64,000 nt of DNA, taken from positions 1 through 64,000 of the forward strand of contig NZ_BLZO01000115.1 in the NCBI RefSeq assembly GCF_014132355.1, in the 5' to 3' direction. Position 1 is the first letter of the stretch; every line of letters begins with the position of its first letter. This document shows positions 1 to 64,000 of this stretch, piece by piece. Position numbers and translations under genes: made by a program. Source of the DNA: Okeania sp. KiyG1. Its GTDB lineage: Bacteria > Cyanobacteriota > Cyanobacteriia > Cyanobacteriales > Microcoleaceae. The notes below the pieces were generated by a model that did not search any database, was not told the DNA's origin, and saw nothing but the letters and a program-made list of their open reading frames with translations.

Positions 1-461
1 AGGGAATAGGAAAAAAGTATTCTTACACATCAAAGATCGCCAAATCAAACTAGAGATAGATTTGATATAAAACTTCAATTATTATATGGAAAAATATTTC
101 AATAATTAATAATTAATAATTAACAATTACCTCTTCTTTTCAAGGATAGGATTGACTAATCATGAAAATTTTTATTTATTATCCCCTTATACCAATTTGA
201 AAAAGAATACTATACTTAAGTTGTACTTCAATTATTAAGTAATTAATACAGGCTGAATAACTTTTTTAATAATTATTAGCTAGTTATTGTTAATTATTCT
301 TATTTTTACTTCTTCCTGTAGGGACGTTGTATGCAACGTCCCTACCCACTCCCTACTCCCCGCAATGTGAAAATGTAGCAAAAATTTATCAAATTGGTAT
401 TAAAAAGGGAGACTTTAAACCACAATTTTTCGGTAAAGACAAATAAAATAAATCAGAAAAA
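1..461. other. Gene-free leader with repeats upstream of bioF
   Basis: No convincing gene is visible here. The stretch holds an AT-rich tandem of attaata-like units around 104-126 that recurs near 49226 and 63891, a MITE-like element at 189-400, and a short palindrome at 319-346 (GTAGGGACGTTG mirrored by CAACGTCCCTAC). The last 60 bases are the untranslated leader of bioF. No clear Shine-Dalgarno sequence is visible. Confidence 0.6.
189..400. repeat. MITE-like element, ATACCAATTTGA family, copy A
   Basis: The element starts with ATACCAATTTGA and ends with TCAAATTGGTAT, a terminal inverted repeat of about 12 bases. It has no coding capacity. Related copies lie at 1697-1920, 1953-2147, 2180-2662 and, more diverged, 7231-7440. 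All share an inner end motif like GTAGCAAAAATTTATC. No transposase of this family is present in the window, so it would have to be mobilised in trans. Confidence 0.6.
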
Positions 462-1643
462 ATGCAAAATAATCCCTATAGTTGGATAGATAAATCCCTA
501 TTAACAATACATAAAGCTAACTGGTATCGTTCAGTCAAAACTATCGAAAGTCTTCCCGGCGCAACTATAAAACTAGAAGGAAAAAAATTCATCAATTTTG
601 CCAGTAATGATTATTTAGGATTAGCAGGAGACCCACGTTTAATTGAGGCAGCTATTCAAGCAACAAAAGAATTTGGTACAGGTAGCACTGGTTCTCGTTT
701 ATTAACAGGTCATCGAGAAATACATCAAGAATTAGAACTTGAAATAGCCAAATTAAAACAAACAGAAACAGCATTAGTTTTTAGCTCAGGATATTTAGCA
801 AATATAGGTGTAATATCTTCAGTCATCAGTAAACGTGACCTAATTTTATCAGACAAATATAATCATTCTAGTCTCAAAAATGGAGCTATTCTTAGTGGAG
901 CAGAGATTCTTGAATATAGCCACAATAATATTGAAGAATTAACAAATAAACTAGAACAATATCGAGAAAAATATCGTCGCAGCTTAATAATTACAGATAG
1001 TGTTTTTAGTATGGATGGCGATTTATGTAAACTGCCATTATTATTAGATTTAGCAGAAAAATATAACAGTATGTTATTAGTAGATGAAGCTCATGCCACA
1101 GGAGTATTTGGCATTAATGGAGCAGGTTGTGTCGAACATTTTAACTGTACAGGAAAAGAATTAATTCAAATTGGAACCCTCAGCAAAGCATTAGGAAGTT
1201 TAGGAGGCTATGTTGCTGGGTCAAAAAAATTAATTGAATTTCTCAGAAATAGAACACCCAGTTGGATATATACAACTGGTTTAACTCCCGCAGATACTGC
1301 TGCTGCTTTAACAGCTATAAAAATCATCAAAAAAGAACCAGAACGTCGTCTCAAATTATGGCAAAATCTAGAGACTTTAATGAATTTATTAGAAACAGAA
1401 AATAAACAGTTAGGTGCAGAGAAAAAAAACGTAAATTATCAATCGCCAATTATCTGCTTTCCCCTCAAAAATGCAGCCGAAGCATTAACAATAGGAGAAA
1501 AATTAAAACAAGCAGGAATATTTGCTCCGGCCATTCGTCCACCTACTGTTAATACCAGTCGGATTCGCATTTCATTAATGGCCACCCATGAAACAAATCA
1601 TATTCAGCAATTAGTAGCAGCATTAGAAGAAGTCAGAAGTTAG
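462..1643 (+). CDS. bioF: 8-amino-7-oxononanoate synthase (biotin synthesis)
   Basis: PLP-dependent alpha-oxoamine synthase that condenses pimeloyl-ACP (or -CoA) with L-alanine to give 8-amino-7-oxononanoate, the first committed step of biotin ring assembly in the cytosol. The 393-residue length is normal. Visible family features are [12 protein letters not shown] near residue 47, GTGSTGSR near 72, VDEAHATG near 207 and the PLP lysine in [12 protein letters not shown] (Lys242). The protein is complete at both ends. It stands alone: downstream is a MITE cluster and no other bio gene is in the window. The closest paralogues (glycine C-acetyltransferase, 5-aminolevulinate synthase) fit less well, but motifs alone do not fully exclude them. 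Confidence 0.9.
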
Positions 1644-1696
1644 AAGTTAGATTTGATCGACTAAAAACTTTTATAAGACGATAGTTTCGGGCAATT

Positions 1697-1920
1697 ATAC
1701 CAATTTGAAAAAAGAATGTTACGAATAGTAAGAGCGATAAAAATAATTTATAGTAGATTTCTCTTTGAGAGAAAAAGATAATTTAAGCCCTAAAAAATGG
1801 TATTAAAGCTATTCCCATACGACTCCTGACTCCTGACTTCCCCTCCTGGGAGGGGTTAGGGGTGGGTTGACTCCTAAGAAATACCTAGATATTTGTAGCA
1901 AACATTTATCAATTTGGTAT
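1697..1920. repeat. MITE-like element, ATACCAATTTGA family, copy B
   Basis: Ends in the inverted pair ATACCAATTTGA / TCAATTTGGTAT. Its interior carries a GACTCCT heptamer run and a block resembling CCTCCTGGGAGGGG. It is followed by a 32-base segment (1921-1952) that is repeated exactly after copy C (2148-2179). Confidence 0.65.
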
Positions 1921-1952
1921 TATTTGACATTTAAAATTGGAAACTATTTGTG

Positions 1953-2147
1953 ATACCAATTTGAAAAAAATGTTACGAATAATAAGTGCGTTCTAAATAC
2001 TTTACAGAAAATATCCCTTTGACAAAAAAGAGAATTTACTAGCTCAAAACTGGTATTTAAACCATTCCCATACGACTCCTGACTCCTGACTCCTGACTTC
2101 TAAGAAATATCCTAGCTATTTGTAGCAAACATTTATCAATTTGGTAT
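1953..2147. repeat. MITE-like element, ATACCAATTTGA family, copy C (uninterrupted)
   Basis: About 195 bp bounded by ATACCAATTTGA and TCAATTTGGTAT. With the following 32 bases it forms one unit of a 227-bp tandem duplication, whose second unit starts at 2180. It serves as the empty-site reference for the element inserted into copy D. Confidence 0.7.
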
Positions 2148-2179
2148 TATTTGACATTTAAAATTGGAAACTATTTGTG

Positions 2180-2662
2180 ATACCAATTTGAAAAAAAAAT
2201 GTTACGAATAATAAGTGCGTTCTAAATACTTTACAGCCCACATTCCGCACTTCAAGAGTGTATCATTAAAAGTAGTATATAAATCCGTAGCTTGGTAGGT
2301 ATTTATACTATACAAATCATCTCAATTACTTTTTTCGTTCATCCAATTCCGAGTAAATAATGAAGCATAAATACTTGCTTGATTGATGACTCAATCACGG
2401 CAGCTATGATTTTCTTCTAAAATTCTGTCTCCTGTCTTCCCCTCCTGGGAGGGGTTAGGGGTGGGTTGTCTCCTGACTCCTGATTCTATACTACAATTTG
2501 TTGTGCGAAATGTAGGTTACAGAAAATATCCCTTTGACAAAAAAGAGAATTTACTAGCTCAAAACTGGTATTTAAACCATTCCCATACGACTCCTGACTC
2601 CTGACTCCTAACTTCTCAGAAATATCCTAGCTATTTGTAGCAAAAATTTATCAATTTAGTAT
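2180..2662. repeat. MITE-like element, copy D, split by a second MITE
   Basis: Without the 280-bp insert and one 6-base duplicate, this copy is about 197 bp and matches copy C closely on both sides of the break. The right terminal repeat carries one change (TTTAGTAT for TTTGGTAT). Confidence 0.7.
2237..2516. mobile_element. MITE with 6-bp target duplication, nested in another MITE
   Basis: A 280-bp element starting CCCACATTCCGCAC and ending in the imperfect reverse complement (GTGCGAAATGTAGG). It is flanked by TTACAG on both sides (2231-2236, 2517-2522). The uninterrupted sequence is seen once in the neighbouring copy C, so insertion with target duplication is directly visible. A second copy lies at 35888-36137. 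It has no ORF of its own. Confidence 0.85.
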
Positions 2663-2686
2663 TACACAACACGCACCTTTTATATA

Positions 2687-3510
2687 CTAAAAATTATCTC
2701 CATCACTCAGAAAATTCGTAATTTCTTCTACTACTATATCCGGCATTTGCTCCGGTAAATTATCTCCACCAGAATTAATTAAATGAAGTTTCGCTATCGG
2801 CAATAAATCCGCATAAAACTTACTCATACATAAAGCAAGATCGGTATCTTTATAACCTTGTAAAATCAACGTTTTTACTTTCAGAAACGCCAAATCTTCT
2901 TTCAATAACTCAGCTTGAACTTCCGCCCATTTAGGTCTAAATAAAATTTTCGTTCCCGTGGAATAAAGCAATGATTTTTGTCTAAATTGTAGAATTTTCT
3001 TAATTTTTTGTGAGCGCCTAATAACCTAACAAAAGGATATATTAATTGTAAAGCCCAACACAAAAAAGAAGGTTTTTGAGTTAAGCATCTAAAGAACCGC
3101 CAACGAGCTTTAACAGCAGCAAGATTAATTCCTTCAGGAGATATTAATATCGTGCCCAATACTTGTTCAGAATATTTGAGAGCATAACTAGCAGCTATCC
3201 AACCCCCTAAAGAATGACCAACTAAATATACCTTCTCCAATTTCAAAGTAGCTATATATTCAGCCAAAGATTCTACTATTTGATTAATAGAATAATGAGT
3301 AGCAGAAAATTCTGACTCACTAAACCCTGGTAAGTCTGGTGCAAAACAATGGTAATGTAGACTCAATCGCTCCATAACTGGTAACCATTGATTACTATCA
3401 TGCCAAGAACCATGCAGAAAAACTACATTATTTGAATTACCACCAATTTCACGCCAAAACAATACCCCACCAGACAACTTGACACGAGAATTACGCCATA
3501 AAAAGTGCAT
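2687..3510 (-). pseudogene. Alpha/beta-fold hydrolase with a one-base frameshift
   Basis: Two overlapping reading frames together give one alpha/beta hydrolase of about 273 residues. The first part carries the oxyanion motif FLHGSWHDSNQW and the nucleophile elbow GHSLGG. The second carries VKTLILQGYKDTD, the usual acid-residue strand, and ends in EEITNFL. The frames join at an A-rich tract near 2990-3003, where restoring one A gives a continuous HKKIKKILQF-like reading. The preferred start is the ATG at 3510 rather than the GTG at 3549, since family members begin close to the RVKLSGG strand. The catalytic His expected near the C-terminus is replaced: the segment reads LINSGGDNLPEQMP, with Asp where GH is usual. 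The break could be decay, a sequencing error or -1 slippage at AAA AAA. The substrate is unknown, and nearness to bioF is not evidence for BioH. Confidence 0.65.
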
Positions 3511-3617
3511 AACTATGGAATTATAAAAATTAACAGATATTTCACCCAAATTTATCTATTCAAGTGAAAATACCTTCAAATAATTCTTTTCTATTGTGAG
3601 ACGATCAAATCACGAAA

Positions 3618-4109
3618 TTAATCTAAAATTGTCAAACCACTAAAATAATCCTTTAATTGTCGTTCGTAGTCGTAGCCAAGATTATCCGGTATAGATGTAA
3701 CTTCAAAAGCTTGAACACCAGTAATTTCCACAGCATCTTGAACATTCAGCTCTCCCCGAACATCAGCCTCAACCAAAATATTAATAGAATGTAGCCTAGG
3801 GTCTCGATCTGGTGCAGAATATACTCCCACTAATCTACGAACTTTGACTAACTCTAATCCTGTTTCTTCAAGTAACTCCCTTTTCACAGTAGTTGTAACA
3901 TTTTGACCCCATTCCACCATACCTCCTGGTAGAGCATATTGATTATTGTCACGGCGACGAACTAAAACTATCCGGCCATCAGGCAAAATGGGGACTATAT
4001 TAACACCTGTCACAGGATGGCGAAAAATTAAGCCAATTACAGTTTGTCCAACTTTCCATAATTGACCTATGAGCTTAGGAATCACAACTAAAATATAAAG
4101 CACTTTCAA
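3618..4109 (-). CDS. NUDIX hydrolase
   Basis: 163-residue protein with a NUDIX box in GGMVEWGQ...RELLEETGLEL (about residues 62-87). The box hydrolyses nucleoside diphosphates linked to another moiety and binds Mg2+ through the REXXEE glutamates, which are all present. The first Glu of the consensus GX5E is Gln here, a tolerated position that does not ligate the catalytic metal. A hydrophobic N-terminus (YILVVIPKLIGQLW) precedes the domain. Overall it resembles ADP-ribose pyrophosphatase-type members, but the substrate cannot be read from sequence. It lies 107 bases downstream of, and on the same strand as, a decayed TnpB region, with no operon partner. Confidence 0.8.
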   Translation of the reverse strand: MKVLYILVVIPKLIGQLWKVGQTVIGLIFRHPVTGVNIVPILPDGRIVLVRRRDNNQYALPGGMVEWGQNVTTTVKRELLEETGLELVKVRRLVGVYSAPDRDPRLHSINILVEADVRGELNVQDAVEITGVQAFEVTSIPDNLGYDYERQLKDYFSGLTILD

Positions 4110-4207
4110 TAATTATTTTTGTAGTTTTTTTTGATTTAGGAGCAAACACAAAGTTAGTTTACAGGCTGATATTGCAAATTTTTTTACCTAATAAGGTACA
4201 ATTTTTA

Positions 4208-5007
4208 CTAAGCAGCTAGTTTATTTGACCAAAATCCCAAAGGTTTATTTTCTTTAATGGTTGATACTTGTTTGTTATACCAACAATTCATTGATTTGAG
4301 ATATTTACCATCTACAACCCGCGCTCCTACCCACATTCAATACACAGGTCAACCAATTATTTACGCCATGGTCAATTCCTAATACATTTTCTTGATTTAA
4401 TTGAGGTTTAAATACTACTTCTTTTATAGACAAATTCCCAATAAAAACATCTGTTCTTCGGTAATATTCTCAGTTCTTTAACAGATAAAAAATCGAGATT
4501 ACTTGGCATGGGAATCAATAAGCTATCGATACAAAACCAGCGTTTACAGGTATTACCTAGTGGAACTATGATTCGATAGCCTTTTAGTTTTAATGCTTGA
4601 GAAGGATAACTAACTGTAGCCATTCCCCCTTTTTTTATGTAGTTAGGAATCCTTAGTTTGTCTGAGATTTTTCCTTCACTGTAGGCAATAATGAGACCAT
4701 AATAAGACCTAAATGATTCAGCTACAGTTCTCAATATTTGTTGTGCTGCTTGTGAATATAAAACCTTGTAATGATAGTTGTGTTTGTAGACCTTTTCCAA
4801 GTCATACTTGCTAATGCCTTTTTGAGATTTAAAATATAGTTGCCTGGCATAATATATTCCCATGTTAGCTAGCTTGTGAGACTGTTCACATAAGAATGTT
4901 AAGATAGCAATTAATTCAGGATTTTTATTTACTAAAACTTGCTGACAAGAGTACATTGGAAACGGGCGGACCGAAAAGTTATTGTCGATAATACTAACAG
5001 AGAACAA
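4208..5007 (-). pseudogene. Decayed TnpB (IS200/IS605-type OrfB), truncated and frameshifted
   Basis: The N-terminal 199 residues read as the helical N-domain of a TnpB RNA-guided nuclease (SHKLANMGIYYARQLYF, then GGMATVSYPSQALKLKGYRI). The frame stops at 4408. The next segment continues in another frame as VLGIDHGVNNWLTCV, which holds the first RuvC aspartate, and after a further shift as VVDGKYLKSMNCWYNKQ, ending at a stop at 4208. The second RuvC glutamate, zinc finger and third aspartate are missing, so no active nuclease is possible. No TnpA is nearby. It is a relative of the TnpB at 12678-13909. Confidence 0.8.
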
Positions 5008-5200
5008 CTAAAGTTGTCTAGTCTCAACGATTCCCTTGTTTTCATGTCCCGGTTCAAACACGGGGAGCTTCAACGTTGCTTTTCGGTAAAATAAAATACT
5101 TCGGATTAAAATCCGACTCCTCGCCTTTGATCCATCGCTTAAAAGACGATGGCTTTCATGCTCCCGTGTTATTTCGGTAAATTGCACTTAAATCAATTTG
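5008..5200. repeat. Terminal structure of a decayed IS200/IS605-type element
   Basis: An imperfect inverted pair (AACACGGGGAGC at 5056, GCTCCCGTGTTA at 5160) flanks a hairpin-rich stretch containing CTTCGGATTAAAATCCGA. The motif GCTCCCGTGTT recurs in the spacers of the peptidoglycan-binding cassette near 38798 and 39540. It is probably the upstream end of the element that carried the broken TnpB. Confidence 0.45.
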
Positions 5201-5230
5201 TCAATTCCCATCAAAGGAAAATATCAATAA

Positions 5231-6757
5231 ATGCTCAACGGTCTGCTCTTAGTGCCATTAATAGGTGCAGCTATCATTGGTTTTTGGCCAAGCACTATCT
5301 CGCCAAAACTAGCCAGGCAACTAGCTCTAGTTGTGGCCATAATTAGTTTAGTATGGTCCTTAGTCCTACTGACTGAATTCAACCCACAAGATCCAAATAT
5401 ACAGTTCGTCGTCTTATTTCCCTGGATAGACTCCCTAGGTTTAAGCTACTCCCTGGGTATGGACGGTTTATCCCTGCCATTAGTAGTATTAAATGGTCTG
5501 TTAATTGCTATTGCTATTTATGCCACAGACAAATCAATCAAAAGACCCCGTTTTTATTACTCTCTAATATTGTTGCTAGCACTCAGCTTATTTGGAGCTT
5601 TTCTCGCTCAAGACTTACTACTATTTTTCCTCTTCTATGAACTAGAGCTAATTCCTCTATACCTATTAATAGCAATTTGGGGAGGACCAAGACGGGGTTA
5701 CGCATCCACAAAATTTCTGATTTACACAGCAATTTCAGGAATTTTAATCCTAGCTGGGTTCCTGGGAGTAGCGTGGTTAAGTGGCTCATCTAATTTCGCT
5801 TACGACCAAGTAGTTGCCCATACCCTACCTTTAGGAACTCAACTATTATTATTAGGAACAATAGTCATTGGGTTTGGCATTAAAATTCCTCTAGTTCCCT
5901 TCCATACATGGCTACCCGATGCTCACGTTGAAGCTTCCACACCTATCTCTGTACTTTTAGCAGGAGTGATGTTGAAATTAGGGACTTATGGTTTACTGAG
6001 ATTTGGATTAAATATGTTCTCAGAAGCTTGGGTATATATTTCTCCATGGTTAGCAATATGGGCAGTAGTTAGTGTACTTTATGGTTCATTTAATGCGATC
6101 GCCCAAAAAGACATGAAAAAAATGGTAGCATATAGTTCCGTTGGTCACATGGGTTACATTTTATTAGCAAGTGCAGCAGCAACTCCCCTCAGCATTTTGG
6201 GAACAGTATTTCAAATGATTAGTCACGGTCTAATTTCAGCCCTACTATTTTTATTAGTGGGAGTAGTTTACAAAAAAGCTGGCACTCGTGACATAGATGT
6301 ATTGCGTGGTTTGTTAAACCCAGAACAAGGTTTACCATTGATTGGTAGTTTGATGATTTTAGGAGTAATGGCAAGTGCTGGTATTCCAGGAATGGTTGGA
6401 TTTATTTCCGAATTTTTAGTGTTTAGAGGCAGTTTCAATGTGTTTACAGTTCCTACTCTTCTGTGTATGATCGGAACAGGATTAACATCAGCCTATTTTT
6501 TGCTGTTAGCGAACCGAGTATTTTTTGGTAGGTTATCTGAAACAGTTGTGAATTTGCCTCCCGTACAATTGTCAGATAGAATACCATCTATTATTTTAGC
6601 ACTTCTAATCGTCATTTTAGGAATACAACCAAACTGGATGTTGCGTTGGACTGAAACTGAAGCAAATGCTATGAGCGCAGGTCAACATAAGTTGTCACAG
6701 GTAGTTAAAAAGTCAGCGATCGCTCCTTTACCTGTACTCGTTAATTATTCTGAATAA
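5231..6757 (+). CDS. ndhD4: NAD(P)H-quinone oxidoreductase subunit 4, CO2-uptake type (NdhD4)
   Basis: Antiporter-like membrane subunit (NuoM/NdhD family) of thylakoid NDH-1, 508 residues and about 14 hydrophobic segments. Family signatures include FYELELIPLYLLIAIWGG near residue 136, KIPLVPFHTWLPDAHVEA near 217 and DMKKMVAYSSVGHMG near 294. The N-terminus (MLNGLLLVPLIGAAIIGFWP) is short and unlike the longer N-terminus typical of respiratory NdhD1. The next gene on this strand encodes a ChpX-type CO2 hydration protein, so assignment to the NDH-1MS' CO2-uptake complex with NdhF4 is reasonable. NdhF4, usually adjacent, is not in the window; the upstream side is occupied by the decayed TnpB element. 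The alternative is NdhD3, which normally goes with ChpY. Confidence 0.85.
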   Translation: MLNGLLLVPLIGAAIIGFWPSTISPKLARQLALVVAIISLVWSLVLLTEFNPQDPNIQFVVLFPWIDSLGLSYSLGMDGLSLPLVVLNGLLIAIAIYATDKSIKRPRFYYSLILLLALSLFGAFLAQDLLLFFLFYELELIPLYLLIAIWGGPRRGYASTKFLIYTAISGILILAGFLGVAWLSGSSNFAYDQVVAHTLPLGTQLLLLGTIVIGFGIKIPLVPFHTWLPDAHVEASTPISVLLAGVMLKLGTYGLLRFGLNMFSEAWVYISPWLAIWAVVSVLYGSFNAIAQKDMKKMVAYSSVGHMGYILLASAAATPLSILGTVFQMISHGLISALLFLLVGVVYKKAGTRDIDVLRGLLNPEQGLPLIGSLMILGVMASAGIPGMVGFISEFLVFRGSFNVFTVPTLLCMIGTGLTSAYFLLLANRVFFGRLSETVVNLPPVQLSDRIPSIILALLIVILGIQPNWMLRWTETEANAMSAGQHKLSQVVKKSAIAPLPVLVNYSE

Positions 6758-6979
6758 GAAGAATTTAGAGAATAATTTTCTACTCAGAATTATTTGTCTT
6801 TTGCAGTTATATCATGTGTGGATAATAGCACCATAGAAAAAAAACTTTCGGAAAGCTGACGCATAGCTGACGAATGGCGTCCGTACAGGAGTCAGGAGGA
6901 GAAAGAATTACAAAGATGAGCATAGTTATGACGATTGAAGAATTTTTTTATGTCCAATTAAACGGATTTGATATCATTA

Positions 6980-7128
6980 TATAGAATCCGGTTATATAGT
7001 ATATGTTGATAATTCTATAATTACTTAAATATTTAATCTCCCCCACTCCCCTCTTCCCCTCCACGGTCGGGGTTAGGGGTGGGTCCCCTACTCCCAACTA
7101 TACAATAACTATTCAACCGGATTCTATA
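6980..7128. repeat. MITE with TATAGAATCCGGTT ends
   Basis: 149-bp element with exact 14-base terminal inverted repeats, TATAGAATCCGGTT at the left and AACCGGATTCTATA at the right. The interior is repeat-derived (a CCTCCACGGTCGGGGTTAGG-like block). No ORF. Confidence 0.65.
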
Positions 7129-7230
7129 TTACTTGCTCCCGAACAACCCGTAAACGAAATAATCTGTAGGGACGCCCTTCTGCAACGTCCCTACTATTTC
7201 CTATTCCTACAGCCATGAAAATCATAGCTA

Positions 7231-7440
7231 ATACCAAGCGTGATAAATGTTTGTTACAAATGGTAGGGATGTTGCATAGTCCGTACGAAAGAAGGAAGAA
7301 GGAAGAAGGAAGAGGGGAAAAATATTTTAAAAAAGGGAAAAACAATAGATATAAATATCTAAAATGAATTGGATAAGCTATTTTTAAGCATATTCGATAA
7401 AACTATACCCTTTTGTAGCATTCTTTTTTCAAAGTGGTAT
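7231..7440. repeat. MITE-like element, diverged ATACCA...TGGTAT copy
   Basis: Bounded by ATACCAAGCG and CAAAGTGGTAT, with the subterminal motif TTTTGTAGCATTC as in the copies near bioF. It contains AAGAAGGA-type runs. It is more diverged than the cluster at 1697-2662. Confidence 0.45.
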
Positions 7441-7535
7441 AGATTCACCAACGCTAATCATTGAAATTTTGCATAAGGATAGCATTCTTTTTGATAAATG
7501 GTATAAATGAAATATCAAATTTCGGACAAAAATTT

Positions 7536-8663
7536 ATGACCAAAATTTTCAAATCTAATACTCATCCACTTTCAGTCTATATTAATCGTTTAAAATCTGG
7601 TCAAGCCCTACTAAAAGATACACCAGAAAACGTCTTAGAAGTTGTCGGAATTTTGAAAAGCTATGGCATTGTATTAGATGCCTATTCCAAGAATCTAATT
7701 TATATTGCCGAACATCAATTTTTAGAAATTTTTCCCTTTTTTAAATACTTCAACGGCAAAATTTCATTAGGTAAATTACTCAAGTTTTGGTGGCATGACC
7801 GAATTAATTATGAGTATGCAGAATATTGCATGAGAGGAATGTTATGGCATGGGGGTGGAGGTCTCGATAAATATTTAGATTCACCAGAATTTAAACAACT
7901 AGCAAAAGCAGTAATAGATGCCAAAATTATAGGAAATTTTATCTTAATGCCACTCAATCAATTATTTCCAGAATTTTTACCAGACCTGGTACGTCAACAA
8001 GTTTATTACAGTGCTTTAGGTCAATTTTGGCGGGTAATGAGCGACATATTTATGACCTTATCTGATAAATATGACCAGGGAAAAATAACATCTATTCCTC
8101 AAGTAGTAGATCATATTTTATCAGGTTTAGTAGCAGCAGCAAATTTACCAATTACATACACTGTAAATGTAAAAGGTAAGCATTATGAAATAATTCCTAA
8201 ATCAGTAGGTTTAACCTTTTTAACCGATACAGCAGTTCCCTATGTAGAAGCAATTTTCTTCCGAGGTACACCATTTTTAGGGACAGTTTCATACAATGCT
8301 CAAGCTCAACAAATAGACCACGAACAAAGTCGATTTACTTATGGTGCTTTATATGCAGATCCATTACCTATTGGAGGAGCTGGAATTCCACCCACATTAC
8401 TAATGCAAGATATGCGACATTTTTTACCAGATTATCTTCTAGAAGTTTACCAAAAAACTAACCGAGGTACAGATAATTTACGAGTCAAAATTTGTCAGAC
8501 TTTTCAAAAGTCAATGTTTTGTGTAACAACAGCAGCACTTTTAGGATTAGCCCCTCATCCTTTAGATACAGAAAATCCAGAGGAACAAGCAGAAAATCAA
8601 GCCTATTTAGAAGCTTGGATGGATCGATTTTTAACATCACAATTACAAGTTGTTAATAATTAG
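7536..8663 (+). CDS. chpX: CO2 hydration protein ChpX/CupB
   Basis: Member of the ChpXY (CupA/CupB) family, the soluble subunit that hydrates CO2 to bicarbonate on specialised thylakoid NDH-1 complexes. The ATG at 7536 is preferred, because the family begins near MTKIFKSNTHPLSVY and the 25 upstream codons from 7461 look like spacer. That gives 375 residues, the size of CupB/ChpX rather than the longer CupA/ChpY. The conserved core YCMRGMLWHGGGGLDKYL lies around residues 106-123. Together with ndhD4 upstream this supports the constitutive, low-affinity CO2-uptake system. No regulator lies nearby. Confidence 0.88.
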   Translation: MTKIFKSNTHPLSVYINRLKSGQALLKDTPENVLEVVGILKSYGIVLDAYSKNLIYIAEHQFLEIFPFFKYFNGKISLGKLLKFWWHDRINYEYAEYCMRGMLWHGGGGLDKYLDSPEFKQLAKAVIDAKIIGNFILMPLNQLFPEFLPDLVRQQVYYSALGQFWRVMSDIFMTLSDKYDQGKITSIPQVVDHILSGLVAAANLPITYTVNVKGKHYEIIPKSVGLTFLTDTAVPYVEAIFFRGTPFLGTVSYNAQAQQIDHEQSRFTYGALYADPLPIGGAGIPPTLLMQDMRHFLPDYLLEVYQKTNRGTDNLRVKICQTFQKSMFCVTTAALLGLAPHPLDTENPEEQAENQAYLEAWMDRFLTSQLQVVNN

Positions 8664-9338
8664 GGTTTGCGCTCAAAAGTCTTTTGGCTGGGGTAGGAGA
8701 CAGGAGACAACCCACCCCTGACCCCTCCTGGGAGGGGAAGACAGGAGACAACCCACCCCTAACCCCTCCTGGGAGGGGAGAAAAGGGTCGGGAGCGAGGA
8801 GGTAGGAGCTAAGTTTTGTAAGAATGATTTTTCTGCCCAACTATGAGCCTAAAATACTGACTTTTTGAGCGTTTTAGACTGAAAAATTTGCACTTTTTAA
8901 AAGCCCCAAAAAAGCACTTATCTTTAATATGTCAATGCTTTTAGATTTAATCAGCAAGTCCTAATTAGCGATCGCCTATATTTTTATTAACTTTAACGAT
9001 TAATTGTTCATTGTTTGAGGTTGAAAAACAATGAGCATATTTTTTGAAGATGTGTAGTTAACATGGTTGAAAACCACTATAAATACTGAACAGCTTAAGA
9101 GTCAATAATTTTAGGTCTTTCCTACAGCCCTTACAGGCAGTATAATCATAAAGAGAATTAGAACGCTCGGATTTATCGGGAACCTTAGCCAGCGGATTTG
9201 ATATCTATATTAGGTATCAAATTATTCACATTTTTTAATACAAAAAATATAAATAATATCAATATCCAATAGAATACGGCTACACAGACTTTTTTTAAAG
9301 TGCTATATTTAGCTTATAATTTTTTATAAAAAATTCTG
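8664..9338. other. Gene-free stretch between chpX and the cyanobacteriochrome gene
   Basis: A direct duplication of a block of about 42 bases (CAGGAGACAACCCACCCCT... with CTCCTGGGAGGGG) lies at 8695-8780. The rest is AT-rich with HIP1 near 8970 and no coding signal. The last 150 bases should hold the promoter of the next gene, but I could not pick confident boxes. Confidence 0.6.
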
Positions 9339-11150
9339 ATGAATAAAATAATACCTCAATCTATATTACCTACTATCGGCCGTCAAATTATTAATCAAAT
9401 ATCTAGGTTATTGGGATTACCTACTATAGAGAATTTAGAAGCTCAACTACAGGAAAAAACTGAACAACTAGAGCAAATATATGCACAACAGAAAGCAATA
9501 TATCGAGTTATTAGCAAGATTAGAGCATCTCTCGACCTAGAAACAATCTTTCAGACAACCACAAAAGAAACTTGTAGACTTTTAGGTGTAGAACGAGTCT
9601 CAGTATATCGTTTTAATGAAGAATGGGGGGGTGAATTTGTTGGTGACTTTGAATTTGCTGAAGTTGGTTGGGATGAACTCGAATTTACAGACAACAACAC
9701 TATCTGGAATGATTGCTATCTTCAAAAGCATCAAGGTGGTCGGTATAGGAGTAATGAAACACTCGTAGTAAAAGATATTTATCAAGTAGGGTTGTCCCAA
9801 TGCCATATTGAAATATTAGAACAATTTCACATCCGAGCATATGCCACTGCTCCCATTTTTGTCAAACAAAAACTATGGGGTATTCTGGCCGCCTATCAGC
9901 ATTCCAGGCCCCGTGAGTGGGAAACTGCAGCAGTAAATTTTTTGACTCAAATTGCTGTTCAACTGGGCTTTGCAGTGCAGCAAGCAGAACAACTAGCTGA
10001 AGTCGAACAAACAGCCAAAGATTTGCGAGCAGCTAGCCAGCAACAAATGATTTTATTCAACTTAATTTCAGAAATTCGTGAATCTCTCGACCTCGATACC
10101 CTATTTAAAACCACTGCCAAAGAAGTTAGAAAAGCTCTAGAGAGCGATCGCGTAGGCATATTTCGCTTCTACCCAGAAAGTAACTACTGCTATGGAGAGT
10201 TTGTTTCTGAAAGCGTTTTACCCATTTATGATTCCACGCTTTCGATCAAAGTCAACGATTATTGTTTTGGCGAACAGTATGCCATCTATTATCAACAAGG
10301 GCGTATGCAAGTATTGACCGATATTTACAATGCTGGTTTAAAAGACTGTCATATTCAAGTCTTAGAAAAATTTCAGATTAAAGCACAAATTATTATGCCT
10401 TTAATCATGGGTTCAAAACTATGGGGATTACTTTGTATTCATCAGTGTGAAAACAGCCGTGAATGGACTGCCGCTGAAATTAGATTTGTCAAACAATTAG
10501 CAGCTCAGTTTAGCGTCGCTTTAGAACATTCCCATCTACTGGCTCAAACTCGCTCACAAGCAGATGAGTTAGGCAACACCCTGGATGCACTTAAACAAGC
10601 AAATCTCAAGTTAGAACGTCTGGCTCGACTTGATGGTTTAACTCAAGTTCCTAACCGTCGTTACTTCGATGAATTTTTAGACCAAGAATGGCTACGAATG
10701 GGAAGACAAAAGCAATTTTTATCTCTAATCATGCTTGATGTAGATTATTTCAAACTGTACAATGATGTTTTCGGTCATCAAGAAGGAGACAAATGCTTGA
10801 TTAAAATAGCTCATACAGCTCAAGGGGTTTTGAAATGTCCGGCAGACTTGCTAGCTCGTTATGGGGGCGAAGAATTTGCTGTAATTTTATCAAATACTGA
10901 CCGAATTGGGGCTTGTGAAGTAGCAGCACAAATTCAATCAGCCATTAAGGCTTTAGGTATTCTTCATCCTAGTGGGAAAGAACAAATAGTTACTATCAGT
11001 CTTGGTATTGCGACTCAAATTCCTTCATTAGCTCAAACGCTCCATGGATTTATAGGCCAAGCTGATAAAGCTTTATATGAAGCTAAACAACAGGGTAGAG
11101 ATTGCTGGATACACTTTAGTATGATTTCTCAAGATGCAAAGAGCTTTTAA
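9339..11150 (+). CDS. Cyanobacteriochrome diguanylate cyclase (GAF-GAF-GGDEF)
   Basis: 603-residue soluble photosensor candidate. After an N-terminal coiled coil (about 30-55), GAF1 (about 55-215) has WNDCYLQKHQGGRYR and the bilin-attachment motif QCHIEILEQF with Cys155-His156, the pattern of red/green-type cyanobacteriochromes. GAF2 (about 235-400) has a DXCF motif, Asp307-Tyr-Cys309-Phe, plus the canonical DCHIQVLEKF with Cys337-His338, the pattern of two-cysteine blue/green-type domains. The C-terminal GGDEF domain (about 430-595) has an intact active site GGEEF at 509-513, so c-di-GMP synthesis is expected. No EAL domain is present. Residues are read directly; the family behaviour is known for such motifs; the spectral types and light-to-c-di-GMP role are inferences. 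It is a single-gene unit. Confidence 0.88.
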   Translation: MNKIIPQSILPTIGRQIINQISRLLGLPTIENLEAQLQEKTEQLEQIYAQQKAIYRVISKIRASLDLETIFQTTTKETCRLLGVERVSVYRFNEEWGGEFVGDFEFAEVGWDELEFTDNNTIWNDCYLQKHQGGRYRSNETLVVKDIYQVGLSQCHIEILEQFHIRAYATAPIFVKQKLWGILAAYQHSRPREWETAAVNFLTQIAVQLGFAVQQAEQLAEVEQTAKDLRAASQQQMILFNLISEIRESLDLDTLFKTTAKEVRKALESDRVGIFRFYPESNYCYGEFVSESVLPIYDSTLSIKVNDYCFGEQYAIYYQQGRMQVLTDIYNAGLKDCHIQVLEKFQIKAQIIMPLIMGSKLWGLLCIHQCENSREWTAAEIRFVKQLAAQFSVALEHSHLLAQTRSQADELGNTLDALKQANLKLERLARLDGLTQVPNRRYFDEFLDQEWLRMGRQKQFLSLIMLDVDYFKLYNDVFGHQEGDKCLIKIAHTAQGVLKCPADLLARYGGEEFAVILSNTDRIGACEVAAQIQSAIKALGILHPSGKEQIVTISLGIATQIPSLAQTLHGFIGQADKALYEAKQQGRDCWIHFSMISQDAKSF

Positions 11151-11397
11151 AGTCACTACAAATTTTCAGACTATGATGCGATCGCAGAAATACCTAAAAG
11201 TTGATAAAGTTGGGCGTTGGTGAAAAGAGGTATGATATCAATTTGGAAAAAGAATTTTACAAAACCTAGTTTTAAGCTTTCGACTGCTCTTATTGTAGAA
11301 TATAGAAAATTGGTCGATGAATGAATTATAACTTCTTTGACATTGCTGAGTGGTAATGATTTTTGAGATTAACAGGAGTTACGTTCAAGACTACATT

Positions 11398-11577
11398 ATA
11401 TCATGTCCGTTTATATCGTTTGTGTAAACCCAAGGGTGAATATCTACAGGAAATAATGGTTTTTTCTTGCGAGGGTAGCCTTCCTTCCTCTTCCCTCTTC
11501 CTTCTTCCCTCTTCCTTCTTCCCTCTTCCTTCTTCCTTACCTTTGCTATACAAGACCGATGCTACCGGACATGATAT
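11398..11577. repeat. MITE with ATATCATGTCCG ends, copy 1
   Basis: 180-bp element bounded by ATATCATGTCCG and CGGACATGATAT, exact inverted repeats. The same ends bound 36156-36340 and 41296-41447. The interior is mainly a purine/pyrimidine-biased short tandem run. Confidence 0.65.
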
Positions 11578-12202
11578 TATAACACCATTTGTAAAGTTTA
11601 AGGGCTTTGTAGGGGTTAACGGCCGTTAACCCCTATGTTATGTGTTGGTTATGAGTAAGTTCCGATGCAGCTCCGACCTTATGAGGCTAACTGATAACTG
11701 ATAATTGAAATGACCTTTACGATTTTATAGCAGTTGCTATTAATGTATTTGAGCTATTTTTTAACTGGCGTTGGTGAAAAGAGGTATGATATCATGTCCG
11801 GAGCAGAGTGCCATAGAACTCTGTTCCGCGCTCCGCGACCAAAAAACTTTCTCCTTCTACTCCTCTTTCTTCTTCTTTCTTTCCTCCTGAGGACTGTACG
11901 GGCGATTCGCGTAATTAGGAGCATTCCGGAACGGAAATCGCCCCTACTGACTCCTGAGTCCTGAGTAATTAAGATTAATATCATACACGCGCTTCACCAA
12001 CGCCTTTTAACTTAAATAGCACTCAGCACTCAGCATTAGGACTTTTTTTTATGTTGAGGAGGAGATGAGCAACCCCTGTTCAACTAGGAGGCGCTTGGGG
12101 TTGCCGGGGTATAAAGCCAAGGTCAAAAAGCCAAAAGCTGACATGCTGAAGCGCGAATAGTTAGTTAAATACAGTAATATCATCATCAAACTTCTTCATT
12201 CT

Positions 12203-12318
12203 CAGGACTTACGCACGGGCACTAAATCCAGTGAGGGCGCCATTCGGAGCTTGGCGCTAGCCAATGCCATTCGCCCCTACATATAGCGTTTTCAAGGGAG
12301 TTGCATGCGTAAGTCCTG
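12203..12318. repeat. MITE with CAGGACTTACGCA ends, copy 1
   Basis: 116-bp element with 13-base terminal inverted repeats CAGGACTTACGCA / TGCGTAAGTCCTG (two internal bases vary). Similar ends bound 40340-40427, 49293-49406 and 60561-60653. Such ends are common for non-autonomous derivatives of cyanobacterial insertion sequences. No transposase for it is in the window. Confidence 0.7.
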
Positions 12319-12677
12319 ATTCTAATACTATACAATTCAAAAATCGCTATAATACCCGCAGCTACGGACAAAAAATTAAAAATATTGTCCAAATCGACAA
12401 ATTTATCTGGAATAACTGACAACTATATAGAAAGTTATATGATAGTATGTTCCTCTAGTTATGCTAAAAGTCATTATTGAAGTGTAAATCTGGTGTATGA
12501 GTAAATTATACAGGTTAATGATTATTCTATTCGCCAAAAATTATCAGGGGGTAAATACAGAAAGCAAAAACTTATCTAAAGTTCATCAAACTTACTCATA
12601 ATTATAGCTATCAAACTAAAATGAGTAATTTTGCTCAGTTGTCTATTCATTGAGTCGTTATCAGCTACAATTAGGAT

Positions 12678-13909
12678 ATGAAGCTAGTTGAACGTCATGT
12701 TATTACCAAATCACATTATTTGTGGTCAGAAATAGACCACAAGGCTTTTTGTCGAAAAATTTATTCAATTTAGCTAACTATTATTATCGCCAACATTTCT
12801 TTGAAAACAAAAAGAAACTAAGCTTTAATCAACTGTATCACCAGGTATCTAAAAGTGAAGATTACCAAGCTTTACCTACCAAAGTAAGTAAGCAAATAAT
12901 CAGAAGATTAGACTCAGCTTGGAGTAGTTATTTTGCGGCTTTAAGAGAGTGGCAAAAACAGTCAAATAAATTTTTAGGGAAACCAAAAATCCCCAAATAT
13001 AAACATAAAATAAAAGGCCGAAATATTCTGCCCTATCCTCATGAATCAATTTACAAAAAAACCTTAAAAAAAGGAATTTGTCATCTGTCAATGAGTGAAA
13101 TAAAAATCCACACTTCACAGACAGAAATAATAGAAACCAGAATTATCCCCAAAAGTAGCTGTTACATCATAGAAATAGTATATGAAAAATCGGAGTCAAC
13201 AACAGAAAATCAACAAATAGCAGGAGTAGATTTAGGAGTAAATAATTTAATAGCTGTAACTACAAATCAAACAGGAACTACACCTCTGTTGATTAAAGGC
13301 AGACCATTAAAAGCAATTAACACCTTTTATAATAAACAACGCTCTTATTTACAATCTCAATTAAATAGCCACAATCAAACTAATTCTCATCGGTTAAAAA
13401 AATTAACTCACAAACGAAATTGTCGAGTAGAAAACTATCTCCATACAGCAAGTAAAAGGGTAATAGATTGGTGTATCAAGCATGAAATAGGAACCTTAAT
13501 TATTGGGCAGAATCAGACTTGGAAACAAGAAATAAAATTCGGAAAAAAGAACAATCAACAATTTGTAAATATCCCTCATTATAAGTTAATAGAGATGTTA
13601 ACATATAAAGCCCAACTAAGAGGAATAAAAGTAATAATTACCGAAGAATCCTATACATCTCAATCAAGCTGTTTAGATGGGGATAATTTACCAAAATATG
13701 GAGAAAACAAACCGAAGTTCAGTGGAAAAAGAGTAACAAGAGGACTATATAAAACCAGGGAAAATAAATTATTAAATGCAGATGTAAATGGGTCGTTAAA
13801 CATTATTAAAAAAGTAATTCCTGATGTTTTTGACCAGGGAATAAAGGGTTTGCCGTTTAACCCTGTAGTGCTTGACCCACTACGAATGACTATACTTTCA
13901 GACTTGTGA
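12678..13909 (+). pseudogene. tnpB: TnpB RNA-guided nuclease homologue (IS1341-like), N-terminal frameshift
   Basis: The main frame (12722-13909, 395 residues if started at GTG) has the RuvC residues Asp170 in GVDLGVNN, Glu308/309 in TEESYTS and Asp354 in NADVNGS. The usual zinc-finger cysteines are absent, as in one TnpB branch. The true N-terminus lies in another frame from the ATG at 12678 (MKLVERHVITKSHYLWSEID...). It joins the main frame at the A-tract near 12755-12760 if one A is restored. No TnpA lies nearby, so this is a solo tnpB. The 3' end and following 60 bases are where a guiding omega RNA would be expected. As written, translation from the native start would end after about 30 residues. 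Confidence 0.8.
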
Positions 13910-14004
13910 GTAAGTTTGAGTAAGTTTAGTTGAGCGGTATATCAATACATCTATGCATCTAGATATCTATATCTAGAAGAGTTCAAAAAGTATTAAACTT
14001 ACAT

Positions 14005-16164
14005 ATGAAAAATATATATCCAGGAAATCGTGTGATATTTCTCAAAAGTACCCAGATGGGAAAAAACCTAATGGTACGCTATTTACTTCCAAGTATACTC
14101 AGTGTTTTTGTACTTGGAAGTCCTACTGAAGCTGCTACCCTAGAATCTTGGCAGTTTCAAGCAAATCAGAATCGACTATCCTTTACCACTGAAGGAGGTG
14201 TTCAGCCAAAAGCACAACTCATAACTAACCCAACTCGCTTAGTTATAGATTTGCCTGGCACAACTTTAGGTGGTATCAGGACTTCTCAAGTTGTCGGTGG
14301 GGCAATTAAGGCAGTTAGAGTAGGACAATTTAATTCTCAAACAGCTCGGATTGTGGTAGAATTAAATAATGGCTATACTCTAGATCCAAAACAAGTACAA
14401 TTTCGGGGTATCTCTCCTAGCGAATGGACTGTACAAATACCCACACCTCAAAAAATTGTCTCTACTTCAGATACTAATCTTACACCCCAGTCTCCATCGG
14501 CACCACCTCAAAGTCCCCAGTCTCCACCCCCACTACCTCAAAGTCCTCAGTCTCCACTCCCACTACCTCAAAATTCTCAGTCTCCACCCGCACCACCTCA
14601 AAGACCGTCTTTAGTTCCTCGCAGAGTAGAGAGACCGAGTAATCAAAATATACTAAGACCAAGAAACCCTGCTCCTGTTAATCAAGTTGCTACCACTGGT
14701 ACGCCAACTCTTGTAGAAGATGTCCAAGTAAAGCAAGAGGGATTAGTTCTACAAACGAGCGGTAAATTACCAGAAATAGAACTCAAGCAGAGTGTTGACC
14801 GTACCTGGATGACCATTGATATTCTGAATGCTACTCTCACAGCAAAAGATGTCAAGGCAAATCAAAGATTTAACGAATCTGGATTAACAATTACTCAACT
14901 TACTCAGCTTTCAACAAAACCTGCAGTAGTTCGTTTGACAGTGAGTCTTCCAGATACCAAAACTCAATGGCAAGCTCGTGCTTATGCGGGTGGAGTAGCA
15001 ATATGGCCTCAAGGAGAAACACCACCAACAATTAATCAAGCTACTGGTTTTGCAGTTGTTAAGTCAGTAGAGTTGAAAAATGGTACTGACTTAGTCATTA
15101 CAGGAGATAAACCTCTAAACTACACCAGTGGTTGGGATTCTGAAGAGGATGCTTATGGAATTACTATATATAATGCTAAGGTAGATGACCGATTAAAGTT
15201 ACCTGGCCGACGGGTTGGCAGTCCTCTACTTTGGGCCAAGATACGTCAAGAAGATCCAGAAACAGTTACTATTCTGGTTAAGCCTGCTACTAATATTAAA
15301 ATTGCTCAGGTAACTCAGCTTACCCCACAACAGTTATCTTTACCCATGGGTTGGGGTAATATTGGTACTACTCCTCCTGGTTGGCGTCCAGATCCTAGAG
15401 ACCAATCTTCTAGTTCTAGACCCCCACTATTCCCACGGGGAAACAGTTCATTACCCCAAAATTCTTCTCCTCAGAATAGATTACCTCAAAATTCTTCAGG
15501 GAATTTACGTCCGAGACGGTGGCCTTTCCCCTGGCCTCGTCGCAACGACCGCCCTTCCAGTACTAATAATCGAAATCGTCGTTTTCCTCTACCGAATAGA
15601 TTACCCCAGCGTGATGAACGGTTAATGATAGTTATAGACCCTGGGCACGGAGGACCTACGGATTTAGGTGGAGTGGGTTTTGGTCTGCGAGAGAAGGATA
15701 TTGTGTTGCCCATGTCATTGGAGATAGCTCAAATCCTGGAGCAGAATAATATACAAGTGGTGATGACTCGTAAGACAGACCGGGATTTAGATTTACCACC
15801 ACGGGCAGAATTGGCCAATCGGGTAGGTGCCGATTTGTTTGTGAGTATTCATGCTAATGCTATTAGTGCGAGTCGTCCTGATGTGAATGGTTTAGAGACT
15901 TTTTATTATCAAAGTGGCCAGGCTCTAGCACAGTATATTCAGAATAGTATGTTGGAAAGTTTCCCCACAATGAATAATCGTGGCGTGAAGCGGGCTCGTT
16001 TTTATGTGCTAAGAAAGACTAAGATGCCTGCTGTATTGGTAGAGGTGGGTTTTGTCACTGGTAATTATGATTCTAGGATTCTTGCAGACCCTGTTCAACG
16101 TAGTCGTATGGCACAGGCGGTCGCTCGTGGGATACTTAGATATGTTCAAGCTTATTCTCGTTAA
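14005..16164 (+). CDS. amiC: N-acetylmuramoyl-L-alanine amidase with AMIN domains
   Basis: 719-residue exported zinc amidase that cleaves the MurNAc-L-Ala bond in septal peptidoglycan. The hydrophobic stretch MVRYLLPSILSVFVLGSPTEA, starting at residue 23, is a signal peptide, so an internal start is possible. Two AMIN-like domains (about 45-150 and 235-440) should bind peptidoglycan. They are separated by a Pro/Ser/Gln linker built from 36-base tandem repeats (14490-14605), and a second Pro/Arg/Asn-rich linker precedes the catalytic domain. Amidase_3 (about 540-715) has the zinc and catalytic residues His548 (DPGHGG), Glu563 (REKDI), His616 (SIHAN) and Glu680 (VEVGF). All are present, so it should be active. 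In filamentous cyanobacteria such enzymes act in cell separation and septal nanopore formation. Confidence 0.92.
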   Translation: MKNIYPGNRVIFLKSTQMGKNLMVRYLLPSILSVFVLGSPTEAATLESWQFQANQNRLSFTTEGGVQPKAQLITNPTRLVIDLPGTTLGGIRTSQVVGGAIKAVRVGQFNSQTARIVVELNNGYTLDPKQVQFRGISPSEWTVQIPTPQKIVSTSDTNLTPQSPSAPPQSPQSPPPLPQSPQSPLPLPQNSQSPPAPPQRPSLVPRRVERPSNQNILRPRNPAPVNQVATTGTPTLVEDVQVKQEGLVLQTSGKLPEIELKQSVDRTWMTIDILNATLTAKDVKANQRFNESGLTITQLTQLSTKPAVVRLTVSLPDTKTQWQARAYAGGVAIWPQGETPPTINQATGFAVVKSVELKNGTDLVITGDKPLNYTSGWDSEEDAYGITIYNAKVDDRLKLPGRRVGSPLLWAKIRQEDPETVTILVKPATNIKIAQVTQLTPQQLSLPMGWGNIGTTPPGWRPDPRDQSSSSRPPLFPRGNSSLPQNSSPQNRLPQNSSGNLRPRRWPFPWPRRNDRPSSTNNRNRRFPLPNRLPQRDERLMIVIDPGHGGPTDLGGVGFGLREKDIVLPMSLEIAQILEQNNIQVVMTRKTDRDLDLPPRAELANRVGADLFVSIHANAISASRPDVNGLETFYYQSGQALAQYIQNSMLESFPTMNNRGVKRARFYVLRKTKMPAVLVEVGFVTGNYDSRILADPVQRSRMAQAVARGILRYVQAYSR
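14490..14605 (+). repeat. 36-bp tandem repeat encoding the Pro-rich linker of amiC
   Basis: About three copies of a unit that reads PPQSPQSPPPLPQS-like. The period is a multiple of three, so copy-number change keeps the frame. Confidence 0.7.
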
Positions 16165-16365
16165 TTAGGGAGTAGGGAGTAGGGAGTAGGGAAAAATACT
16201 AAAGTATAGTAGTAGAGTGGCACGCCTAAAGTGGTGCAATAGTGCAATAGTAGGGGCGGGTTCCGCGTTAAGTTAATGGTATCACCCATGACTGAGTGAA
16301 CCCGCCCCCGCCCCAATAATCTAATCCACTTCTTGACTCCTGACTCCTGACTCCTGACTCCTTTC
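16165..16365. repeat. Repeat block between amiC and the cyclase gene
   Basis: Holds a GGGAGTA run right after the amiC stop, a GTAGGGGCGGGTTCCGCG palindromic element (16250-16312) of the same family as the three tandem copies near 50971-51262, and a GACTCCT heptamer run (16334-16362). It is a convergent gene boundary; no classical terminator is apparent. Confidence 0.6.
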
Positions 16366-18606
16366 TTAACTATTAGCTGTAACCCAAGTTTGCAAAATAT
16401 TTTCAACTTCTGGAGATACAGCAGTAAAATGTATATAAAATCCACTTCTATCTTCTTTTTCTCCTGTCACCTTGGCATAAATATAATCCATTTTTTCTTG
16501 TTGAAGATTTCCATTTAATAGATGAATCTCTAGGTTACTCATTGAATTTACCAAATAATCAGATTTTACTTCAGCACAACTAGCAGATACTTTGACAAAA
16601 CTGCCGGAGATTAATTTTTTGCTAACTTCCTTTCCATCAACAACTGCAAACTGAATGGGAACTGCTTGTGATAAAGCCACAAATTTTTCTGATATTGCAG
16701 GTAAAAACAAATTATATTTTCCGGCAATACCTATTACTTGATAAATAGTTATAGCTTCAGCAAAACCTTTGATTTTTACTGATTTTTGCTCAACTATTTG
16801 AACAATAGAAGTGACTGCTTCGAGAGTATTTTTTGAAATCAGAATTTGACCTCCTAATGTATAAGATTCAATGCGAGAAGCTAGATTAATATTACTACCA
16901 ACAACTCCATATTTAGACCTCTTATTACCACCAATATTACCAACTGCAACTTCTCCAGTATTAATGCCAATTCCCATCTGAACTTCTGGCAAACTTAAAT
17001 CTTTTAATTTAGCATTAACATCATATATTCCCATCTGCATTGCCACTGCACAAGCAACAGCTCTCTCTGCATCATCATCTTTCTGAGTAGGAGCGCCAAA
17101 AATAACTAAAATCGCATCACCAATAAACTCATCAATAGTACCACCATATTCATTAATTATTTCCGTCATTCTTGCTAGATAAATATTCAATATAGAAAAA
17201 ATTATTTCTGGTTCTGACCTTTCAGATATAGCCGAAAATCCTCTGATATCAGATATCAAAATCGTCACTTTTCGTCGCTGACAATCTAAATTTAATCCAT
17301 CAGGATTTTCTAATAAATTTGCTACTATTTCATCAGTCAAATAACGACTAAACACCTCACGAATATATCCAGCAGTTTTAGCAATAAAAGCTGTAATGGC
17401 GATCGCCGATAACCAAATAGCTAATAATGGCGGTATTATAGGAATCCAGAAACCCCATAAAAAACCATAATAACGAATACAAACTAATCCAGCACTAGCA
17501 GCAAATAAACCAATAATAGATTCACCAGAAAATTGAGAAAAACCTCCAGAATATCGCCATTTCCAACTAATACTTGCCCCTAATGTTGACCAAGAAAAAA
17601 TCCATAGATATTCTAAATATTCCGGCCATATTTTAATAAGATTAATTTCACCAAGAGCAGAACTAATAATCATACTGGTAATATTGGCATGAATTTCTAC
17701 CCCTGACATTTTTTCAGGAATTCCAATGATTTTGCTACTGTAAGGTGTGAGAAATAAATCATTTTTACTCTCTGCTACTGAGCCAATTAAAATAATCCGA
17801 CCGCGTACTAATTCAGGTGAAATGTGATTATTTAAAACATCTGTTACTGAAACCTGTTGAAATGTATTTTCTGGGCTGCGATAATTAAGAATAGCTTGAT
17901 ATCCTTCAGCATTAGCCCGTACATAAGCACCATGATTTTTTTCAAAAGGAACAAATACAGCTTTTCCCAACTGTAAATATTCAGAATTAACGACTGAAGG
18001 TTTAGGAAAAATATTGAAATTTTCCAGATATATTGTTGCTAATTTCAATCCTAAACTTGGTACTATTTTACCTTCTTGATCTGTCAAATATAAAAAAAAT
18101 CGTCTAATCTTACTATCCGCATCCATTGGCAGATCGTTAGCTGCAACTTGATTGAATTTATCTAAAATTGGTGAGGGGTTAATGGGAGAATCATTGTGAT
18201 TACCAACTACCTTTTTAATACCTATTAAATTTGGTGTAGATTCAAATACTTTTACTAATTTTTCATATCCTGGTTCTTCTGGTAAATCTCGATATATATC
18301 TAAACCAATTACTGCTGGATGATATTTTTTTAAGTTTTCTATTAAGTTCGCAAGGAGTTCATCGGATAAAATTGTCGTCCCCAATTTTTGTATATCTGAT
18401 TCAGTCAATCCCACAATTAAAAATCTTCGATCTACAGGTTTTTGGGGACGTAATCTAGTTAATTGATCGAATGCAGCAAACTCAAATATTTGCAAACTAC
18501 CTGTCAAATTTAGCCCGATTAATAAGACAGTAATACTAGGAACTGTAACTAATACACAGCGCCATTTCCAAGCAAGATTTTTAATTGTTTTCTTCCATTC
18601 TTTCAC
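16366..18606 (-). CDS. CHASE2-domain class III nucleotide cyclase, guanylyl-type residues
   Basis: 746-residue membrane receptor. A transmembrane helix (about 15-35) leads into an extracytoplasmic CHASE2 sensor (about 40-310), then three membrane segments (about 320-420) and a class III cyclase domain (about 440-625), followed by about 120 residues without a recognised domain. Both metal aspartates are present, Asp453 (ISDIRGF) and Asp497 (EFIGDA). The purine-specificity positions are Glu493 and Gly567 (KYGVVGSNINLASR) instead of the Lys and Asp/Thr of adenylyl cyclases. Glu/Gly is, to my knowledge, the pair of the cyanobacterial guanylyl cyclase Cya2, so cGMP production is a fair inference. 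The gene overlaps the DUF928 gene upstream by 26 bases, pointing to translational coupling. Confidence 0.87.
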   Translation of the reverse strand: MKEWKKTIKNLAWKWRCVLVTVPSITVLLIGLNLTGSLQIFEFAAFDQLTRLRPQKPVDRRFLIVGLTESDIQKLGTTILSDELLANLIENLKKYHPAVIGLDIYRDLPEEPGYEKLVKVFESTPNLIGIKKVVGNHNDSPINPSPILDKFNQVAANDLPMDADSKIRRFFLYLTDQEGKIVPSLGLKLATIYLENFNIFPKPSVVNSEYLQLGKAVFVPFEKNHGAYVRANAEGYQAILNYRSPENTFQQVSVTDVLNNHISPELVRGRIILIGSVAESKNDLFLTPYSSKIIGIPEKMSGVEIHANITSMIISSALGEINLIKIWPEYLEYLWIFSWSTLGASISWKWRYSGGFSQFSGESIIGLFAASAGLVCIRYYGFLWGFWIPIIPPLLAIWLSAIAITAFIAKTAGYIREVFSRYLTDEIVANLLENPDGLNLDCQRRKVTILISDIRGFSAISERSEPEIIFSILNIYLARMTEIINEYGGTIDEFIGDAILVIFGAPTQKDDDAERAVACAVAMQMGIYDVNAKLKDLSLPEVQMGIGINTGEVAVGNIGGNKRSKYGVVGSNINLASRIESYTLGGQILISKNTLEAVTSIVQIVEQKSVKIKGFAEAITIYQVIGIAGKYNLFLPAISEKFVALSQAVPIQFAVVDGKEVSKKLISGSFVKVSASCAEVKSDYLVNSMSNLEIHLLNGNLQQEKMDYIYAKVTGEKEDRSGFYIHFTAVSPEVENILQTWVTANS

Positions 18607-19378
18607 AACAATCTAATACAGGTGCTTGAATAAATTCTTCTTTACCCTGAGAATTAGCTGATTCAAATAATTTTTGCCAGTCATCTATTAACTGAGGATT
18701 ATCTATATTTAGGCTACGAAGTTCTACTATACTTTCTAAAGCATCATACCAAATTCCTTCGGAAGCATAAACAGTTGGCAGAGTTAGAGGTCTTGCTGTT
18801 TTTAACTTTTCAAGTAAATCTATATCAGCTTCGATACGTTCTATAAAACCTTGACTCAAATAATCTGCACTTTCTCCAAGAGGGTCATATTCACACCATA
18901 TTTGTACTCCCCAAGTGTAGGTTTTTCCAATTTCCAAAGGAGCTGATTTTTCAGCAGGAATCTTAATTTTAATAATTCCTGATTTTTCAGGTAGTTGAAA
19001 ATCTTCTTGGTATATTTCTTCTTCTGAAATCCATTCTGTCAGAAAAAACCTTGCTTTTTCAGCTTCTTGATAGGGAGGAATGTAGATAAAAAATGTCGGA
19101 TGTTTAGATAATGTTATTCCAATATTATTTCCTGGTATGAGGAGAGGAACAATTTTTTTTTCAGACAAAAGGCATTGCGGGCCACGGGTTCCTGAAGATG
19201 TTGTAGTTGGAGGTGCGCCTCGGTCTGGAGGTACATAAGTTTGAGAAATTCTCCAGTCACTGCTAATATTTCGGAAGTTAGGTATTGCTAAAGCTGTTCT
19301 TTGTAGAACTCCAGCAATACTTAAGAACTCCATCACTAAAACAACTGATAAAGCGGTCTTTAATAATAGATATCTCAT
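18581..19378 (-). CDS. DUF928 domain protein, partner of the CHASE2 cyclase
   Basis: 265 residues with an N-terminal signal/anchor (LLLKTALSVVLVMEFLSIAG) and a DUF928 domain (about 75-235; core FFIYIPPYQ, ARFFLTEW, YTWGVQIWCEYDP). DUF928 proteins are periplasm-facing and in cyanobacteria often lie beside CHASE2 proteins. Here the 3' end overlaps the cyclase start by 26 bases, so this is the first gene of a two-gene operon. A role in ligand delivery or sensing for CHASE2 is inference from location. The C-terminus CCERMEENN lies in the overlap. Confidence 0.82.
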   Translation of the reverse strand: MRYLLLKTALSVVLVMEFLSIAGVLQRTALAIPNFRNISSDWRISQTYVPPDRGAPPTTTSSGTRGPQCLLSEKKIVPLLIPGNNIGITLSKHPTFFIYIPPYQEAEKARFFLTEWISEEEIYQEDFQLPEKSGIIKIKIPAEKSAPLEIGKTYTWGVQIWCEYDPLGESADYLSQGFIERIEADIDLLEKLKTARPLTLPTVYASEGIWYDALESIVELRSLNIDNPQLIDDWQKLFESANSQGKEEFIQAPVLDCCERMEENN

Positions 19379-19535
19379 ATAAGTTCTGGGAGTTTCTGAA
19401 TAAATGTATGATAGTCAAGATTAAGGAGGTTTGAAGAAAGAGTCAGGAGTCAGGAGGGAAAATTGCATGGGAATTCTAACCCCAAACAATTTTGAGTACT
19501 GCGGGTGACGGTGGGGTATTAAACCCGCAAAAAAA

Positions 19536-19635
19536 GGCGTTGCTGAATACTGGGATGATTGAGGCCGAAACGGAGACACGGGGATTATAGTTGATCCTCT
19601 CTGATAAAATCATCCCGCAATTATGCAATGCCCAA
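19536..19635. repeat. Small MITE with GGGATGATT/AATCATCCC ends
   Basis: About 100 bp. The left side GCGTTGCTGAATACTGGGATG and right side CATCCCGCAATTATGCAATGCC form a 24-base imperfect inverted repeat. It resembles the ends of IS4/IS5-type elements but has no ORF. AATTCTA heptamers follow at 19719-19751. Confidence 0.55.
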
Positions 19636-19718
19636 AAAAAAGATAAAGCCTCTCCATTCATGGAGAAAAAAGTGGTTGATCCAATCCTCTTAAACTTATA
19701 AGAATAAGAAGAGGTAAT

Positions 19719-19751
19719 TCTAAATTCTAAATTCTAAATTCTAAATTCTAA
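19719..19751. repeat. AATTCTA heptamer tandem at the murQ 3' end
   Basis: Short tandemly repeated heptamer (AATTCTA/TAAATTC), a class typical of cyanobacterial genomes. The last copy touches the stop codon region of murQ. The same heptamer occurs at 42741-42781, where it touches the end of the SBBP gene, and within the tamB coding region near 23440. Confidence 0.75.
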
Positions 19752-20671
19752 TCCCCTATTTTTCCTACTTCTTGCAATGCTGCTCTGATATTACCCTGGT
19801 ACTCAGATAAAATCCGGTCCCCTTCTTCTTTTTCTAAACCACTCCAATGCATAAAAAGTGCCAATTTAACTGAATCATTACTTTTATTTAATAATTTTGT
19901 GGCCTCATCCCTACTCAACTCAGTTAAATCCTCAATAATGCGTAGGGCACGATCGCGTAACTTAGTATTTTTCACTGCTACGTCAACCATACGATTACCA
20001 TAAACCTTTCCCAGTCCGACCATCACTCCCGTTGATAAAATATTCAAAGCCATTTTTGTCACTGTTCCTGCCTTTAAGCGTGTGGAACCTGCCAATAACT
20101 CTGGGCCAACTACCAACCGAATATCTACATCTACTTCCACACTAAACTGATCTACAGGCACACAAGTAATAAAAATTGTTTTTGCCCCCCTTTGTTTTGC
20201 TGCTTCTAAAGCACCATGGACATAAGGAGTTGTACCACCAGCAGTAATACCGACTACCACATCCAAATTCGTAATATGGCGCGAAGCGATCGCCTGACTA
20301 CCATCTTCAAAGCGGTCCTCCAAATCTTCCGAACTACGGACTAAAGCACCCGCACCACCAGCAATAATTCCTTGTACCAAATCCGAAGGCGTACAAAATG
20401 TAGGAGGACATTCAGCCGCATCCAATACCCCCAAACGACCACTTGTACCAGCACCCACATAAAAAAGTTTGCCACCTTGGCGTAGAGCCTCAGTAGTAAT
20501 GTCCACTGCCTGAGCCAATTGTAAACGGGATGCAGCGATCGCCTCTAAAGTTCGCCGATCCTCTTGATTAAATAAGTCCACCAACTCTAAAGAGCTTAAC
20601 CTATCTAAATTATGACTATTGGGGTTAACCTGTTCAGTCAATAAATGACCTCGTGCCTGTAAATTGTCCAT
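19748..20671 (-). CDS. murQ: N-acetylmuramic acid 6-phosphate etherase
   Basis: Cytosolic lyase that splits the D-lactyl ether of MurNAc-6-phosphate to give GlcNAc-6-phosphate and D-lactate in peptidoglycan recycling. It has the full family length (307 residues) with a SIS sugar-phosphate fold. Motifs are GAGTSGRLGVLDAAECPPTF (catalytic Glu87), GGAGALVRSSEDLED and ITAGGTTPYV. The C-terminal helical region ends MHWSGLEKEEGDRILSEYQGNIRAAL, typical of MurQ. Its product is the substrate of NagA, encoded at 62666-63853, so the recycling route is represented twice in the window though not as an operon. Confidence 0.95.
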   Translation of the reverse strand: MDNLQARGHLLTEQVNPNSHNLDRLSSLELVDLFNQEDRRTLEAIAASRLQLAQAVDITTEALRQGGKLFYVGAGTSGRLGVLDAAECPPTFCTPSDLVQGIIAGGAGALVRSSEDLEDRFEDGSQAIASRHITNLDVVVGITAGGTTPYVHGALEAAKQRGAKTIFITCVPVDQFSVEVDVDIRLVVGPELLAGSTRLKAGTVTKMALNILSTGVMVGLGKVYGNRMVDVAVKNTKLRDRALRIIEDLTELSRDEATKLLNKSNDSVKLALFMHWSGLEKEEGDRILSEYQGNIRAALQEVGKIGD

Positions 20672-21311
20672 CTTTAGCCCATTACTGATTAAAAAATTCT
20701 TTTTGTTTAGGGAGTAGGGAGTAGGGAGTAGGGACGTTGTATTTAACGTCCGTAGGTCCTAGAAAAATGCTTTTGCTACTGTAGTCTATCCACTCCATGA
20801 GGTCATACCGCTGTTATTTATTGCCTATTCCCTGGTATATCTTAATAGTTTGACAAAAAAATCAACTAGATATGAGGAGATTCAGTGAGAGAATATAGCA
20901 AAAAGGAATGCTTCCATCTCCCCCACTTCCCCACTCCCCTACTCCCCCACTCCCCTGCTTTCCATGGAGCTTACTCATGGAGAATAAAAAATACTTTTAA
21001 TTTTTAAATTTTAACTTGATTGTGTACAAAACAACTATAGAACCCTGATGGTATCTTTGCACGCGGTATGTGCTTTTGGCATAGAAGTCTATCCTGGTGA
21101 ATTCAGGAAATTCAGTCAGAGAATATGGCAAAAAGCGGATGCGACCCCGCATCGCCCTTAGGCGCAAGGAAACGCGCACCAAGCAGGTAGAAAAATGTTT
21201 CCATCTCCCCCACTCCCCTACTCCCTCACTCCCCTACTCCCTCACTCCCCCACTCCCTCACTCCCCCACTCCCCTACTCCTCCACTCCCCATCTTTATAA
21301 ACAAATGGGTT
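20672..21311. other. Gene-free region between DUF3110 gene and murQ
   Basis: Nothing coding is supportable. It contains GGGAGTA and CCCACTCC/CCCTACT runs (20710-20730, 20918-20960, 21204-21291), a GTAGGGACGTTG...AACGTCC palindrome near 20730-20757, and a GCGACCCCGC...GGAAACGCGCACC block (21139-21182) related to the block read in frame inside the tnpB at 55399-56706. Confidence 0.55.
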
Positions 21312-21683
21312 CTATAAAAGACCCTCCAGTTGACGCCTAATTCTATCTAAGTCAAACTCTGAGTTTTCAGCCTTTTCAGACATTTGGTCTGCATCTAGTT
21401 GCCAATCAGTATTTTCTACATTATTCTCTGGGGGTATCTCCAAAGAACCTGCTGGTATAACTTCCCACTCATAATTTACACCCCTACAGAATTCCATAAT
21501 TTCTTCTTGGTCAAATTCTTCCACTGTCGGAGAAGGAAAATCTTGAGCTTCTAGTAAAACACCAAACCGAGTGGCATCATCCTCTGACTCAAACATCAAT
21601 ACCTTATTACGATCGCCAATCTGAATAGTATGAATTCCTTCATTTTCAGTTCTAGCATTAAACAGTAAAACAAATACTGGCAT
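21312..21683 (-). CDS. DUF3110 domain protein
   Basis: 123-residue acidic protein. The first 75 residues match the cyanobacterial/plastid DUF3110 family (PVFVLLFNARTENEGIHTIQ, VLMFESEDDATRFGVLLEAQDFPSPTVEEFD). The function of the family is unknown. The C-terminal 45 residues are low-complexity and acidic and end DLDRIRRQLEGLL. It is transcribed away from tamB and is probably monocistronic. Confidence 0.85.
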   Translation of the reverse strand: MPVFVLLFNARTENEGIHTIQIGDRNKVLMFESEDDATRFGVLLEAQDFPSPTVEEFDQEEIMEFCRGVNYEWEVIPAGSLEIPPENNVENTDWQLDADQMSEKAENSEFDLDRIRRQLEGLL

Positions 21684-22006
21684 AACTTTTCCTAATATGA
21701 ATAGACAATTGTTTTGTCTATATTAGTAGAGACAAAGAAATAATGTGGTCTAAATTATAATCAAGGAAAGGGGAGGGTGGAGAGTACATGGTCTGGTGTT
21801 ACTATAGTCTCACCTTTCAAGGTGATGAAAAGCGGTCGTTAGCGGAGCTTCCCGTAGGGTGGGATGGCGAGGAAACCTGCGCCATATCCAATCGACCAAG
21901 AGAAAGTAAACTTCAGTATTTCGGTGCTTCTGACTTTAGCGGTCGGTACTGATAACGAAGTTCCTCCGATAGGAGGCTAACTGATAACTGATAACTGATA
22001 ACTGAA
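21684..22006. repeat. Divergent intergenic region with a dispersed repeat ending at the tamB start
   Basis: Bases 21830-22010 carry a dispersed repeat (AGCGGTCGTTAGCGGAGC..., GGGATGGCGAGGAAACCTG..., GAGGCTAACTGATAACTG). Parts occur in reverse orientation at 35480-35720. The closing GATAACTGAAATGACC supplies the ATG used by tamB. No Shine-Dalgarno sequence is visible there. Confidence 0.65.
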
Positions 22007-25000
22007 ATGACCAACACTCCAGACAATTCTGATCAGCAAACGGATACCTCCAAGTCTAGAAATTGGCGCAGAATAGTAATTATTAGTGGTCTGGGTTTAG
22101 GGACAGTCTCTGTAGGAGGGGGAGCAGTAGGAACTTGGTGGTTTCAAGAAAAGTTAGCCCCAATGGTGAGTGAGAATCTAACCAGACTTACCCAAAGGCC
22201 AGTTAAAGTGGGCGAACTGAAAAAATTTAGAATTGGTTATCTAGAATTTGGCCCTTCATCTTTACCTCCAACTTCAACAGACTCGATCGCTGCTTCTACG
22301 GAGATAGTTAAGGTTAGGTATGCTCTTGGACCTCTGTTATTTAAAACTCTGAAACTTGATATTACATTTGGAAAATCTGAAGCTAATTTACGACAAGAAG
22401 CTGATGGTTTGTTTAAAATTCCAGAATTGGCAGATTTACCACCTCCTCCTTTTAATGTTGATATTACAGCTCTACGTTTCCCGGAACTGGATGTTAGTAT
22501 TTTGCCTGCTGAAACAGGAAGGTCTTCTGAACCGATATTGTTAGATTTAAGTAATAGTGAAGTTTTTTCTAGGGACAAATTGCAACGTTGGTTGGTAGAC
22601 CTGAATGGGAAAGTTATTGATGGTGGTGGTAATTTTCGGGTTGATGCTGATGTTAATCTCAAAAATTCGGAAGTTAAAGCTGATGTCGTAGCGCAAAAGT
22701 TGCAATTACCAATATTTGTTCCTTTAGCATTAGCGTTTGAAAATATTCCTGATGTGAGTCTGCAAAGTGGGGTATTAAATGCAGACCTCCGGACTGAGAT
22801 TAAACTAACTGATAAAGTTGCTGACTTTGTACAAAATATCCAGGGAAAAGTTAGTTTGCAGGAGTTGAGTGCTAACAGCAGTTTCCTGAGCGACACTGTT
22901 AACCTGAATACGGTTGCTAATGTTGCTTGGCCAAAAGTTAGGGTGGAAAGTTTAAATGCTAACTATGGGAATATTGGATTAAAACTCCAGGGTACGGCAC
23001 AAACAACGGCGGACTTAGATCCTCAAAATCTTAATCTGAATTTGAATGCGGAGGTTTTGCCTGTTAGTTTCGACACTTTGTTTAATACTTTTACTACAGA
23101 AATTGATTTACTTTCGCAGCGTATTGAAACAGTAGAAACTAAAGAGCAACTTCAGCAAATTCGGAGTCAAATTCAGGATATTAGACCTTTATTGGATGGG
23201 GGTGTGAAAACTAATTTCAAGATTGTTGGTAGTTTGCTGCAACCAGTGGTTTCAGGAAAAGTTCAAACGACTGAAGTTACTAGGGTTGATAGATTAAGTT
23301 TTCAGGATATTGCGACAAATTTTACTATTAGTCCGCAGTTAAACCAAGAATTTCAACCGCTCAGTTTAACTGCTGGTTTTTCTGACTTACAAATTACTCC
23401 AGTGGTGGGAGGGAAAATTACAGGCAATTCAGAATTTAGAATTCAGAATTTAGAATTTAGAATTCAGGAGGGAGTCAGTAGTCAGTCAGTTCAACAAGGA
23501 GTGGGAACTCAGAATTCAGAACTCAAAACTCAGAACTTACAAGTCGGGAGTCGGGAGTTAGTCAGTAAGGAGCAGGAAACGAATTTTAATCCTGTAGTTG
23601 ACTTAAACCTGAAGGTGGAAAATTTACCCCTAGAACCGATCGCTCAACAATATGGTATTATTTCACCTCTTCCCTTGGGTGATTTTTCTTCTGAAGTAGC
23701 GATCGCTGGTGCTTTGGAAAGTTTGAAAGGACAGGTTCTATGGCAGTTACCGAATGCTGTTTATCCGGTGAGTGGTACTGTTGATGTTGTTGATAGTCAG
23801 GCGAATATTAAAAATACTGTTGTTGAGGTTGGTGGGGGAAGGGTTAATATTGATGGTACTGCTAATCTGGAAAACTGGCAGCTCAATGTTACTGTAAATC
23901 AAGTTAATTTAGATAATTTAGAACCTTTAAAACCATTGGGTTTACCATCTGGGTTGGAGGGTATTGTTAATGCTGAAGCTAGTTCTTCTGGTCTCACGAG
24001 GGATTTTTCAATTAATACTATTGATGGGAATGGGAGTGGGGTAATAAGTGTTGCTGGTGGTCAGGTTAATTTTAATGCTCGGGCAAATAATGGTAATTTG
24101 CAAGGTAAGGGAAATGCTGTTCAATTGAGTTTAAGTGCTTTAGAAAGAATAGGGAGAAATGCAAATTTTCTGACGACTCCTAATCCTATTTTGTCTAGTC
24201 AAACTGATGGAAAGGTTAATGGTGAAGCTACTTTTTCAGCTAATCTAAATGATTTAAGTTTGCCTGGGATGACGAGTGGTTTTCAGGGGAATGTTAATCT
24301 GGCTAATGGTAAGGTTAATGTTAATGGGAGGGTTAATAATGGTAATTTTCAAGCATTGGTTGATACTGAAGATTTACCACTTAATCCTTTGTTAGATTTG
24401 GGGTTATCGGCAGTAAATTCTGGAGTTATTACTGACCAGGAACAGTTAAATAATATTAGAGCTAATATTCCCAGGTTAAAAACTCTGAATGGTAGACTCA
24501 ATGGTAAGGTTAATTTATCAGGAAATCTGGCAAATCCTACTCCGGAAAATATAGCAGGAAATTTAGCTGGAAATCTCAAAATAGAGGAAGGTACAATTAA
24601 TGCTACAGGTAGTTTAAGTTCGGGTGATTTTCAAACGACAGTTAAAACTAATCAAATATCTCTTACTGCTGTGGAAAAGTTATTAACAGAGGCACAAATT
24701 GTTTCTCTGAAAAATAATGTTTTACCAACAGATACTAAGGGAAATATTCAGGGGGAAGCGACTGTATCTGGAAATATTAATAATTTAACTCCTACAGGAA
24801 TTACTGTTGATGGGGATGGAAAGGTAATTATTGCTGGAGGATTTGTTGATGCTACGGGGAGGTTAAATAATGGTAATTTTCAAGCTTCTGTTAATAGCAG
24901 TAAATTAGCAGTAAATCCTCTTTTAGATTTGGGAGAGGCGGTTTTAATTTCGGGATTAATTCCTGTAGAACCTAATCAAGTTCAAATTTTACAGGCTCAA

Positions 25001-28000
25001 ATTCCTGCTATTAAATCTTTAAATAGTCAAGTTGATGTTAATGCTAATTTATCTGGAAATTTAAACAATTTATCTCCTGAAGCAATTACTGCTAATAGTA
25101 ATAGTCAGGTATTTGTTGATGGCAATGTTGTTTATATTGATGGAAAACTCGAACGAGGCAACTTTTTTGCTAATGTAGAAACAGAAAATATTGCTTTACG
25201 TTCTTTGGAAGAAACGGTCAGAAAAACTGGTTTATTTGCCATATCCCGTAGGGGCGAATGGCATTCGCCCTTACCCCCAGGAATTGAAGGAGAATTATTT
25301 GGCAATCTGACCGTATTTGGTAACTTAAATAATCTGAGTCCTCAAGCAATAGCTGCTGATGGAACCGGAAAATTAATCATTGGAAATAATACAATTAATG
25401 CCACAGGAAAATTAGATAATGGTAATTTTGTAGGTTCCGCGATCGCTGAACCTATTCCATTGAGTTTTGTCAAAAAAATAGCTAAAGAAATTGGTGTAGT
25501 TCCTCCAGAAGTTTTGCCTTATTTAGAAACAATAAATGGCAATATTCTCGGTAGTGCTAAAATCGCCGGAAATTTAGAAAATTTAAACCCAGAAGCTATA
25601 GCTGCTGAAGCAGAAGGAAAAGTACTTTTAACAAATGGTGGAGCAGTTAATATTACTGGAGAATTAGTAGGTCAAAAATGGCAAACTGCTGTAGTAGGAG
25701 AGCAAATTCCTTTAGAGCAATTTTCGGCAGCATTGGAAAAACAAGAACAGACAAAATCAACCGTTGCAACTATTAGACGGGTACAAAAATTATTAGGGCA
25801 AGCTGAAAATTTACCAGTAATTGGTGGCTTTTTAAATACAAATATAGACTTATCCGGAACCCTAGCAAATTTATCTCCAGAAGCTATAGCAGCTCAAGCC
25901 AAATTAACACTTTCAGAATTACCAGTTATTCAACAACCTCTTAATTCTCTGTTTGACTGGAAAGGTAAACAAGTAGAAATAGAAAAAGTTTCTATCCAGC
26001 CAGCATTTAATGCTAATGGAATTGTAGGGGTGATTCGCGAATCACCCCTACAGCGCCAATCACCCGTACAGGATTTTCCACAGCAAAAAACACCGACAAT
26101 TTCGGGAATTAATATTAATGTCAACTTATCAGACTTTGACTTAGAATCTCTGCCCATAGAAAAATTAACGCAAGATTTACCCATAGAAAAAAAAGGAGAG
26201 TTATTAACAGGTAGAGTCAACTTTGATGGAAAAGTAATCGGTAAATCTATCGAAGATTTAAGTTTAGTTGGCGATGTTGTCTTGCGAAACTTAGCCGTAA
26301 ATTCAGTAGATTTTGATTCCGTTTTATCTGGAAAATTAAATGCAGGAATAGCTGATGGAGTAACATTTAAAATTGCTGGCGAACAAGACCGTCTAGAATT
26401 AGTATTAGACCGATTTGATCAAACCTATTTTCCCACTGCTTTCTTAATTCAACGCGACCAAGCAAAACTCGCAGGAGTCACAGAAGGAGAAAACCTCCTA
26501 GTAACATTAGAGCAATTTCCTGTCGAATTATTAGATATAGCACCAGCAGCACAATTTGATATCGCTCAAGTTTCCGGGGAAGCATCCGCAAAAATAGCAA
26601 TATCTGGTTTGAGAACATTTGACCTGAACTCCATCACCGCAAACGGAAATCTTGCAGTTGCCAAACCTAGTATTGGTTATATAGATGCAGAAAGTTTCAC
26701 CGCAGACATCAATTTTGCCAAAGGTATAGGAACTCTCAATGACGGTACATTATTATTAGGAGACAGTCGATATATCTTACAAGCAATGGTTGATATTAAT
26801 TCTCCCGCTGCCAATTTCGACCCCAAATTTGCTGGCAACCTAAAAATTGAAAAAGGAGAAGCTCAAGATATTTTGACCGCCCTCCAATGGTTTAACTTAG
26901 AAGATATTGCACGAGGTATAGCAACTCCAAATTATGCCAACGCTAAAGATGTACAACCAGTTGCAGTAGGTTTTCCAGAAAATACACCAGTCATTTCCCA
27001 ACTGCGTCGGTTTGCCGAAATTAAAGCCTTGCTAAAACAACAACAAGAAAGTCAACAACCAAATATTCCCATACAAATACCACCCCTTGCAGACCTAGAT
27101 ATTACATTTTCAGCAGAAGTAGCAGCAAAAGGATCTTTGCAGTCTGGTATTGACGGTAAATTTGACATCAATGGTAGGGACTGGAATTGGGGACCTTACA
27201 AAATCGATAAATTTCTGCTAGAGGGTCAATATGAAAACGAAGTGCTGACAGTAAAACCACTAGAAGTACAAGTAGGAGAAACACTATTAGCATTTAATGG
27301 AGATTTGAGTCCAGAAAATCAGACTGGGAAATTACGATTAGAAAATATAGATTTAGCAGAAATACAGAAATTTGCCCAAAATTATATACCACCAAATATC
27401 AATATTAATATTGCAGGAAAATTGAATGCCGAAACAGAAATAGGAGGAAATTTTGAAGACCCCAGAGCTGTAGGTGAAATCAATATAGTAGACGGCACCT
27501 TAAACGAAAAACCCATTGAAAAAGCACAAACAGAATTTATTTACAACACCGGACGTCTGCGTTTTGGTGGAGGTCTTTCCATAATTGGAGACCCAATTTT
27601 GTATAGAGGTGATGTACCCATAGACTTACCCTTTGCTCAAGTTTCCGCAGGGAGCGATTTAATTAACGTTAGCGTCAATATTAAAAATGATGCGTTGCAG
27701 ATAGTTAATATCTTGACCGACCAGTTAACATTAAACTCTGGTAAAGGAGATATATTATTGGAAGTCAAAGGAACATTACAACAACCAAAACCAGAAGGAT
27801 ATGCTAAATTTGCAGACATGAGTATCACAGCAGCAGCATTTCCCCAACCCCTCACAGACCTAACAGGTACAGTTTTATTTCAGAGCGATCGTATCGAAGT
27901 AAAAGAACTCCAAGGAATTCTTAGTGACGGTAAAGTTGAAGTCATTGGTGTTTTACCAATTTTTCAACCCTTTGACAGTCAAGAACCAGATATAAATAAC

Positions 28001-29044
28001 CCCCTGACAATTACATTAGACCAACTCAATATAGACTTTCAACGAGTTTTTCAAGGTGGTATTGATGGAAAAGTCCTGATTACAGGTGCAGCTTTGCAAC
28101 CAGAAATAGGCGGTAACGTTGAAGTCTCCCAAGGTAAAATATTCTTAAATCAGGCAGCAGGTTTTGCAGCAGCAGCAGGTAATGGAGAAAATGCACCTGA
28201 TTTTGGCATAGAGATTGGTCTAAATAATTTTCAGGTGATTCTAAGCGATCGCCTACTGATGATTAGTCCAGGACTAGCTAACTTTGAAGTTGCAGGTGGT
28301 TTACTGATAAACGGCACCCTCAGCGATATTCGTCCCAGCGGTGATATCGACCTTGAAGCAGGGGTAATTAATCTATTTACTACAGAATTGCGTTTAGACC
28401 CCAACTATAAAAACACAGCTACCTTTACCCCAATTAATGGACTCGATCCCATTGTGGATGTACAGCTATTAGCATCAGCTTTTGAGACCAACCGCTCATC
28501 ATCCCCATCATCACCATTATCATCCGAGACAATAGACGCTCCATCACCAGGCACCTTGAATAGTAGTCAGAGAGTGAGAATTATGGCAACAGCAAAAGGA
28601 CCTCTATCAGAATTAGAAAATAACCTAGAATTGACCAGTTCTCCAAGGCGATCGGAAGTACAAATAGTCAGTTTGTTGGGCGGTAATATTATTAATACCC
28701 TTAGTGAAGATAGGAATTTAGCATTAGCTAATGTAGCAAGTACCACTATTCTTGCTAACTTACAACAGGATATTATTGCCGCGACTGGGTTAAGTGAATT
28801 TCGGATATTTCCTGCAAGTATTCCTAAACGTGGAGCGCGACGTGCTTCCTCTTTGGGTTGGGGTTTGGAGGTAGGTGTTGACGTGACGAATCAATTAGGA
28901 GTATCCATGACTAGACTTTTTGGCGCCAATGAACCAACGGAATATTCTCTGCGTTATCAAGTTAATGATGAAGTACGCGTTCGAGGCGGCAGTAACTTTA
29001 GTGATAATGCAGTATTATCAGTGGAATATGAAGTACAGTTTTAA
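22007..29044 (+). CDS. tamB: TamB-like translocation and assembly module protein (giant, 2345 aa)
   Basis: Very long beta-rich protein of the TamB/AsmA-like superfamily. One N-terminal membrane anchor (RIVIISGLGLGTVSVGGGAV, about 24-43) is followed by more than 1500 residues of repeated units such as DGNGKV..GG.VDATGRLNNGNFQASVNS, spaced about 110-150 residues apart, which should form a hydrophobic groove spanning the periplasm. The C-terminal TamB domain (about 1950-2345) ends in an amphipathic strand (AVLSVEYEVQF) expected to contact the outer-membrane Omp85/TamA. The likely role is lipid or outer-membrane protein transport to the outer membrane. Three in-frame segments derive from dispersed DNA repeats (residues about 475-525, 1081-1090 and 1340-1356). 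The start is the only ATG near the N-terminus, but it lies within a repeat end. Confidence 0.9.
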   Translation: MTNTPDNSDQQTDTSKSRNWRRIVIISGLGLGTVSVGGGAVGTWWFQEKLAPMVSENLTRLTQRPVKVGELKKFRIGYLEFGPSSLPPTSTDSIAASTEIVKVRYALGPLLFKTLKLDITFGKSEANLRQEADGLFKIPELADLPPPPFNVDITALRFPELDVSILPAETGRSSEPILLDLSNSEVFSRDKLQRWLVDLNGKVIDGGGNFRVDADVNLKNSEVKADVVAQKLQLPIFVPLALAFENIPDVSLQSGVLNADLRTEIKLTDKVADFVQNIQGKVSLQELSANSSFLSDTVNLNTVANVAWPKVRVESLNANYGNIGLKLQGTAQTTADLDPQNLNLNLNAEVLPVSFDTLFNTFTTEIDLLSQRIETVETKEQLQQIRSQIQDIRPLLDGGVKTNFKIVGSLLQPVVSGKVQTTEVTRVDRLSFQDIATNFTISPQLNQEFQPLSLTAGFSDLQITPVVGGKITGNSEFRIQNLEFRIQEGVSSQSVQQGVGTQNSELKTQNLQVGSRELVSKEQETNFNPVVDLNLKVENLPLEPIAQQYGIISPLPLGDFSSEVAIAGALESLKGQVLWQLPNAVYPVSGTVDVVDSQANIKNTVVEVGGGRVNIDGTANLENWQLNVTVNQVNLDNLEPLKPLGLPSGLEGIVNAEASSSGLTRDFSINTIDGNGSGVISVAGGQVNFNARANNGNLQGKGNAVQLSLSALERIGRNANFLTTPNPILSSQTDGKVNGEATFSANLNDLSLPGMTSGFQGNVNLANGKVNVNGRVNNGNFQALVDTEDLPLNPLLDLGLSAVNSGVITDQEQLNNIRANIPRLKTLNGRLNGKVNLSGNLANPTPENIAGNLAGNLKIEEGTINATGSLSSGDFQTTVKTNQISLTAVEKLLTEAQIVSLKNNVLPTDTKGNIQGEATVSGNINNLTPTGITVDGDGKVIIAGGFVDATGRLNNGNFQASVNSSKLAVNPLLDLGEAVLISGLIPVEPNQVQILQAQIPAIKSLNSQVDVNANLSGNLNNLSPEAITANSNSQVFVDGNVVYIDGKLERGNFFANVETENIALRSLEETVRKTGLFAISRRGEWHSPLPPGIEGELFGNLTVFGNLNNLSPQAIAADGTGKLIIGNNTINATGKLDNGNFVGSAIAEPIPLSFVKKIAKEIGVVPPEVLPYLETINGNILGSAKIAGNLENLNPEAIAAEAEGKVLLTNGGAVNITGELVGQKWQTAVVGEQIPLEQFSAALEKQEQTKSTVATIRRVQKLLGQAENLPVIGGFLNTNIDLSGTLANLSPEAIAAQAKLTLSELPVIQQPLNSLFDWKGKQVEIEKVSIQPAFNANGIVGVIRESPLQRQSPVQDFPQQKTPTISGININVNLSDFDLESLPIEKLTQDLPIEKKGELLTGRVNFDGKVIGKSIEDLSLVGDVVLRNLAVNSVDFDSVLSGKLNAGIADGVTFKIAGEQDRLELVLDRFDQTYFPTAFLIQRDQAKLAGVTEGENLLVTLEQFPVELLDIAPAAQFDIAQVSGEASAKIAISGLRTFDLNSITANGNLAVAKPSIGYIDAESFTADINFAKGIGTLNDGTLLLGDSRYILQAMVDINSPAANFDPKFAGNLKIEKGEAQDILTALQWFNLEDIARGIATPNYANAKDVQPVAVGFPENTPVISQLRRFAEIKALLKQQQESQQPNIPIQIPPLADLDITFSAEVAAKGSLQSGIDGKFDINGRDWNWGPYKIDKFLLEGQYENEVLTVKPLEVQVGETLLAFNGDLSPENQTGKLRLENIDLAEIQKFAQNYIPPNININIAGKLNAETEIGGNFEDPRAVGEINIVDGTLNEKPIEKAQTEFIYNTGRLRFGGGLSIIGDPILYRGDVPIDLPFAQVSAGSDLINVSVNIKNDALQIVNILTDQLTLNSGKGDILLEVKGTLQQPKPEGYAKFADMSITAAAFPQPLTDLTGTVLFQSDRIEVKELQGILSDGKVEVIGVLPIFQPFDSQEPDINNPLTITLDQLNIDFQRVFQGGIDGKVLITGAALQPEIGGNVEVSQGKIFLNQAAGFAAAAGNGENAPDFGIEIGLNNFQVILSDRLLMISPGLANFEVAGGLLINGTLSDIRPSGDIDLEAGVINLFTTELRLDPNYKNTATFTPINGLDPIVDVQLLASAFETNRSSSPSSPLSSETIDAPSPGTLNSSQRVRIMATAKGPLSELENNLELTSSPRRSEVQIVSLLGGNIINTLSEDRNLALANVASTTILANLQQDIIAATGLSEFRIFPASIPKRGARRASSLGWGLEVGVDVTNQLGVSMTRLFGANEPTEYSLRYQVNDEVRVRGGSNFSDNAVLSVEYEVQF
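23429..23585 (+). repeat. In-frame heptamer-repeat insertion in tamB
   Basis: A run of AATTTAGAATTCAG-type units followed by GGAGTCAGTAGTCAG- and GTCGGGAGTCGGGAG-like units, the same vocabulary as the intergenic heptamers elsewhere in the window. It is translated as SEFRIQNLEFRIQEGVSSQS and onwards, a polar stretch unlike the flanking beta-rich repeats. Confidence 0.7.
25248..25274 (+). repeat. In-frame GTAGGGGCG palindrome in tamB
   Basis: 27-base palindrome: GTAGGGGCGAATG, one central base, then CATTCGCCCTTAC (one mismatch). It is read as RRGEWHSPL. Near-identical copies lie in non-coding DNA at 29100-29127 and 60590-60616. Confidence 0.8.
26024..26051 (+). repeat. In-frame perfect 28-base palindrome in tamB
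   Basis: GTAGGGGTGATTCG followed by its exact reverse complement. It is read as VGVIRESPLQ. It belongs to the same GTAGGGG palindrome class as the copy at 25248-25274 but with a different arm sequence. Confidence 0.8.
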
Positions 29045-29202
29045 TGTTGCTAGGAGTCATTTCAGTTATCAGTTATCAGTTATCAGTTATCAGTTATTGG
29101 TAGGGGCGAATGGCCATTCGCCCTTACAGGGTTTTGGTTATGACGATGTGGTTCATTAATCTGAAAAGCGCTGTAAACTATATTATATCAAGTCCACAGG
29201 AG
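29045..29202. repeat. ATCAGTT heptamers and GTAGGGGCG palindrome after tamB
   Basis: CAGTTAT heptamers at 29061-29097 abut a 28-base palindrome (29100-29127). It is a convergent boundary between tamB and the OmpA-like fragment. The palindrome could form a stem in RNA but has no T-run after it. Confidence 0.6.
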
Positions 29203-29709
29203 CTATTGTTTCTCAGCAGGAGGACTGAAACGAATTTCTATTCGCCGTCTTGTTTGGTCTGGATAGCACTCTACTCTCGCATATTCTCCTGAAGGTAGAT
29301 AAAGTTGTGCTGCTGAATAAGCTCGGAATTTTAATCCTAGTTGCTTTAAACGAGGGTTTTTTTCAAGTTCTTTTACTACTGCTAGAGCTCGCATTAAACC
29401 TAAGTCTACATTTGAAGCTGGAGTCAGATTATTAATATTGTCATTACCAATAACTTTTTCTAAGCGATCGTCTAAATTACTTACTTGAAAACGATTATTT
29501 TGTTCACCATCAGTATGACCGATTATTTGTACGATATAGCCTTTTTTTCCTTGAGCATAATTTTCGATTTGCTCCACTAAATGGTTCTGAATAAAATTAA
29601 TTAATCCATCAGATAATTTGGCACTACCAGATGGATATTTGTGGTTAGATACTTCTGTAATTTCAATTGGTGGATGGGATTTTAAGCTAGAAATTTCTCC
29701 CTTTCCACT
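29203..29709 (-). pseudogene. OmpA-like C-terminal domain fragment, 5' end lost
   Basis: The open frame runs from 29709 down to the stop at 29203 and encodes about 168 residues. It reads EITEVSNHKYPSGSAKLSDGLINFIQNHL, then IVQIIGHTDGEQNN (the OmpA peptidoglycan-contact region) and ends in the expected RRRIEIRFSP. Within it the first start is the GTG at 29577, which would drop the N-terminal strand. An upstream in-frame TGA (29710-29712) and the absence of a signal peptide or membrane helix show that the 5' part is gone or frameshifted. A MITE sits 90 bases upstream (29799-29926). As a full gene it would be a peptidoglycan-anchored envelope protein. Confidence 0.6.
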
Positions 29710-29798
29710 TCAGTAATCTTTGTATTGTCACATCTATTGACAGTTCAAACCTTCTAAATCCTTTCCTTGATTTTATCTTCAACTATTTAGTATAAACT

Positions 29799-29926
29799 CC
29801 AGGGCAAACACATCTAAATTCTGGAAACTTGTACTGTTAAGCTTTACAAAAGTGATAAGTATAAATACTTAGGAGCCTGACATCCTTACCCTGTCAGAAC
29901 TTCAAAATAAGATGCGTTTGCCCTGG
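29799..29926. mobile_element. 128-bp MITE with 8-bp target duplication
   Basis: Begins CCAGGGCAAACACATCT and ends AGATGCGTTTGCCCTGG, a 17-base inverted repeat with one mismatch. It is flanked by TATAAACT on both sides (29791-29798, 29927-29934), so the transposition footprint is intact and probably recent. No ORF. Confidence 0.82.
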
Positions 29927-30182
29927 TATAAACTCCAGTTGTTGTAGTTCACCTTGTCAAATTCAAAAATTTTTGGTAATAATTGTAGTAAAGAAAGCTA
30001 GCAAGAAATTTGAGAGTGAAGGGGTTGTACGCGAATTGTATAGCAACTCAATTGATTTTCACAGACAGCTAACTCTGAGATATATTTTTCTGTTATAATT
30101 TCACCTAGTTATAGATGGAGGGTTGACTCAATACATAAAAAAATGTAGAATTTCCTTGGTGGTGTAATAAGTAGGGTTACAA

Positions 30183-30222
30183 AGGCACTTGACAAAGTTT
30201 ACCAGACCAACCAAGTGCCTCT
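30183..30222. other. Hairpin-forming inverted repeat
   Basis: AGGCACTTG and CAAGTGCCT form a 9-bp stem around a loop of about 20 bases. No T-run follows, so it is not a standard terminator. It could be a small RNA element or an operator. Confidence 0.4.
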
Positions 30223-30526
30223 GCCCCCTATATTGGCCTTATCTGCACAATGAATGCAGGGTTGAATAACAATACATAGTAATTACCAAGCTGTAATTAT
30301 TAGTAATTACCAAACTGTATTTTTAGTTAATTGATTGCTCGAGTTAAAAGATAACTTAAATATAGATAACTTGAATATAACTTTTGCAATCTTTATATTC
30401 CCTAGTTTATACAGTGGGTTTTGTTTTGTCAACTATTTGTGATAAATCTCACATTAACTTGTGATAGCTATCACTTACTCAAATGAGTCATTTCACATAA
30501 AAAGCGCATCAACACAGAGGAAAGCA

Positions 30527-30772
30527 ATGGCAAAAACAAACTCAGAGCAGGTAAGCAAGCTACAAGCATTGCTAAACAAAGCACAGAAAATTTCAGGGAA
30601 ATCTATGACAGTCATATTTTTTGTAAACCAGCTATTGTCGTACAGCTTTGCAATGGAAATAGACCAAAATAGCATCAAAAGAATAGAATTCCGCAAAGAA
30701 CCCAACGGGGTAATAGAAAAGATTCTTTATTTTCTTTCCGGTGAGAAAAATGATGAGGAGGACAGAGATTAA
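30527..30772 (+). CDS. Small hypothetical protein
   Basis: 81 residues from the ATG at 30527, which has AGAGGAAAG a few bases upstream. The ATG at 30461 has no such site. The sequence MAKTNSEQVSKLQALLNKAQ starts with an amphipathic helix, has a hydrophobic middle (MTVIFFVNQLLSYSFAME), then a charged tail ending GEKNDEEDRD. I recognise no family. A clear terminator follows (30830-30863), which supports it being a real transcription unit. Confidence 0.5.
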   Translation: MAKTNSEQVSKLQALLNKAQKISGKSMTVIFFVNQLLSYSFAMEIDQNSIKRIEFRKEPNGVIEKILYFLSGEKNDEEDRD

Positions 30773-30827
30773 AATCTTGGCTGAACAATTAACCATTTCT
30801 TAAATTCATCTGTCAAGTAATTCGTAG

Positions 30828-30971
30828 CTAAAGCTTTCTCAATACTAGGGAAAGCTTTTTTTTGTAAGGATTTCTCATTTGCTCGAGATTAGCAATTAGT
30901 CTCAAGGGAAAAGCTGCATATTCTTTAACTATTACAATTTGGTCTTCCGCTTGAGGGGGTTTTAGACCCAT
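30828..30971 (-). CDS. Possible short ORF or protein remnant (47 aa)
   Basis: Reads MGLKPPQAEDQIVIVKEYAA, FPLRLIANLEQMRNPYKKKL and ends at a TAG inside the terminator stem. Residue usage looks protein-like, but the ORF overlaps the terminator of the convergent gene and has no recognised family. It is more likely a fragment than a gene. Confidence 0.2.
   Translation of the reverse strand: MGLKPPQAEDQIVIVKEYAAFPLRLIANLEQMRNPYKKKLSLVLRKL
30830..30863 (+). terminator. Rho-independent terminator after the 81-residue gene
   Basis: AAAGCTTT, a 13-base loop, then AAAGC followed by eight T (AAAGCTTTTTTTT). It lies about 58 bases downstream of the stop at 30772. The AAGCTT core also makes it a plausible bidirectional terminator. 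Confidence 0.7.
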
Positions 30972-31137
30972 GTTATTTTGATAAATTTAAAGATTTAGGA
31001 AATGAGTATAAGTTGATTAATGCTGGAATGAATTAAATTATAGCCTATCATCGTAAATCCGCTTCAGGGTAAGCTCATCTAATTTGGTATAAAATGTACT
31101 TGATAAAAGAAGAGTATATAGAGGTAACTGTTTCGAT
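30864..31137. other. Short gap before the truncated RDY-protein copy
   Basis: No supportable feature apart from the possible 47-residue remnant on the minus strand at its left end. The last 50 bases form the leader of the gene at 31138 and differ from the leader of the full-length paralogue at 41847. Confidence 0.4.
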
Positions 31138-31431
31138 ATGAATAATAAATTTTTGCTCGCTATTATTCCCTTATATTTTGGCTTTGCTTGTACCTATCCA
31201 GCAATGGCCTTAAATAATTTGACTAACATCAAAACTGAACAAAAAAGCTTAGAGGAAAATCAAATTATATTAGCTGATCGCAAAGATAAATATCGTATTC
31301 GAGCGCGTCAAAAGGAAGATGAGTACCGACAAAAAAAAAGGCATGAACTACATGAAAGAATTGATCGCAGGATTAAACATGAGATGGATAAACCTCATAA
31401 CCGAAGTCTTCCTAAAGCAGAAAAAGTCTGA
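31138..31431 (+). pseudogene. Truncated copy of the RDY-rich secreted protein
   Basis: 97 residues with signal peptide MNNKFLLAIIPLYFGFACTY and the charged stretch RQKEDEYRQKKRHELHERID. It is nearly identical to the first 96 residues of the gene at 41847-42482, differing by only a few bases. Identity ends abruptly at CTAAAGCAGAAAAAG (31426 versus 42132), after which one codon and a stop follow. The repeat-containing C-terminal half is absent. It is best read as a partial segmental duplication. The short secreted peptide could still be made. Confidence 0.7.
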
Positions 31432-31615
31432 ACAAAATCTCACTCTTGAAGTTACAACGGATCCACAACAAGCATCCAAAAAGACAGAGCTATCCCTTAC
31501 TACAGACAATGCAATTTTTCTTAATGGCGTCAAATTAGACTTACTTTCAGCTGGTTGCTACGGCGTGGGTGACGGAAAAATTGGCTACTGGATAACGCCT
31601 ACGTTACTAGAATGA
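31432..31615 (+). other. C-terminal fragment of an unrecognised protein
   Basis: In a different frame from the preceding truncated gene, the sequence reads NLTLEVTTDPQQASKKTELS, LTTDNAIFLNGVKLDLLSAG and ends GYWITPTLLE. It looks protein-like and ends in a normal stop, but has no start of its own. It probably marks the acceptor gene into which the duplicated segment was joined. Confidence 0.35.
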
Positions 31616-31769
31616 AGCAGGAATAGAACAGATAATCTTATGTTTCTATAGATTATCGTAGGTTTCTAAGAACGGTATACGGTTACTTTGTCACAGACTC
31701 ATATCCTTGGGTAATGGGGTGTTTCAAAGGCACTCCCGACAGTTCATTTAACAAGCAAAAGTCGAAGAA

Positions 31770-34700
31770 TTAACCGAAATCGCCGCACAGGTGGCGATCG
31801 CTCTGTTCTAACTGTTGATTGGTTTGTAGATAATCTTTTACCCAATTGCAAGCATAACCTAGTTTGTCAAGCTGAAGAATCCGATCCAAATTCCACAGAA
31901 TGATTGTGCGATCGCTACTAGCAGAAGCGAGAATTTTTCCATCAGGACTAAAAGCAACTCCTCTAACTCCACCAGAGTGTGCGGTTAGAGTTTTTAATAA
32001 AGTACCGTCAATGTTCCAGAGTTTGACTGTTTTGTCCAAAGAACCAGAGGCAATAATTTTGCCGTCGGGACTAAAGTCTACTCCCCAAATAGAAGCATCA
32101 TGTCCAAAAAAGCTTCTTAATAAGGTCCCATCTGGCTGCCAAAGTTTAAGCATATTATCTGCCCCAGCAGAGGCAATAATCTCACCATCGGGACTAAAAA
32201 CTACACCTCTAACTGTCGATTTATGTCCAGTAAGAGTTCTCAATAACTTTCCGTCCGCCTGCCAGAGTTTAACCGTATTATCAACAGAAGTTGAGGCAAT
32301 TATCTTGCCGTTAGGACTCCAAGTAACGTCTTTAACCTCAGCAGTATGTCCTGTCAAAGTGAGTAAAAATTTGCCATTTGTTTGCCAGAGGTTAACTGTA
32401 TTGTTTCCCAAAGCGGAGGCTATTTTGTCGCCGTCGGGACTAAAGGCAACCCCCCAAAAAACAACATTTTTCTCAAGGGTTTGCAGCAACTTGCCATTTG
32501 TTTGCCAGATTTTAACGCTACGGTCTGCTGATGCTGATGCGAGAGTTCTATTATTAGGGCTAAAATCCACATCAAAAACAATAGCCTGATGTCCTTCCAG
32601 ACTTCTGAGTAACTTACCATTTGTTTGCCAGAGTTTAACGGTGGTATCTGCTGATACAGATGCAAGTAAACTTCCGTCAAAACTCCAGGCGACTGCCCCT
32701 ACCCAATCCTCATGGCCAGTAAGGATTTTATACAAACTGTTGTCAAGTTTCCAGAGTTTTACAGTCTTATCTTCACTCGCAGAGACGATCGTCTTTCCAT
32801 CAGGACTAAAAGCAATATCTCTAACAACAGCACTATGTCCTCTCAAAGTTCTATACAGTCTCCCATCTCGATGCCAGATTTTCACTGTAGTGTCTATCGA
32901 AGCAGAAGCAAGCATTTGTCCGTCAGAACTCCAGGCCAGACGATAAATCATACCATCATTATCGGTTAGAGTATTTAACAACTTGCCGCTTTTGTTCCAA
33001 AGTTTGACTGTTCGATCTTTACTAGCAGCAGCTATGATATCGCCGTCGGGACTAATTGCTACTGATCTGACTCCAACACCAGTTAGAGTATTTAACAACT
33101 TGCCGTTTTTGTTCCAGAGTTTGACGGTTCGATCTGTACTAGCAGAAGCTATAATCTCGCCATCCGAACTAATTGCCACATCAGCAACTTTCATGCTATG
33201 TCCTTTTAATGTTCTCAATAACTTGCCACTTTTGTTCCAGAGTTTAACTGTTTTATCCTCACTAGCAGAGGCAATGATCTTACCGTCGGAACTAAAAGTA
33301 ACTCTTGAAACCGCTCCACTGTGTCCTTTCAATGTTCTCAATAACTTGCCATTTTTATACCACAGCAAGATATTCCCCTGTTCATCACTAGAGGCAATTA
33401 TTTCTCCGTCTGGGCTAAAAGTAACTCCCAAAACCCCCGAATTGTGACTCGTGAAAGTTGTCAACAGCTTACCGTTTTTATTCCAGAGTTTGACGGTTCG
33501 ATCTGCACTAGCAGAGGCAATAAACTCGCCGTCGGGACTAACCGCAACTCCCCAAAGACCCGCACTGTGACCGATTAGGCGATTGTACTCGTCTACCCCA
33601 TACAAGGCTTTCGTAAGTACTAATTCAACTTGGTTTTTGAGCTTTGAGTCTACTTCTCCTAATGTTTGTACTTGATTGTAGGCTTTAATCGCAGACAAAA
33701 GTGCATCTAATCTTTGATGTGAGTTGTAGTTTCCAGTAGAAGAAGAAACTAATGCTTTGATTTCGCTAATTATTGCTTCCTTTTCACGAGTTTCTGCTCG
33801 TTGATATTGTATAAAAGTTATTATTCCCAATCCAGAAACGACTAATAAGGCTAAACTGACTGCACCCAGAAATACCCTTTGTAGCTTCGCAGTTTTTTGC
33901 TCTTGCAGTAATCTTTTTTGTTCCTCTGCCAGTTGTGCTTCAATTGCTTTAGTCTTTTCGGCTTCTAATGCTTTTTGTATTTCCGATTTGTCAAATTCTA
34001 CCGACGCAGCTAAAAATTCATAATCTATATCGCTTAAACTTTTCCCCTGAGACCACTTTTGAGCATCTTTTAATGCCAGTCCCCGCAACAAACGAGATGG
34101 GTCAGTTTTGTTTGATGCTATCCAAGCTTCTAATACCTGAGAATAAGGACGTAGGACATTTAATTGCTTTTCTACCCATTCTGTGTTAAAGACTTCCGCA
34201 TAAATCCGGTTTTTCACCTTCAATAAACCATCCTTTTTCACTACCAAACCAGACAAAATTAGTTCCATTTGTTCTCGAGAGTCATCTATTTTTATTTCTT
34301 TTCTTTGTAAAATAGCCTGATAGATTCCTAATAACTTGGCGGCACGTTTTTCATTTCGTTGAATCCTATCTCTAATTGTTCTTAAATGTTCTGGTTCGTC
34401 TTGTGATTCCCACTTGTGCAGTATCTTCGTTCTCACTATGCTTTCCACCCAAAATTTTTCGTTCCCTGGGGGAATAGTGAGAATTTCACTGACTGAATCT
34501 CGACTAGCTTCAACCACTAATTTACATAACTTTTGGCTGAGAAATGGTTGCCCATTTGTCCAATACAATATCTGTTTTATAACTTCAAAACTATCTCCTA
34601 TTCCAATTTTTAATCCTGCTGCTAAAGGTTGAACTTGCTCTAATGTAAAACCATCTAGTTCAATGGCGCGACCAATATTAAAAGGAGTTCTAGTTTTATC

Positions 34701-35267
34701 TTTAATTAAATCTGATGGCGTGGCAACCCCAAAAATGCAAAAAGTTATGCGTTTGTATTCTGGATCTATTGCTCGTTGATTATAACAGAATCTGATCAAG
34801 GCAAAAAAGTCATCTACAGAAAAATCTAGACTGAGAATACTATCAATTTCATCTATAAAAATGACAATATTGTTTTCGGGAAATTGTTTGAGCAGAATAT
34901 CACAAATAAAACGACTCAATCTTTGCAGTAAAGAAATATTTTCTTCTTCTTTCCACCATTTTTTCAAATTAACTTTGCCTAAAAGTTGAAACCCCCGCCA
35001 TAACTCACCAGCTACTCCCTTATACCACTGTGTAGGAGTAATATGTTTACTGCCAATATTAGTTAGATCGACAGTGCTACATTTGATACCTTCTTTTTGT
35101 AATTTATGTCTGGTTCTAACTAATAGGGAAGATTTGCCCATTTGACGAGAATTAAGCACATAGCAAAACTCCCCTCGTTTTAAGGCTTCATATAGTTCAG
35201 TGTCAGCAAGTCTTTCGACATAGCTGGGCGAATCATCTTGCAGGCTACCACCAATTTGATACATCAT
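31770..35267 (-). CDS. AAA-like/WD40 STAND-type protein, 14 blades
   Basis: About 1165 residues. The ATG at 35267 has GGAG nine bases upstream and is preferred over the TTG at 35282. The N-terminal AAA-like (AAA_35) NTPase carries Walker A SRQMGKSSLL and Walker B IVIFIDEIDSIL, followed by a winged-helix-like part. A membrane helix (VFLGAVSLALLVVSGLGIIT, about 465-490) separates it from 14 WD40 blades (about 570-1125), enough for two seven-bladed propellers. The C-terminus YACNWVKDYLQTN resembles that of the second WD40 protein here (CDWLQDYFITH). Several blades are nearly identical at DNA level. STAND proteins act as ligand-triggered switches, sometimes in defence; the ligand and output are unknown. 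Confidence 0.85.
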   Translation of the reverse strand: MMYQIGGSLQDDSPSYVERLADTELYEALKRGEFCYVLNSRQMGKSSLLVRTRHKLQKEGIKCSTVDLTNIGSKHITPTQWYKGVAGELWRGFQLLGKVNLKKWWKEEENISLLQRLSRFICDILLKQFPENNIVIFIDEIDSILSLDFSVDDFFALIRFCYNQRAIDPEYKRITFCIFGVATPSDLIKDKTRTPFNIGRAIELDGFTLEQVQPLAAGLKIGIGDSFEVIKQILYWTNGQPFLSQKLCKLVVEASRDSVSEILTIPPGNEKFWVESIVRTKILHKWESQDEPEHLRTIRDRIQRNEKRAAKLLGIYQAILQRKEIKIDDSREQMELILSGLVVKKDGLLKVKNRIYAEVFNTEWVEKQLNVLRPYSQVLEAWIASNKTDPSRLLRGLALKDAQKWSQGKSLSDIDYEFLAASVEFDKSEIQKALEAEKTKAIEAQLAEEQKRLLQEQKTAKLQRVFLGAVSLALLVVSGLGIITFIQYQRAETREKEAIISEIKALVSSSTGNYNSHQRLDALLSAIKAYNQVQTLGEVDSKLKNQVELVLTKALYGVDEYNRLIGHSAGLWGVAVSPDGEFIASASADRTVKLWNKNGKLLTTFTSHNSGVLGVTFSPDGEIIASSDEQGNILLWYKNGKLLRTLKGHSGAVSRVTFSSDGKIIASASEDKTVKLWNKSGKLLRTLKGHSMKVADVAISSDGEIIASASTDRTVKLWNKNGKLLNTLTGVGVRSVAISPDGDIIAAASKDRTVKLWNKSGKLLNTLTDNDGMIYRLAWSSDGQMLASASIDTTVKIWHRDGRLYRTLRGHSAVVRDIAFSPDGKTIVSASEDKTVKLWKLDNSLYKILTGHEDWVGAVAWSFDGSLLASVSADTTVKLWQTNGKLLRSLEGHQAIVFDVDFSPNNRTLASASADRSVKIWQTNGKLLQTLEKNVVFWGVAFSPDGDKIASALGNNTVNLWQTNGKFLLTLTGHTAEVKDVTWSPNGKIIASTSVDNTVKLWQADGKLLRTLTGHKSTVRGVVFSPDGEIIASAGADNMLKLWQPDGTLLRSFFGHDASIWGVDFSPDGKIIASGSLDKTVKLWNIDGTLLKTLTAHSGGVRGVAFSPDGKILASASSDRTIILWNLDRILQLDKLGYACNWVKDYLQTNQQLEQSDRHLCGDFG

Positions 35268-35474
35268 AATAGAAATCTCCAAGAATCAAAAATAAAATCA
35301 ATTATTTCCCTCTAATGCCTGCTCCCTATTTTCTGGAGATGTCTAATAGTATCCGGATAATTAGTTATTGTATAGTAGTTCAACTTAAAAATGAGATGTT
35401 TTTAGTCTGAAACTCCCTCATAGCAAGAAAGCTTTGTCTCAATCTAAAGTTAAATGACTATATGAGCACAAGAG

Positions 35475-35760
35475 TCAGGAGTCATTTCAGTTAGCCTCCT
35501 GTCGGAGGAGCTACGCTAACAGTACCTCTACCTGTTTGCGCAGCATGACCTAGGAAAGTAAAGTGAATTGAAATATTGAACTTGATTTTTTCTTGGTCTC
35601 ATGGATATGGCCAGGTTTCCTCGCCATCCCATCCTACGAATGCTCCGCAAACGACCGCTGTCTTGGTTGATTGATATGGTTAGGAAACCCATCCATCCCT
35701 CAACCGCTTTTTCATCCCCTTGTAGAGCGCTAGCTCGCGGCGCAGCCAAGGGGAGACTAT
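35475..35760. repeat. Dispersed repeat, reverse-oriented relative of 21830-22010
   Basis: Shares TCATTTCAGTTAGCCTCC, TCGGAGGAGC, CCAGGTTTCCTCGCCATCCC and CTCCGCAAACGACCGCT with the complement of the region before tamB. It is mosaic, with extra CGCTAGCTCGCGGCGCAG-type GC-rich pieces. Confidence 0.6.
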
Positions 35761-35887
35761 TGACCTTATTTTTTGGTCAGTAGGAAGAAAGGATGAGAGT
35801 TGGAATTATCTGGGGATAAGTAGGCATTTTATGTCTGCATTGCATGGAAGTAGAAAGTGCGATAACTTTATAACCAGATTTTATATC

Positions 35888-36137
35888 CCACCCACACGCA
35901 CTTCAAGAGCGTATCATCAAAAGTAGTATATGAATCTGTAGCTTGGTAAGTTATTTATACTATGCAAATCATCTCAATTACTTTTTTCGTCCATCAAATT
36001 CCTAGTAAAAAATTTACGCATAAATACTTGCTTGATCCTGATTACTCAATCACGGCAGTTATGATTTTCTTCTAAAATTCTGTCTCCTGTCTCCTGTCTC
36101 CTGATTCTATACTACATTTTGTGGTGCGGAATGTGGG
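35888..36137. mobile_element. Second copy of the MITE seen at 2237-2516
   Basis: About 250 bp, with CGCACTTCAAGAG near the left end and GTGCGGAATGTGGG at the right. It is flanked by TTATATC on both sides (35881-35887, 36138-36144). The interior matches 2237-2516 over most of its length, including CAAATCATCTCAATTACTTT and CTCAATCACGGCAG. Confidence 0.82.
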
Positions 36138-36155
36138 TTATATCATTTATTAGTT

Positions 36156-36340
36156 ATATCATGTCCGTTTGAATACTTATAAATCAGGGAGTAGGGAGTA
36201 GGGACCCACCCCTAACCCCTCCGGTGGAGGGGAAAAAGGGAGTAGGGAGTAGGGAGTAGGTATGGAGGGAAAATATAGAGATTTGCCCTCGCTTGTGACA
36301 GGATAGTTTTTTTCATCACGCTCTTATCCGGACATGATAT
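36156..36340. repeat. MITE with ATATCATGTCCG ends, copy 2
   Basis: 185 bp bounded by ATATCATGTCCG and CGGACATGATAT, with GGGAGTA repeats inside. It ends eight bases before the stop codon of the HTH-AAA gene. Confidence 0.65.
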
Positions 36341-36348
36341 TAGCTGAA

Positions 36349-37674
36349 TTAAACCGTATTTTCTTCTTGTTGGTATTGACCAGCAAAATAAAGACGATAC
36401 ATTTGACAGGAGGGGTAAGCGCGATCGCCGTCTAATTTGATGAGTCCCATACTTTCTAGTTTATAAGTCACAATTGGGTTTAACTTGACGCTTTCGCTCG
36501 TCATTACCACCTGATGAAGTGCTGCTGATAGTGTTGGTTTTTTTTGTATGATTTCCCAGTGATGGCGTAAGATACCACCATAAATTCCTCCTTGAGTAGG
36601 AGCTTGTTGTAACAATGTTTCTAATGTTATTTGTGCTTGAGCCAAATGGTAGAGAGCAATACGCACTAAATAAGGATGTCCTCCCACCATTGCCATCAAC
36701 TGCTTAACTCTATCTCCTTCTGTCCAGTTTAGTCCGTGTCTGGTTACTAAATCTTGAATTTGCTTGAAATTAAATTCAGGCAGCTTTATCGGCAATCCTA
36801 TATTAAATGGAGATTGATTAATATCTAGGGATATATACACTTCTGTAGAATGAACTACAACTAAACGCAGTTTTTGAAATAGGGTACTTTGCCTTGCTTG
36901 TTCGTGCCAAGATCGCAGCAGGGGTAAAAATTCTTCAGCGATGTCCGGATGTTCAAAAACTAAATTAATTTCGTTTAAGACCAAAACGATAGGGGTGTCT
37001 ACTTGCCCTAATAAATACCCTTCAAAATAAATCCCGCAACTTACTTTACTACCCATCTCCTCGTCCCAATATTCGTCTAGGAGAGGTTGTAGTTGTAGCT
37101 GGCGAGCTATATTCGCACAAAACCAGCGTAAGAATTTATTTAAGTGGGCATAAACGGCCTTATCTGCTTCCTGAAAGTCTATTTTTACTATTTTGTAGCT
37201 CTGTTGTTGAGCAAAAGCCATAATTCTAAGCAGCAGAGAACTTTTTCCCATTTTCCGAGGTGCTTGAATGCGAGTAACACTCCCAGGTTTAAGAATTTCA
37301 TTGCAGCTCAGTTGTTCCATCGGGGGACGGTCGATATAAAAATGAGAATCTAGGGGGACTGGGCCGTTGGGGTAGGGAGGCGACTTGTCCGGGTTGGCAT
37401 CTCTGAACTGAGGGGTTTCCGGATTAAAGTTGCTTGTCTGGGATGGCACATCAAAATCTAAATCAGCGATTTCTCTCCACGAGAGCATCAATTTATTAGA
37501 CAGTTCTTCAAAAGTCGTAAAGTCAACAGGTTTACCTGTGAGGAAATTGCTGACTGTGGCCAAAGCCAAGCCGACATCCTCAGCCAAAGCTCGCTGGCTG
37601 GGAAAGCCATTACGCCTGACTGCTAGTTTAACTGTTTCAATGCACCCTTGACGAACTTTAAGTGACCTTGGCAT
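36349..37674 (-). CDS. HTH plus AAA-like ATPase
   Basis: 441 residues. Residues about 15-70 form a helix-turn-helix of the lambda-repressor type (SQRALAEDVGLALATVSNFL). A Pro/Asn-rich linker leads to an AAA_35-like ATPase (about 105-400) with Walker A APRKMGKSSLLLRI and a Walker B-like strand TPIVLVLNEINLVF. It lacks the repeat domain of the two WD40 relatives. GAGGAG lies just before the ATG. It is divergent from the peptidoglycan-binding cassette with only 193 bases between, so it may regulate those genes. That is inference. Similar HTH-AAA proteins in cyanobacteria have no assigned function known to me. Confidence 0.75.
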   Translation of the reverse strand: MPRSLKVRQGCIETVKLAVRRNGFPSQRALAEDVGLALATVSNFLTGKPVDFTTFEELSNKLMLSWREIADLDFDVPSQTSNFNPETPQFRDANPDKSPPYPNGPVPLDSHFYIDRPPMEQLSCNEILKPGSVTRIQAPRKMGKSSLLLRIMAFAQQQSYKIVKIDFQEADKAVYAHLNKFLRWFCANIARQLQLQPLLDEYWDEEMGSKVSCGIYFEGYLLGQVDTPIVLVLNEINLVFEHPDIAEEFLPLLRSWHEQARQSTLFQKLRLVVVHSTEVYISLDINQSPFNIGLPIKLPEFNFKQIQDLVTRHGLNWTEGDRVKQLMAMVGGHPYLVRIALYHLAQAQITLETLLQQAPTQGGIYGGILRHHWEIIQKKPTLSAALHQVVMTSESVKLNPIVTYKLESMGLIKLDGDRAYPSCQMYRLYFAGQYQQEENTV

Positions 37675-37867
37675 AGCTCCTCAACCTAACTACTATATAT
37701 ACTTTACCATTGATTCACTAAAAGTCAGTAACAAGTCAGATATTCTCAGGCGATAAGTCAGTATGCAGTGAAATTTAATGAATATATGAGGTTCAAAGAA
37801 GTCGAGCTTGATGCTCAACAAAACTGAACTCTGTTGTTTGTAATGAAGTAATAAGGAATTTTCTCAA
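37675..37867. promoter_or_regulatory. Shared divergent promoter region
   Basis: 193 bases between two divergent starts. It contains a CTGACTTGTTACTGACTTTT-like direct repeat on the minus strand (AAAAGTCAGTAACAAGTCAG at 37720-37739, with a third AAGTCAGTA at 37755). Spaced repeats of this kind are candidate operator half-sites for the HTH protein. Confidence 0.4.
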
Positions 37868-38185
37868 ATGGCTGTATCAACAATGACTGTATCAACAATG
37901 CCAGTATTAAAAGAAGGAGATAGTGGAGATAGTGTTCGGTTTCTTGAACAATTGTTATCCTCAATCTATTGGTTTGGTCTCCAACAAGGTAGACCATCTC
38001 TGATTACAAGTAACGTGAGATTTAATGCCAACTACGATAGTCAATGCCAACAAATAGTAACTGAGTTTCAGGAAAATTATAACGCTACTTTTCCTTTTCC
38101 ATCGCCTGATATTACAGTAGATGGAGTGGTAGGTCCTGAAACATGGAAAGCATTAGGTGATGCTATCTTCAAATACACCTATTAA
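37868..38185 (+). CDS. Peptidoglycan-binding domain protein, single domain
   Basis: 105 residues. The first 20 include a duplicated AVSTMTVSTM start, so the ATG choice is uncertain (37868 or 37883). One PG_binding_1-type domain follows (MPVLKEGDSGDSVRFLEQLL ... ITVDGVVGPETWKALGDAI). The usual LQ.FQ core is represented by VTEFQENYNATFPF. No signal peptide is seen, as in the three genes downstream. It is followed within 140 bases by the first 742-bp unit and probably heads the cassette. Confidence 0.75.
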   Translation: MAVSTMTVSTMPVLKEGDSGDSVRFLEQLLSSIYWFGLQQGRPSLITSNVRFNANYDSQCQQIVTEFQENYNATFPFPSPDITVDGVVGPETWKALGDAIFKYTY

Positions 38186-38240
38186 AACTTAAACACTCTT
38201 GTTGCTAAATATCTAGAGATGTAGCAACAAGAATGTACAA

Positions 38241-38270
38241 ACTCTTGGACTAAAGTCCTGGGGTTCCTGA
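38241..38270 (+). promoter_or_regulatory. Conserved leader hairpin GGACTAAAGTCC before each repeat gene
   Basis: CTTGGACTAAAGTCCTGGGG forms a short stem and recurs at about 38989 and 39731, each time 65-70 bases before the start codon. Between the stem and AGGAG lies CTCATACTCATCTATCC. It could be a leader regulatory structure or an RNA-processing site between co-transcribed copies. Confidence 0.45.
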
Positions 38271-38323
38271 CCAAATCGATATAATTTCTCATACTCATCT
38301 ATCCTAATACAGGAGAATTAACA

Positions 38324-38767
38324 ATGACTTTAAGTGTTTCTAGTTCTTTTTCTTTACCAGTTTTACGCAACGGAAGCAACGGTTCTGATGTAACTCTGAT
38401 ACAACGCCTTCTCAATAATGCTGGCTATGGTTCTTTAGTGGAAGATGGCATCTTTGGTGTTCGCACTGACGCCGCAGTTAAGCAGTTCCAAAAAGACCGA
38501 AGTTTAACAGTGGATGGTATAGTTGGTTCTCAAACTTGGGGAGCTTTACTGCCTCCTACTATTGCTCGGGGTAGCAGCGGTGATGATGTTAAACGTCTGC
38601 AAATGACCCTGAATGAAATGGGCTATTCTCTAGTTGGAGATGGTATTTTTGGTTCCAACACTGAAGCAGCTGTCAAGGAATTCCAAAAAAATAGCAGCTT
38701 AGAAGTTGATGGCATTGTCGGTCCTTTAACTTGGTATGCTCTGATGAGCATTATGATTCAAGACTAA
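38324..38767 (+). CDS. Double peptidoglycan-binding domain protein, copy 1
   Basis: 147 residues made of two PG_binding_1 domains (about 12-76 and 79-143), each with the signature VxxxQxxLNxxGYxLVxDGIFG...AAVKxFQKxxxLxVDGIVGxxTWxAL. It has no signal peptide and no catalytic domain. Such domains bind peptidoglycan or related glycans, usually as part of a larger enzyme. Free-standing twin domains could be an immunity, decoy or structural factor, or be exported by a non-classical route. Differences from copies 2 and 3 are listed under findings. Confidence 0.85.
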   Translation: MTLSVSSSFSLPVLRNGSNGSDVTLIQRLLNNAGYGSLVEDGIFGVRTDAAVKQFQKDRSLTVDGIVGSQTWGALLPPTIARGSSGDDVKRLQMTLNEMGYSLVGDGIFGSNTEAAVKEFQKNSSLEVDGIVGPLTWYALMSIMIQD

Positions 38768-38789
38768 TGATTTTTAGAAAGTACTGGCT

Positions 38790-38890
38790 TAACCCACGCT
38801 CCCGTGTTTAACTGTCCGGTTCGTTCTTCATGGAACTGGCGTTCGCATTCCCAGGAATGTCATTGAGAGCGAGAGCGTGGCAGTCAGAAC
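38790..38890. repeat. Hairpin block resembling an IS200/IS605 end inside the 742-bp unit
   Basis: ACCCACGCTCCCGTGTT ... GAGCGAGAGCGTGG is a complementary pair enclosing TTCGCATTCCCAGGAATG. CTCCCGTGTT is shared with the region upstream of the decayed TnpB (5160-5171). The same block recurs at 39532-39632. It was probably captured before the duplication. Confidence 0.4.
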
Positions 38891-39065
38891 TTTAACTCTG
38901 ACCGATAATGTAGACAAAGGATATTTTAAGCAGGTCAGGTGTTGGCTTGTTTACTTGGAGCGAGCGCAACAAGAATGTACAAACTCTTGGACTAAAGTCC
39001 TGGGGTTCCTGACCAAATCGATCTAATTTCTCATACTCATCTATCCTAATACAGGAGAATTAACA

Positions 39066-39509
39066 ATGACTTTAAGTGTTTCTAGTTCTTTTTCTTTACC
39101 AGTTTTACGCAACGGAAGCAACGGTTATAATGTGACTCTGATACAAAGCCTTCTCAATGATGCTGGCTATGGTTCTTTAGTGGCAGATGGTATCTTTGGT
39201 GTTCGCACTGACGCCGCAGTTAAGCAGTTCCAAAAAGACCGAAATTTAACAGTGGATGGTATAGTTGGTTCTCAAACTTGGGAAGCTTTACTGCCTCCTA
39301 CTATTGCTCGGGGTAGCAGCAGTGATGATGTTGAACGTCTGCAAATGACCCTGAATGAAATGGGCTATTCTCTAGTTGGAGATGGTATTTTTGGTTCCAA
39401 CACTGAAGCAGCTGTCAAGGAATTCCAAAAAAATAGCAGCTTAGAAGTTGATGGCATTGTCGGTCCTTTAACTTGGTATGCTCTGATGAGCATTATGATT
39501 CAAGACTAA
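39066..39509 (+). CDS. Double peptidoglycan-binding domain protein, copy 2
   Basis: Same architecture and length as copy 1. It differs by S21Y, D22N, R28S, N32D, E40A, S60N, G73E, G86S and K90E, all in the first domain or the start of the second, with only two synonymous changes (codons 23 and 42). The rest of the second domain is identical. Leader and downstream spacer are identical or nearly identical to those of copy 1. Confidence 0.85.
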   Translation: MTLSVSSSFSLPVLRNGSNGYNVTLIQSLLNDAGYGSLVADGIFGVRTDAAVKQFQKDRNLTVDGIVGSQTWEALLPPTIARGSSSDDVERLQMTLNEMGYSLVGDGIFGSNTEAAVKEFQKNSSLEVDGIVGPLTWYALMSIMIQD

Positions 39510-39807
39510 TGATTTTTAGAAAGTACTGGCTTAACCCACGCTCCCGTGTTTAACTGTCCGGTTCGTTCTTCATGGAACTGGCGTTCGCATTCCCAGGAAT
39601 GTCATTGAGAGCGAGAGCGTGGCAGTCAGAACTTTAACTCTGACCGATAATGTAGACAAAGGATATTTTAAGCAGGTCAGGTGTTGGCTTGTTTACTTGG
39701 AGCGAGCGCAACAAGAATGTACAAACTCTTGGACTAAAGTCCTGGGGTTCCTGACCAAATCGATCTAATTTCTCATACTCATCTATCCTAATACAGGAGA
39801 ATTAACA

Positions 39808-40251
39808 ATGACTTTAAGTGTTTCTAGTTCTTTTTCTTTACCAGTTTTACGCAACGGAAGCAACGGTTCTGATGTGACTCTGGTACAACGCCTTCTCAAT
39901 AATGCTGGCTATGGTTCTTTAGTGGAAGATGGCATCTTTGGTGTTCGCACTGACGCCGCAGTTAAGCAGTTCCAAAAAGACCGAAATTTAACAGTGGATG
40001 GTATAGTTGGTTCTCAAACTTGGGGAGCTTTACTGCCTCCTACTATTGCTCGGGGTAGCAGCAGTGATGATGTTGAACGTCTGCAAATGATCCTGAATGA
40101 AATGGGCTATTCTCTAGTTAGAGATGGTATTTTTGGTTCCAACACTGAAGCAGCTGTCAAGAGATTCCAAAAAAATAGCAGCTTAGAAGTTGATGGCATT
40201 GTCGGTCCTTTAACTTGGTATGCTCTGATGAGCACTATGATTCAAGACTAA
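39808..40251 (+). CDS. Double peptidoglycan-binding domain protein, copy 3
   Basis: Same architecture. Residues private to this copy are V26, I95, R105, R119 and T143; none of the private base changes is silent. At positions 21-40 it matches copy 1, at 60, 86 and 90 it matches copy 2, a mosaic that suggests exchange between copies. The downstream sequence differs from the common spacer, so the tandem ends here. Confidence 0.85.
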   Translation: MTLSVSSSFSLPVLRNGSNGSDVTLVQRLLNNAGYGSLVEDGIFGVRTDAAVKQFQKDRNLTVDGIVGSQTWGALLPPTIARGSSSDDVERLQMILNEMGYSLVRDGIFGSNTEAAVKRFQKNSSLEVDGIVGPLTWYALMSTMIQD

Positions 40252-40698
40252 TGATTAACGATTTTTAGGTTGTATTATCGCGTGGGAGTTAACTGCTCCC
40301 ACTTCTGACTTCAGTTATTCTCACCTATCTTAAATATAACAGGACTTACGCAAAGGCACTATGTATAGAGTTCAGTAACTATTGGACAATAGTTTTGAGT
40401 ACTATATATAGCGTATCTGCGTAAGTCTAATATAAAACATTCTAGCGCATTTTAGACCGCTATTAATTTACAGCGTTTTCTGTTGTTATGAGGTACAAAA
40501 TTTTAGGTTTGAGGGAACAGGGAACAGGGAACAGCGGTGCGACCCCGCGTCGGCGTCAGACGCAAGCGGTCAGACCCCGCGACGACGCCAGCTCGCTTGC
40601 GGAATGCTGACCAAGAGAGGGAACGCGCACTCCTGTGAGGGAACAGAAAAGAATAAAAACTACTGTACCTCATAGCTTCGGAAACTGCTGTAGAAAAC
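40252..40698. other. Gap after the cassette with a MITE and a GC-rich repeat
   Basis: Contains the MITE at 40340-40427 and a GC-rich block (about 40528-40640: GGTGCGACCCCGCG, GCGACGACGCCAG, GGGAACGCGCAC) that is also found near 21139 and inside the tnpB at 55825-55870. No gene seen. Confidence 0.55.
40340..40427. repeat. MITE with CAGGACTTACGCA ends, copy 2
   Basis: 88 bp bounded by CAGGACTTACGCA and TGCGTAAGTC. The last three bases of the right end differ from the family. Confidence 0.6.
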
Positions 40699-41187
40699 AT
40701 GACAGACGTAATAAAAGTATTACTTAATTTGCAAATACCAACCATGCTAATTGTGGCAGGACTATTGATTATTATTTTAGGATTTGTTACAAAAATAGGT
40801 GGTATAATTGAGGTTTAACGAGAACAAAAAAGATTTACTATTCCTATAGGGTTATTTCTTCTAGTGCTTGGTATTGTTCTTAACTTTGCATCATCTTCAA
40901 CTCCAACTACAGATGAAAAATTATCTCCTAATAATTCTAATATTGAACCTACAGTTACATATAATATGAATGAAATAGATAGTAAGAATAGTTATGCCGA
41001 AATAAAGATAGGTAATCAAAATATTAGTGGTACTTTTATTGTCGAAAGATTAACTATTAATTGGGATTACTCAGAATGTCTCCAATTAACTAATGAATCT
41101 GATGTAGGTGGTTTGACTATGGAAGAGTTTAAATACAGTGCTAGTTTAACTCAGAGACTGTTTGTAAAGTTTTGTAATATACAATGA
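40699..41187 (+). pseudogene. Small membrane protein interrupted by one in-frame stop
   Basis: From the ATG at 40699 the frame gives a hydrophobic helix (LIVAGLLIIILGFVTKIGG). TAA at codon 40 (40816-40818) interrupts it. The same frame then continues as REQKRFTIPIGLFLLVLGIV, a second helix, and about 85 soluble residues ending at 41187. The unbroken product would be a two-helix membrane protein of about 162 residues. The arrangement helix, GGIIEV, charged residues, helix is common in small cyanobacterial membrane proteins. Reinitiation at the GTG at 40864 would yield only the second half. I do not recognise the soluble domain. Confidence 0.6.
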
Positions 41188-41846
41188 TTGACCATTAAAC
41201 TGTAACAACTTGGTTATTTATCCCAGATTTGTAGGCTGAAATACCCAATTTGCGAGGGGGAAAAACACTTCATAATTCTTTACAAACAACCTCTTATATC
41301 ATGTCCGGATAATTAGTTATAAAAAAACTTTCTCCTTCAACTCCAGTTCTTCTTCTTCTTTCTTCCCTCTTTCCTCCTGACTCCTGACCCCTGACTCCTG
41401 ACTCCTCCGTAGTTATTTATTTATCACTGTTCAACCGGACATGATATTAGATGATCAGGAATTCAAATATCCTCCTAATGATGTAGATAAATACTGAAAA
41501 CCTAAAATCAATTTCAGTGTTAAACTAAGCAAGCTCATTTCCAGATTGATTCTTTTATAGAACCTGCTCGTTTTCAGAACCGGACATGAGATTTTGACCT
41601 CATCCGACTTCTCTGTTAAGCGTCCCTTGTCATGGGTACATCCTTAAAATTCCACCTTGGACTTAATGAGTCCATAATGGTTAACTGCTTTTGGCGTTGC
41701 ACAGTGATGAATGATTTGAGATTTTTGATGAATAGGATTTTGGATTCTAGAATTGCTAGAATGATTAATATTCGGTTTTTTTAGTCAAAGTATAAACCAA
41801 TTTCTTGCAGTATCATTCGAGAATGTGCAATCCCATTGTTTTGATT
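41188..41846. other. Gene-free region with a MITE
   Basis: Contains the MITE at 41296-41447 and a lone end AACCGGACATGAGAT near 41579. The part from 41600 to 41846 shows nothing recognisable. Confidence 0.5.
41296..41447. repeat. MITE with ATATCATGTCCG ends, copy 3
   Basis: 152 bp bounded by ATATCATGTCCGG and CCGGACATGATAT, with GACTCCT heptamers inside. Confidence 0.65.
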
Positions 41847-42482
41847 ATGAATAACAAATTTTTGCTTGCGATTATTCCCTTATATTTTGGCTTTGCTTGT
41901 ACCTATCCAGCAATGGCCTTAAATAATTTTACTAACATCAAAACTGAACAAAAAAGCTTAGAGGAAAATCAAATTATATTAGCCGATCGCAAAGATAAAT
42001 ATCGCATTCGATCTCGTCAAAAGGAAGATGAGTACCGACAAAGAAAAAGGCATGAACTACACGAAAGAATCGATCGCAGGATTAAACGAGAGATGGATAA
42101 ACCTCATAACCGAAGTCTTCCTAAAGCAGAAAAAGAAAGAATTATTCAAGAAGCTCACGACGACCTAGACCGCAGACTTGACCGCAAATGGAATACTTTA
42201 GAAAATTATCGACTACGAATACGAAAAAGACGCGACAGATACGACCGGGACTATGATTATGGGCGAAGACGCGGCAGATACCACCGGAATTATGATTATG
42301 GGCGAAGACGTGGCAGATACCACCGGGACTATGATTATGGGCGAAGACGCGACAGGTATGACCGGGATTATGATTCTTATAACAGAAATTGTGACTATTA
42401 TGGCAATTGTCACTACTTTGAAAATCGGCCTAGAAATATTAGAAGAAACATTAGATTCAAATACTATCCCAACCGTAATTAA
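41847..42482 (+). CDS. Secreted RDY/Arg-rich repeat protein
   Basis: 211 residues from the ATG at 41847. The ORF can be extended to 41805 but the extra codons precede a clear signal peptide (MNNKFLLAIIPLYFGFACTY, cleaved near PAMA). The mature N-terminus is charged and helical (RQKEDEYRQRKRHELHERID). The C-terminal half has 13-residue repeats of the type YDYGRRRGRYHRD (39-base DNA units at 42236-42365) and ends NIRRNIRFKYYPNRN. I know no function. The composition suggests an extracytoplasmic, nucleic-acid- or polysaccharide-binding protein, as inference only. A truncated copy lies at 31138. Confidence 0.7.
   Translation: MNNKFLLAIIPLYFGFACTYPAMALNNFTNIKTEQKSLEENQIILADRKDKYRIRSRQKEDEYRQRKRHELHERIDRRIKREMDKPHNRSLPKAEKERIIQEAHDDLDRRLDRKWNTLENYRLRIRKRRDRYDRDYDYGRRRGRYHRNYDYGRRRGRYHRDYDYGRRRDRYDRDYDSYNRNCDYYGNCHYFENRPRNIRRNIRFKYYPNRN
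42236..42365 (+). repeat. 39-bp tandem repeats in the RDY protein gene
   Basis: Three near-identical units encoding GRRRGRYHR(D/N)YDY. The period preserves the frame. Confidence 0.8.
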
Positions 42483-42775
42483 GGGAATAGGGAGTAGGGA
42501 ATAGGGAGTAGAGAGTAGGGGAGTAGGGGAGTGAGGGAGTACGGGAGTAGGAAAAAATATAGTTTTTCTAATCCTGAGTATGTTGTTAAATAATATCAAA
42601 TCCGTTTGATTAGATATAAAAAAATTCTCCCATCGTCATAACTACTGAATCTTTGTGATTCTCTCTCATCCTGAGGAGGTCCGACTGACTTCCCCTCCTG
42701 TGAGGGGAGGGGCGAGGGGTGGGTTGTCTCCTCCTGACTTCTAAATTCTAAATTCTAAATTCTAAATTCTAAATT
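42483..42775. repeat. Convergent gap with short tandem repeats
   Basis: Right after the gene stop, GGGAGTA-type runs (42487-42545); then TCAAATCCGTTTGAT-like ends, a CCTCCTGTGAGGGGAGG block, and the AATTCTA heptamer run (42741-42781), which extends into the last codons of the SBBP gene. No terminator-like hairpin with T-run is seen. Confidence 0.6.
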
Positions 42776-45478
42776 CTAAATTCCCGATCGCCCTTCAGCT
42801 TCACCAAACAAAATAAAGTGTTCAAACCCAGTATTAAAAACACCATTTTCTACTGCTAAAGCTACAACCGGATTAGAAGCTAAATAAAATCGTTCATCAA
42901 ATTCAGTAGTTCTTTCATCGCGTCCTTCAAAAAAACCAACATTAATAAAATGATCGAACCCACTATTAAACACATTATTATCTACTGCTTCTGCCACCCC
43001 TGGATTTTCAATTAAATAAGTAGTTTCATCAAATAAAAGACTGGGGTTGCGTCCTTGAAATTGACCTTGATTAATAAAGTGGTCTAAACCATTTGTAAAC
43101 AAACCATTTTGCACAAATCTGGCTACATCAACGTTATTTTCTAAATAAAATTCTTCATCAAAATATATCTCTATTGGATTAATTTGTTGTTCCGTCAAAT
43201 ACTGAATAAAATTCTGGAAAATTTCAGGTGGCGTAACATCTGAAACAATCTTAGCTACAAAAGCATTAGACTCTAAACCAAAATTATTCAAAGCATCAAT
43301 AACTGGAAAATCTATAGAATCAGAAAAACCAACTATATAAGTATTTTGAGCAGGGTCTATAACAATACCATTTCCAGATTCATTCCCCACACCGCCAATA
43401 GTTGCAGAAAAATCTAAAAACAATCCACTACTAGAAACTTTACTCACAAAAGCATCATCGGGTAATCCTAAACCAACCCCTTCTTGAAACTCATTAATAA
43501 TCGGAAAATTCACAGAAGCAGTGCTACCTGTCACATAAGCATTACCCAAATTATCCACAGCAATATCATTAGCAAATTCACTATTATTTCCACCTAAAAA
43601 ACTCGCATATCCCAAACTACCATTCCGATTAATTTTCATCACAATAGCATCACTACTACCGCCTCCAAAGAAATTTTTAAATCCACTCAAAGCAGGAAAG
43701 TCTCCCACAGGAGAAGTAGCAATATCTCCCTGAAGAATACGAGTTCCTGTTGTACCAGAAACATAAATATTTTCAGCTAAATCTATGGCAATACCACTAC
43801 CTGAATCACCATCGCCCCGACCATAAAAAGTTGAGAAAAGTAAGTCGCTACCTTCTGGATTTAATTTAGTAATAAAAATATCGCTATCTCCCCCATAAAA
43901 ATTTTGCAGTGGATTCTGGAGTGGGAAGTCAAAAGACCTAGTTGAACCTGTAATATAAGCATTACTATTATTATCAACTTCAATATCAATTGCTGAATCA
44001 AAATCTATCCCACCTAATAAAGTAGAATATTCTAAAGTTTTGCCATTTCTGGATAATTTAGTTACAAAAGCATCTCGATTCAAATTATTAGTAGTTTCGG
44101 TTTGAAAGGCATCTTCTGTAGTAGGAAAGTCGGCAAAACCAGGAATTGGGTCTGCCGGAAATGGGGAAAAACCACCCGTACTTCCTGTTACAAAAGCATT
44201 GCCATTATTATCCACAGCAATACCTCTACTAATATCTTCGTCTCGGCCACCAAGGTAAGTAGAATATTGTACGCTATTACCTAAACTAGAAAGTTTTGTC
44301 ACAAAAGCATCGCCATTAAAACTACCTCCACCATAAGTAGTTTGCAAGGCATTAACTGTTAGGAAATCTAGGGAATTAGTATTACCTGTAACGTAAACTC
44401 CGCCTGCTATATCTACAGCAATATCTGTGCCAAATTCATCATTACTTCCTCCAAAATAAGTAGACCAAAGAACAGTTCCATCTTGGTCGAGTTTAGTGAC
44501 AAAAGCATCGTTATTAAATACTACTCCCCCACCATTAAAGTCTGATTGAATTGCATTTATTGTGGGAAAATCAACGGAAGTAGTATCTCCAGTTATATAA
44601 ACATTTCCGGCAACATCTACAGCAATACCATTGCCACGATCAAAACCATTTCCGCCGATTAATGTGGAATATTCTACAGTGGGGTCGATAACTAATTCAT
44701 AGTTTGGATTATATTCTCCAATGTCGAATCCTACTTGATTATTTTCGAGGAGTTCATAGGCAACTTCGACTTCAATTTGCTGACCATTTATTTCTTGATA
44801 AGCAATTGGGGGTGCTTCAGTTAATTCTCCAAATTTAGTATCTATAGATAAAGTACCGTCAGCAAGAATATTAACTTCTTCTATCCCACTGTAGTTAAGA
44901 ATAATTTGAGAAGTGTCGATGTTGGGAGAAATAATAAAATCACTTTTTAGGTTGCCATCTACACCACTATATATTAGGTCGATACCTGGATATAAATTTT
45001 CATATTCAATAGCGGCATAAGTCGGAATATTTATATATGAATCGTATGAATTATCAGAGTTATTACCTTGGAAAAAATTGGCAACTCCCGGCAGTTGATT
45101 TAAAGGTTTAATAATAGGTTCCGGATTAGCATTTTGGAAATTTAATTTCACTACATCTGAGGTAGTTTGACCTTCTATGTCTTGAGCGGCAGCAAAGATA
45201 ATTTCATCTGGGGCAAATAATAAATCATAGTTATTTGCTTTTGCTAAATATTCAACTTCAGTGTTGTTAATTTGTCCGGCATTTTCAATAAAACTAATGT
45301 CTGTCAGAGGGTCATTATTGATGGATAAATCAGTCGGAGGTGTTTCAAGTTTTTGTACTTCTAGTTCTGGGATAAATGTTTCCGAACTAGAGACAATATT
45401 TTGATTGTTAATTTGATGATCTTCCGGAAGATTAGTTAAAGGTAATGCTGCTAATTGATTCTCTGATAAATCTATCAT
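42776..45478 (-). CDS. SBBP-repeat beta-propeller surface protein with C-terminal NPxVA repeats
   Basis: 900 residues without a classical signal peptide. An N-terminal domain (about 60-270; ENAGQINNTEVEYLAKANNY ... AIEYENLYPGIDLIYSG) is the one usually preceding SBBP repeats. Seven or eight SBBP beta-propeller units follow (about 270-740), with signature AVDxxGNxYxTGxTxSxDFP and DAFVTKL. The C-terminus has three repeats of about 43 residues (FYLENNVDVARFVQNGLF..., TYLIENPGVAEAVDNNVF..., FYLASNPVVALAVENGVF... each ending in HF...G..EGR), a module often found in cyanobacterial type I-secreted surface proteins. Export by a type I route would explain the missing signal peptide. The start ATG overlaps the stop of an alpha/beta-hydrolase remnant. 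Confidence 0.82.
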   Translation of the reverse strand: MIDLSENQLAALPLTNLPEDHQINNQNIVSSSETFIPELEVQKLETPPTDLSINNDPLTDISFIENAGQINNTEVEYLAKANNYDLLFAPDEIIFAAAQDIEGQTTSDVVKLNFQNANPEPIIKPLNQLPGVANFFQGNNSDNSYDSYINIPTYAAIEYENLYPGIDLIYSGVDGNLKSDFIISPNIDTSQIILNYSGIEEVNILADGTLSIDTKFGELTEAPPIAYQEINGQQIEVEVAYELLENNQVGFDIGEYNPNYELVIDPTVEYSTLIGGNGFDRGNGIAVDVAGNVYITGDTTSVDFPTINAIQSDFNGGGVVFNNDAFVTKLDQDGTVLWSTYFGGSNDEFGTDIAVDIAGGVYVTGNTNSLDFLTVNALQTTYGGGSFNGDAFVTKLSSLGNSVQYSTYLGGRDEDISRGIAVDNNGNAFVTGSTGGFSPFPADPIPGFADFPTTEDAFQTETTNNLNRDAFVTKLSRNGKTLEYSTLLGGIDFDSAIDIEVDNNSNAYITGSTRSFDFPLQNPLQNFYGGDSDIFITKLNPEGSDLLFSTFYGRGDGDSGSGIAIDLAENIYVSGTTGTRILQGDIATSPVGDFPALSGFKNFFGGGSSDAIVMKINRNGSLGYASFLGGNNSEFANDIAVDNLGNAYVTGSTASVNFPIINEFQEGVGLGLPDDAFVSKVSSSGLFLDFSATIGGVGNESGNGIVIDPAQNTYIVGFSDSIDFPVIDALNNFGLESNAFVAKIVSDVTPPEIFQNFIQYLTEQQINPIEIYFDEEFYLENNVDVARFVQNGLFTNGLDHFINQGQFQGRNPSLLFDETTYLIENPGVAEAVDNNVFNSGFDHFINVGFFEGRDERTTEFDERFYLASNPVVALAVENGVFNTGFEHFILFGEAEGRSGI

Positions 45479-45540
45479 TAATTTTCTCTAATAAAATCAA
45501 GAACAAGATGAGCAGTAACTTGTAATTTTTCCAAGTGTGA
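45478..45540 (-). pseudogene. 3' remnant of an alpha/beta hydrolase gene
   Basis: Reads SHLEKLQVTAHLVLDFIREN then stop. It matches the C-terminal 20 residues of the hydrolase at 48326-49222 (PHLEKAEVTANYILDFIREN). The homology is also at DNA level (ATTTTCTCTAATAAAATCAA). Only this tail remains. Confidence 0.65.
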
Positions 45541-45593
45541 AAAAAGTCTATTTAGGCTAAAACTTATTAAATAGCTATTTTTTGTATGTTGTT

Positions 45594-46571
45594 TTAGTGT
45601 TTTTTTCTTTTATAAGAAACTGTTTCCTCCTGCCATTTTTCTATTGTCGGCATATATAACCAATGATTTAATTTTTCTGCTGCTACATAACCTTTTAATT
45701 CTGGGTCTGGCCAAATATGAAGCTTATCTAAACATCCAATACTTTTAGCTGCTTCTTCCACCTCTTCCCACTGCTTAATAAAATTTTCTGCCCACGATTT
45801 TTTAGTCATAATTGAACGAGCAAATTCTAAACCTGCCGCTATCATACGTTTACCATTACTTCCACGAGCATTAATAGGTTCCCAAAATATTACTTCTGGG
45901 TCAATTTTCATAATTTGTTCTAAATTTATTTTAAAATCATCTAATGTCATTATCGGAGGAGTGGGAGCCATAGCTACATACAATCTGCATCCTGCTTGAT
46001 GACCTTTTTGTAGAGCTTCATAACGTTTAGAAGGCGGGGGTGCTTGTGGTTCAATTTTGAGACTAAGTTCATCATTTAAAAATGGTAAACTCATGCCAAC
46101 TGTAATATTAGACTGATTAAGAATATCTAAATCATTTACCCATAAAGGACTACGAGTTAAAATTCTTACTCTTCTCTCATTTTTAGATAATATTTCGACA
46201 GTTTGACGAGTAATTTTTGCTGTTTGAGAATTTTGATATGGGTCGGTTCCAGAACATAATAAAACGACTCCTTTACCTTCTGGTGTTTCGCGCCATTTTT
46301 TCTTACGATTTAACTTTTCTTCTAATTGCTGAGGTATATTTTCTCGAACTAATAAATATTTTCCCCAATCCATCTGAGGATTACTAATTCCTTTTTCTTG
46401 TAGTTCCTTTTGCTTTGTTCTAATTGCCGGAGTTGAAGGTACATAACAAAATGTACATCCATGAAGACAACCAGATGCTATATTAATGACATAATCACAT
46501 AAACCTTTCTTTTTGAGGGCACTTTCTTGAAGGGGATTAACAATTTTTTCTGAGCCTTTAATAATAGACAT
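45594..46571 (-). CDS. Radical SAM protein (SPL-like), partner of TcmP
   Basis: 325 residues from the ATG at 46571, which has GGGAG eight bases upstream; the ATG at 46586 gives five more. A 4Fe-4S cluster motif CLHGCTFC (CX3CX2C; Cys35, Cys39, Cys42 from this start) sits in INIASGCLHGCTFCYVP, as in spore-photoproduct-lyase-like and DUF5131-like radical SAM proteins. Other conserved parts are GVVLLCSGTDPYQ, RVRILTRSPLW and EVIFWEPINARG. It follows tcmP by 122 bases on the same strand and is probably co-transcribed. TcmP proteins are known chiefly as genomic partners of proteins with a three-Cys motif, which fits this pair. The substrate is unknown. DNA repair or modification of nucleic acid is a guess. 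Confidence 0.8.
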   Translation of the reverse strand: MSIIKGSEKIVNPLQESALKKKGLCDYVINIASGCLHGCTFCYVPSTPAIRTKQKELQEKGISNPQMDWGKYLLVRENIPQQLEEKLNRKKKWRETPEGKGVVLLCSGTDPYQNSQTAKITRQTVEILSKNERRVRILTRSPLWVNDLDILNQSNITVGMSLPFLNDELSLKIEPQAPPPSKRYEALQKGHQAGCRLYVAMAPTPPIMTLDDFKINLEQIMKIDPEVIFWEPINARGSNGKRMIAAGLEFARSIMTKKSWAENFIKQWEEVEEAAKSIGCLDKLHIWPDPELKGYVAAEKLNHWLYMPTIEKWQEETVSYKRKKH

Positions 46572-46693
46572 AGCCAACACTCCCAAGTAATTTGTATCAT
46601 ATATTTTGGTGTTTGTAGTCTTTTATTTTACTTATTCATAATAGTTTTCTAGTACTTAAAATAAATAAAGCTGTTTATGACCTGTATATCTAA

Positions 46694-47950
46694 TTATATC
46701 TTTTTTTGTAATTTTTTCACATCTCTTTCTCTTACTATTTTATCATTTCTTATGATTTCTATTTCTTTATCTTGTAATAATCTGTTTATTAATAAGTCTT
46801 CAAAGTGATCTTTAGTTGCAGGATGTTTCTCCATATAATCATTCCAGATTTGACATAAGGTTGCTTCATAACCATTTCTAATATTTTTACCTAAGTCTTT
46901 GTCTAAAATATCTATACAAGATTCGTGATTCTCTAGAGAGTCTTCTATGTAAAAATCTAGCTTTTGATTTTGCTCATAATAGTCAATAGTTTTTAATCCA
47001 AAACCATAAACCTCAAACTCAAAGAAATGATATAAATTATTGTGCTTCCACAAAGCATCTCTCATTACTTGTAAAGCAGTTATATTCTGAGAAAAGTGCA
47101 TTAAGTAATATAAAACAACTGTAAAACCTTTAGGTATCAGAGAAAATGTATGTGCGTATTTAGCATTTCCTTTATCCCTAAATAACCTGAGAGATTCATT
47201 CCTGAAATAGCGCTGCTCACTAACTCTATCAAGTAATTTTAAATTTTCTAATTCATAATACCCACTTGCTTCTAGAATTTTATTAAAATTGACCGTATCA
47301 ACACCATTTTTGCCGATGACAAATCTTTTTAAATCTCTAATCATATAGGTATAGAGAATTTCTGAACCCTTGAGAGTATTTATGCGCCTGATACTATTCA
47401 TTGATACATGGCTCCATCCAAAAGGATCGATTAAAAAGAAAGAATGACCTTTACGATTTTCAGCTATACTTATGCAATAAGAAACTATATTTTCAAAATC
47501 TCTACAAATAAATTCACACTGCTCTATTAAACTACCAAAATCTCCAGAAATTTCATGCTGTTGTTCATTTGCTAATTCTTCTAGACCTGCTTCTAACATA
47601 GAATAATTTTTCAAACAGTCTATATGATTTTTATCGTTATCTATAAAAATATATTTAATATTGAGCGGATACTTGCGTTTACATTTTTTATAAGCTGAAC
47701 GAACAGCTTTAATAATTCTAATAGGAGAACCTTCCCACTGTCTTGAAGACTCTTGGTCATCATACATACCACCACCACAAAACCCATCTATGAAAGTAAA
47801 AGTTTTTTCTCCTTGTCTTGCTTTCTGATAGAGAGTTATAATCAGATTTTCTATATACTCTTCAATAATTTGATGCTTGGCTTTAGTATGAGGGTCTATT
47901 ATAGGAAGCTCACTACCATCAGCACCCCATTTTGCTTTCGAGTTACTCAT
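46694..47950 (-). CDS. tcmP: Three-Cys-motif partner protein TcmP
   Basis: 418 residues. The fold appears related to Rossmann methyltransferases: TFIDGFCGGGMY (52-63) resembles motif I, IFIDND (101-106) the acidic loop after strand 2, and FLIDPFGWSHV (172-182) motif IV. These agree with the three-Cys-motif partner family, whose biochemical function is unknown to me. The C-terminal half is helical and charged, ending KIVRERDVKKLQKKI. It is the first gene of the tcmP-radical SAM pair. Upstream, on the other strand, lies a broken antitoxin-like ORF, a hint of a conflict-gene neighbourhood. Methyltransferase activity is inference. Confidence 0.78.
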   Translation of the reverse strand: MSNSKAKWGADGSELPIIDPHTKAKHQIIEEYIENLIITLYQKARQGEKTFTFIDGFCGGGMYDDQESSRQWEGSPIRIIKAVRSAYKKCKRKYPLNIKYIFIDNDKNHIDCLKNYSMLEAGLEELANEQQHEISGDFGSLIEQCEFICRDFENIVSYCISIAENRKGHSFFLIDPFGWSHVSMNSIRRINTLKGSEILYTYMIRDLKRFVIGKNGVDTVNFNKILEASGYYELENLKLLDRVSEQRYFRNESLRLFRDKGNAKYAHTFSLIPKGFTVVLYYLMHFSQNITALQVMRDALWKHNNLYHFFEFEVYGFGLKTIDYYEQNQKLDFYIEDSLENHESCIDILDKDLGKNIRNGYEATLCQIWNDYMEKHPATKDHFEDLLINRLLQDKEIEIIRNDKIVRERDVKKLQKKI

Positions 47951-48053
47951 TATTGCTTTTCTCCAGAAATAAAATTACTATTAGGAAAGTAATATAAGTA
48001 TTGTGCTTATATACGCTAGGATATTCAAATTATTCTATCAATTTTATACAACA

Positions 48054-48296
48054 ATGAAAATTGCTACTAAACTAACTCAAGAACAGGCGCAAAAACTTGT
48101 CTTTATCCAGGAAAAAACTAAACAAAGCACAGATTAAATTTTATTATCTGCTCTAGAGTATTACTATCAACAACTTTTGAATACTTCTGAAAACCACCTG
48201 GAAAAATTTAGTCAACTTGACTTTATTAGTTGTATTGAAGCTGAACCAAATTTTGCTGAAAACTGTGAATCAATTTTGATAAAAAGTAATAGCTAA
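48054..48296 (+). pseudogene. Antitoxin-like small protein with one in-frame stop
   Basis: Frame from the ATG at 48054: MKIATKLTQEQAQKLVFIQE, then KTKQSTD, a TAA at codon 28 (48135-48137), and ILLSALEYYYQQLLNTSENH continuing to the stop at 48294. The pattern (short strand, then a helix ILLSALEYYYQQ) matches ribbon-helix-helix antitoxins of cyanobacteria. The stop falls exactly between the two helices, so no function is expected. No PIN or other toxin gene follows. Without the stop the product would have 80 residues. Confidence 0.6.
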
Positions 48297-48325
48297 TCAA
48301 GAATAATTATTTAAAAAATCTATTA

Positions 48326-49222
48326 TTAATTTTCTCTAATAAAATCAAGAATATAATTAGCAGTAACTTCTGCTTTTTCCAAGTGAGGAACATGACCACA
48401 ATTAGGAATCCAAATCAGTTGAGAATTAGCGATCGCTCCCTCTAATTTACCAGCATCACCAATACCCAAAATCTGGTCATTTTCTCCCCACAAAATCAAT
48501 GTTTGCTGTTGCAGAGAAGGCAATTTATTTTTGAAATTACCATAGCCACCACTTTTAGTAAAAGAAATTAAAGCTTGACTCCAACCAGGCATTTCTAGAT
48601 GCAATCTGGCACAAATATTAGCATCTAAAGTAGCAAAACTTTTATCAAAATAAGCACTACGACTAATACTTGCTCGAACCTGAGGGCGACGCAAAAATTC
48701 TGTGGCGAAATAGTCAAGTGGAGGAAAAATAAACTTACTAATAATTGGATTATTTTGCATTCCAGCACTATCAATTAATACCAATTTTTTCACAACTTCT
48801 GGATAAGTCAGAGTAAAATCAATAGCAGCAGCACCACCCATAGAAGCACCTATTAAAATAACAGGTTGATTAATCCAACTTTTCCAAAAATAATAAAGAT
48901 GAGTAGCGATCGCCTGTGGATTAATTTTTAAATTCGGCAATCTATCTGTAAAACCAAACCCCAATAAATCAACAGCAAAAGTTTGATTTTGGGCAGCAAG
49001 TAATGGCAAAAGGCGACGATATTCAAAAATAGAACTATCAAAACCATGTAGTAATAAAATCGGGGTATTATCTTCACCTTGAGAGACAAAACTTGTATTA
49101 ATTGTTTGAGAAGTCAGAGGAGTATAAATTGATTGATACTGAATATTTTGAGCAAAAGAAATAGATGTAGATTCAGTTAGACTTTCAGTTAATTTTGGTA
49201 GAAAATCAGGATACATTGGCAT
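48326..49222 (-). CDS. Alpha/beta-fold hydrolase
   Basis: 298 residues, full length. It carries the oxyanion motif LLHGFDSSIFEYRRLLPLL, the nucleophile elbow GASMGG, the acid residue in LWGENDQILGIGDAG and the catalytic histidine in CGHVPHLEKAE, so the triad is complete. A lid region (about 165-225) separates the two halves. The substrate is not predictable. Its last 20 codons have a degenerate duplicate at 45478-45540, which suggests a former tandem paralogue around the tcmP region. Confidence 0.85.
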   Translation of the reverse strand: MPMYPDFLPKLTESLTESTSISFAQNIQYQSIYTPLTSQTINTSFVSQGEDNTPILLLHGFDSSIFEYRRLLPLLAAQNQTFAVDLLGFGFTDRLPNLKINPQAIATHLYYFWKSWINQPVILIGASMGGAAAIDFTLTYPEVVKKLVLIDSAGMQNNPIISKFIFPPLDYFATEFLRRPQVRASISRSAYFDKSFATLDANICARLHLEMPGWSQALISFTKSGGYGNFKNKLPSLQQQTLILWGENDQILGIGDAGKLEGAIANSQLIWIPNCGHVPHLEKAEVTANYILDFIREN

Positions 49223-49292
49223 TAAACAATTAATAATTAATAATTAATAATTAACAATTACCTCTCCTTTAAAGGAGAGTCTTTAAACCTTA

Positions 49293-49406
49293 CAGGACTT
49301 ACGCAAGATACCAATTTATACGCCACCTGTAGGGGCGGTTCGCGTTTGCGGAGCATTCCGTGAGGAAACCGCCCCTACTAGATATGGTGGTTCTGCGTAA
49401 GTCCTG
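49293..49406. repeat. MITE with CAGGACTTACGCA ends, copy 3, containing a GTAGGGGCG palindrome
   Basis: 114 bp. The ends are exact (CAGGACTTACGCA / TGCGTAAGTCCTG) and the interior holds a GTAGGGGCGGTTCGCG ... ACCGCCCCTAC palindrome (49330-49378), so one repeat family has captured another. Confidence 0.7.
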
Positions 49407-49521
49407 CCTTAATTATTCGGTAAAGGAGGGAAAGCAAGGTTAAATATTAGCAAACACAAGGATATAGTGTATATAGCGTTTCTCAAATTGGTGAGATACA
49501 GTTTTAGATCCCCCCTAACCC

Positions 49522-49755
49522 CCCTTAGTAAGCTATCCCTTATAAGGAACTCCTGAAACCCTTGTGGGAGGGTGGAGAAGAGGGGGAGGAGGGGGAGGAG
49601 AGGGAGGAAAAATTCTGTCTACAGTTATCAAAAAAATGTGTTTTTCAACACACTTTTCTCCCAAAAAAGCCTTTAGAGGCTTGCCCATAACTTGTCTATA
49701 ATGTCTACGTTTTATGTTAAGAAAGATGTTTATAAAGCATAGCTTAGTAAGGGGG
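49522..49755. repeat. Element with CCCCCCTTAGTAAGCTAT inverted ends
   Basis: CCCCCCTTAGTAAGCTAT near 49520-49538 and ATAGCTTAGTAAGGGGGG near 49738-49755 are exact inverted repeats. AAGGGGGA-type blocks flank it. It has no plausible gene inside. Confidence 0.55.
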
Positions 49756-50185
49756 GAACCGCTTAAAAAGGGGGGAGGTTTCAAAGTCCCCCTTTTTAAG
49801 GGGGATTTAGGGGGATTGTAAATTTACCTCATCTTTATGAGAAATGCTACTATGAGCTACAAATATTAACAATTAAATGCCTGTAGTGCGGGCATCTTGC
49901 CCGCTATAGCATCTTGCCCGCGATGGGTGTACTTCACCAAAGTGGAATCTGCTGTATACAGGACTTATGCATGAAGTACGAAAGACTAGGATTTGAGATT
50001 GCTTCTCTATCGGTAGCAATGCCAAAAATACTTTACAGGCAATTCATTAATAGTTGATAGCTGAATGCTTATCTAAGACTAGGAGCTGAGATTGCTTTCC
50101 TATCGATTGTAATGACGAAAATACATTAAAGGCAATTAATTAATAGAGCTGATAGCTGACCGCTGATAGCTGATAGCTAATTAAA

Positions 50186-50764
50186 CTAATTACTCAACTC
50201 AATATTTACCTCATTAACAATTCTACGTTTAAGTTCAACAGACTCAGAGCGGGGTAATAAATCAAAAACTTCTCGAAAAGCATCATCTACTTTTTCAAAC
50301 GCAACTTGACCTTTAGCATTTAAAGCAACTTTTCCTTCTTGGTCAATTAAAACAGTTTGAGGTACAAATCCTTCGTAATAATAAGCTGATTTTGTAGAAT
50401 CATCAGTTATAGGAGTAACAATAGCATCCACATTAACAGGAATAAAACTTGCTGCACGACCATAGAATGCTTGAAGTTGAGAAACTACAGTCGAAAATTG
50501 TTTACAATCTTTACTATCATCTAGAAAAAAGACTAATAGGGCAGGTTTAGAACTTTTGAGAGATTCGTTTAATGTTACTCTAGCAGGTACAAGAGAACCA
50601 TTACCCGCATAAAGGGCAAAAATATTACCATCAAATCTATCATCATTTAGACTTGCTAAAGCAGTGGGAGTAGCTATTAGCAGTAATAAAAATATTGCTA
50701 ATAAAAAACTCAATAAAGTAGAGAGAATCTTTTGCCATGAAAATTGTTGTATTGGATTTAGCAT
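50186..50764 (-). CDS. Thioredoxin-like lumenal/thylakoid protein (PSI accumulation factor-like)
   Basis: 192 residues with an N-terminal hydrophobic signal/anchor (ILSTLLSFLLAIFLLLLIAT, cleavage near ALAS). A thioredoxin fold follows: strand PALLVFFLDDSKDCKQF, strand FIPVNVDAI, cis-Pro loop YEGFVPQTVLID. The active-site CXXC is reduced to a single cysteine (SKDCKQF), so classical dithiol activity is not expected. Length and layout agree with the cyanobacterial thylakoid protein described as a photosystem I accumulation factor; I am fairly but not fully sure of this name. It is a monocistronic gene. Confidence 0.7.
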   Translation of the reverse strand: MLNPIQQFSWQKILSTLLSFLLAIFLLLLIATPTALASLNDDRFDGNIFALYAGNGSLVPARVTLNESLKSSKPALLVFFLDDSKDCKQFSTVVSQLQAFYGRAASFIPVNVDAIVTPITDDSTKSAYYYEGFVPQTVLIDQEGKVALNAKGQVAFEKVDDAFREVFDLLPRSESVELKRRIVNEVNIELSN

Positions 50765-51277
50765 AATTTAAAAAGGTTGTAGATTTTAAGTTTAATTAAT
50801 TGGGAGTTACGCACTGACAACATACAGCAGATTTCGGGTAAATGGTGTACAAGGTGAATGATGAAAATATTGCAGTGCGGGCATCTTGCCCGCGATGAGT
50901 GTACCTCATAACAACGGAAAGTGCTGTATATAGGGTTTCGCTCAGTTACGCTAACACTAACACACCCTACTGGACTGACACAGCTAATTTAGTGCAATAG
51001 ATTATTGGTGCGGGGGCGGGTTTACCAGGTCGTGGGTAAAACCATTAACTTAACGCGGAACCCGCCCCTACTGGACTGACACAGCTAATTTTATGCAATT
51101 AGATTATTGGTGCGGGGGCGGGTTTACCAGGTCGTGGGTAAAACCATTAACTTAACGCGGAACCCGCCCCTACTGGACTGACACAGCATTAGATTATTGG
51201 TGCGGGGGCGGGTTTACAAGGTCGTGGGTAAAACCGTTAACTTAAGGCGGAACCCGCCCCTACAGACGCTTGACCCC
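50765..51277. repeat. Gene-free region with three tandem GGGGGCGGGTTT units
   Basis: A GCGGGCATCTTGCCCGC palindrome (50878-50895) and three tandem units of about 100 bases (50971-51262) made of ATTGGTGCGGGGGCGGGTTT, GTCGTGGGTAAAACC, CGGAACCCGCCCCTAC and TGGACTGACACAGC. The third unit is shorter. A single relative lies at 16250-16312. Confidence 0.75.
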
Positions 51278-54200
51278 TTACATATCACAAATTTCTAAAT
51301 CTTCCTTCACCTTGGGATGAGTAATAAAATAATCTTGAAGCCAATCACAAGAACCTTTCAACAAATCATTTAATCCTTTCACGCGCCACAACTGTAAATT
51401 ATTATCCACCAAAGTTGCCACATATTTACCATCCACACTTAAAGCCTTAGCATTCTCAAATTGAGCTAATTGACGTCCAGTAATATCCCAAATTCTTACC
51501 ATTCCATCTTTGCCCATACTAGCCACCTGTTCCCCATCAGCACTAAAAGTCAAATTATTCACACTACCTATATTGCCCTTCAGATCCGCAATTTGATTGC
51601 CCGAAAAATCCCAAATTTTGACTACCCCATTGCTATCTCCCGTCACTATATACTTTCCAGATGGACTAAAAGCCATACTCTCGACCCAACTTGAAAGAAT
51701 TTTTAATTCTGTCACAAGCTGAAAAGAACTATCCCAGATTTTGGCAATACCATCCTCTCCAGCAGTACCAATATATTGCCCGTCTGGACTAAAAACCACA
51801 TCCAACACGCGACCATTATGTCCTTTTAACTCAGCCAACTGTTGACCAGAATTATTCCAGATGCGGGCAACACCATCTTCTCCCACCGTTGCTAAACGTT
51901 GTCCATCTGGACTAAAACCAATTTGCTTTGCTCTCCCCTTTTTACCTTTTAGCTCTATCAACTCTTCTCCTGAAATCTTCCAAATTCTACCCTGACCACT
52001 ATCTCCCGCAGTAGCTAGACGTTGACCATCAGGACTAAAACTCATATCCCCAAACATTCCCAGATATCCATTGAATTGAGCTAAAGGTTTTCCCGAAATA
52101 TCCCAAATACGGGCAGTACCATCAACTGCTGCTGTTGCTAATTTCTGACTGTTAGAACTAAAACTTACTGACCCAAAAATATCGGAGTTTCCCTTGAGTG
52201 TTGCCTCGTGATTATCTTCTAGTTCCCAAGTTCTACCCGTACCATCCTCTCCTAAAGTTAATAGTCGTTGTCCATCAGAACTAAAGTTAACTTCCCAAAC
52301 CCTGCCTTGATGTCCTCTAAGATTGGCTAACAAATTACCATTATTGTTCCAAATTTTCACACTACCGTCACTACCTGCTGTAGCTAAACGTTCACCATCC
52401 GGACTAAAACTTACACTGGTGACAATTCCTTGATGTCCGGGAAGTTTTGATAATACTTGACCTGAAGTATCCCATATCAAGGCTGTTCCATCTTCTCCTG
52501 CTGTAGCCAAACTTTTGCCATCCGGACTAAAGCTGACATTCCAGACCCCGCCTTCACCTCCCTTAAGTTTGGTTAGGAGTTTACCTGAGCTACGTCGCCA
52601 AATCCTAATTGTGCCATCCCATCCTGCAGTGGCTAAACGTTGACCATCTGGACTAAATATTACTTTTTCAACACTACCTTTATGTCCCCTGAGTCTGGCT
52701 AACTGTCTGCCGGATCTATTCCATATTCTCGCGGTCCCATCCCATCCAGCAGTAGCTATATATCTACCATCTGGGCTAAATGTGACATCTAAGATTCGAC
52801 CTCGATGTTTTTTGAGAGTCGCTATTTTCTTGCCTGATATATTCCAAATTCTCGCAGTGCCATCTTCTCCAGCAGTAGCTATATATTTACCGTCAGGACT
52901 GAAAGTAATTTGCCAAATTTGGCCTTTATGGCCTGTTAGTTCTACTTGCTGCTTACCTAGAAAATCCCAGATTCTAACTGTACTATCATCTCCTGCTGTA
53001 GCTAAAATGTTTCCTTCTGGTGAAAATTTAATGTGAGAAACTTTGCCCTGATGTCCTCTTAATTGAGCTACGGACTGACCTGAGTATTTGAGGATTTTGG
53101 CTGTACCATCATTGTTAACTGTGGCGAGTAGTTGGCCATCAGGACTCATGGTAATTTTTTTGACGTTGGGAATTTGATTTTTCTCGTGAATATTATTGAG
53201 GATTTGTTGCAGGGCAAATATGGGACTTGTAGCTGGATAATATTGAAGTGGGCGATCGCCTCCAACTAATTCTTTTAGTTCTTTTCCAGCTTGCATTGCT
53301 GATAGTAATGCTTCTATTTCTGCAATTTCAAATTTTCTTAAAGCACTAATTCCTTTGTGTTCTAGTTTTGTACCTTCTTGTGCTTCTTGAAGTTCATATT
53401 GTGCTTTTTCTAGCTGATATTCTGTTCTTTGAAGTTGATTTTGTGTATCTTGAAAAAGTTTAGTTGCCCAACCAACTACTGTCATTGCTGTTATTGATAC
53501 TATAACTAAACCTGCCACTCCTAGTTTCAGTTTATTCTGTTGATTTGAAGATTTTTTGACTTTTTTCCGAACTACCTGTTTTTTTTGAACTTTATTCTGA
53601 TTTTTTTGTACTGCTATCTCCTGTTGTTTCTGTTGTAATTGAAGCGGAATATTATTGGGATTATTCTGAATTTTCTGTGCTGCTATTTCCCCTAATTCCT
53701 GTTGTGGCTGAACCTGAATTTCATTGGGATTATTATTTTTATTATCTTTTTCTTTTGAGTTTAATACCCCGCCGTCTACAGGGTGTTGAAAATTGGATAG
53801 GGACTCAAACCCCAACAACTTTTTCCTCCCTCCTTTCAAAGGAATGCCTTCTTCCTCCCTACTTTCAAAGGGGGGCAAGGGGGGATAATTTCTTCCTTCT
53901 TCAATGTGATTCTGATTTTTTTGTACTGGTATCTCCTGTTGTTTCTGTTGTGGTTTAATCAAAGCATTACTATTTATTGGATTAATTTCTGTCACTTCAA
54001 TATTAGAAAAATCAGGTACCATTAGAGATATTTTTTCCCGGTCATTTAATTCTAATATTTGAGGATTAGTTTGAGGAGCAAGATTAGTTACTGTTGGTAA
54101 ATATTGTTGTACCCATTCTTGATTGAAAATTTCTGCATATATCGGACTGTATACCTCTAAAAAACCATTATTTATTTTCGCTACACCAGACCTCAATAAC

Positions 54201-55231
54201 TCTTTAATTTCCCATTTATTATTAGCGATCGCATCATTTTTAAATTTTTGATTATCTTGACCAGGTGGTCTTAATCTACCATGTTTTAATAGTTGTTGAT
54301 ATATTTCTAAATGACTTATAGATTTCTGTATATTCTTCAGCAAGAGATTTTGTATTTTGTTGAAATGAATCGGGTAGTCTTGTGAATCCCAGTTTTCGAT
54401 CGCACAAATTGTTACTAAATCTTCTATTAAAGCTATATCATTAGAATTTTCTTCTCCTCTTCTTTCTCCCAGATAGTCAATCGCTATTTGACACAATTTT
54501 TGCATCAAAAATGGTTGTCCGCCTGACCAATATAATATTTTTTCTATAACTTGTAGTGGCTGTTTAACTATCCCTTTAAATGGTTGTGCTAAATGAGCTA
54601 CTTCTTCTTTTTTGAAACTATTAAGTTCAATAAATCTACATCTATCTATTAAATTATCGGGTATAGTTGTCCCCAGCAAAGCAAATGTTAAGCGTTTAAA
54701 CCTTGGATTATTTGTTCTTTCCTCAATACAATAATCAATTAATACCCCTAAACTACTAAAGCCTGAATTAACAACACTATCATCATTAACTTCATCTATA
54801 AAAATTACTATTTTCTCATTTTGAGTATTAACTAACAGTACCTCTTCAATAAAAATAAATAATCTTTCATCCGCAGGTAAATCTGCCATTTCTTCCCACC
54901 ATAATTCCGGGAAATGCCGAGGAAATAAAAAAGTCTTCTCTAAAGTCAAAATTATTTGCTCATACCATTCTTCTAGAGTCAAAAGTTTATTGTTAACTCT
55001 AGTCATATCTAAGGCAATACAGATAATATTTTCTGCTTGCAACAGTTGTATTGTTCTAATTTTTAAACTAGATTTTCCCGTTTGTGGAGAACTTAATACA
55101 TAACAATATTCACCTGCTTTCAAAGCATTAAATAGCTCTTTATCTGCCGAGCGTCTAACATAAGTGGGATGATCTAATGCTAAATAATTACCTACTTGAT
55201 AGCTATATTTTTGATTCTTCTGTATTTTCAT
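51278..55231 (-). CDS. AAA-like/WD40 STAND-type protein, about 15 blades
   Basis: About 1317 residues from the ATG at 55231. The ORF extends to 55357, but those 42 codons are repeat DNA shared with 62705-62760, so the later start is preferred. N-terminal AAA_35-like NTPase: Walker A SSPQTGKSSLKIRT, Walker B KIVIFIDEVNDDS. A long Gln/Asn-rich linker contains QKNQN and QQKQQEI repeats and a translated genomic repeat (53760-53895). Then come a basic segment, a membrane helix (GLVIVSITAMTVVGWATKLF), a coiled coil and 14 full WD40 blades plus a partial one. The C-terminus CDWLQDYFITHPKV resembles that of the protein at 31770-35267. The two are paralogues with identical plan. Role: STAND-type switch, ligand unknown. 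Confidence 0.85.
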   Translation of the reverse strand: MKIQKNQKYSYQVGNYLALDHPTYVRRSADKELFNALKAGEYCYVLSSPQTGKSSLKIRTIQLLQAENIICIALDMTRVNNKLLTLEEWYEQIILTLEKTFLFPRHFPELWWEEMADLPADERLFIFIEEVLLVNTQNEKIVIFIDEVNDDSVVNSGFSSLGVLIDYCIEERTNNPRFKRLTFALLGTTIPDNLIDRCRFIELNSFKKEEVAHLAQPFKGIVKQPLQVIEKILYWSGGQPFLMQKLCQIAIDYLGERRGEENSNDIALIEDLVTICAIENWDSQDYPIHFNKIQNLLLKNIQKSISHLEIYQQLLKHGRLRPPGQDNQKFKNDAIANNKWEIKELLRSGVAKINNGFLEVYSPIYAEIFNQEWVQQYLPTVTNLAPQTNPQILELNDREKISLMVPDFSNIEVTEINPINSNALIKPQQKQQEIPVQKNQNHIEEGRNYPPLPPFESREEEGIPLKGGRKKLLGFESLSNFQHPVDGGVLNSKEKDNKNNNPNEIQVQPQQELGEIAAQKIQNNPNNIPLQLQQKQQEIAVQKNQNKVQKKQVVRKKVKKSSNQQNKLKLGVAGLVIVSITAMTVVGWATKLFQDTQNQLQRTEYQLEKAQYELQEAQEGTKLEHKGISALRKFEIAEIEALLSAMQAGKELKELVGGDRPLQYYPATSPIFALQQILNNIHEKNQIPNVKKITMSPDGQLLATVNNDGTAKILKYSGQSVAQLRGHQGKVSHIKFSPEGNILATAGDDSTVRIWDFLGKQQVELTGHKGQIWQITFSPDGKYIATAGEDGTARIWNISGKKIATLKKHRGRILDVTFSPDGRYIATAGWDGTARIWNRSGRQLARLRGHKGSVEKVIFSPDGQRLATAGWDGTIRIWRRSSGKLLTKLKGGEGGVWNVSFSPDGKSLATAGEDGTALIWDTSGQVLSKLPGHQGIVTSVSFSPDGERLATAGSDGSVKIWNNNGNLLANLRGHQGRVWEVNFSSDGQRLLTLGEDGTGRTWELEDNHEATLKGNSDIFGSVSFSSNSQKLATAAVDGTARIWDISGKPLAQFNGYLGMFGDMSFSPDGQRLATAGDSGQGRIWKISGEELIELKGKKGRAKQIGFSPDGQRLATVGEDGVARIWNNSGQQLAELKGHNGRVLDVVFSPDGQYIGTAGEDGIAKIWDSSFQLVTELKILSSWVESMAFSPSGKYIVTGDSNGVVKIWDFSGNQIADLKGNIGSVNNLTFSADGEQVASMGKDGMVRIWDITGRQLAQFENAKALSVDGKYVATLVDNNLQLWRVKGLNDLLKGSCDWLQDYFITHPKVKEDLEICDM
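53760..53895 (-). repeat. In-frame genomic repeat in the WD40 protein linker
   Basis: The DNA reads CTCCCTCCTTTCAAAGG, CTACTTTCAAAGGGGGG and CAAGGGGGGATAATTTC-like blocks, plus CCCGCCGTCTACAGGG. The vocabulary is that of AAGGGGGA-type intergenic repeats (compare 49740-49820). Translated, it gives NYPPLPPFESREEEGIPLKG, unlike the Gln/Asn-rich surroundings. Confidence 0.6.
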
Positions 55232-55239
55232 ATTTATCA

Positions 55240-55398
55240 AAATAATATGGGTCGCGCAACCCCGCCTTGATTGGCGAAATATTTTTGGAGCGAAGCTCAA
55301 ATCCCCGTTACAAAAATAACTTTTGACTTCTGACTTCGTTAACTTGACTATCCTCACTCTAGCAACTGTATCAAATTTGACATCCTCCCGATGCTCCT
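55240..55398. repeat. Repeat DNA and right end of the TnpB element
   Basis: Contains a dispersed block (CCCCGTTACAAAAATAACTT, TGACTTCTGACTTCGTTAAC) shared with the 3' end of nagA, then TTGACATCCTCCCGATGCTC, the usual right-end hairpin of cyanobacterial IS200/IS605 elements. The guide (omega) RNA of the neighbouring TnpB would be encoded across this end. Confidence 0.6.
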
Positions 55399-56706
55399 CT
55401 ACGAGACAGCGCGGGATTTCCTAGCATCACTGTTAGGGGCTTTCTGTTTCATAGCACCTGCCTTCCGGGATTTACTCCCTTCGGGTCTTACGGTCGCTCC
55501 ACAGACTGACACTGCGAGTCCCGCAGCCTTCTTGGTGGGCGTTCCCTTGCGTCTATCGCCGACGCGGGTTCCCATCCGCAAAATATTTAACGAAGCGTTT
55601 ATGTCCCTGTCATGGTGACTACCACACTCTGGGCAATCCCACTCTCTGATATTTAGAGGTAATTTTTCTACTATATGTCCACAATTAGAGCAACGCTTAG
55701 AACTGGGGAAATATCTGTCAATTTTGATTAATTCCCGTCCATACCATTCAGCTTTGTACTCTAATTGCCTGACTAGCTCTCCCCAGTTGGCATCACTAAT
55801 TGCTCTGGCTAATTTATGGTCTCTTGGTGCGCGTTCCCTTGCGACTGGCGTCGTCGCGGGGTCGCACCGCTTTTTGACCATATTTTTTACTGCCAAATCC
55901 TCAACTACTATTGTTTGGTTTTCTCTGATTAGTTGAGTCGTTAGCTTATGGGTATAGTCAAGCCTTGAATCTTTGATTTTTGCGTGTATCCTAGCTACTT
56001 TCAGCCTGGCTTTTTGATAATTATTTGACCCAAAGGTTTTCCTTGATAGACACTTTTGAGCTAACCTTAATTTTTTGTGTAACTTGTTGAGATTTTTAGG
56101 ATTAGCTATTTTTTTTCCATCACTGGTAGTTACTAAGCTGGTAATTCCTAAGTCAATACCTATCTGTTTATTAACTGGTTTGAGCTTTAAATCTCTAGTG
56201 TCATTGATTCTCACAGAAACTGACCATCTGCTGCTAGGGTCAAGTTTTACTGTTATTGTGGTTGGTATACAGTTTTGTGGTAGTTGCCTACTCCATCTGA
56301 TAGGTAATGGTTCAGCACATTTGGCTAGATAGACTTGACCATCTTTCCACTTGAAGGCTGATTTTGTGAACTCAGCACTACCACCATTACGTTTTTTCTT
56401 GAAGTTAGGATATTTAGTACGCCCACTGAAAAAATTAGAGAAGGCAGTCTGCAAATGTCTCAAACCTTGCTGTAATGGAACACTACTTACTTCTGTAAGA
56501 AAATCTAAATCTTCCTGCTTTTTCCAGTTGGTAAGCATAGCAGAAGTTTGCTTATACCCTAACCGTTCTTGTTTCTCATACCAAGCTTGAGTCCTTGCTG
56601 CTAAAGCTTTGTTGTAGATTAAACGCACACAACCCAATGTTCTCCGTAACAGATTCTCCTGTTCTGGAGTTGGGTAGAACCTAAATTTGTACGCTTTCTC
56701 AACCAT
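55399..56706 (-). CDS. tnpB: TnpB RNA-guided endonuclease homologue, full length
   Basis: 435 residues in one open frame. N-terminus YKFRFYPTPEQENLLRRTLG as in ISDra2-type TnpB. RuvC residues Asp185 (GIDLGI), Glu269 (VVEDLAVKNM) and Asp368 (DRDINAS) are present, with a zinc finger of Cys339, Cys342, Cys358 and Cys361. Two short stretches look like translated GC-rich genomic repeats: about 278-297 (RCDPATTPVARERAP) and about 380-393 (RVGDRRKGTPTKK). The first lies right after the catalytic-Glu strand and may disturb folding. No TnpA lies nearby, so it moves in trans or not at all. The flanks (right end near 55370, left end near 56760-56820) are still recognisable. Confidence 0.88.
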   Translation of the reverse strand: MVEKAYKFRFYPTPEQENLLRRTLGCVRLIYNKALAARTQAWYEKQERLGYKQTSAMLTNWKKQEDLDFLTEVSSVPLQQGLRHLQTAFSNFFSGRTKYPNFKKKRNGGSAEFTKSAFKWKDGQVYLAKCAEPLPIRWSRQLPQNCIPTTITVKLDPSSRWSVSVRINDTRDLKLKPVNKQIGIDLGITSLVTTSDGKKIANPKNLNKLHKKLRLAQKCLSRKTFGSNNYQKARLKVARIHAKIKDSRLDYTHKLTTQLIRENQTIVVEDLAVKNMVKKRCDPATTPVARERAPRDHKLARAISDANWGELVRQLEYKAEWYGRELIKIDRYFPSSKRCSNCGHIVEKLPLNIREWDCPECGSHHDRDINASLNILRMGTRVGDRRKGTPTKKAAGLAVSVCGATVRPEGSKSRKAGAMKQKAPNSDARKSRAVS

Positions 56707-56842
56707 TTACTGCTTGCTAATTTTACTTTCACATTTTAACATATTTTCTGTGAAACCACAACATTGATTGGCATTCCCATAGGACGCTCCCACAGGCCGG
56801 AGAGCATGGGTATAAATCCCAACATTATAGAAAAACCAAAAT
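56707..56842. repeat. Probable left end of the TnpB element and leader of the oxidoreductase gene
   Basis: TTGGCATTCCCATAGGACGC and CTCCCACAGGCCGGAGAGCA form a hairpin-prone end at 56764-56810, similar in layout to the blocks at 5056-5171 and 38797-38880. The next gene starts 30 bases later. Confidence 0.45.
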
Positions 56843-57511
56843 ATGAAAGTATTAATTGTGTATTGGCATCCCGAACCCCAGAGTTTTAATGGTGCAATGT
56901 TTCGTCAAGCTTGTGAAGCTTTAGTAGATGCAGGAAATGAGGTAAAAACTTCAGACTTACATGAAATGAATTTCAATCCTATTTCCAGCAGACAAAATTT
57001 CAAAACTGTCAAAGATCCAAATTATCTCAAACTACAACTTGAGGAAAAATATGCCACTGAAGTGAATAGTTTTGCCGAAGATATCAACTCAGAAATAGAG
57101 AAAATTGAGTGGTGTGACCTAATGATTTGGCAATTTCCGTTGTGGTGGTTTGGTTTACCCGCAGTTTTAAAAGGATGGGTTGACCGTGTATTTGCTATGG
57201 GACGAGTTTATGGCGGCGGTCGAATATATGAAACAGGAGTTTTTCAGGGAAAACGGGCGTTATTGTCGTTGACCACAGGTGGTGGTGAAGATATTTATAT
57301 TAAGGGAGGTTTCAACGGCGATATTAATGGAATTTTACGCCCTATTCATAGAGGAATGTTGCAATTTGTTGGTTTTGATGTATTGGCACCAGAAATTGTA
57401 TATGCACCTGTTCGGATGACTAATGAACAGAGAGTGAAAATATTGGAAAATTATGCTGCACGTCTGAAAGAAATAAGTAAAGAATCTGCCATTAATGTTG
57501 GTACTTATTAA
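56843..57511 (+). CDS. NAD(P)H:quinone oxidoreductase, flavodoxin-like fold
   Basis: 222 residues of the Flavodoxin_2 / NQO1-KefF-MdaB family, FAD- or FMN-binding two-electron reductases of quinones. Seen are the N-terminal strand with MKVLIVYWHPEPQSFNGAM, the flavin-contact region IWQFPLWWFGLPAVLKGWVDRV (about 95-116), AMGRVYGGGRIY and LTTGGGEDIY (about 146-155). All are typical. It is monocistronic, downstream of the TnpB element. The cofactor and electron donor cannot be told from sequence. Confidence 0.87.
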   Translation: MKVLIVYWHPEPQSFNGAMFRQACEALVDAGNEVKTSDLHEMNFNPISSRQNFKTVKDPNYLKLQLEEKYATEVNSFAEDINSEIEKIEWCDLMIWQFPLWWFGLPAVLKGWVDRVFAMGRVYGGGRIYETGVFQGKRALLSLTTGGGEDIYIKGGFNGDINGILRPIHRGMLQFVGFDVLAPEIVYAPVRMTNEQRVKILENYAARLKEISKESAINVGTY

Positions 57512-57839
57512 TATGCTGTAGGTTGGATTAAGCGACAGTAAAACTCAACAAAAAAACTACATTTGTTTAAGCTACGTTCTCTCAATTCAACCTACGGATA
57601 TAACTCAAATAAATATTTTTAAAGATTAGAGATAGGGATAGGTTTTTAGGTATAAAAAAGTTTGGACACTTCAGTTATTAGACCTCTTAAGCAAATTTAA
57701 AATCAAATAAATGATAAGACAAAAATCATAAATTTTTCTTTGCCAGAAGTCTCAAAGTAATTTCTAACTACCTGTCACCTAACATAAAAAAACCTATCTC
57801 TAAAACGTAAGCATTTCCTGCGGAATGCTTACTCTAAAA
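57512..57839. other. Gap with a palindromic repeat
   Basis: Convergent boundary between the oxidoreductase gene and glnB. An imperfect inverted element lies at 57518-57595 (GTAGGTTGGATTAAG ... CTCAATTCAACCTAC). Otherwise nothing is recognised. Confidence 0.5.
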
Positions 57840-58629
<790 letters not shown>

Positions 58630-60468
58630 GTGCAATTACAAACTAAAGTTACCCTAAAACGAGCAACGGGTGCTTTTGCACTAATGGATAGTCTCAAGCG
58701 TCATGGAGTCAAACACATATTTGGCTATCCAGGGGGTGCGATATTACCAATTTACGACGAACTCTACCGTTCAGAAGCTGCAGGAGACCTAGAGCATATT
58801 CTAGTTAGACACGAACAAGGAGCTGCTCATGCCGCCGATGGATATGCCCGTGCCACTGGTAAAGTAGGTGTATGTTTTGCTACATCAGGTCCGGGAGCCA
58901 CAAATTTAGTAACAGGCATAGCCACTGCCCACATGGACTCAATTCCCATGGTAGTAATAACAGGCCAAGTAGGCCGAAAAATGATTGGTACTGATGCCTT
59001 CCAAGAAACAGACATTTATGGCATTACTCTACCAGTTGTTAAACATTCTTATGTTGTCCGAGACCCAAGGGATATGGCCGGAATTATTGCCGAGGCATTC
59101 CATATTGCCAGTACAGGTCGTCCAGGTCCAGTCTTGATTGACATTCCCAAAGATGTAGGTTTGGAAGAATTTGACTACGAACCCGTGGAACCAGGTGCCA
59201 TCAAATTACCTGGATACCGTCCCACTGTCAAAGGCAACCCTCGACAAATTAACCAAGCAGTAAATTTGATGCTAGAGGCACGCCGTCCTCTACTATATAT
59301 AGGTGGTGGTGCCATATCCGCAGATGCTCATGCAGAAATTCAAGAATTAGCAGAACATTTTAATATTCCTGCAACTACTACTTTGATGGGTAAAGGTGCT
59401 TTTAACGAACATCATCCCCTATCAGTAGGAATGTTAGGAATGCATGGCACTGCCTATGCTAATTTTGCTGTGAGTGAGTGTGACTTATTAATTGCTGTTG
59501 GTTCCCGTTTTGATGACCGGGTAACTGGAAAGTTAGACGAATTTGCTTGTCATGCTAAAGTAATTCATATTGATATTGACCCCGCAGAAGTGGGTAAAAA
59601 CCGGATTCCTGAAGTTCCAATTGTTGGGGATGTACGCCAAATTTTGATAGACTTGCTGCGTCGTTGCCGAGAAATAGGAGATTTAGCTAATCCTCATCAA
59701 ACTCAACCTTGGTTAGAAAAGATTAATCGCTGGAAACAAGATTATCCTTTAGTTGCCCCCCAACATTTAGATAGTATTTCACCTCAAGAGGTAATTAACG
59801 AAATTGGCAAAATGGCTCCAGATGCTTACTACACTACTGATGTTGGTCAGCATCAAATGTGGGCTGCTCAATTTCTGAAAAATGGACCTCGGCAATGGAT
59901 CTCTAGTGCTGGTTTAGGGACTATGGGTTATGGGATACCTGCTGCTATGGGGGCGAAGGTGGCACTGCCAAACCGGGAGGTGATTTGTATTGCTGGTGAT
60001 GCGAGTGTTCAAATGAATATTCAGGAGTTGGGGACTCTGGCGCAGTATGGCATTAATGTTAAAACTGTGATTATTAATAATGGTTGGCAGGGTATGGTGC
60101 GTCAATGGCAAGAGGCGTTTTTTGGCGAGCGCTATTCTTCTTCTAATATGGAGGTGGGAATGCCTGATTTTGTGATGTTGGCTCAGGCTTATGGAATTAA
60201 AGGTATGATGGTTTCTAGTCGGGAGGAGCTTAAAGAGGCGATCGCTCAAATGTTGGCTCACGATGGACCTGTGTTGATGGATGCTCATGTGACTAAGGAT
60301 GAGAATTGTTATCCTATGGTAGCCCCTGGTAAGAGTAATGCTCAAATGGTTGGTTTACCTATTCGCAAGCAACTTGAACAAGCTGTGGAGTTCATTACTT
60401 GTAGTAATTGTGGGGCACAAAATAGTGTTACTCATAATTTCTGTTCTGAATGTGGCACTAAATTGTAA
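58630..60468 (+). CDS. ilvB: Acetolactate synthase large subunit with C-terminal zinc ribbon
   Basis: Thiamine-diphosphate enzyme that makes 2-acetolactate or 2-aceto-2-hydroxybutyrate for valine, leucine and isoleucine synthesis. 612 residues from the GTG at 58630, preceded by GAGAGG. The three TPP-family domains are complete: [15 protein letters not shown] with the [15 protein letters not shown] glutamate (activates TPP), central FAD-binding region ([14 protein letters not shown]) and [15 protein letters not shown]...[12 protein letters not shown] (Mg-TPP). The chain continues about 20 residues beyond the usual end as a zinc-ribbon: Cys591, Cys594, Cys605, Cys608 (CSNCGAQ...FCSECGTKL). The regulatory subunit ilvN is not in the window. 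Confidence 0.94.
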
Positions 60469-60718
60469 GTAAGAAGGAAGAGGGAAGAAGGAAGAGGGAA
60501 GAGGGAAGAAGGAAGAGGGAAGAAGGAAGAGGGAAGAAGGAAAAATATTGCTTTGTCTAACAAGGCTTACGCACCAAGCGCCATATCTAGTAGGGGCGAA
60601 TGGCATTCGCCCCCTACAGATAGCGTATTGTCTCAGAATTTGCGTAAGTCCTGTCTAAGTTTTAAAGAAGCAGTCAGCGGTAAACTTTTCCTGCGGAATG
60701 CTGCGCAAACAGCTTTCA
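60469..60718. repeat. Repeat leader of the 120-bp array
   Basis: GAAGAAGGAAGAGG runs (60473-60541), then a MITE with CAAGGCTTACGCA/TGCGTAAGTCCTG ends (60561-60653) that encloses a GTAGGGGCGAATGG palindrome (60590-60616). The array starts about 65 bases after it. Confidence 0.7.
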
Positions 60719-62616
60719 GCAGATTTTTTTTGAGATGCTCTGGTTTGCCTTTGGGTAGCATCTCTTTCCAAAAGTATTCCGGAACAGAAAAATTAAAGAA
60801 CAATTATTCCGACTTTCTCACTCTTGCCAAATTTTTCAGTAGATTTTTTTTGAGGCACTCTGGTTTGCCTTTGGGTAGCATCTCTTTCCAAAAGTATTCC
60901 GGAACAGAAAAATTAAAGAACAATTATTCCGACTTTCTCACTCTTGCCAAATTTTTCAGTAGATTTTTTTTGAGGCACTCTGGTTTGCCTTTGGGTAGCA
61001 TCTCTTTCCAAAAGTATTCCGGAACAGAAAAATTAAAGAACAATTATTCCGACTTTCTCACTCTTGCCAAATTTTTCAGTAGATTTTTTGAGGCACTCTG
61101 GTTTGCCTTTGGGTAGCATCTCTTTCCAAAAGTATTCCGGAACAGAAAAATTAAAGAACAATTATTCCGACTTTCTCACTCTTGCCAAATTTTTCAGTAG
61201 ATTTTTTGAGGCACTCTGGTTTGCCTTTGGGTAGCATCTCTTTCCAAAAGTATTCCGGAACAGAAAAATTAAAGAACAATTATTCCGACTTTCTCACTCT
61301 TGCCAAATTTTTCAGTAGATTTTTTTTGAGGCACTCTGGTTTGCCTTTGGGTAGCATCTCTTTCCAAAAGTATTCCGGAACAGAAAAATTAAAGAACAAT
61401 TATTCCGACTTTCTCACTCTTGCCAAATTTTTCAGTAGATTTTTTTTGAGGCACTCTGGTTTGCCTTTGGGTAGCATCTCTTTCCAAAAGTATTCCGGAA
61501 CAGAAAAATTAAAGAACAATTATTCCGACTTTCTCACTCTTGCCAAATTTTTCAGTAGATTTTTTTTGAGGCACTCTGGTTTGCCTTTGGGTAGCATCTC
61601 TTTCCAAAAGTATTCCGGAACAGAAAAATTAAAGAACAATTATTCCGACTTTCTCACTCTTGCCAAATTTTTCAGTAGATTTTTTTTGAGGCACTCTGGT
61701 TTGCCTTTGGGTAGCATCTCTTTCCAAAAGTATTCCGGAACAGAAAAATCTCCCGAACAATTATTCCGACTTTCTCACTCTTGCCAAATTTTTCAGCAGA
61801 TTTTTTTTGAGATGCTCTGGTTTGCCTTTGGGTAGCATCTCTTTCCAAAAGTATTCGGAACAGAAAAATTAAAGAACAATTATTCCGACTTTCTCACTCT
61901 TGCCAAATTTTTCAGTAGATTTTTTTTGAGGCACTCTGGTTTGCCTTTGGGTAGCATCTCTTTCCAAAAGTATTCCGGAACAGAAAAATCTCCCGAACAA
62001 TTATTCCGACTTTCTCACTCTTGCCAAATTTTTCAGCAGATTTTTTTTGAGGCACTCTGGTTTGCCTTTGGGTAGCATCTCTTTCCAAAAGTATTCCGGA
62101 ACAGAAAAATCTCCCGAACAATTATTCCGACTTTCTCACTCTTGCCAAATTTTTCAGTAGATTTTTTTTGAGATGCTCTGGTTTACCTTTGGGTAGCATC
62201 TCTTTCCAAAAGTATTCCGGAACAGAAAAATTAAAGAACAATTATTCCGACTTTCTCACTCTTGCCAAATTTTTCAGTAGATTTTTTTTGAGATGCTCTG
62301 GTTTACCTTTGGGTAGCATCTCTTTCCAAAAGTATTCCGGAACAGAAAAATTAAAGAACAATTATTCCGACTTTCTCACTCTTGCCAAATTTTTCAGTAG
62401 ATTTTTTTTGAGATGCTCTGGTTTACCTTTGGGTAGCATCTCTTTCCAAAAGTATTCCGGAACAGAAAAATTAAAGAACAATTATTCCTACTTTCTCACT
62501 CTTGCCAAATTTTTCAGTAGATTTTTTTTGAGATGCTCTGGTTTACCTTTGGGTAGCATCTCTTTCCAAAGTATTCGGAACAGAAAAATTAAAGAACAAT
62601 TATTCCTACTTTCTCT
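60719..62616. repeat. Tandem array of sixteen 120-bp units
   Basis: Sixteen head-to-tail copies of a 120-base unit, counted by the phrase CTGGTTTGCC or CTGGTTTACC (first at 60739, last at 62536). Two units are 118 bases. Variants are mosaic: GAGATGCTCT (units 1, 10 and 13-16) or GAGGCACTCT; ATTAAAGAAC or ATCTCCCGAAC; GCCTTTG or ACCTTTG. With the GATGCTC variant, GAGATGCT pairs with AGCATCTC 17 bases later to form a hairpin. Because 120 is a multiple of three, long ORFs arise on both strands by chance; none has a plausible start and all lack a conserved end. It is read here as non-coding. Confidence 0.92.
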
Positions 62617-62665
62617 GTCTTCCCACCCTCCCCACACTTCCCACCCTCCCCACATTTTGCTTTTT

Positions 62666-62745
62666 TCAGCAAACTCTAAATATTCTCTGCCAACTCAAAT
62701 CCTCATTACAAAAATGACTTCTGACTTCTGACTTCATTACCCTCC
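62666..62745 (-). repeat. Dispersed repeat forming the nagA 3' end
   Basis: The complement of CTCATTACAAAAATGACTTC and TGACTTCTGACTTCATTACC provides the last 27 codons and stop of nagA. The same block lies at 55300-55357 in front of the second WD40 gene, where it is also open as KSEVKSYFCNGDLS. Confidence 0.7.
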
Positions 62746-63853
62746 ATCTCAATAAATTTTTCCCAGACTTACCAATAATTTCACTATCTATTCCTAACGC
62801 CTTCCGAGGTGCAATAGTCGCCAAATAAATTCCCGTTTCAATATCACAAATTCCCCACTTCACCAAATTATTAACCCCAACTAATAAAGGTAAAGTTGTT
62901 CCAGATAAAGTTCCATCTTTTAATCTTGCCGTACCATTTTTAACTTCTATTTCTCTAGTATCCCAAGGATAAATTCCATCAGGTAATCCCAAGGGTGCTA
63001 AAGCATCACTAACTAAAAATATTCCCTGCTGATATTGACTCGCTTTCAACAAAATTTCTATCATTGTTGAACAGACGTGCTGACCATCAGCAATTAAACC
63101 ACACATAACATCCGAATTTGTAATTGCTGCTCCTAATAAACCAGGTTTTCGATGATGTAAACTCGGCATCGCATTAAAAGCATGAGTCACCATTGAAGCT
63201 CCCAATTGAAAAGCTTTTTCTGCTTGATTTGCTGTGGCTTGAGAATGCCCTAAACTAACCGTAATTCCTAGATTTTTTAAATAGGGAATGACTTTTTCTG
63301 TAGAGTCTAATTCTGGAGCCAAAGTAATGATTTTAACTATCTCAGCATACTCTCCCAAAACTTCTTTGACATTTTTGAGCGTTAATGGTAGTAAATATTC
63401 CAATGGATGAGCCCCTCGCTTTTCTGGATTGAGAAAAGGACCTTCTAAATGAACGCCCCAAATTTTTGCCATTTCTGGGTCTTGAGGTTGTGAGGCCAAA
63501 TTGTGGAAGACTTGGAGCGATCGCTGAATATTATCTATAGAAGTTGTGACAATAGTGGGTAAAAAAGCATCTATTCCTTGCTGCCATAAATACTGACAAA
63601 TTTCCTGTATTTTAGTAGTAGAATTTGCATCTACTTCGGGAAAAGCTAAACCCAAAGCACCATTAATTTGTAAATCAAACCCACCAAGAGAAACCCAATC
63701 TTGTTGAACATCAATAGTGGTAGATGAGGTAGGCAAAAGTTCCTCTGTTTGAGAGATAATTTCTTGAATATTGCCAGTAGAGTCGAGGGAAATTTGTTGT
63801 AGGTCTTGATAACCAGGGACTTTAGCGTTAATAATTTTAGTAGTTAAATTCAC
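62666..63853 (-). CDS. nagA: N-acetylglucosamine-6-phosphate deacetylase
   Basis: 395 residues from a GTG start. The amidohydrolase-fold enzyme removes acetate from GlcNAc-6-phosphate, giving GlcN-6-phosphate. It is the step after MurQ in peptidoglycan recycling. Metal and catalytic residues lie in VHLEGPFLN (Glu), SLGHSQA and THAFNAM (His) and LVSDALAP (Asp). The last 27 residues (RWRVMKSEVRSHFCNEDLSW and on) are encoded by a dispersed repeat shared with 55300-55357 and replace the normal end just after GKSGKNLLRW. The enzyme core appears whole. Confidence 0.93.
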   Translation of the reverse strand: MNLTTKIINAKVPGYQDLQQISLDSTGNIQEIISQTEELLPTSSTTIDVQQDWVSLGGFDLQINGALGLAFPEVDANSTTKIQEICQYLWQQGIDAFLPTIVTTSIDNIQRSLQVFHNLASQPQDPEMAKIWGVHLEGPFLNPEKRGAHPLEYLLPLTLKNVKEVLGEYAEIVKIITLAPELDSTEKVIPYLKNLGITVSLGHSQATANQAEKAFQLGASMVTHAFNAMPSLHHRKPGLLGAAITNSDVMCGLIADGQHVCSTMIEILLKASQYQQGIFLVSDALAPLGLPDGIYPWDTREIEVKNGTARLKDGTLSGTTLPLLVGVNNLVKWGICDIETGIYLATIAPRKALGIDSEIIGKSGKNLLRWRVMKSEVRSHFCNEDLSWQRIFRVC

Positions 63854-63889
63854 GGGCTTAAATTTTATTGAAGAAGGTGGTAGTTGTTC

Positions 63890-64000
63890 AACAATTAATA
63901 ATTAATAATTAATAATTAATAATTACCTCTCCTTGGAAACGGATAGGATTGACGAACAGGAAAATTTTTTCTTGTTTCTCTTTTAAAGGAGAGGTTTTAT
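63890..64000. repeat. ATTAATA tandem and GGAGAGG block at the window end
   Basis: AATTAATAATT units (63890-63925) followed by ACCTCTCCTTGG and GATAGGATTGACGAACAGG. The same combination stands at 104-165 (ACCTCTTC..GGATAGGATTGACTAA) and 49225-49275, so the window starts and ends in copies of one repeat family. Confidence 0.65.

Follow-up and report, generated by a model that had tools for sequence, protein, structure and literature searches.

Selection and recombination in a tandem array of two-domain PG_binding_1 genes of Okeania

How can neighbouring gene copies differ mainly at amino acid-changing positions when the spacers between them are identical? This question is raised by three tandem genes in a stretch of 64,000 nucleotides from Okeania sp. 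KiyG1 (the window in the following), which is located on contig C115 of a draft genome of 10.98 Mb in 198 contigs with a completeness of 92%. The genes have a length of 444 bp (147 amino acids) each, are located on the + strand with a period of 742 bp and comprise gene 1 (38324-38767), whose product contains two PG_binding_1 domains according to Pfam, gene 2 (39066-39509), a hybrid copy in the middle of the array, and gene 3 (39808-40251), the last copy, which is 95% identical to gene 1. Genes 1 and 2 were scanned and exceed the gathering cut-off of the PG_binding_1 family (PF01471), which is 23 bits, with 140.2 and 137.6 bits, respectively, in two stretches each. Spacer 1 (38768-39065) and spacer 2 (39510-39807), both of 298 bp, are identical.

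Copies 1 and 2 differ at 11 nucleotides (9 of them causing replacements), copies 1 and 3 at 10 (9), and copies 2 and 3 at 13 (12). Fourteen residues vary among the three copies (21, 22, 26, 28, 32, 40, 60, 73, 86, 90, 95, 105, 119, and 143) and silent variation is present in two codons (23 and 42); within the window, five replacements are confined to copy 3, which has no silent change of its own. The original prediction had reported the 11 differences between copies 1 and 2, the varying residues, the silent codons, the private replacements of copy 3 and the identical spacers, and all these counts were reproduced exactly. We consider it probable that the array as a whole is explained by diversifying selection and the shuffling of alleles, together with the recent formation of a third copy by unequal crossing-over.

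Duplication history and genomic context of the array

All 11 differences between unit 1 and unit 2 (gene plus spacer) are confined to a variable block of 207 bp within gene 1 (38385-38591, + strand, codons 21-90). The chance that 11 of 11 differences fall into a block of this size is P ~8e-7, the block having been picked post hoc. At an offset of 742, the longest perfect tract has a length of 535 bp (38592-39126, identical to 39334-39868) and comprises the final 57 codons of gene 1, the complete spacer and codons 1-20 of gene 2. From codon 91 on, gene 2 is identical to gene 1, its codon 26 also corresponds to gene 1, its codons 23, 60, 86, and 90 correspond to gene 3, and its codons 21, 22, 28, 32, 40, 42, and 73 differ from both neighbours. 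The variable codons 21-42 of gene 2 are those of the second copy of Okeania SIO2B3. Judged by these matches, copy 2 is a plainer hybrid than copy 3.

In the scheme that we propose, the ancestor would have consisted of gene A, a single spacer and gene B, the two genes being already diverged, and a crossover between A and B would have yielded the order A-spacer-(B/A)-spacer-B, i.e. unequal crossing-over within the genes would have converted the usual two-copy state into a recent three-copy state. Such an origin would leave identical spacers beside unlike genes, and the identity of the 3' part of gene 2 with gene 1 and of four of its codons with gene 3 is as predicted for an A/B crossover. The pattern of matches strongly indicates that the three-copy state was made recently from two copies in this manner, and the 535-bp tract can be read as the footprint of the event. 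As a two-part hybrid gene 2 is imperfect, which counts against our explanation; its seven codons unlike those of genes 1 and 3 suggest that a further allele or a conversion took part.

The original prediction had taken the slow spacer as evidence for selection. This argument fails, since a single spacer and two already unlike genes are likely to have been present in the ancestor: the differences are clustered in 207 bp, the perfect tract runs across gene and spacer, and spacer identity is a mark of recent duplication rather than of selection. Between genomes, the 298-bp spacers are 5-9% different (four genomes compared), which is close to the value for silent sites of the genes (pooled pS 0.050). 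The case shows that identical spacers next to unlike genes can arise from a two-gene, one-spacer ancestor, no selection on the spacer being required.

The two-copy state is found in five named relatives (SIO2C9, L036; SIO2B3, L037; O. hirsuta, L038; SIO2F4, L039; CS-953, L041), each of which has two genes and one spacer region; both genes of CS-953 contain N. The intergenic stretch is 298 bp long in three of these relatives and is extended by inserted DNA to 1,847 bp in SIO2C9 and to 709 bp in O. hirsuta. Between both array genes of SIO2C9, a reading frame of 381 amino acids is located (L036:5072-6217), which presumably resembles a transposon gene. SIO2F4 has an additional, more distant copy elsewhere (L040). 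Two genomes of the same genus without a whole copy (G001 and G005) retain only 5' and 3' remnants of array genes (L128:6312-6414, L217:2182-2261), which indicates that the array also gets lost. A crossover footprint is thus accompanied by changes in copy number, as arrays of two or three copies and genomes with remnants only are found.

With a threshold of E 1e-25, matches to the array were present in 7 of 60 relatives searched, and with a profile in 13 of 62 genomes of the family, the closest named matches being Okeania and Hydrocoleum records. Viral contigs contain 143 relatives, of which the best 80 were taken, and no best segment exceeds 59% identity among the matches listed; in three viral contigs (L130, L133, and L134) the match lies within larger proteins of 596, 332, and 540 amino acids, respectively. 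Matches were also obtained in 146 plasmid records, all below 60% identity. In open-licence papers, to which the literature search was limited, no title on this array was found.

In the 100 bp upstream that are common to all three genes, the sole difference is located at position 38281 (equivalent to 39023 and 39765), the second base of a TATAAT-like hexamer, which reads TATAAT before gene 1 (38280-38285, + strand) and TCTAAT before genes 2 and 3 (39022-39027 and 39764-39769, + strand). Across species this base is A, C or T. The hexamer resembles a -10 element and is inferred to be a candidate promoter element. The palindrome GGACTAAAGTCC (38247-38258, + strand) was recognized by eye upstream of each of the three genes, and in relatives it reads GGACT..AGTCC or GGAGT..ACTCC, a paired change, and is imperfect in some; an operator or a hairpin is possible. 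The array is preceded by a conserved partner gene (37868-38185, + strand), which encodes 105 amino acids with a partial PG_binding_1 domain. Two AAA_35 genes, one of them fused to WD40 repeats, adjoin the array (31770-35282 and 36349-37674, - strand), and the one at 36349-37674 is kept beside the array in SIO2C9 and SIO2B3. On the other side, direct repeats in 39-bp steps (42227-42414) are located within an open reading frame (41805-42482) without a Pfam match. No toxin family was present among the Pfam matches listed for seven window proteins between 31.8 and 45.5 kb (for the WD40 protein, 25 of 54 families).

Alleles in common and recombination between copies

For 13 of the 14 variable residues of the window, both codon alleles are present in other species, only Ser60 being private. 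The five replacements of copy 3 had been regarded as new and private; all of them occur in copies of other species, including Arg119, which is two bases away from Glu and is common to a SIO2C9 copy. The shared alleles include silent ones. Within at least one of five genomes, 47 residues vary, and 20 of these vary in more than one genome. Of 861 informative site pairs, 500 are incompatible with a single tree. When one copy per genome was used, the mean incompatible fraction was 0.57 (48 combinations) versus 66 of 276 pairs for the partner gene, with five genomes each.

These incompatibilities, the shared alleles and the 535-bp tract bear out the recombination between copies that the original prediction had proposed. 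They show that alleles were shuffled among the copies, the route being, as we infer, homologous recombination, and alleles were probably shuffled among species in the same way. In a PHI-like test, compatible sites are weakly clustered along the gene (p 0.04), so that changes arising in parallel at identical sites may add to, or replace, recombination.

Exchange of whole blocks between species by homologous recombination under ordinary selection, with the shared alleles being transfers only, would account for the alleles in common, silent ones included, and for the higher incompatibility than in the partner gene. We regard it as an unlikely sole explanation, since transfer alone does not lift replacements over silent changes and none of the 160 neutral alignments simulated with and without recombination (see below) reaches the one-tree value of the site tests.

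Selection and the source of the changes

Within the window alone, the shortage of silent changes is not significant, as the probability of at most 2 silent changes among 17 is 0.18, 0.12, and 0.08 at kappa values of 1, 2, and 4, respectively. The codon models included 11 copies from five genomes, i.e. the three copies of the window and eight from four related genomes. The distant L040 copy, both CS-953 copies, which contain N, and eight codon columns that gene 1 lacks, which stem from insertions in the SIO2F4 and O. hirsuta copies, were excluded. Likelihoods were calculated with a program written for this analysis (GY-type, F3x4), which is unchecked against PAML.

The 11 copies contain 60 variable codons, 50 with replacements and 10 silent, and the pooled pN/pS is 1.31 over 55 pairs. 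Model M2a is favoured over M1a with a 2ΔlnL of 42.7 on one tree, with 26% of the sites at an omega of 4.9, and M8 over M8a with 42.1. With a separate tree per segment, the M2a/M1a values are 45.5 (two segments), 44.7 (three), and 22.0 (six). As a null, M1a was used to simulate four sets of 40 alignments (160 in total), in which the tip labels were either left in place or reshuffled at intervals of 25, 5 or 1 codons, and all were analysed with one tree. Their maximum was 26.7; one of 160 reached 22 and none reached 42. Recombination inflates the site tests, because 18 of the 40 free-recombination alignments exceeded 5.99 and one was above 22; these are one-tree nulls only, the six-segment value of 22.0 having no null of its own. 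A site class with an omega above 1 that is robust to recombination was obtained, and the two-domain PG_binding_1 family in Okeania and close relatives is, as shown by analysis of the sequences, under positive diversifying selection at residues that surround a nearly invariant binding motif. The diversifying selection of the original prediction is thereby supported when the eight copies of the four related genomes are included. M2a is also favoured in subsets, namely among first copies (omega 1.50, 2ΔlnL 25.2) and last copies (omega 0.98, 2ΔlnL 20.0), and the window together with SIO2C9 and SIO2B3 gives an omega of 1.40 (35.4). The controls have omega values of 0.20 (partner gene, 12 sequences), 0.14 (AAA_35 gene, 3), and 0.23 (a gene common to SIO2C9 and SIO2B3, 2); the WD40 gene was dropped as a control, its alignment being out of frame with 631 of 649 codons variable.

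Neutral or relaxed drift following the duplication, in which silent changes happened to be scarce, would fit the values of the window alone, and also the mean omega of M0, which at 1.23 is not significantly greater than 1 (2ΔlnL 0.92). A tree-free count of 15 silent versus 71 replacement changes gives P = 0.006-0.09 depending on kappa. We nevertheless consider drift improbable, because the site models lie far beyond the neutral simulations, whose omega had a maximum of 0.81, and because about half of the codons are strongly constrained in the fitted models. The mean omega of M0, the last-copy omega of 0.98 and the pairwise omega values of 0.51-0.64 against the distant L040 copy count against the reading that we prefer, as do weaker or mixed signals in related families. 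A second two-domain PG-binding family is present in Okeania and relatives (L038:1402-1860, L129:426-878, L210:1501-1956, and L211:1492-1968). Three of its sequences, one of them partial, gave an omega of 1.16, and four full ones gave 0.55 with a 2ΔlnL of 8.7, the set of eight matches being tested without three partial ones and L213; no claim of generality is made in view of these two values. For another genus of the family, seven copies (an eighth with masked bases was excluded) yielded an omega of 0.49 and a 2ΔlnL of 16.8, which is within the free-recombination null range (maximum 26.7).

An assembly artefact of a repeat is suggested by the draft state of the genome (198 contigs) and by repeats of 742 bp, whose copy number is that of the draft assembly. 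It is very improbable, as the two-copy design, and likewise the alleles and the spacer, recur in other genomes that were assembled separately.

The original prediction had also pointed to a diversity-generating retroelement and a search for its template. Its statement that most differences have an A in one allele holds for the window, where the 17 variable nucleotides comprise 11 A/G, 3 A/C, and 3 C/T sites (A involved in 14 of 17) and A occurs at 13 of 15 replacement sites (P = 0.012, composition model), and the genome contains 36 RVT_1 matches. That such an element writes the changes is hardly credible and was rejected: none of the 36 matches lies on contig C115; the own genome, searched with E up to 1, contains no further gene-like stretch beyond hits of 20-25 bp, and eight genomes, as draft genomes, contain only arrays, family relatives and remnants and no template repeat; among the 11 copies, the excess of A falls to 45 of 69 replacement sites (P = 0.067) and no A is involved at 30 of 72 biallelic sites, so that changes are not limited to template adenines; and the variation is spread along the gene, with few alleles that are common to several species.

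The binding motif and comparison with known systems

PG_binding_1 domains are usually viewed as passive anchors. The DGxxGxxTxxxPhi motifs of these domains have been assigned an important role in the recognition of ligands, and the residues that correspond to Phe487 and Thr503 of ExeA have been named as critical (PMC12547810). The array proteins contain four DGxxGxxTxxxPhi motifs, which start at residues 41, 64, 106, and 129, and the D, G, G, and T of the motif are invariant in the 11 copies with the sole exception of G107S in one. Counted from the motif, Phe487 would correspond to F55 and F120, the latter being Tyr in one copy. Residues 40 and 105, directly before two of the motifs, vary, as do residues 119, 124, and 125, and the charge changes at 20 of the 50 variable residues. 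This pattern is consistent with a conserved function in wall binding and with surroundings that change, and the near-invariance of the motif argues mildly against the recognition of variable glycans; near-invariant motif and varying surroundings would rather favour a protein opponent.

We tentatively suggest that the proteins would bind peptidoglycan through the conserved motif, and that the changing surface would be a protein-protein interface in an arms race whose other party targets the wall, for example a phage lysin or the hydrolase or toxin of a competitor. No obvious signal peptide was recognized in the proteins by eye, and the absence of an obvious export signal from wall-binding proteins counts against our explanation. 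A doubtful further reading is that of a recognition locus with trans-species polymorphism, in which the peptidoglycan-binding proteins of a multicellular cyanobacterium would keep a limited number of old alleles at many residues across species and copies, reshuffled by recombination, so that self, rivals or phage enzymes would be recognized at the wall. A fixed motif, diversifying surroundings and interspecies alleles together point to a molecular conflict, so far unseen, that filamentous cyanobacteria face at their cell wall, and the array supplies a small set of residues and naturally occurring alleles for a partner search.

The PG_binding_1 domains of endolysins and hydrolases (3bkh, 6tci, 1lbu) belong to the same family by sequence, and the DGxxGxxTxxxPhi motif is kept in the array proteins; in contrast to these enzymes, the array proteins have no catalytic domain within their 147 residues, consist of two binding domains alone and evolve fast. 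Eukaryotic histocompatibility and allorecognition genes would be similar if the polymorphism were trans-specific, as old alleles are kept and reshuffled. The staphylococcal lpl tandem genes, whose products are lipoproteins, differ from the array in protein family and organism. Diversity-generating retroelements, described for diversified candidate sensors of multicellular bacteria (PMC10907252), resemble the case in such diversification, whereas no template repeat was found for the array, no reverse transcriptase lies on its contig and non-A changes are common across species. The esaG/tipC immunity arrays of type VII secretion consist of tandem non-identical paralogues with similar intergenic regions, and recombination between conserved blocks expands and deletes genes and creates mosaics (PMC9484751). 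Tandem paralogues, similar intergenic regions and recombination that changes copy number and makes mosaics are common to both systems; the esaG/tipC products are immunity proteins to known toxins, whereas PG_binding_1 proteins are encoded here. In this recombining mode, the Okeania array works like the esaG/tipC strings, which are the closest known case.
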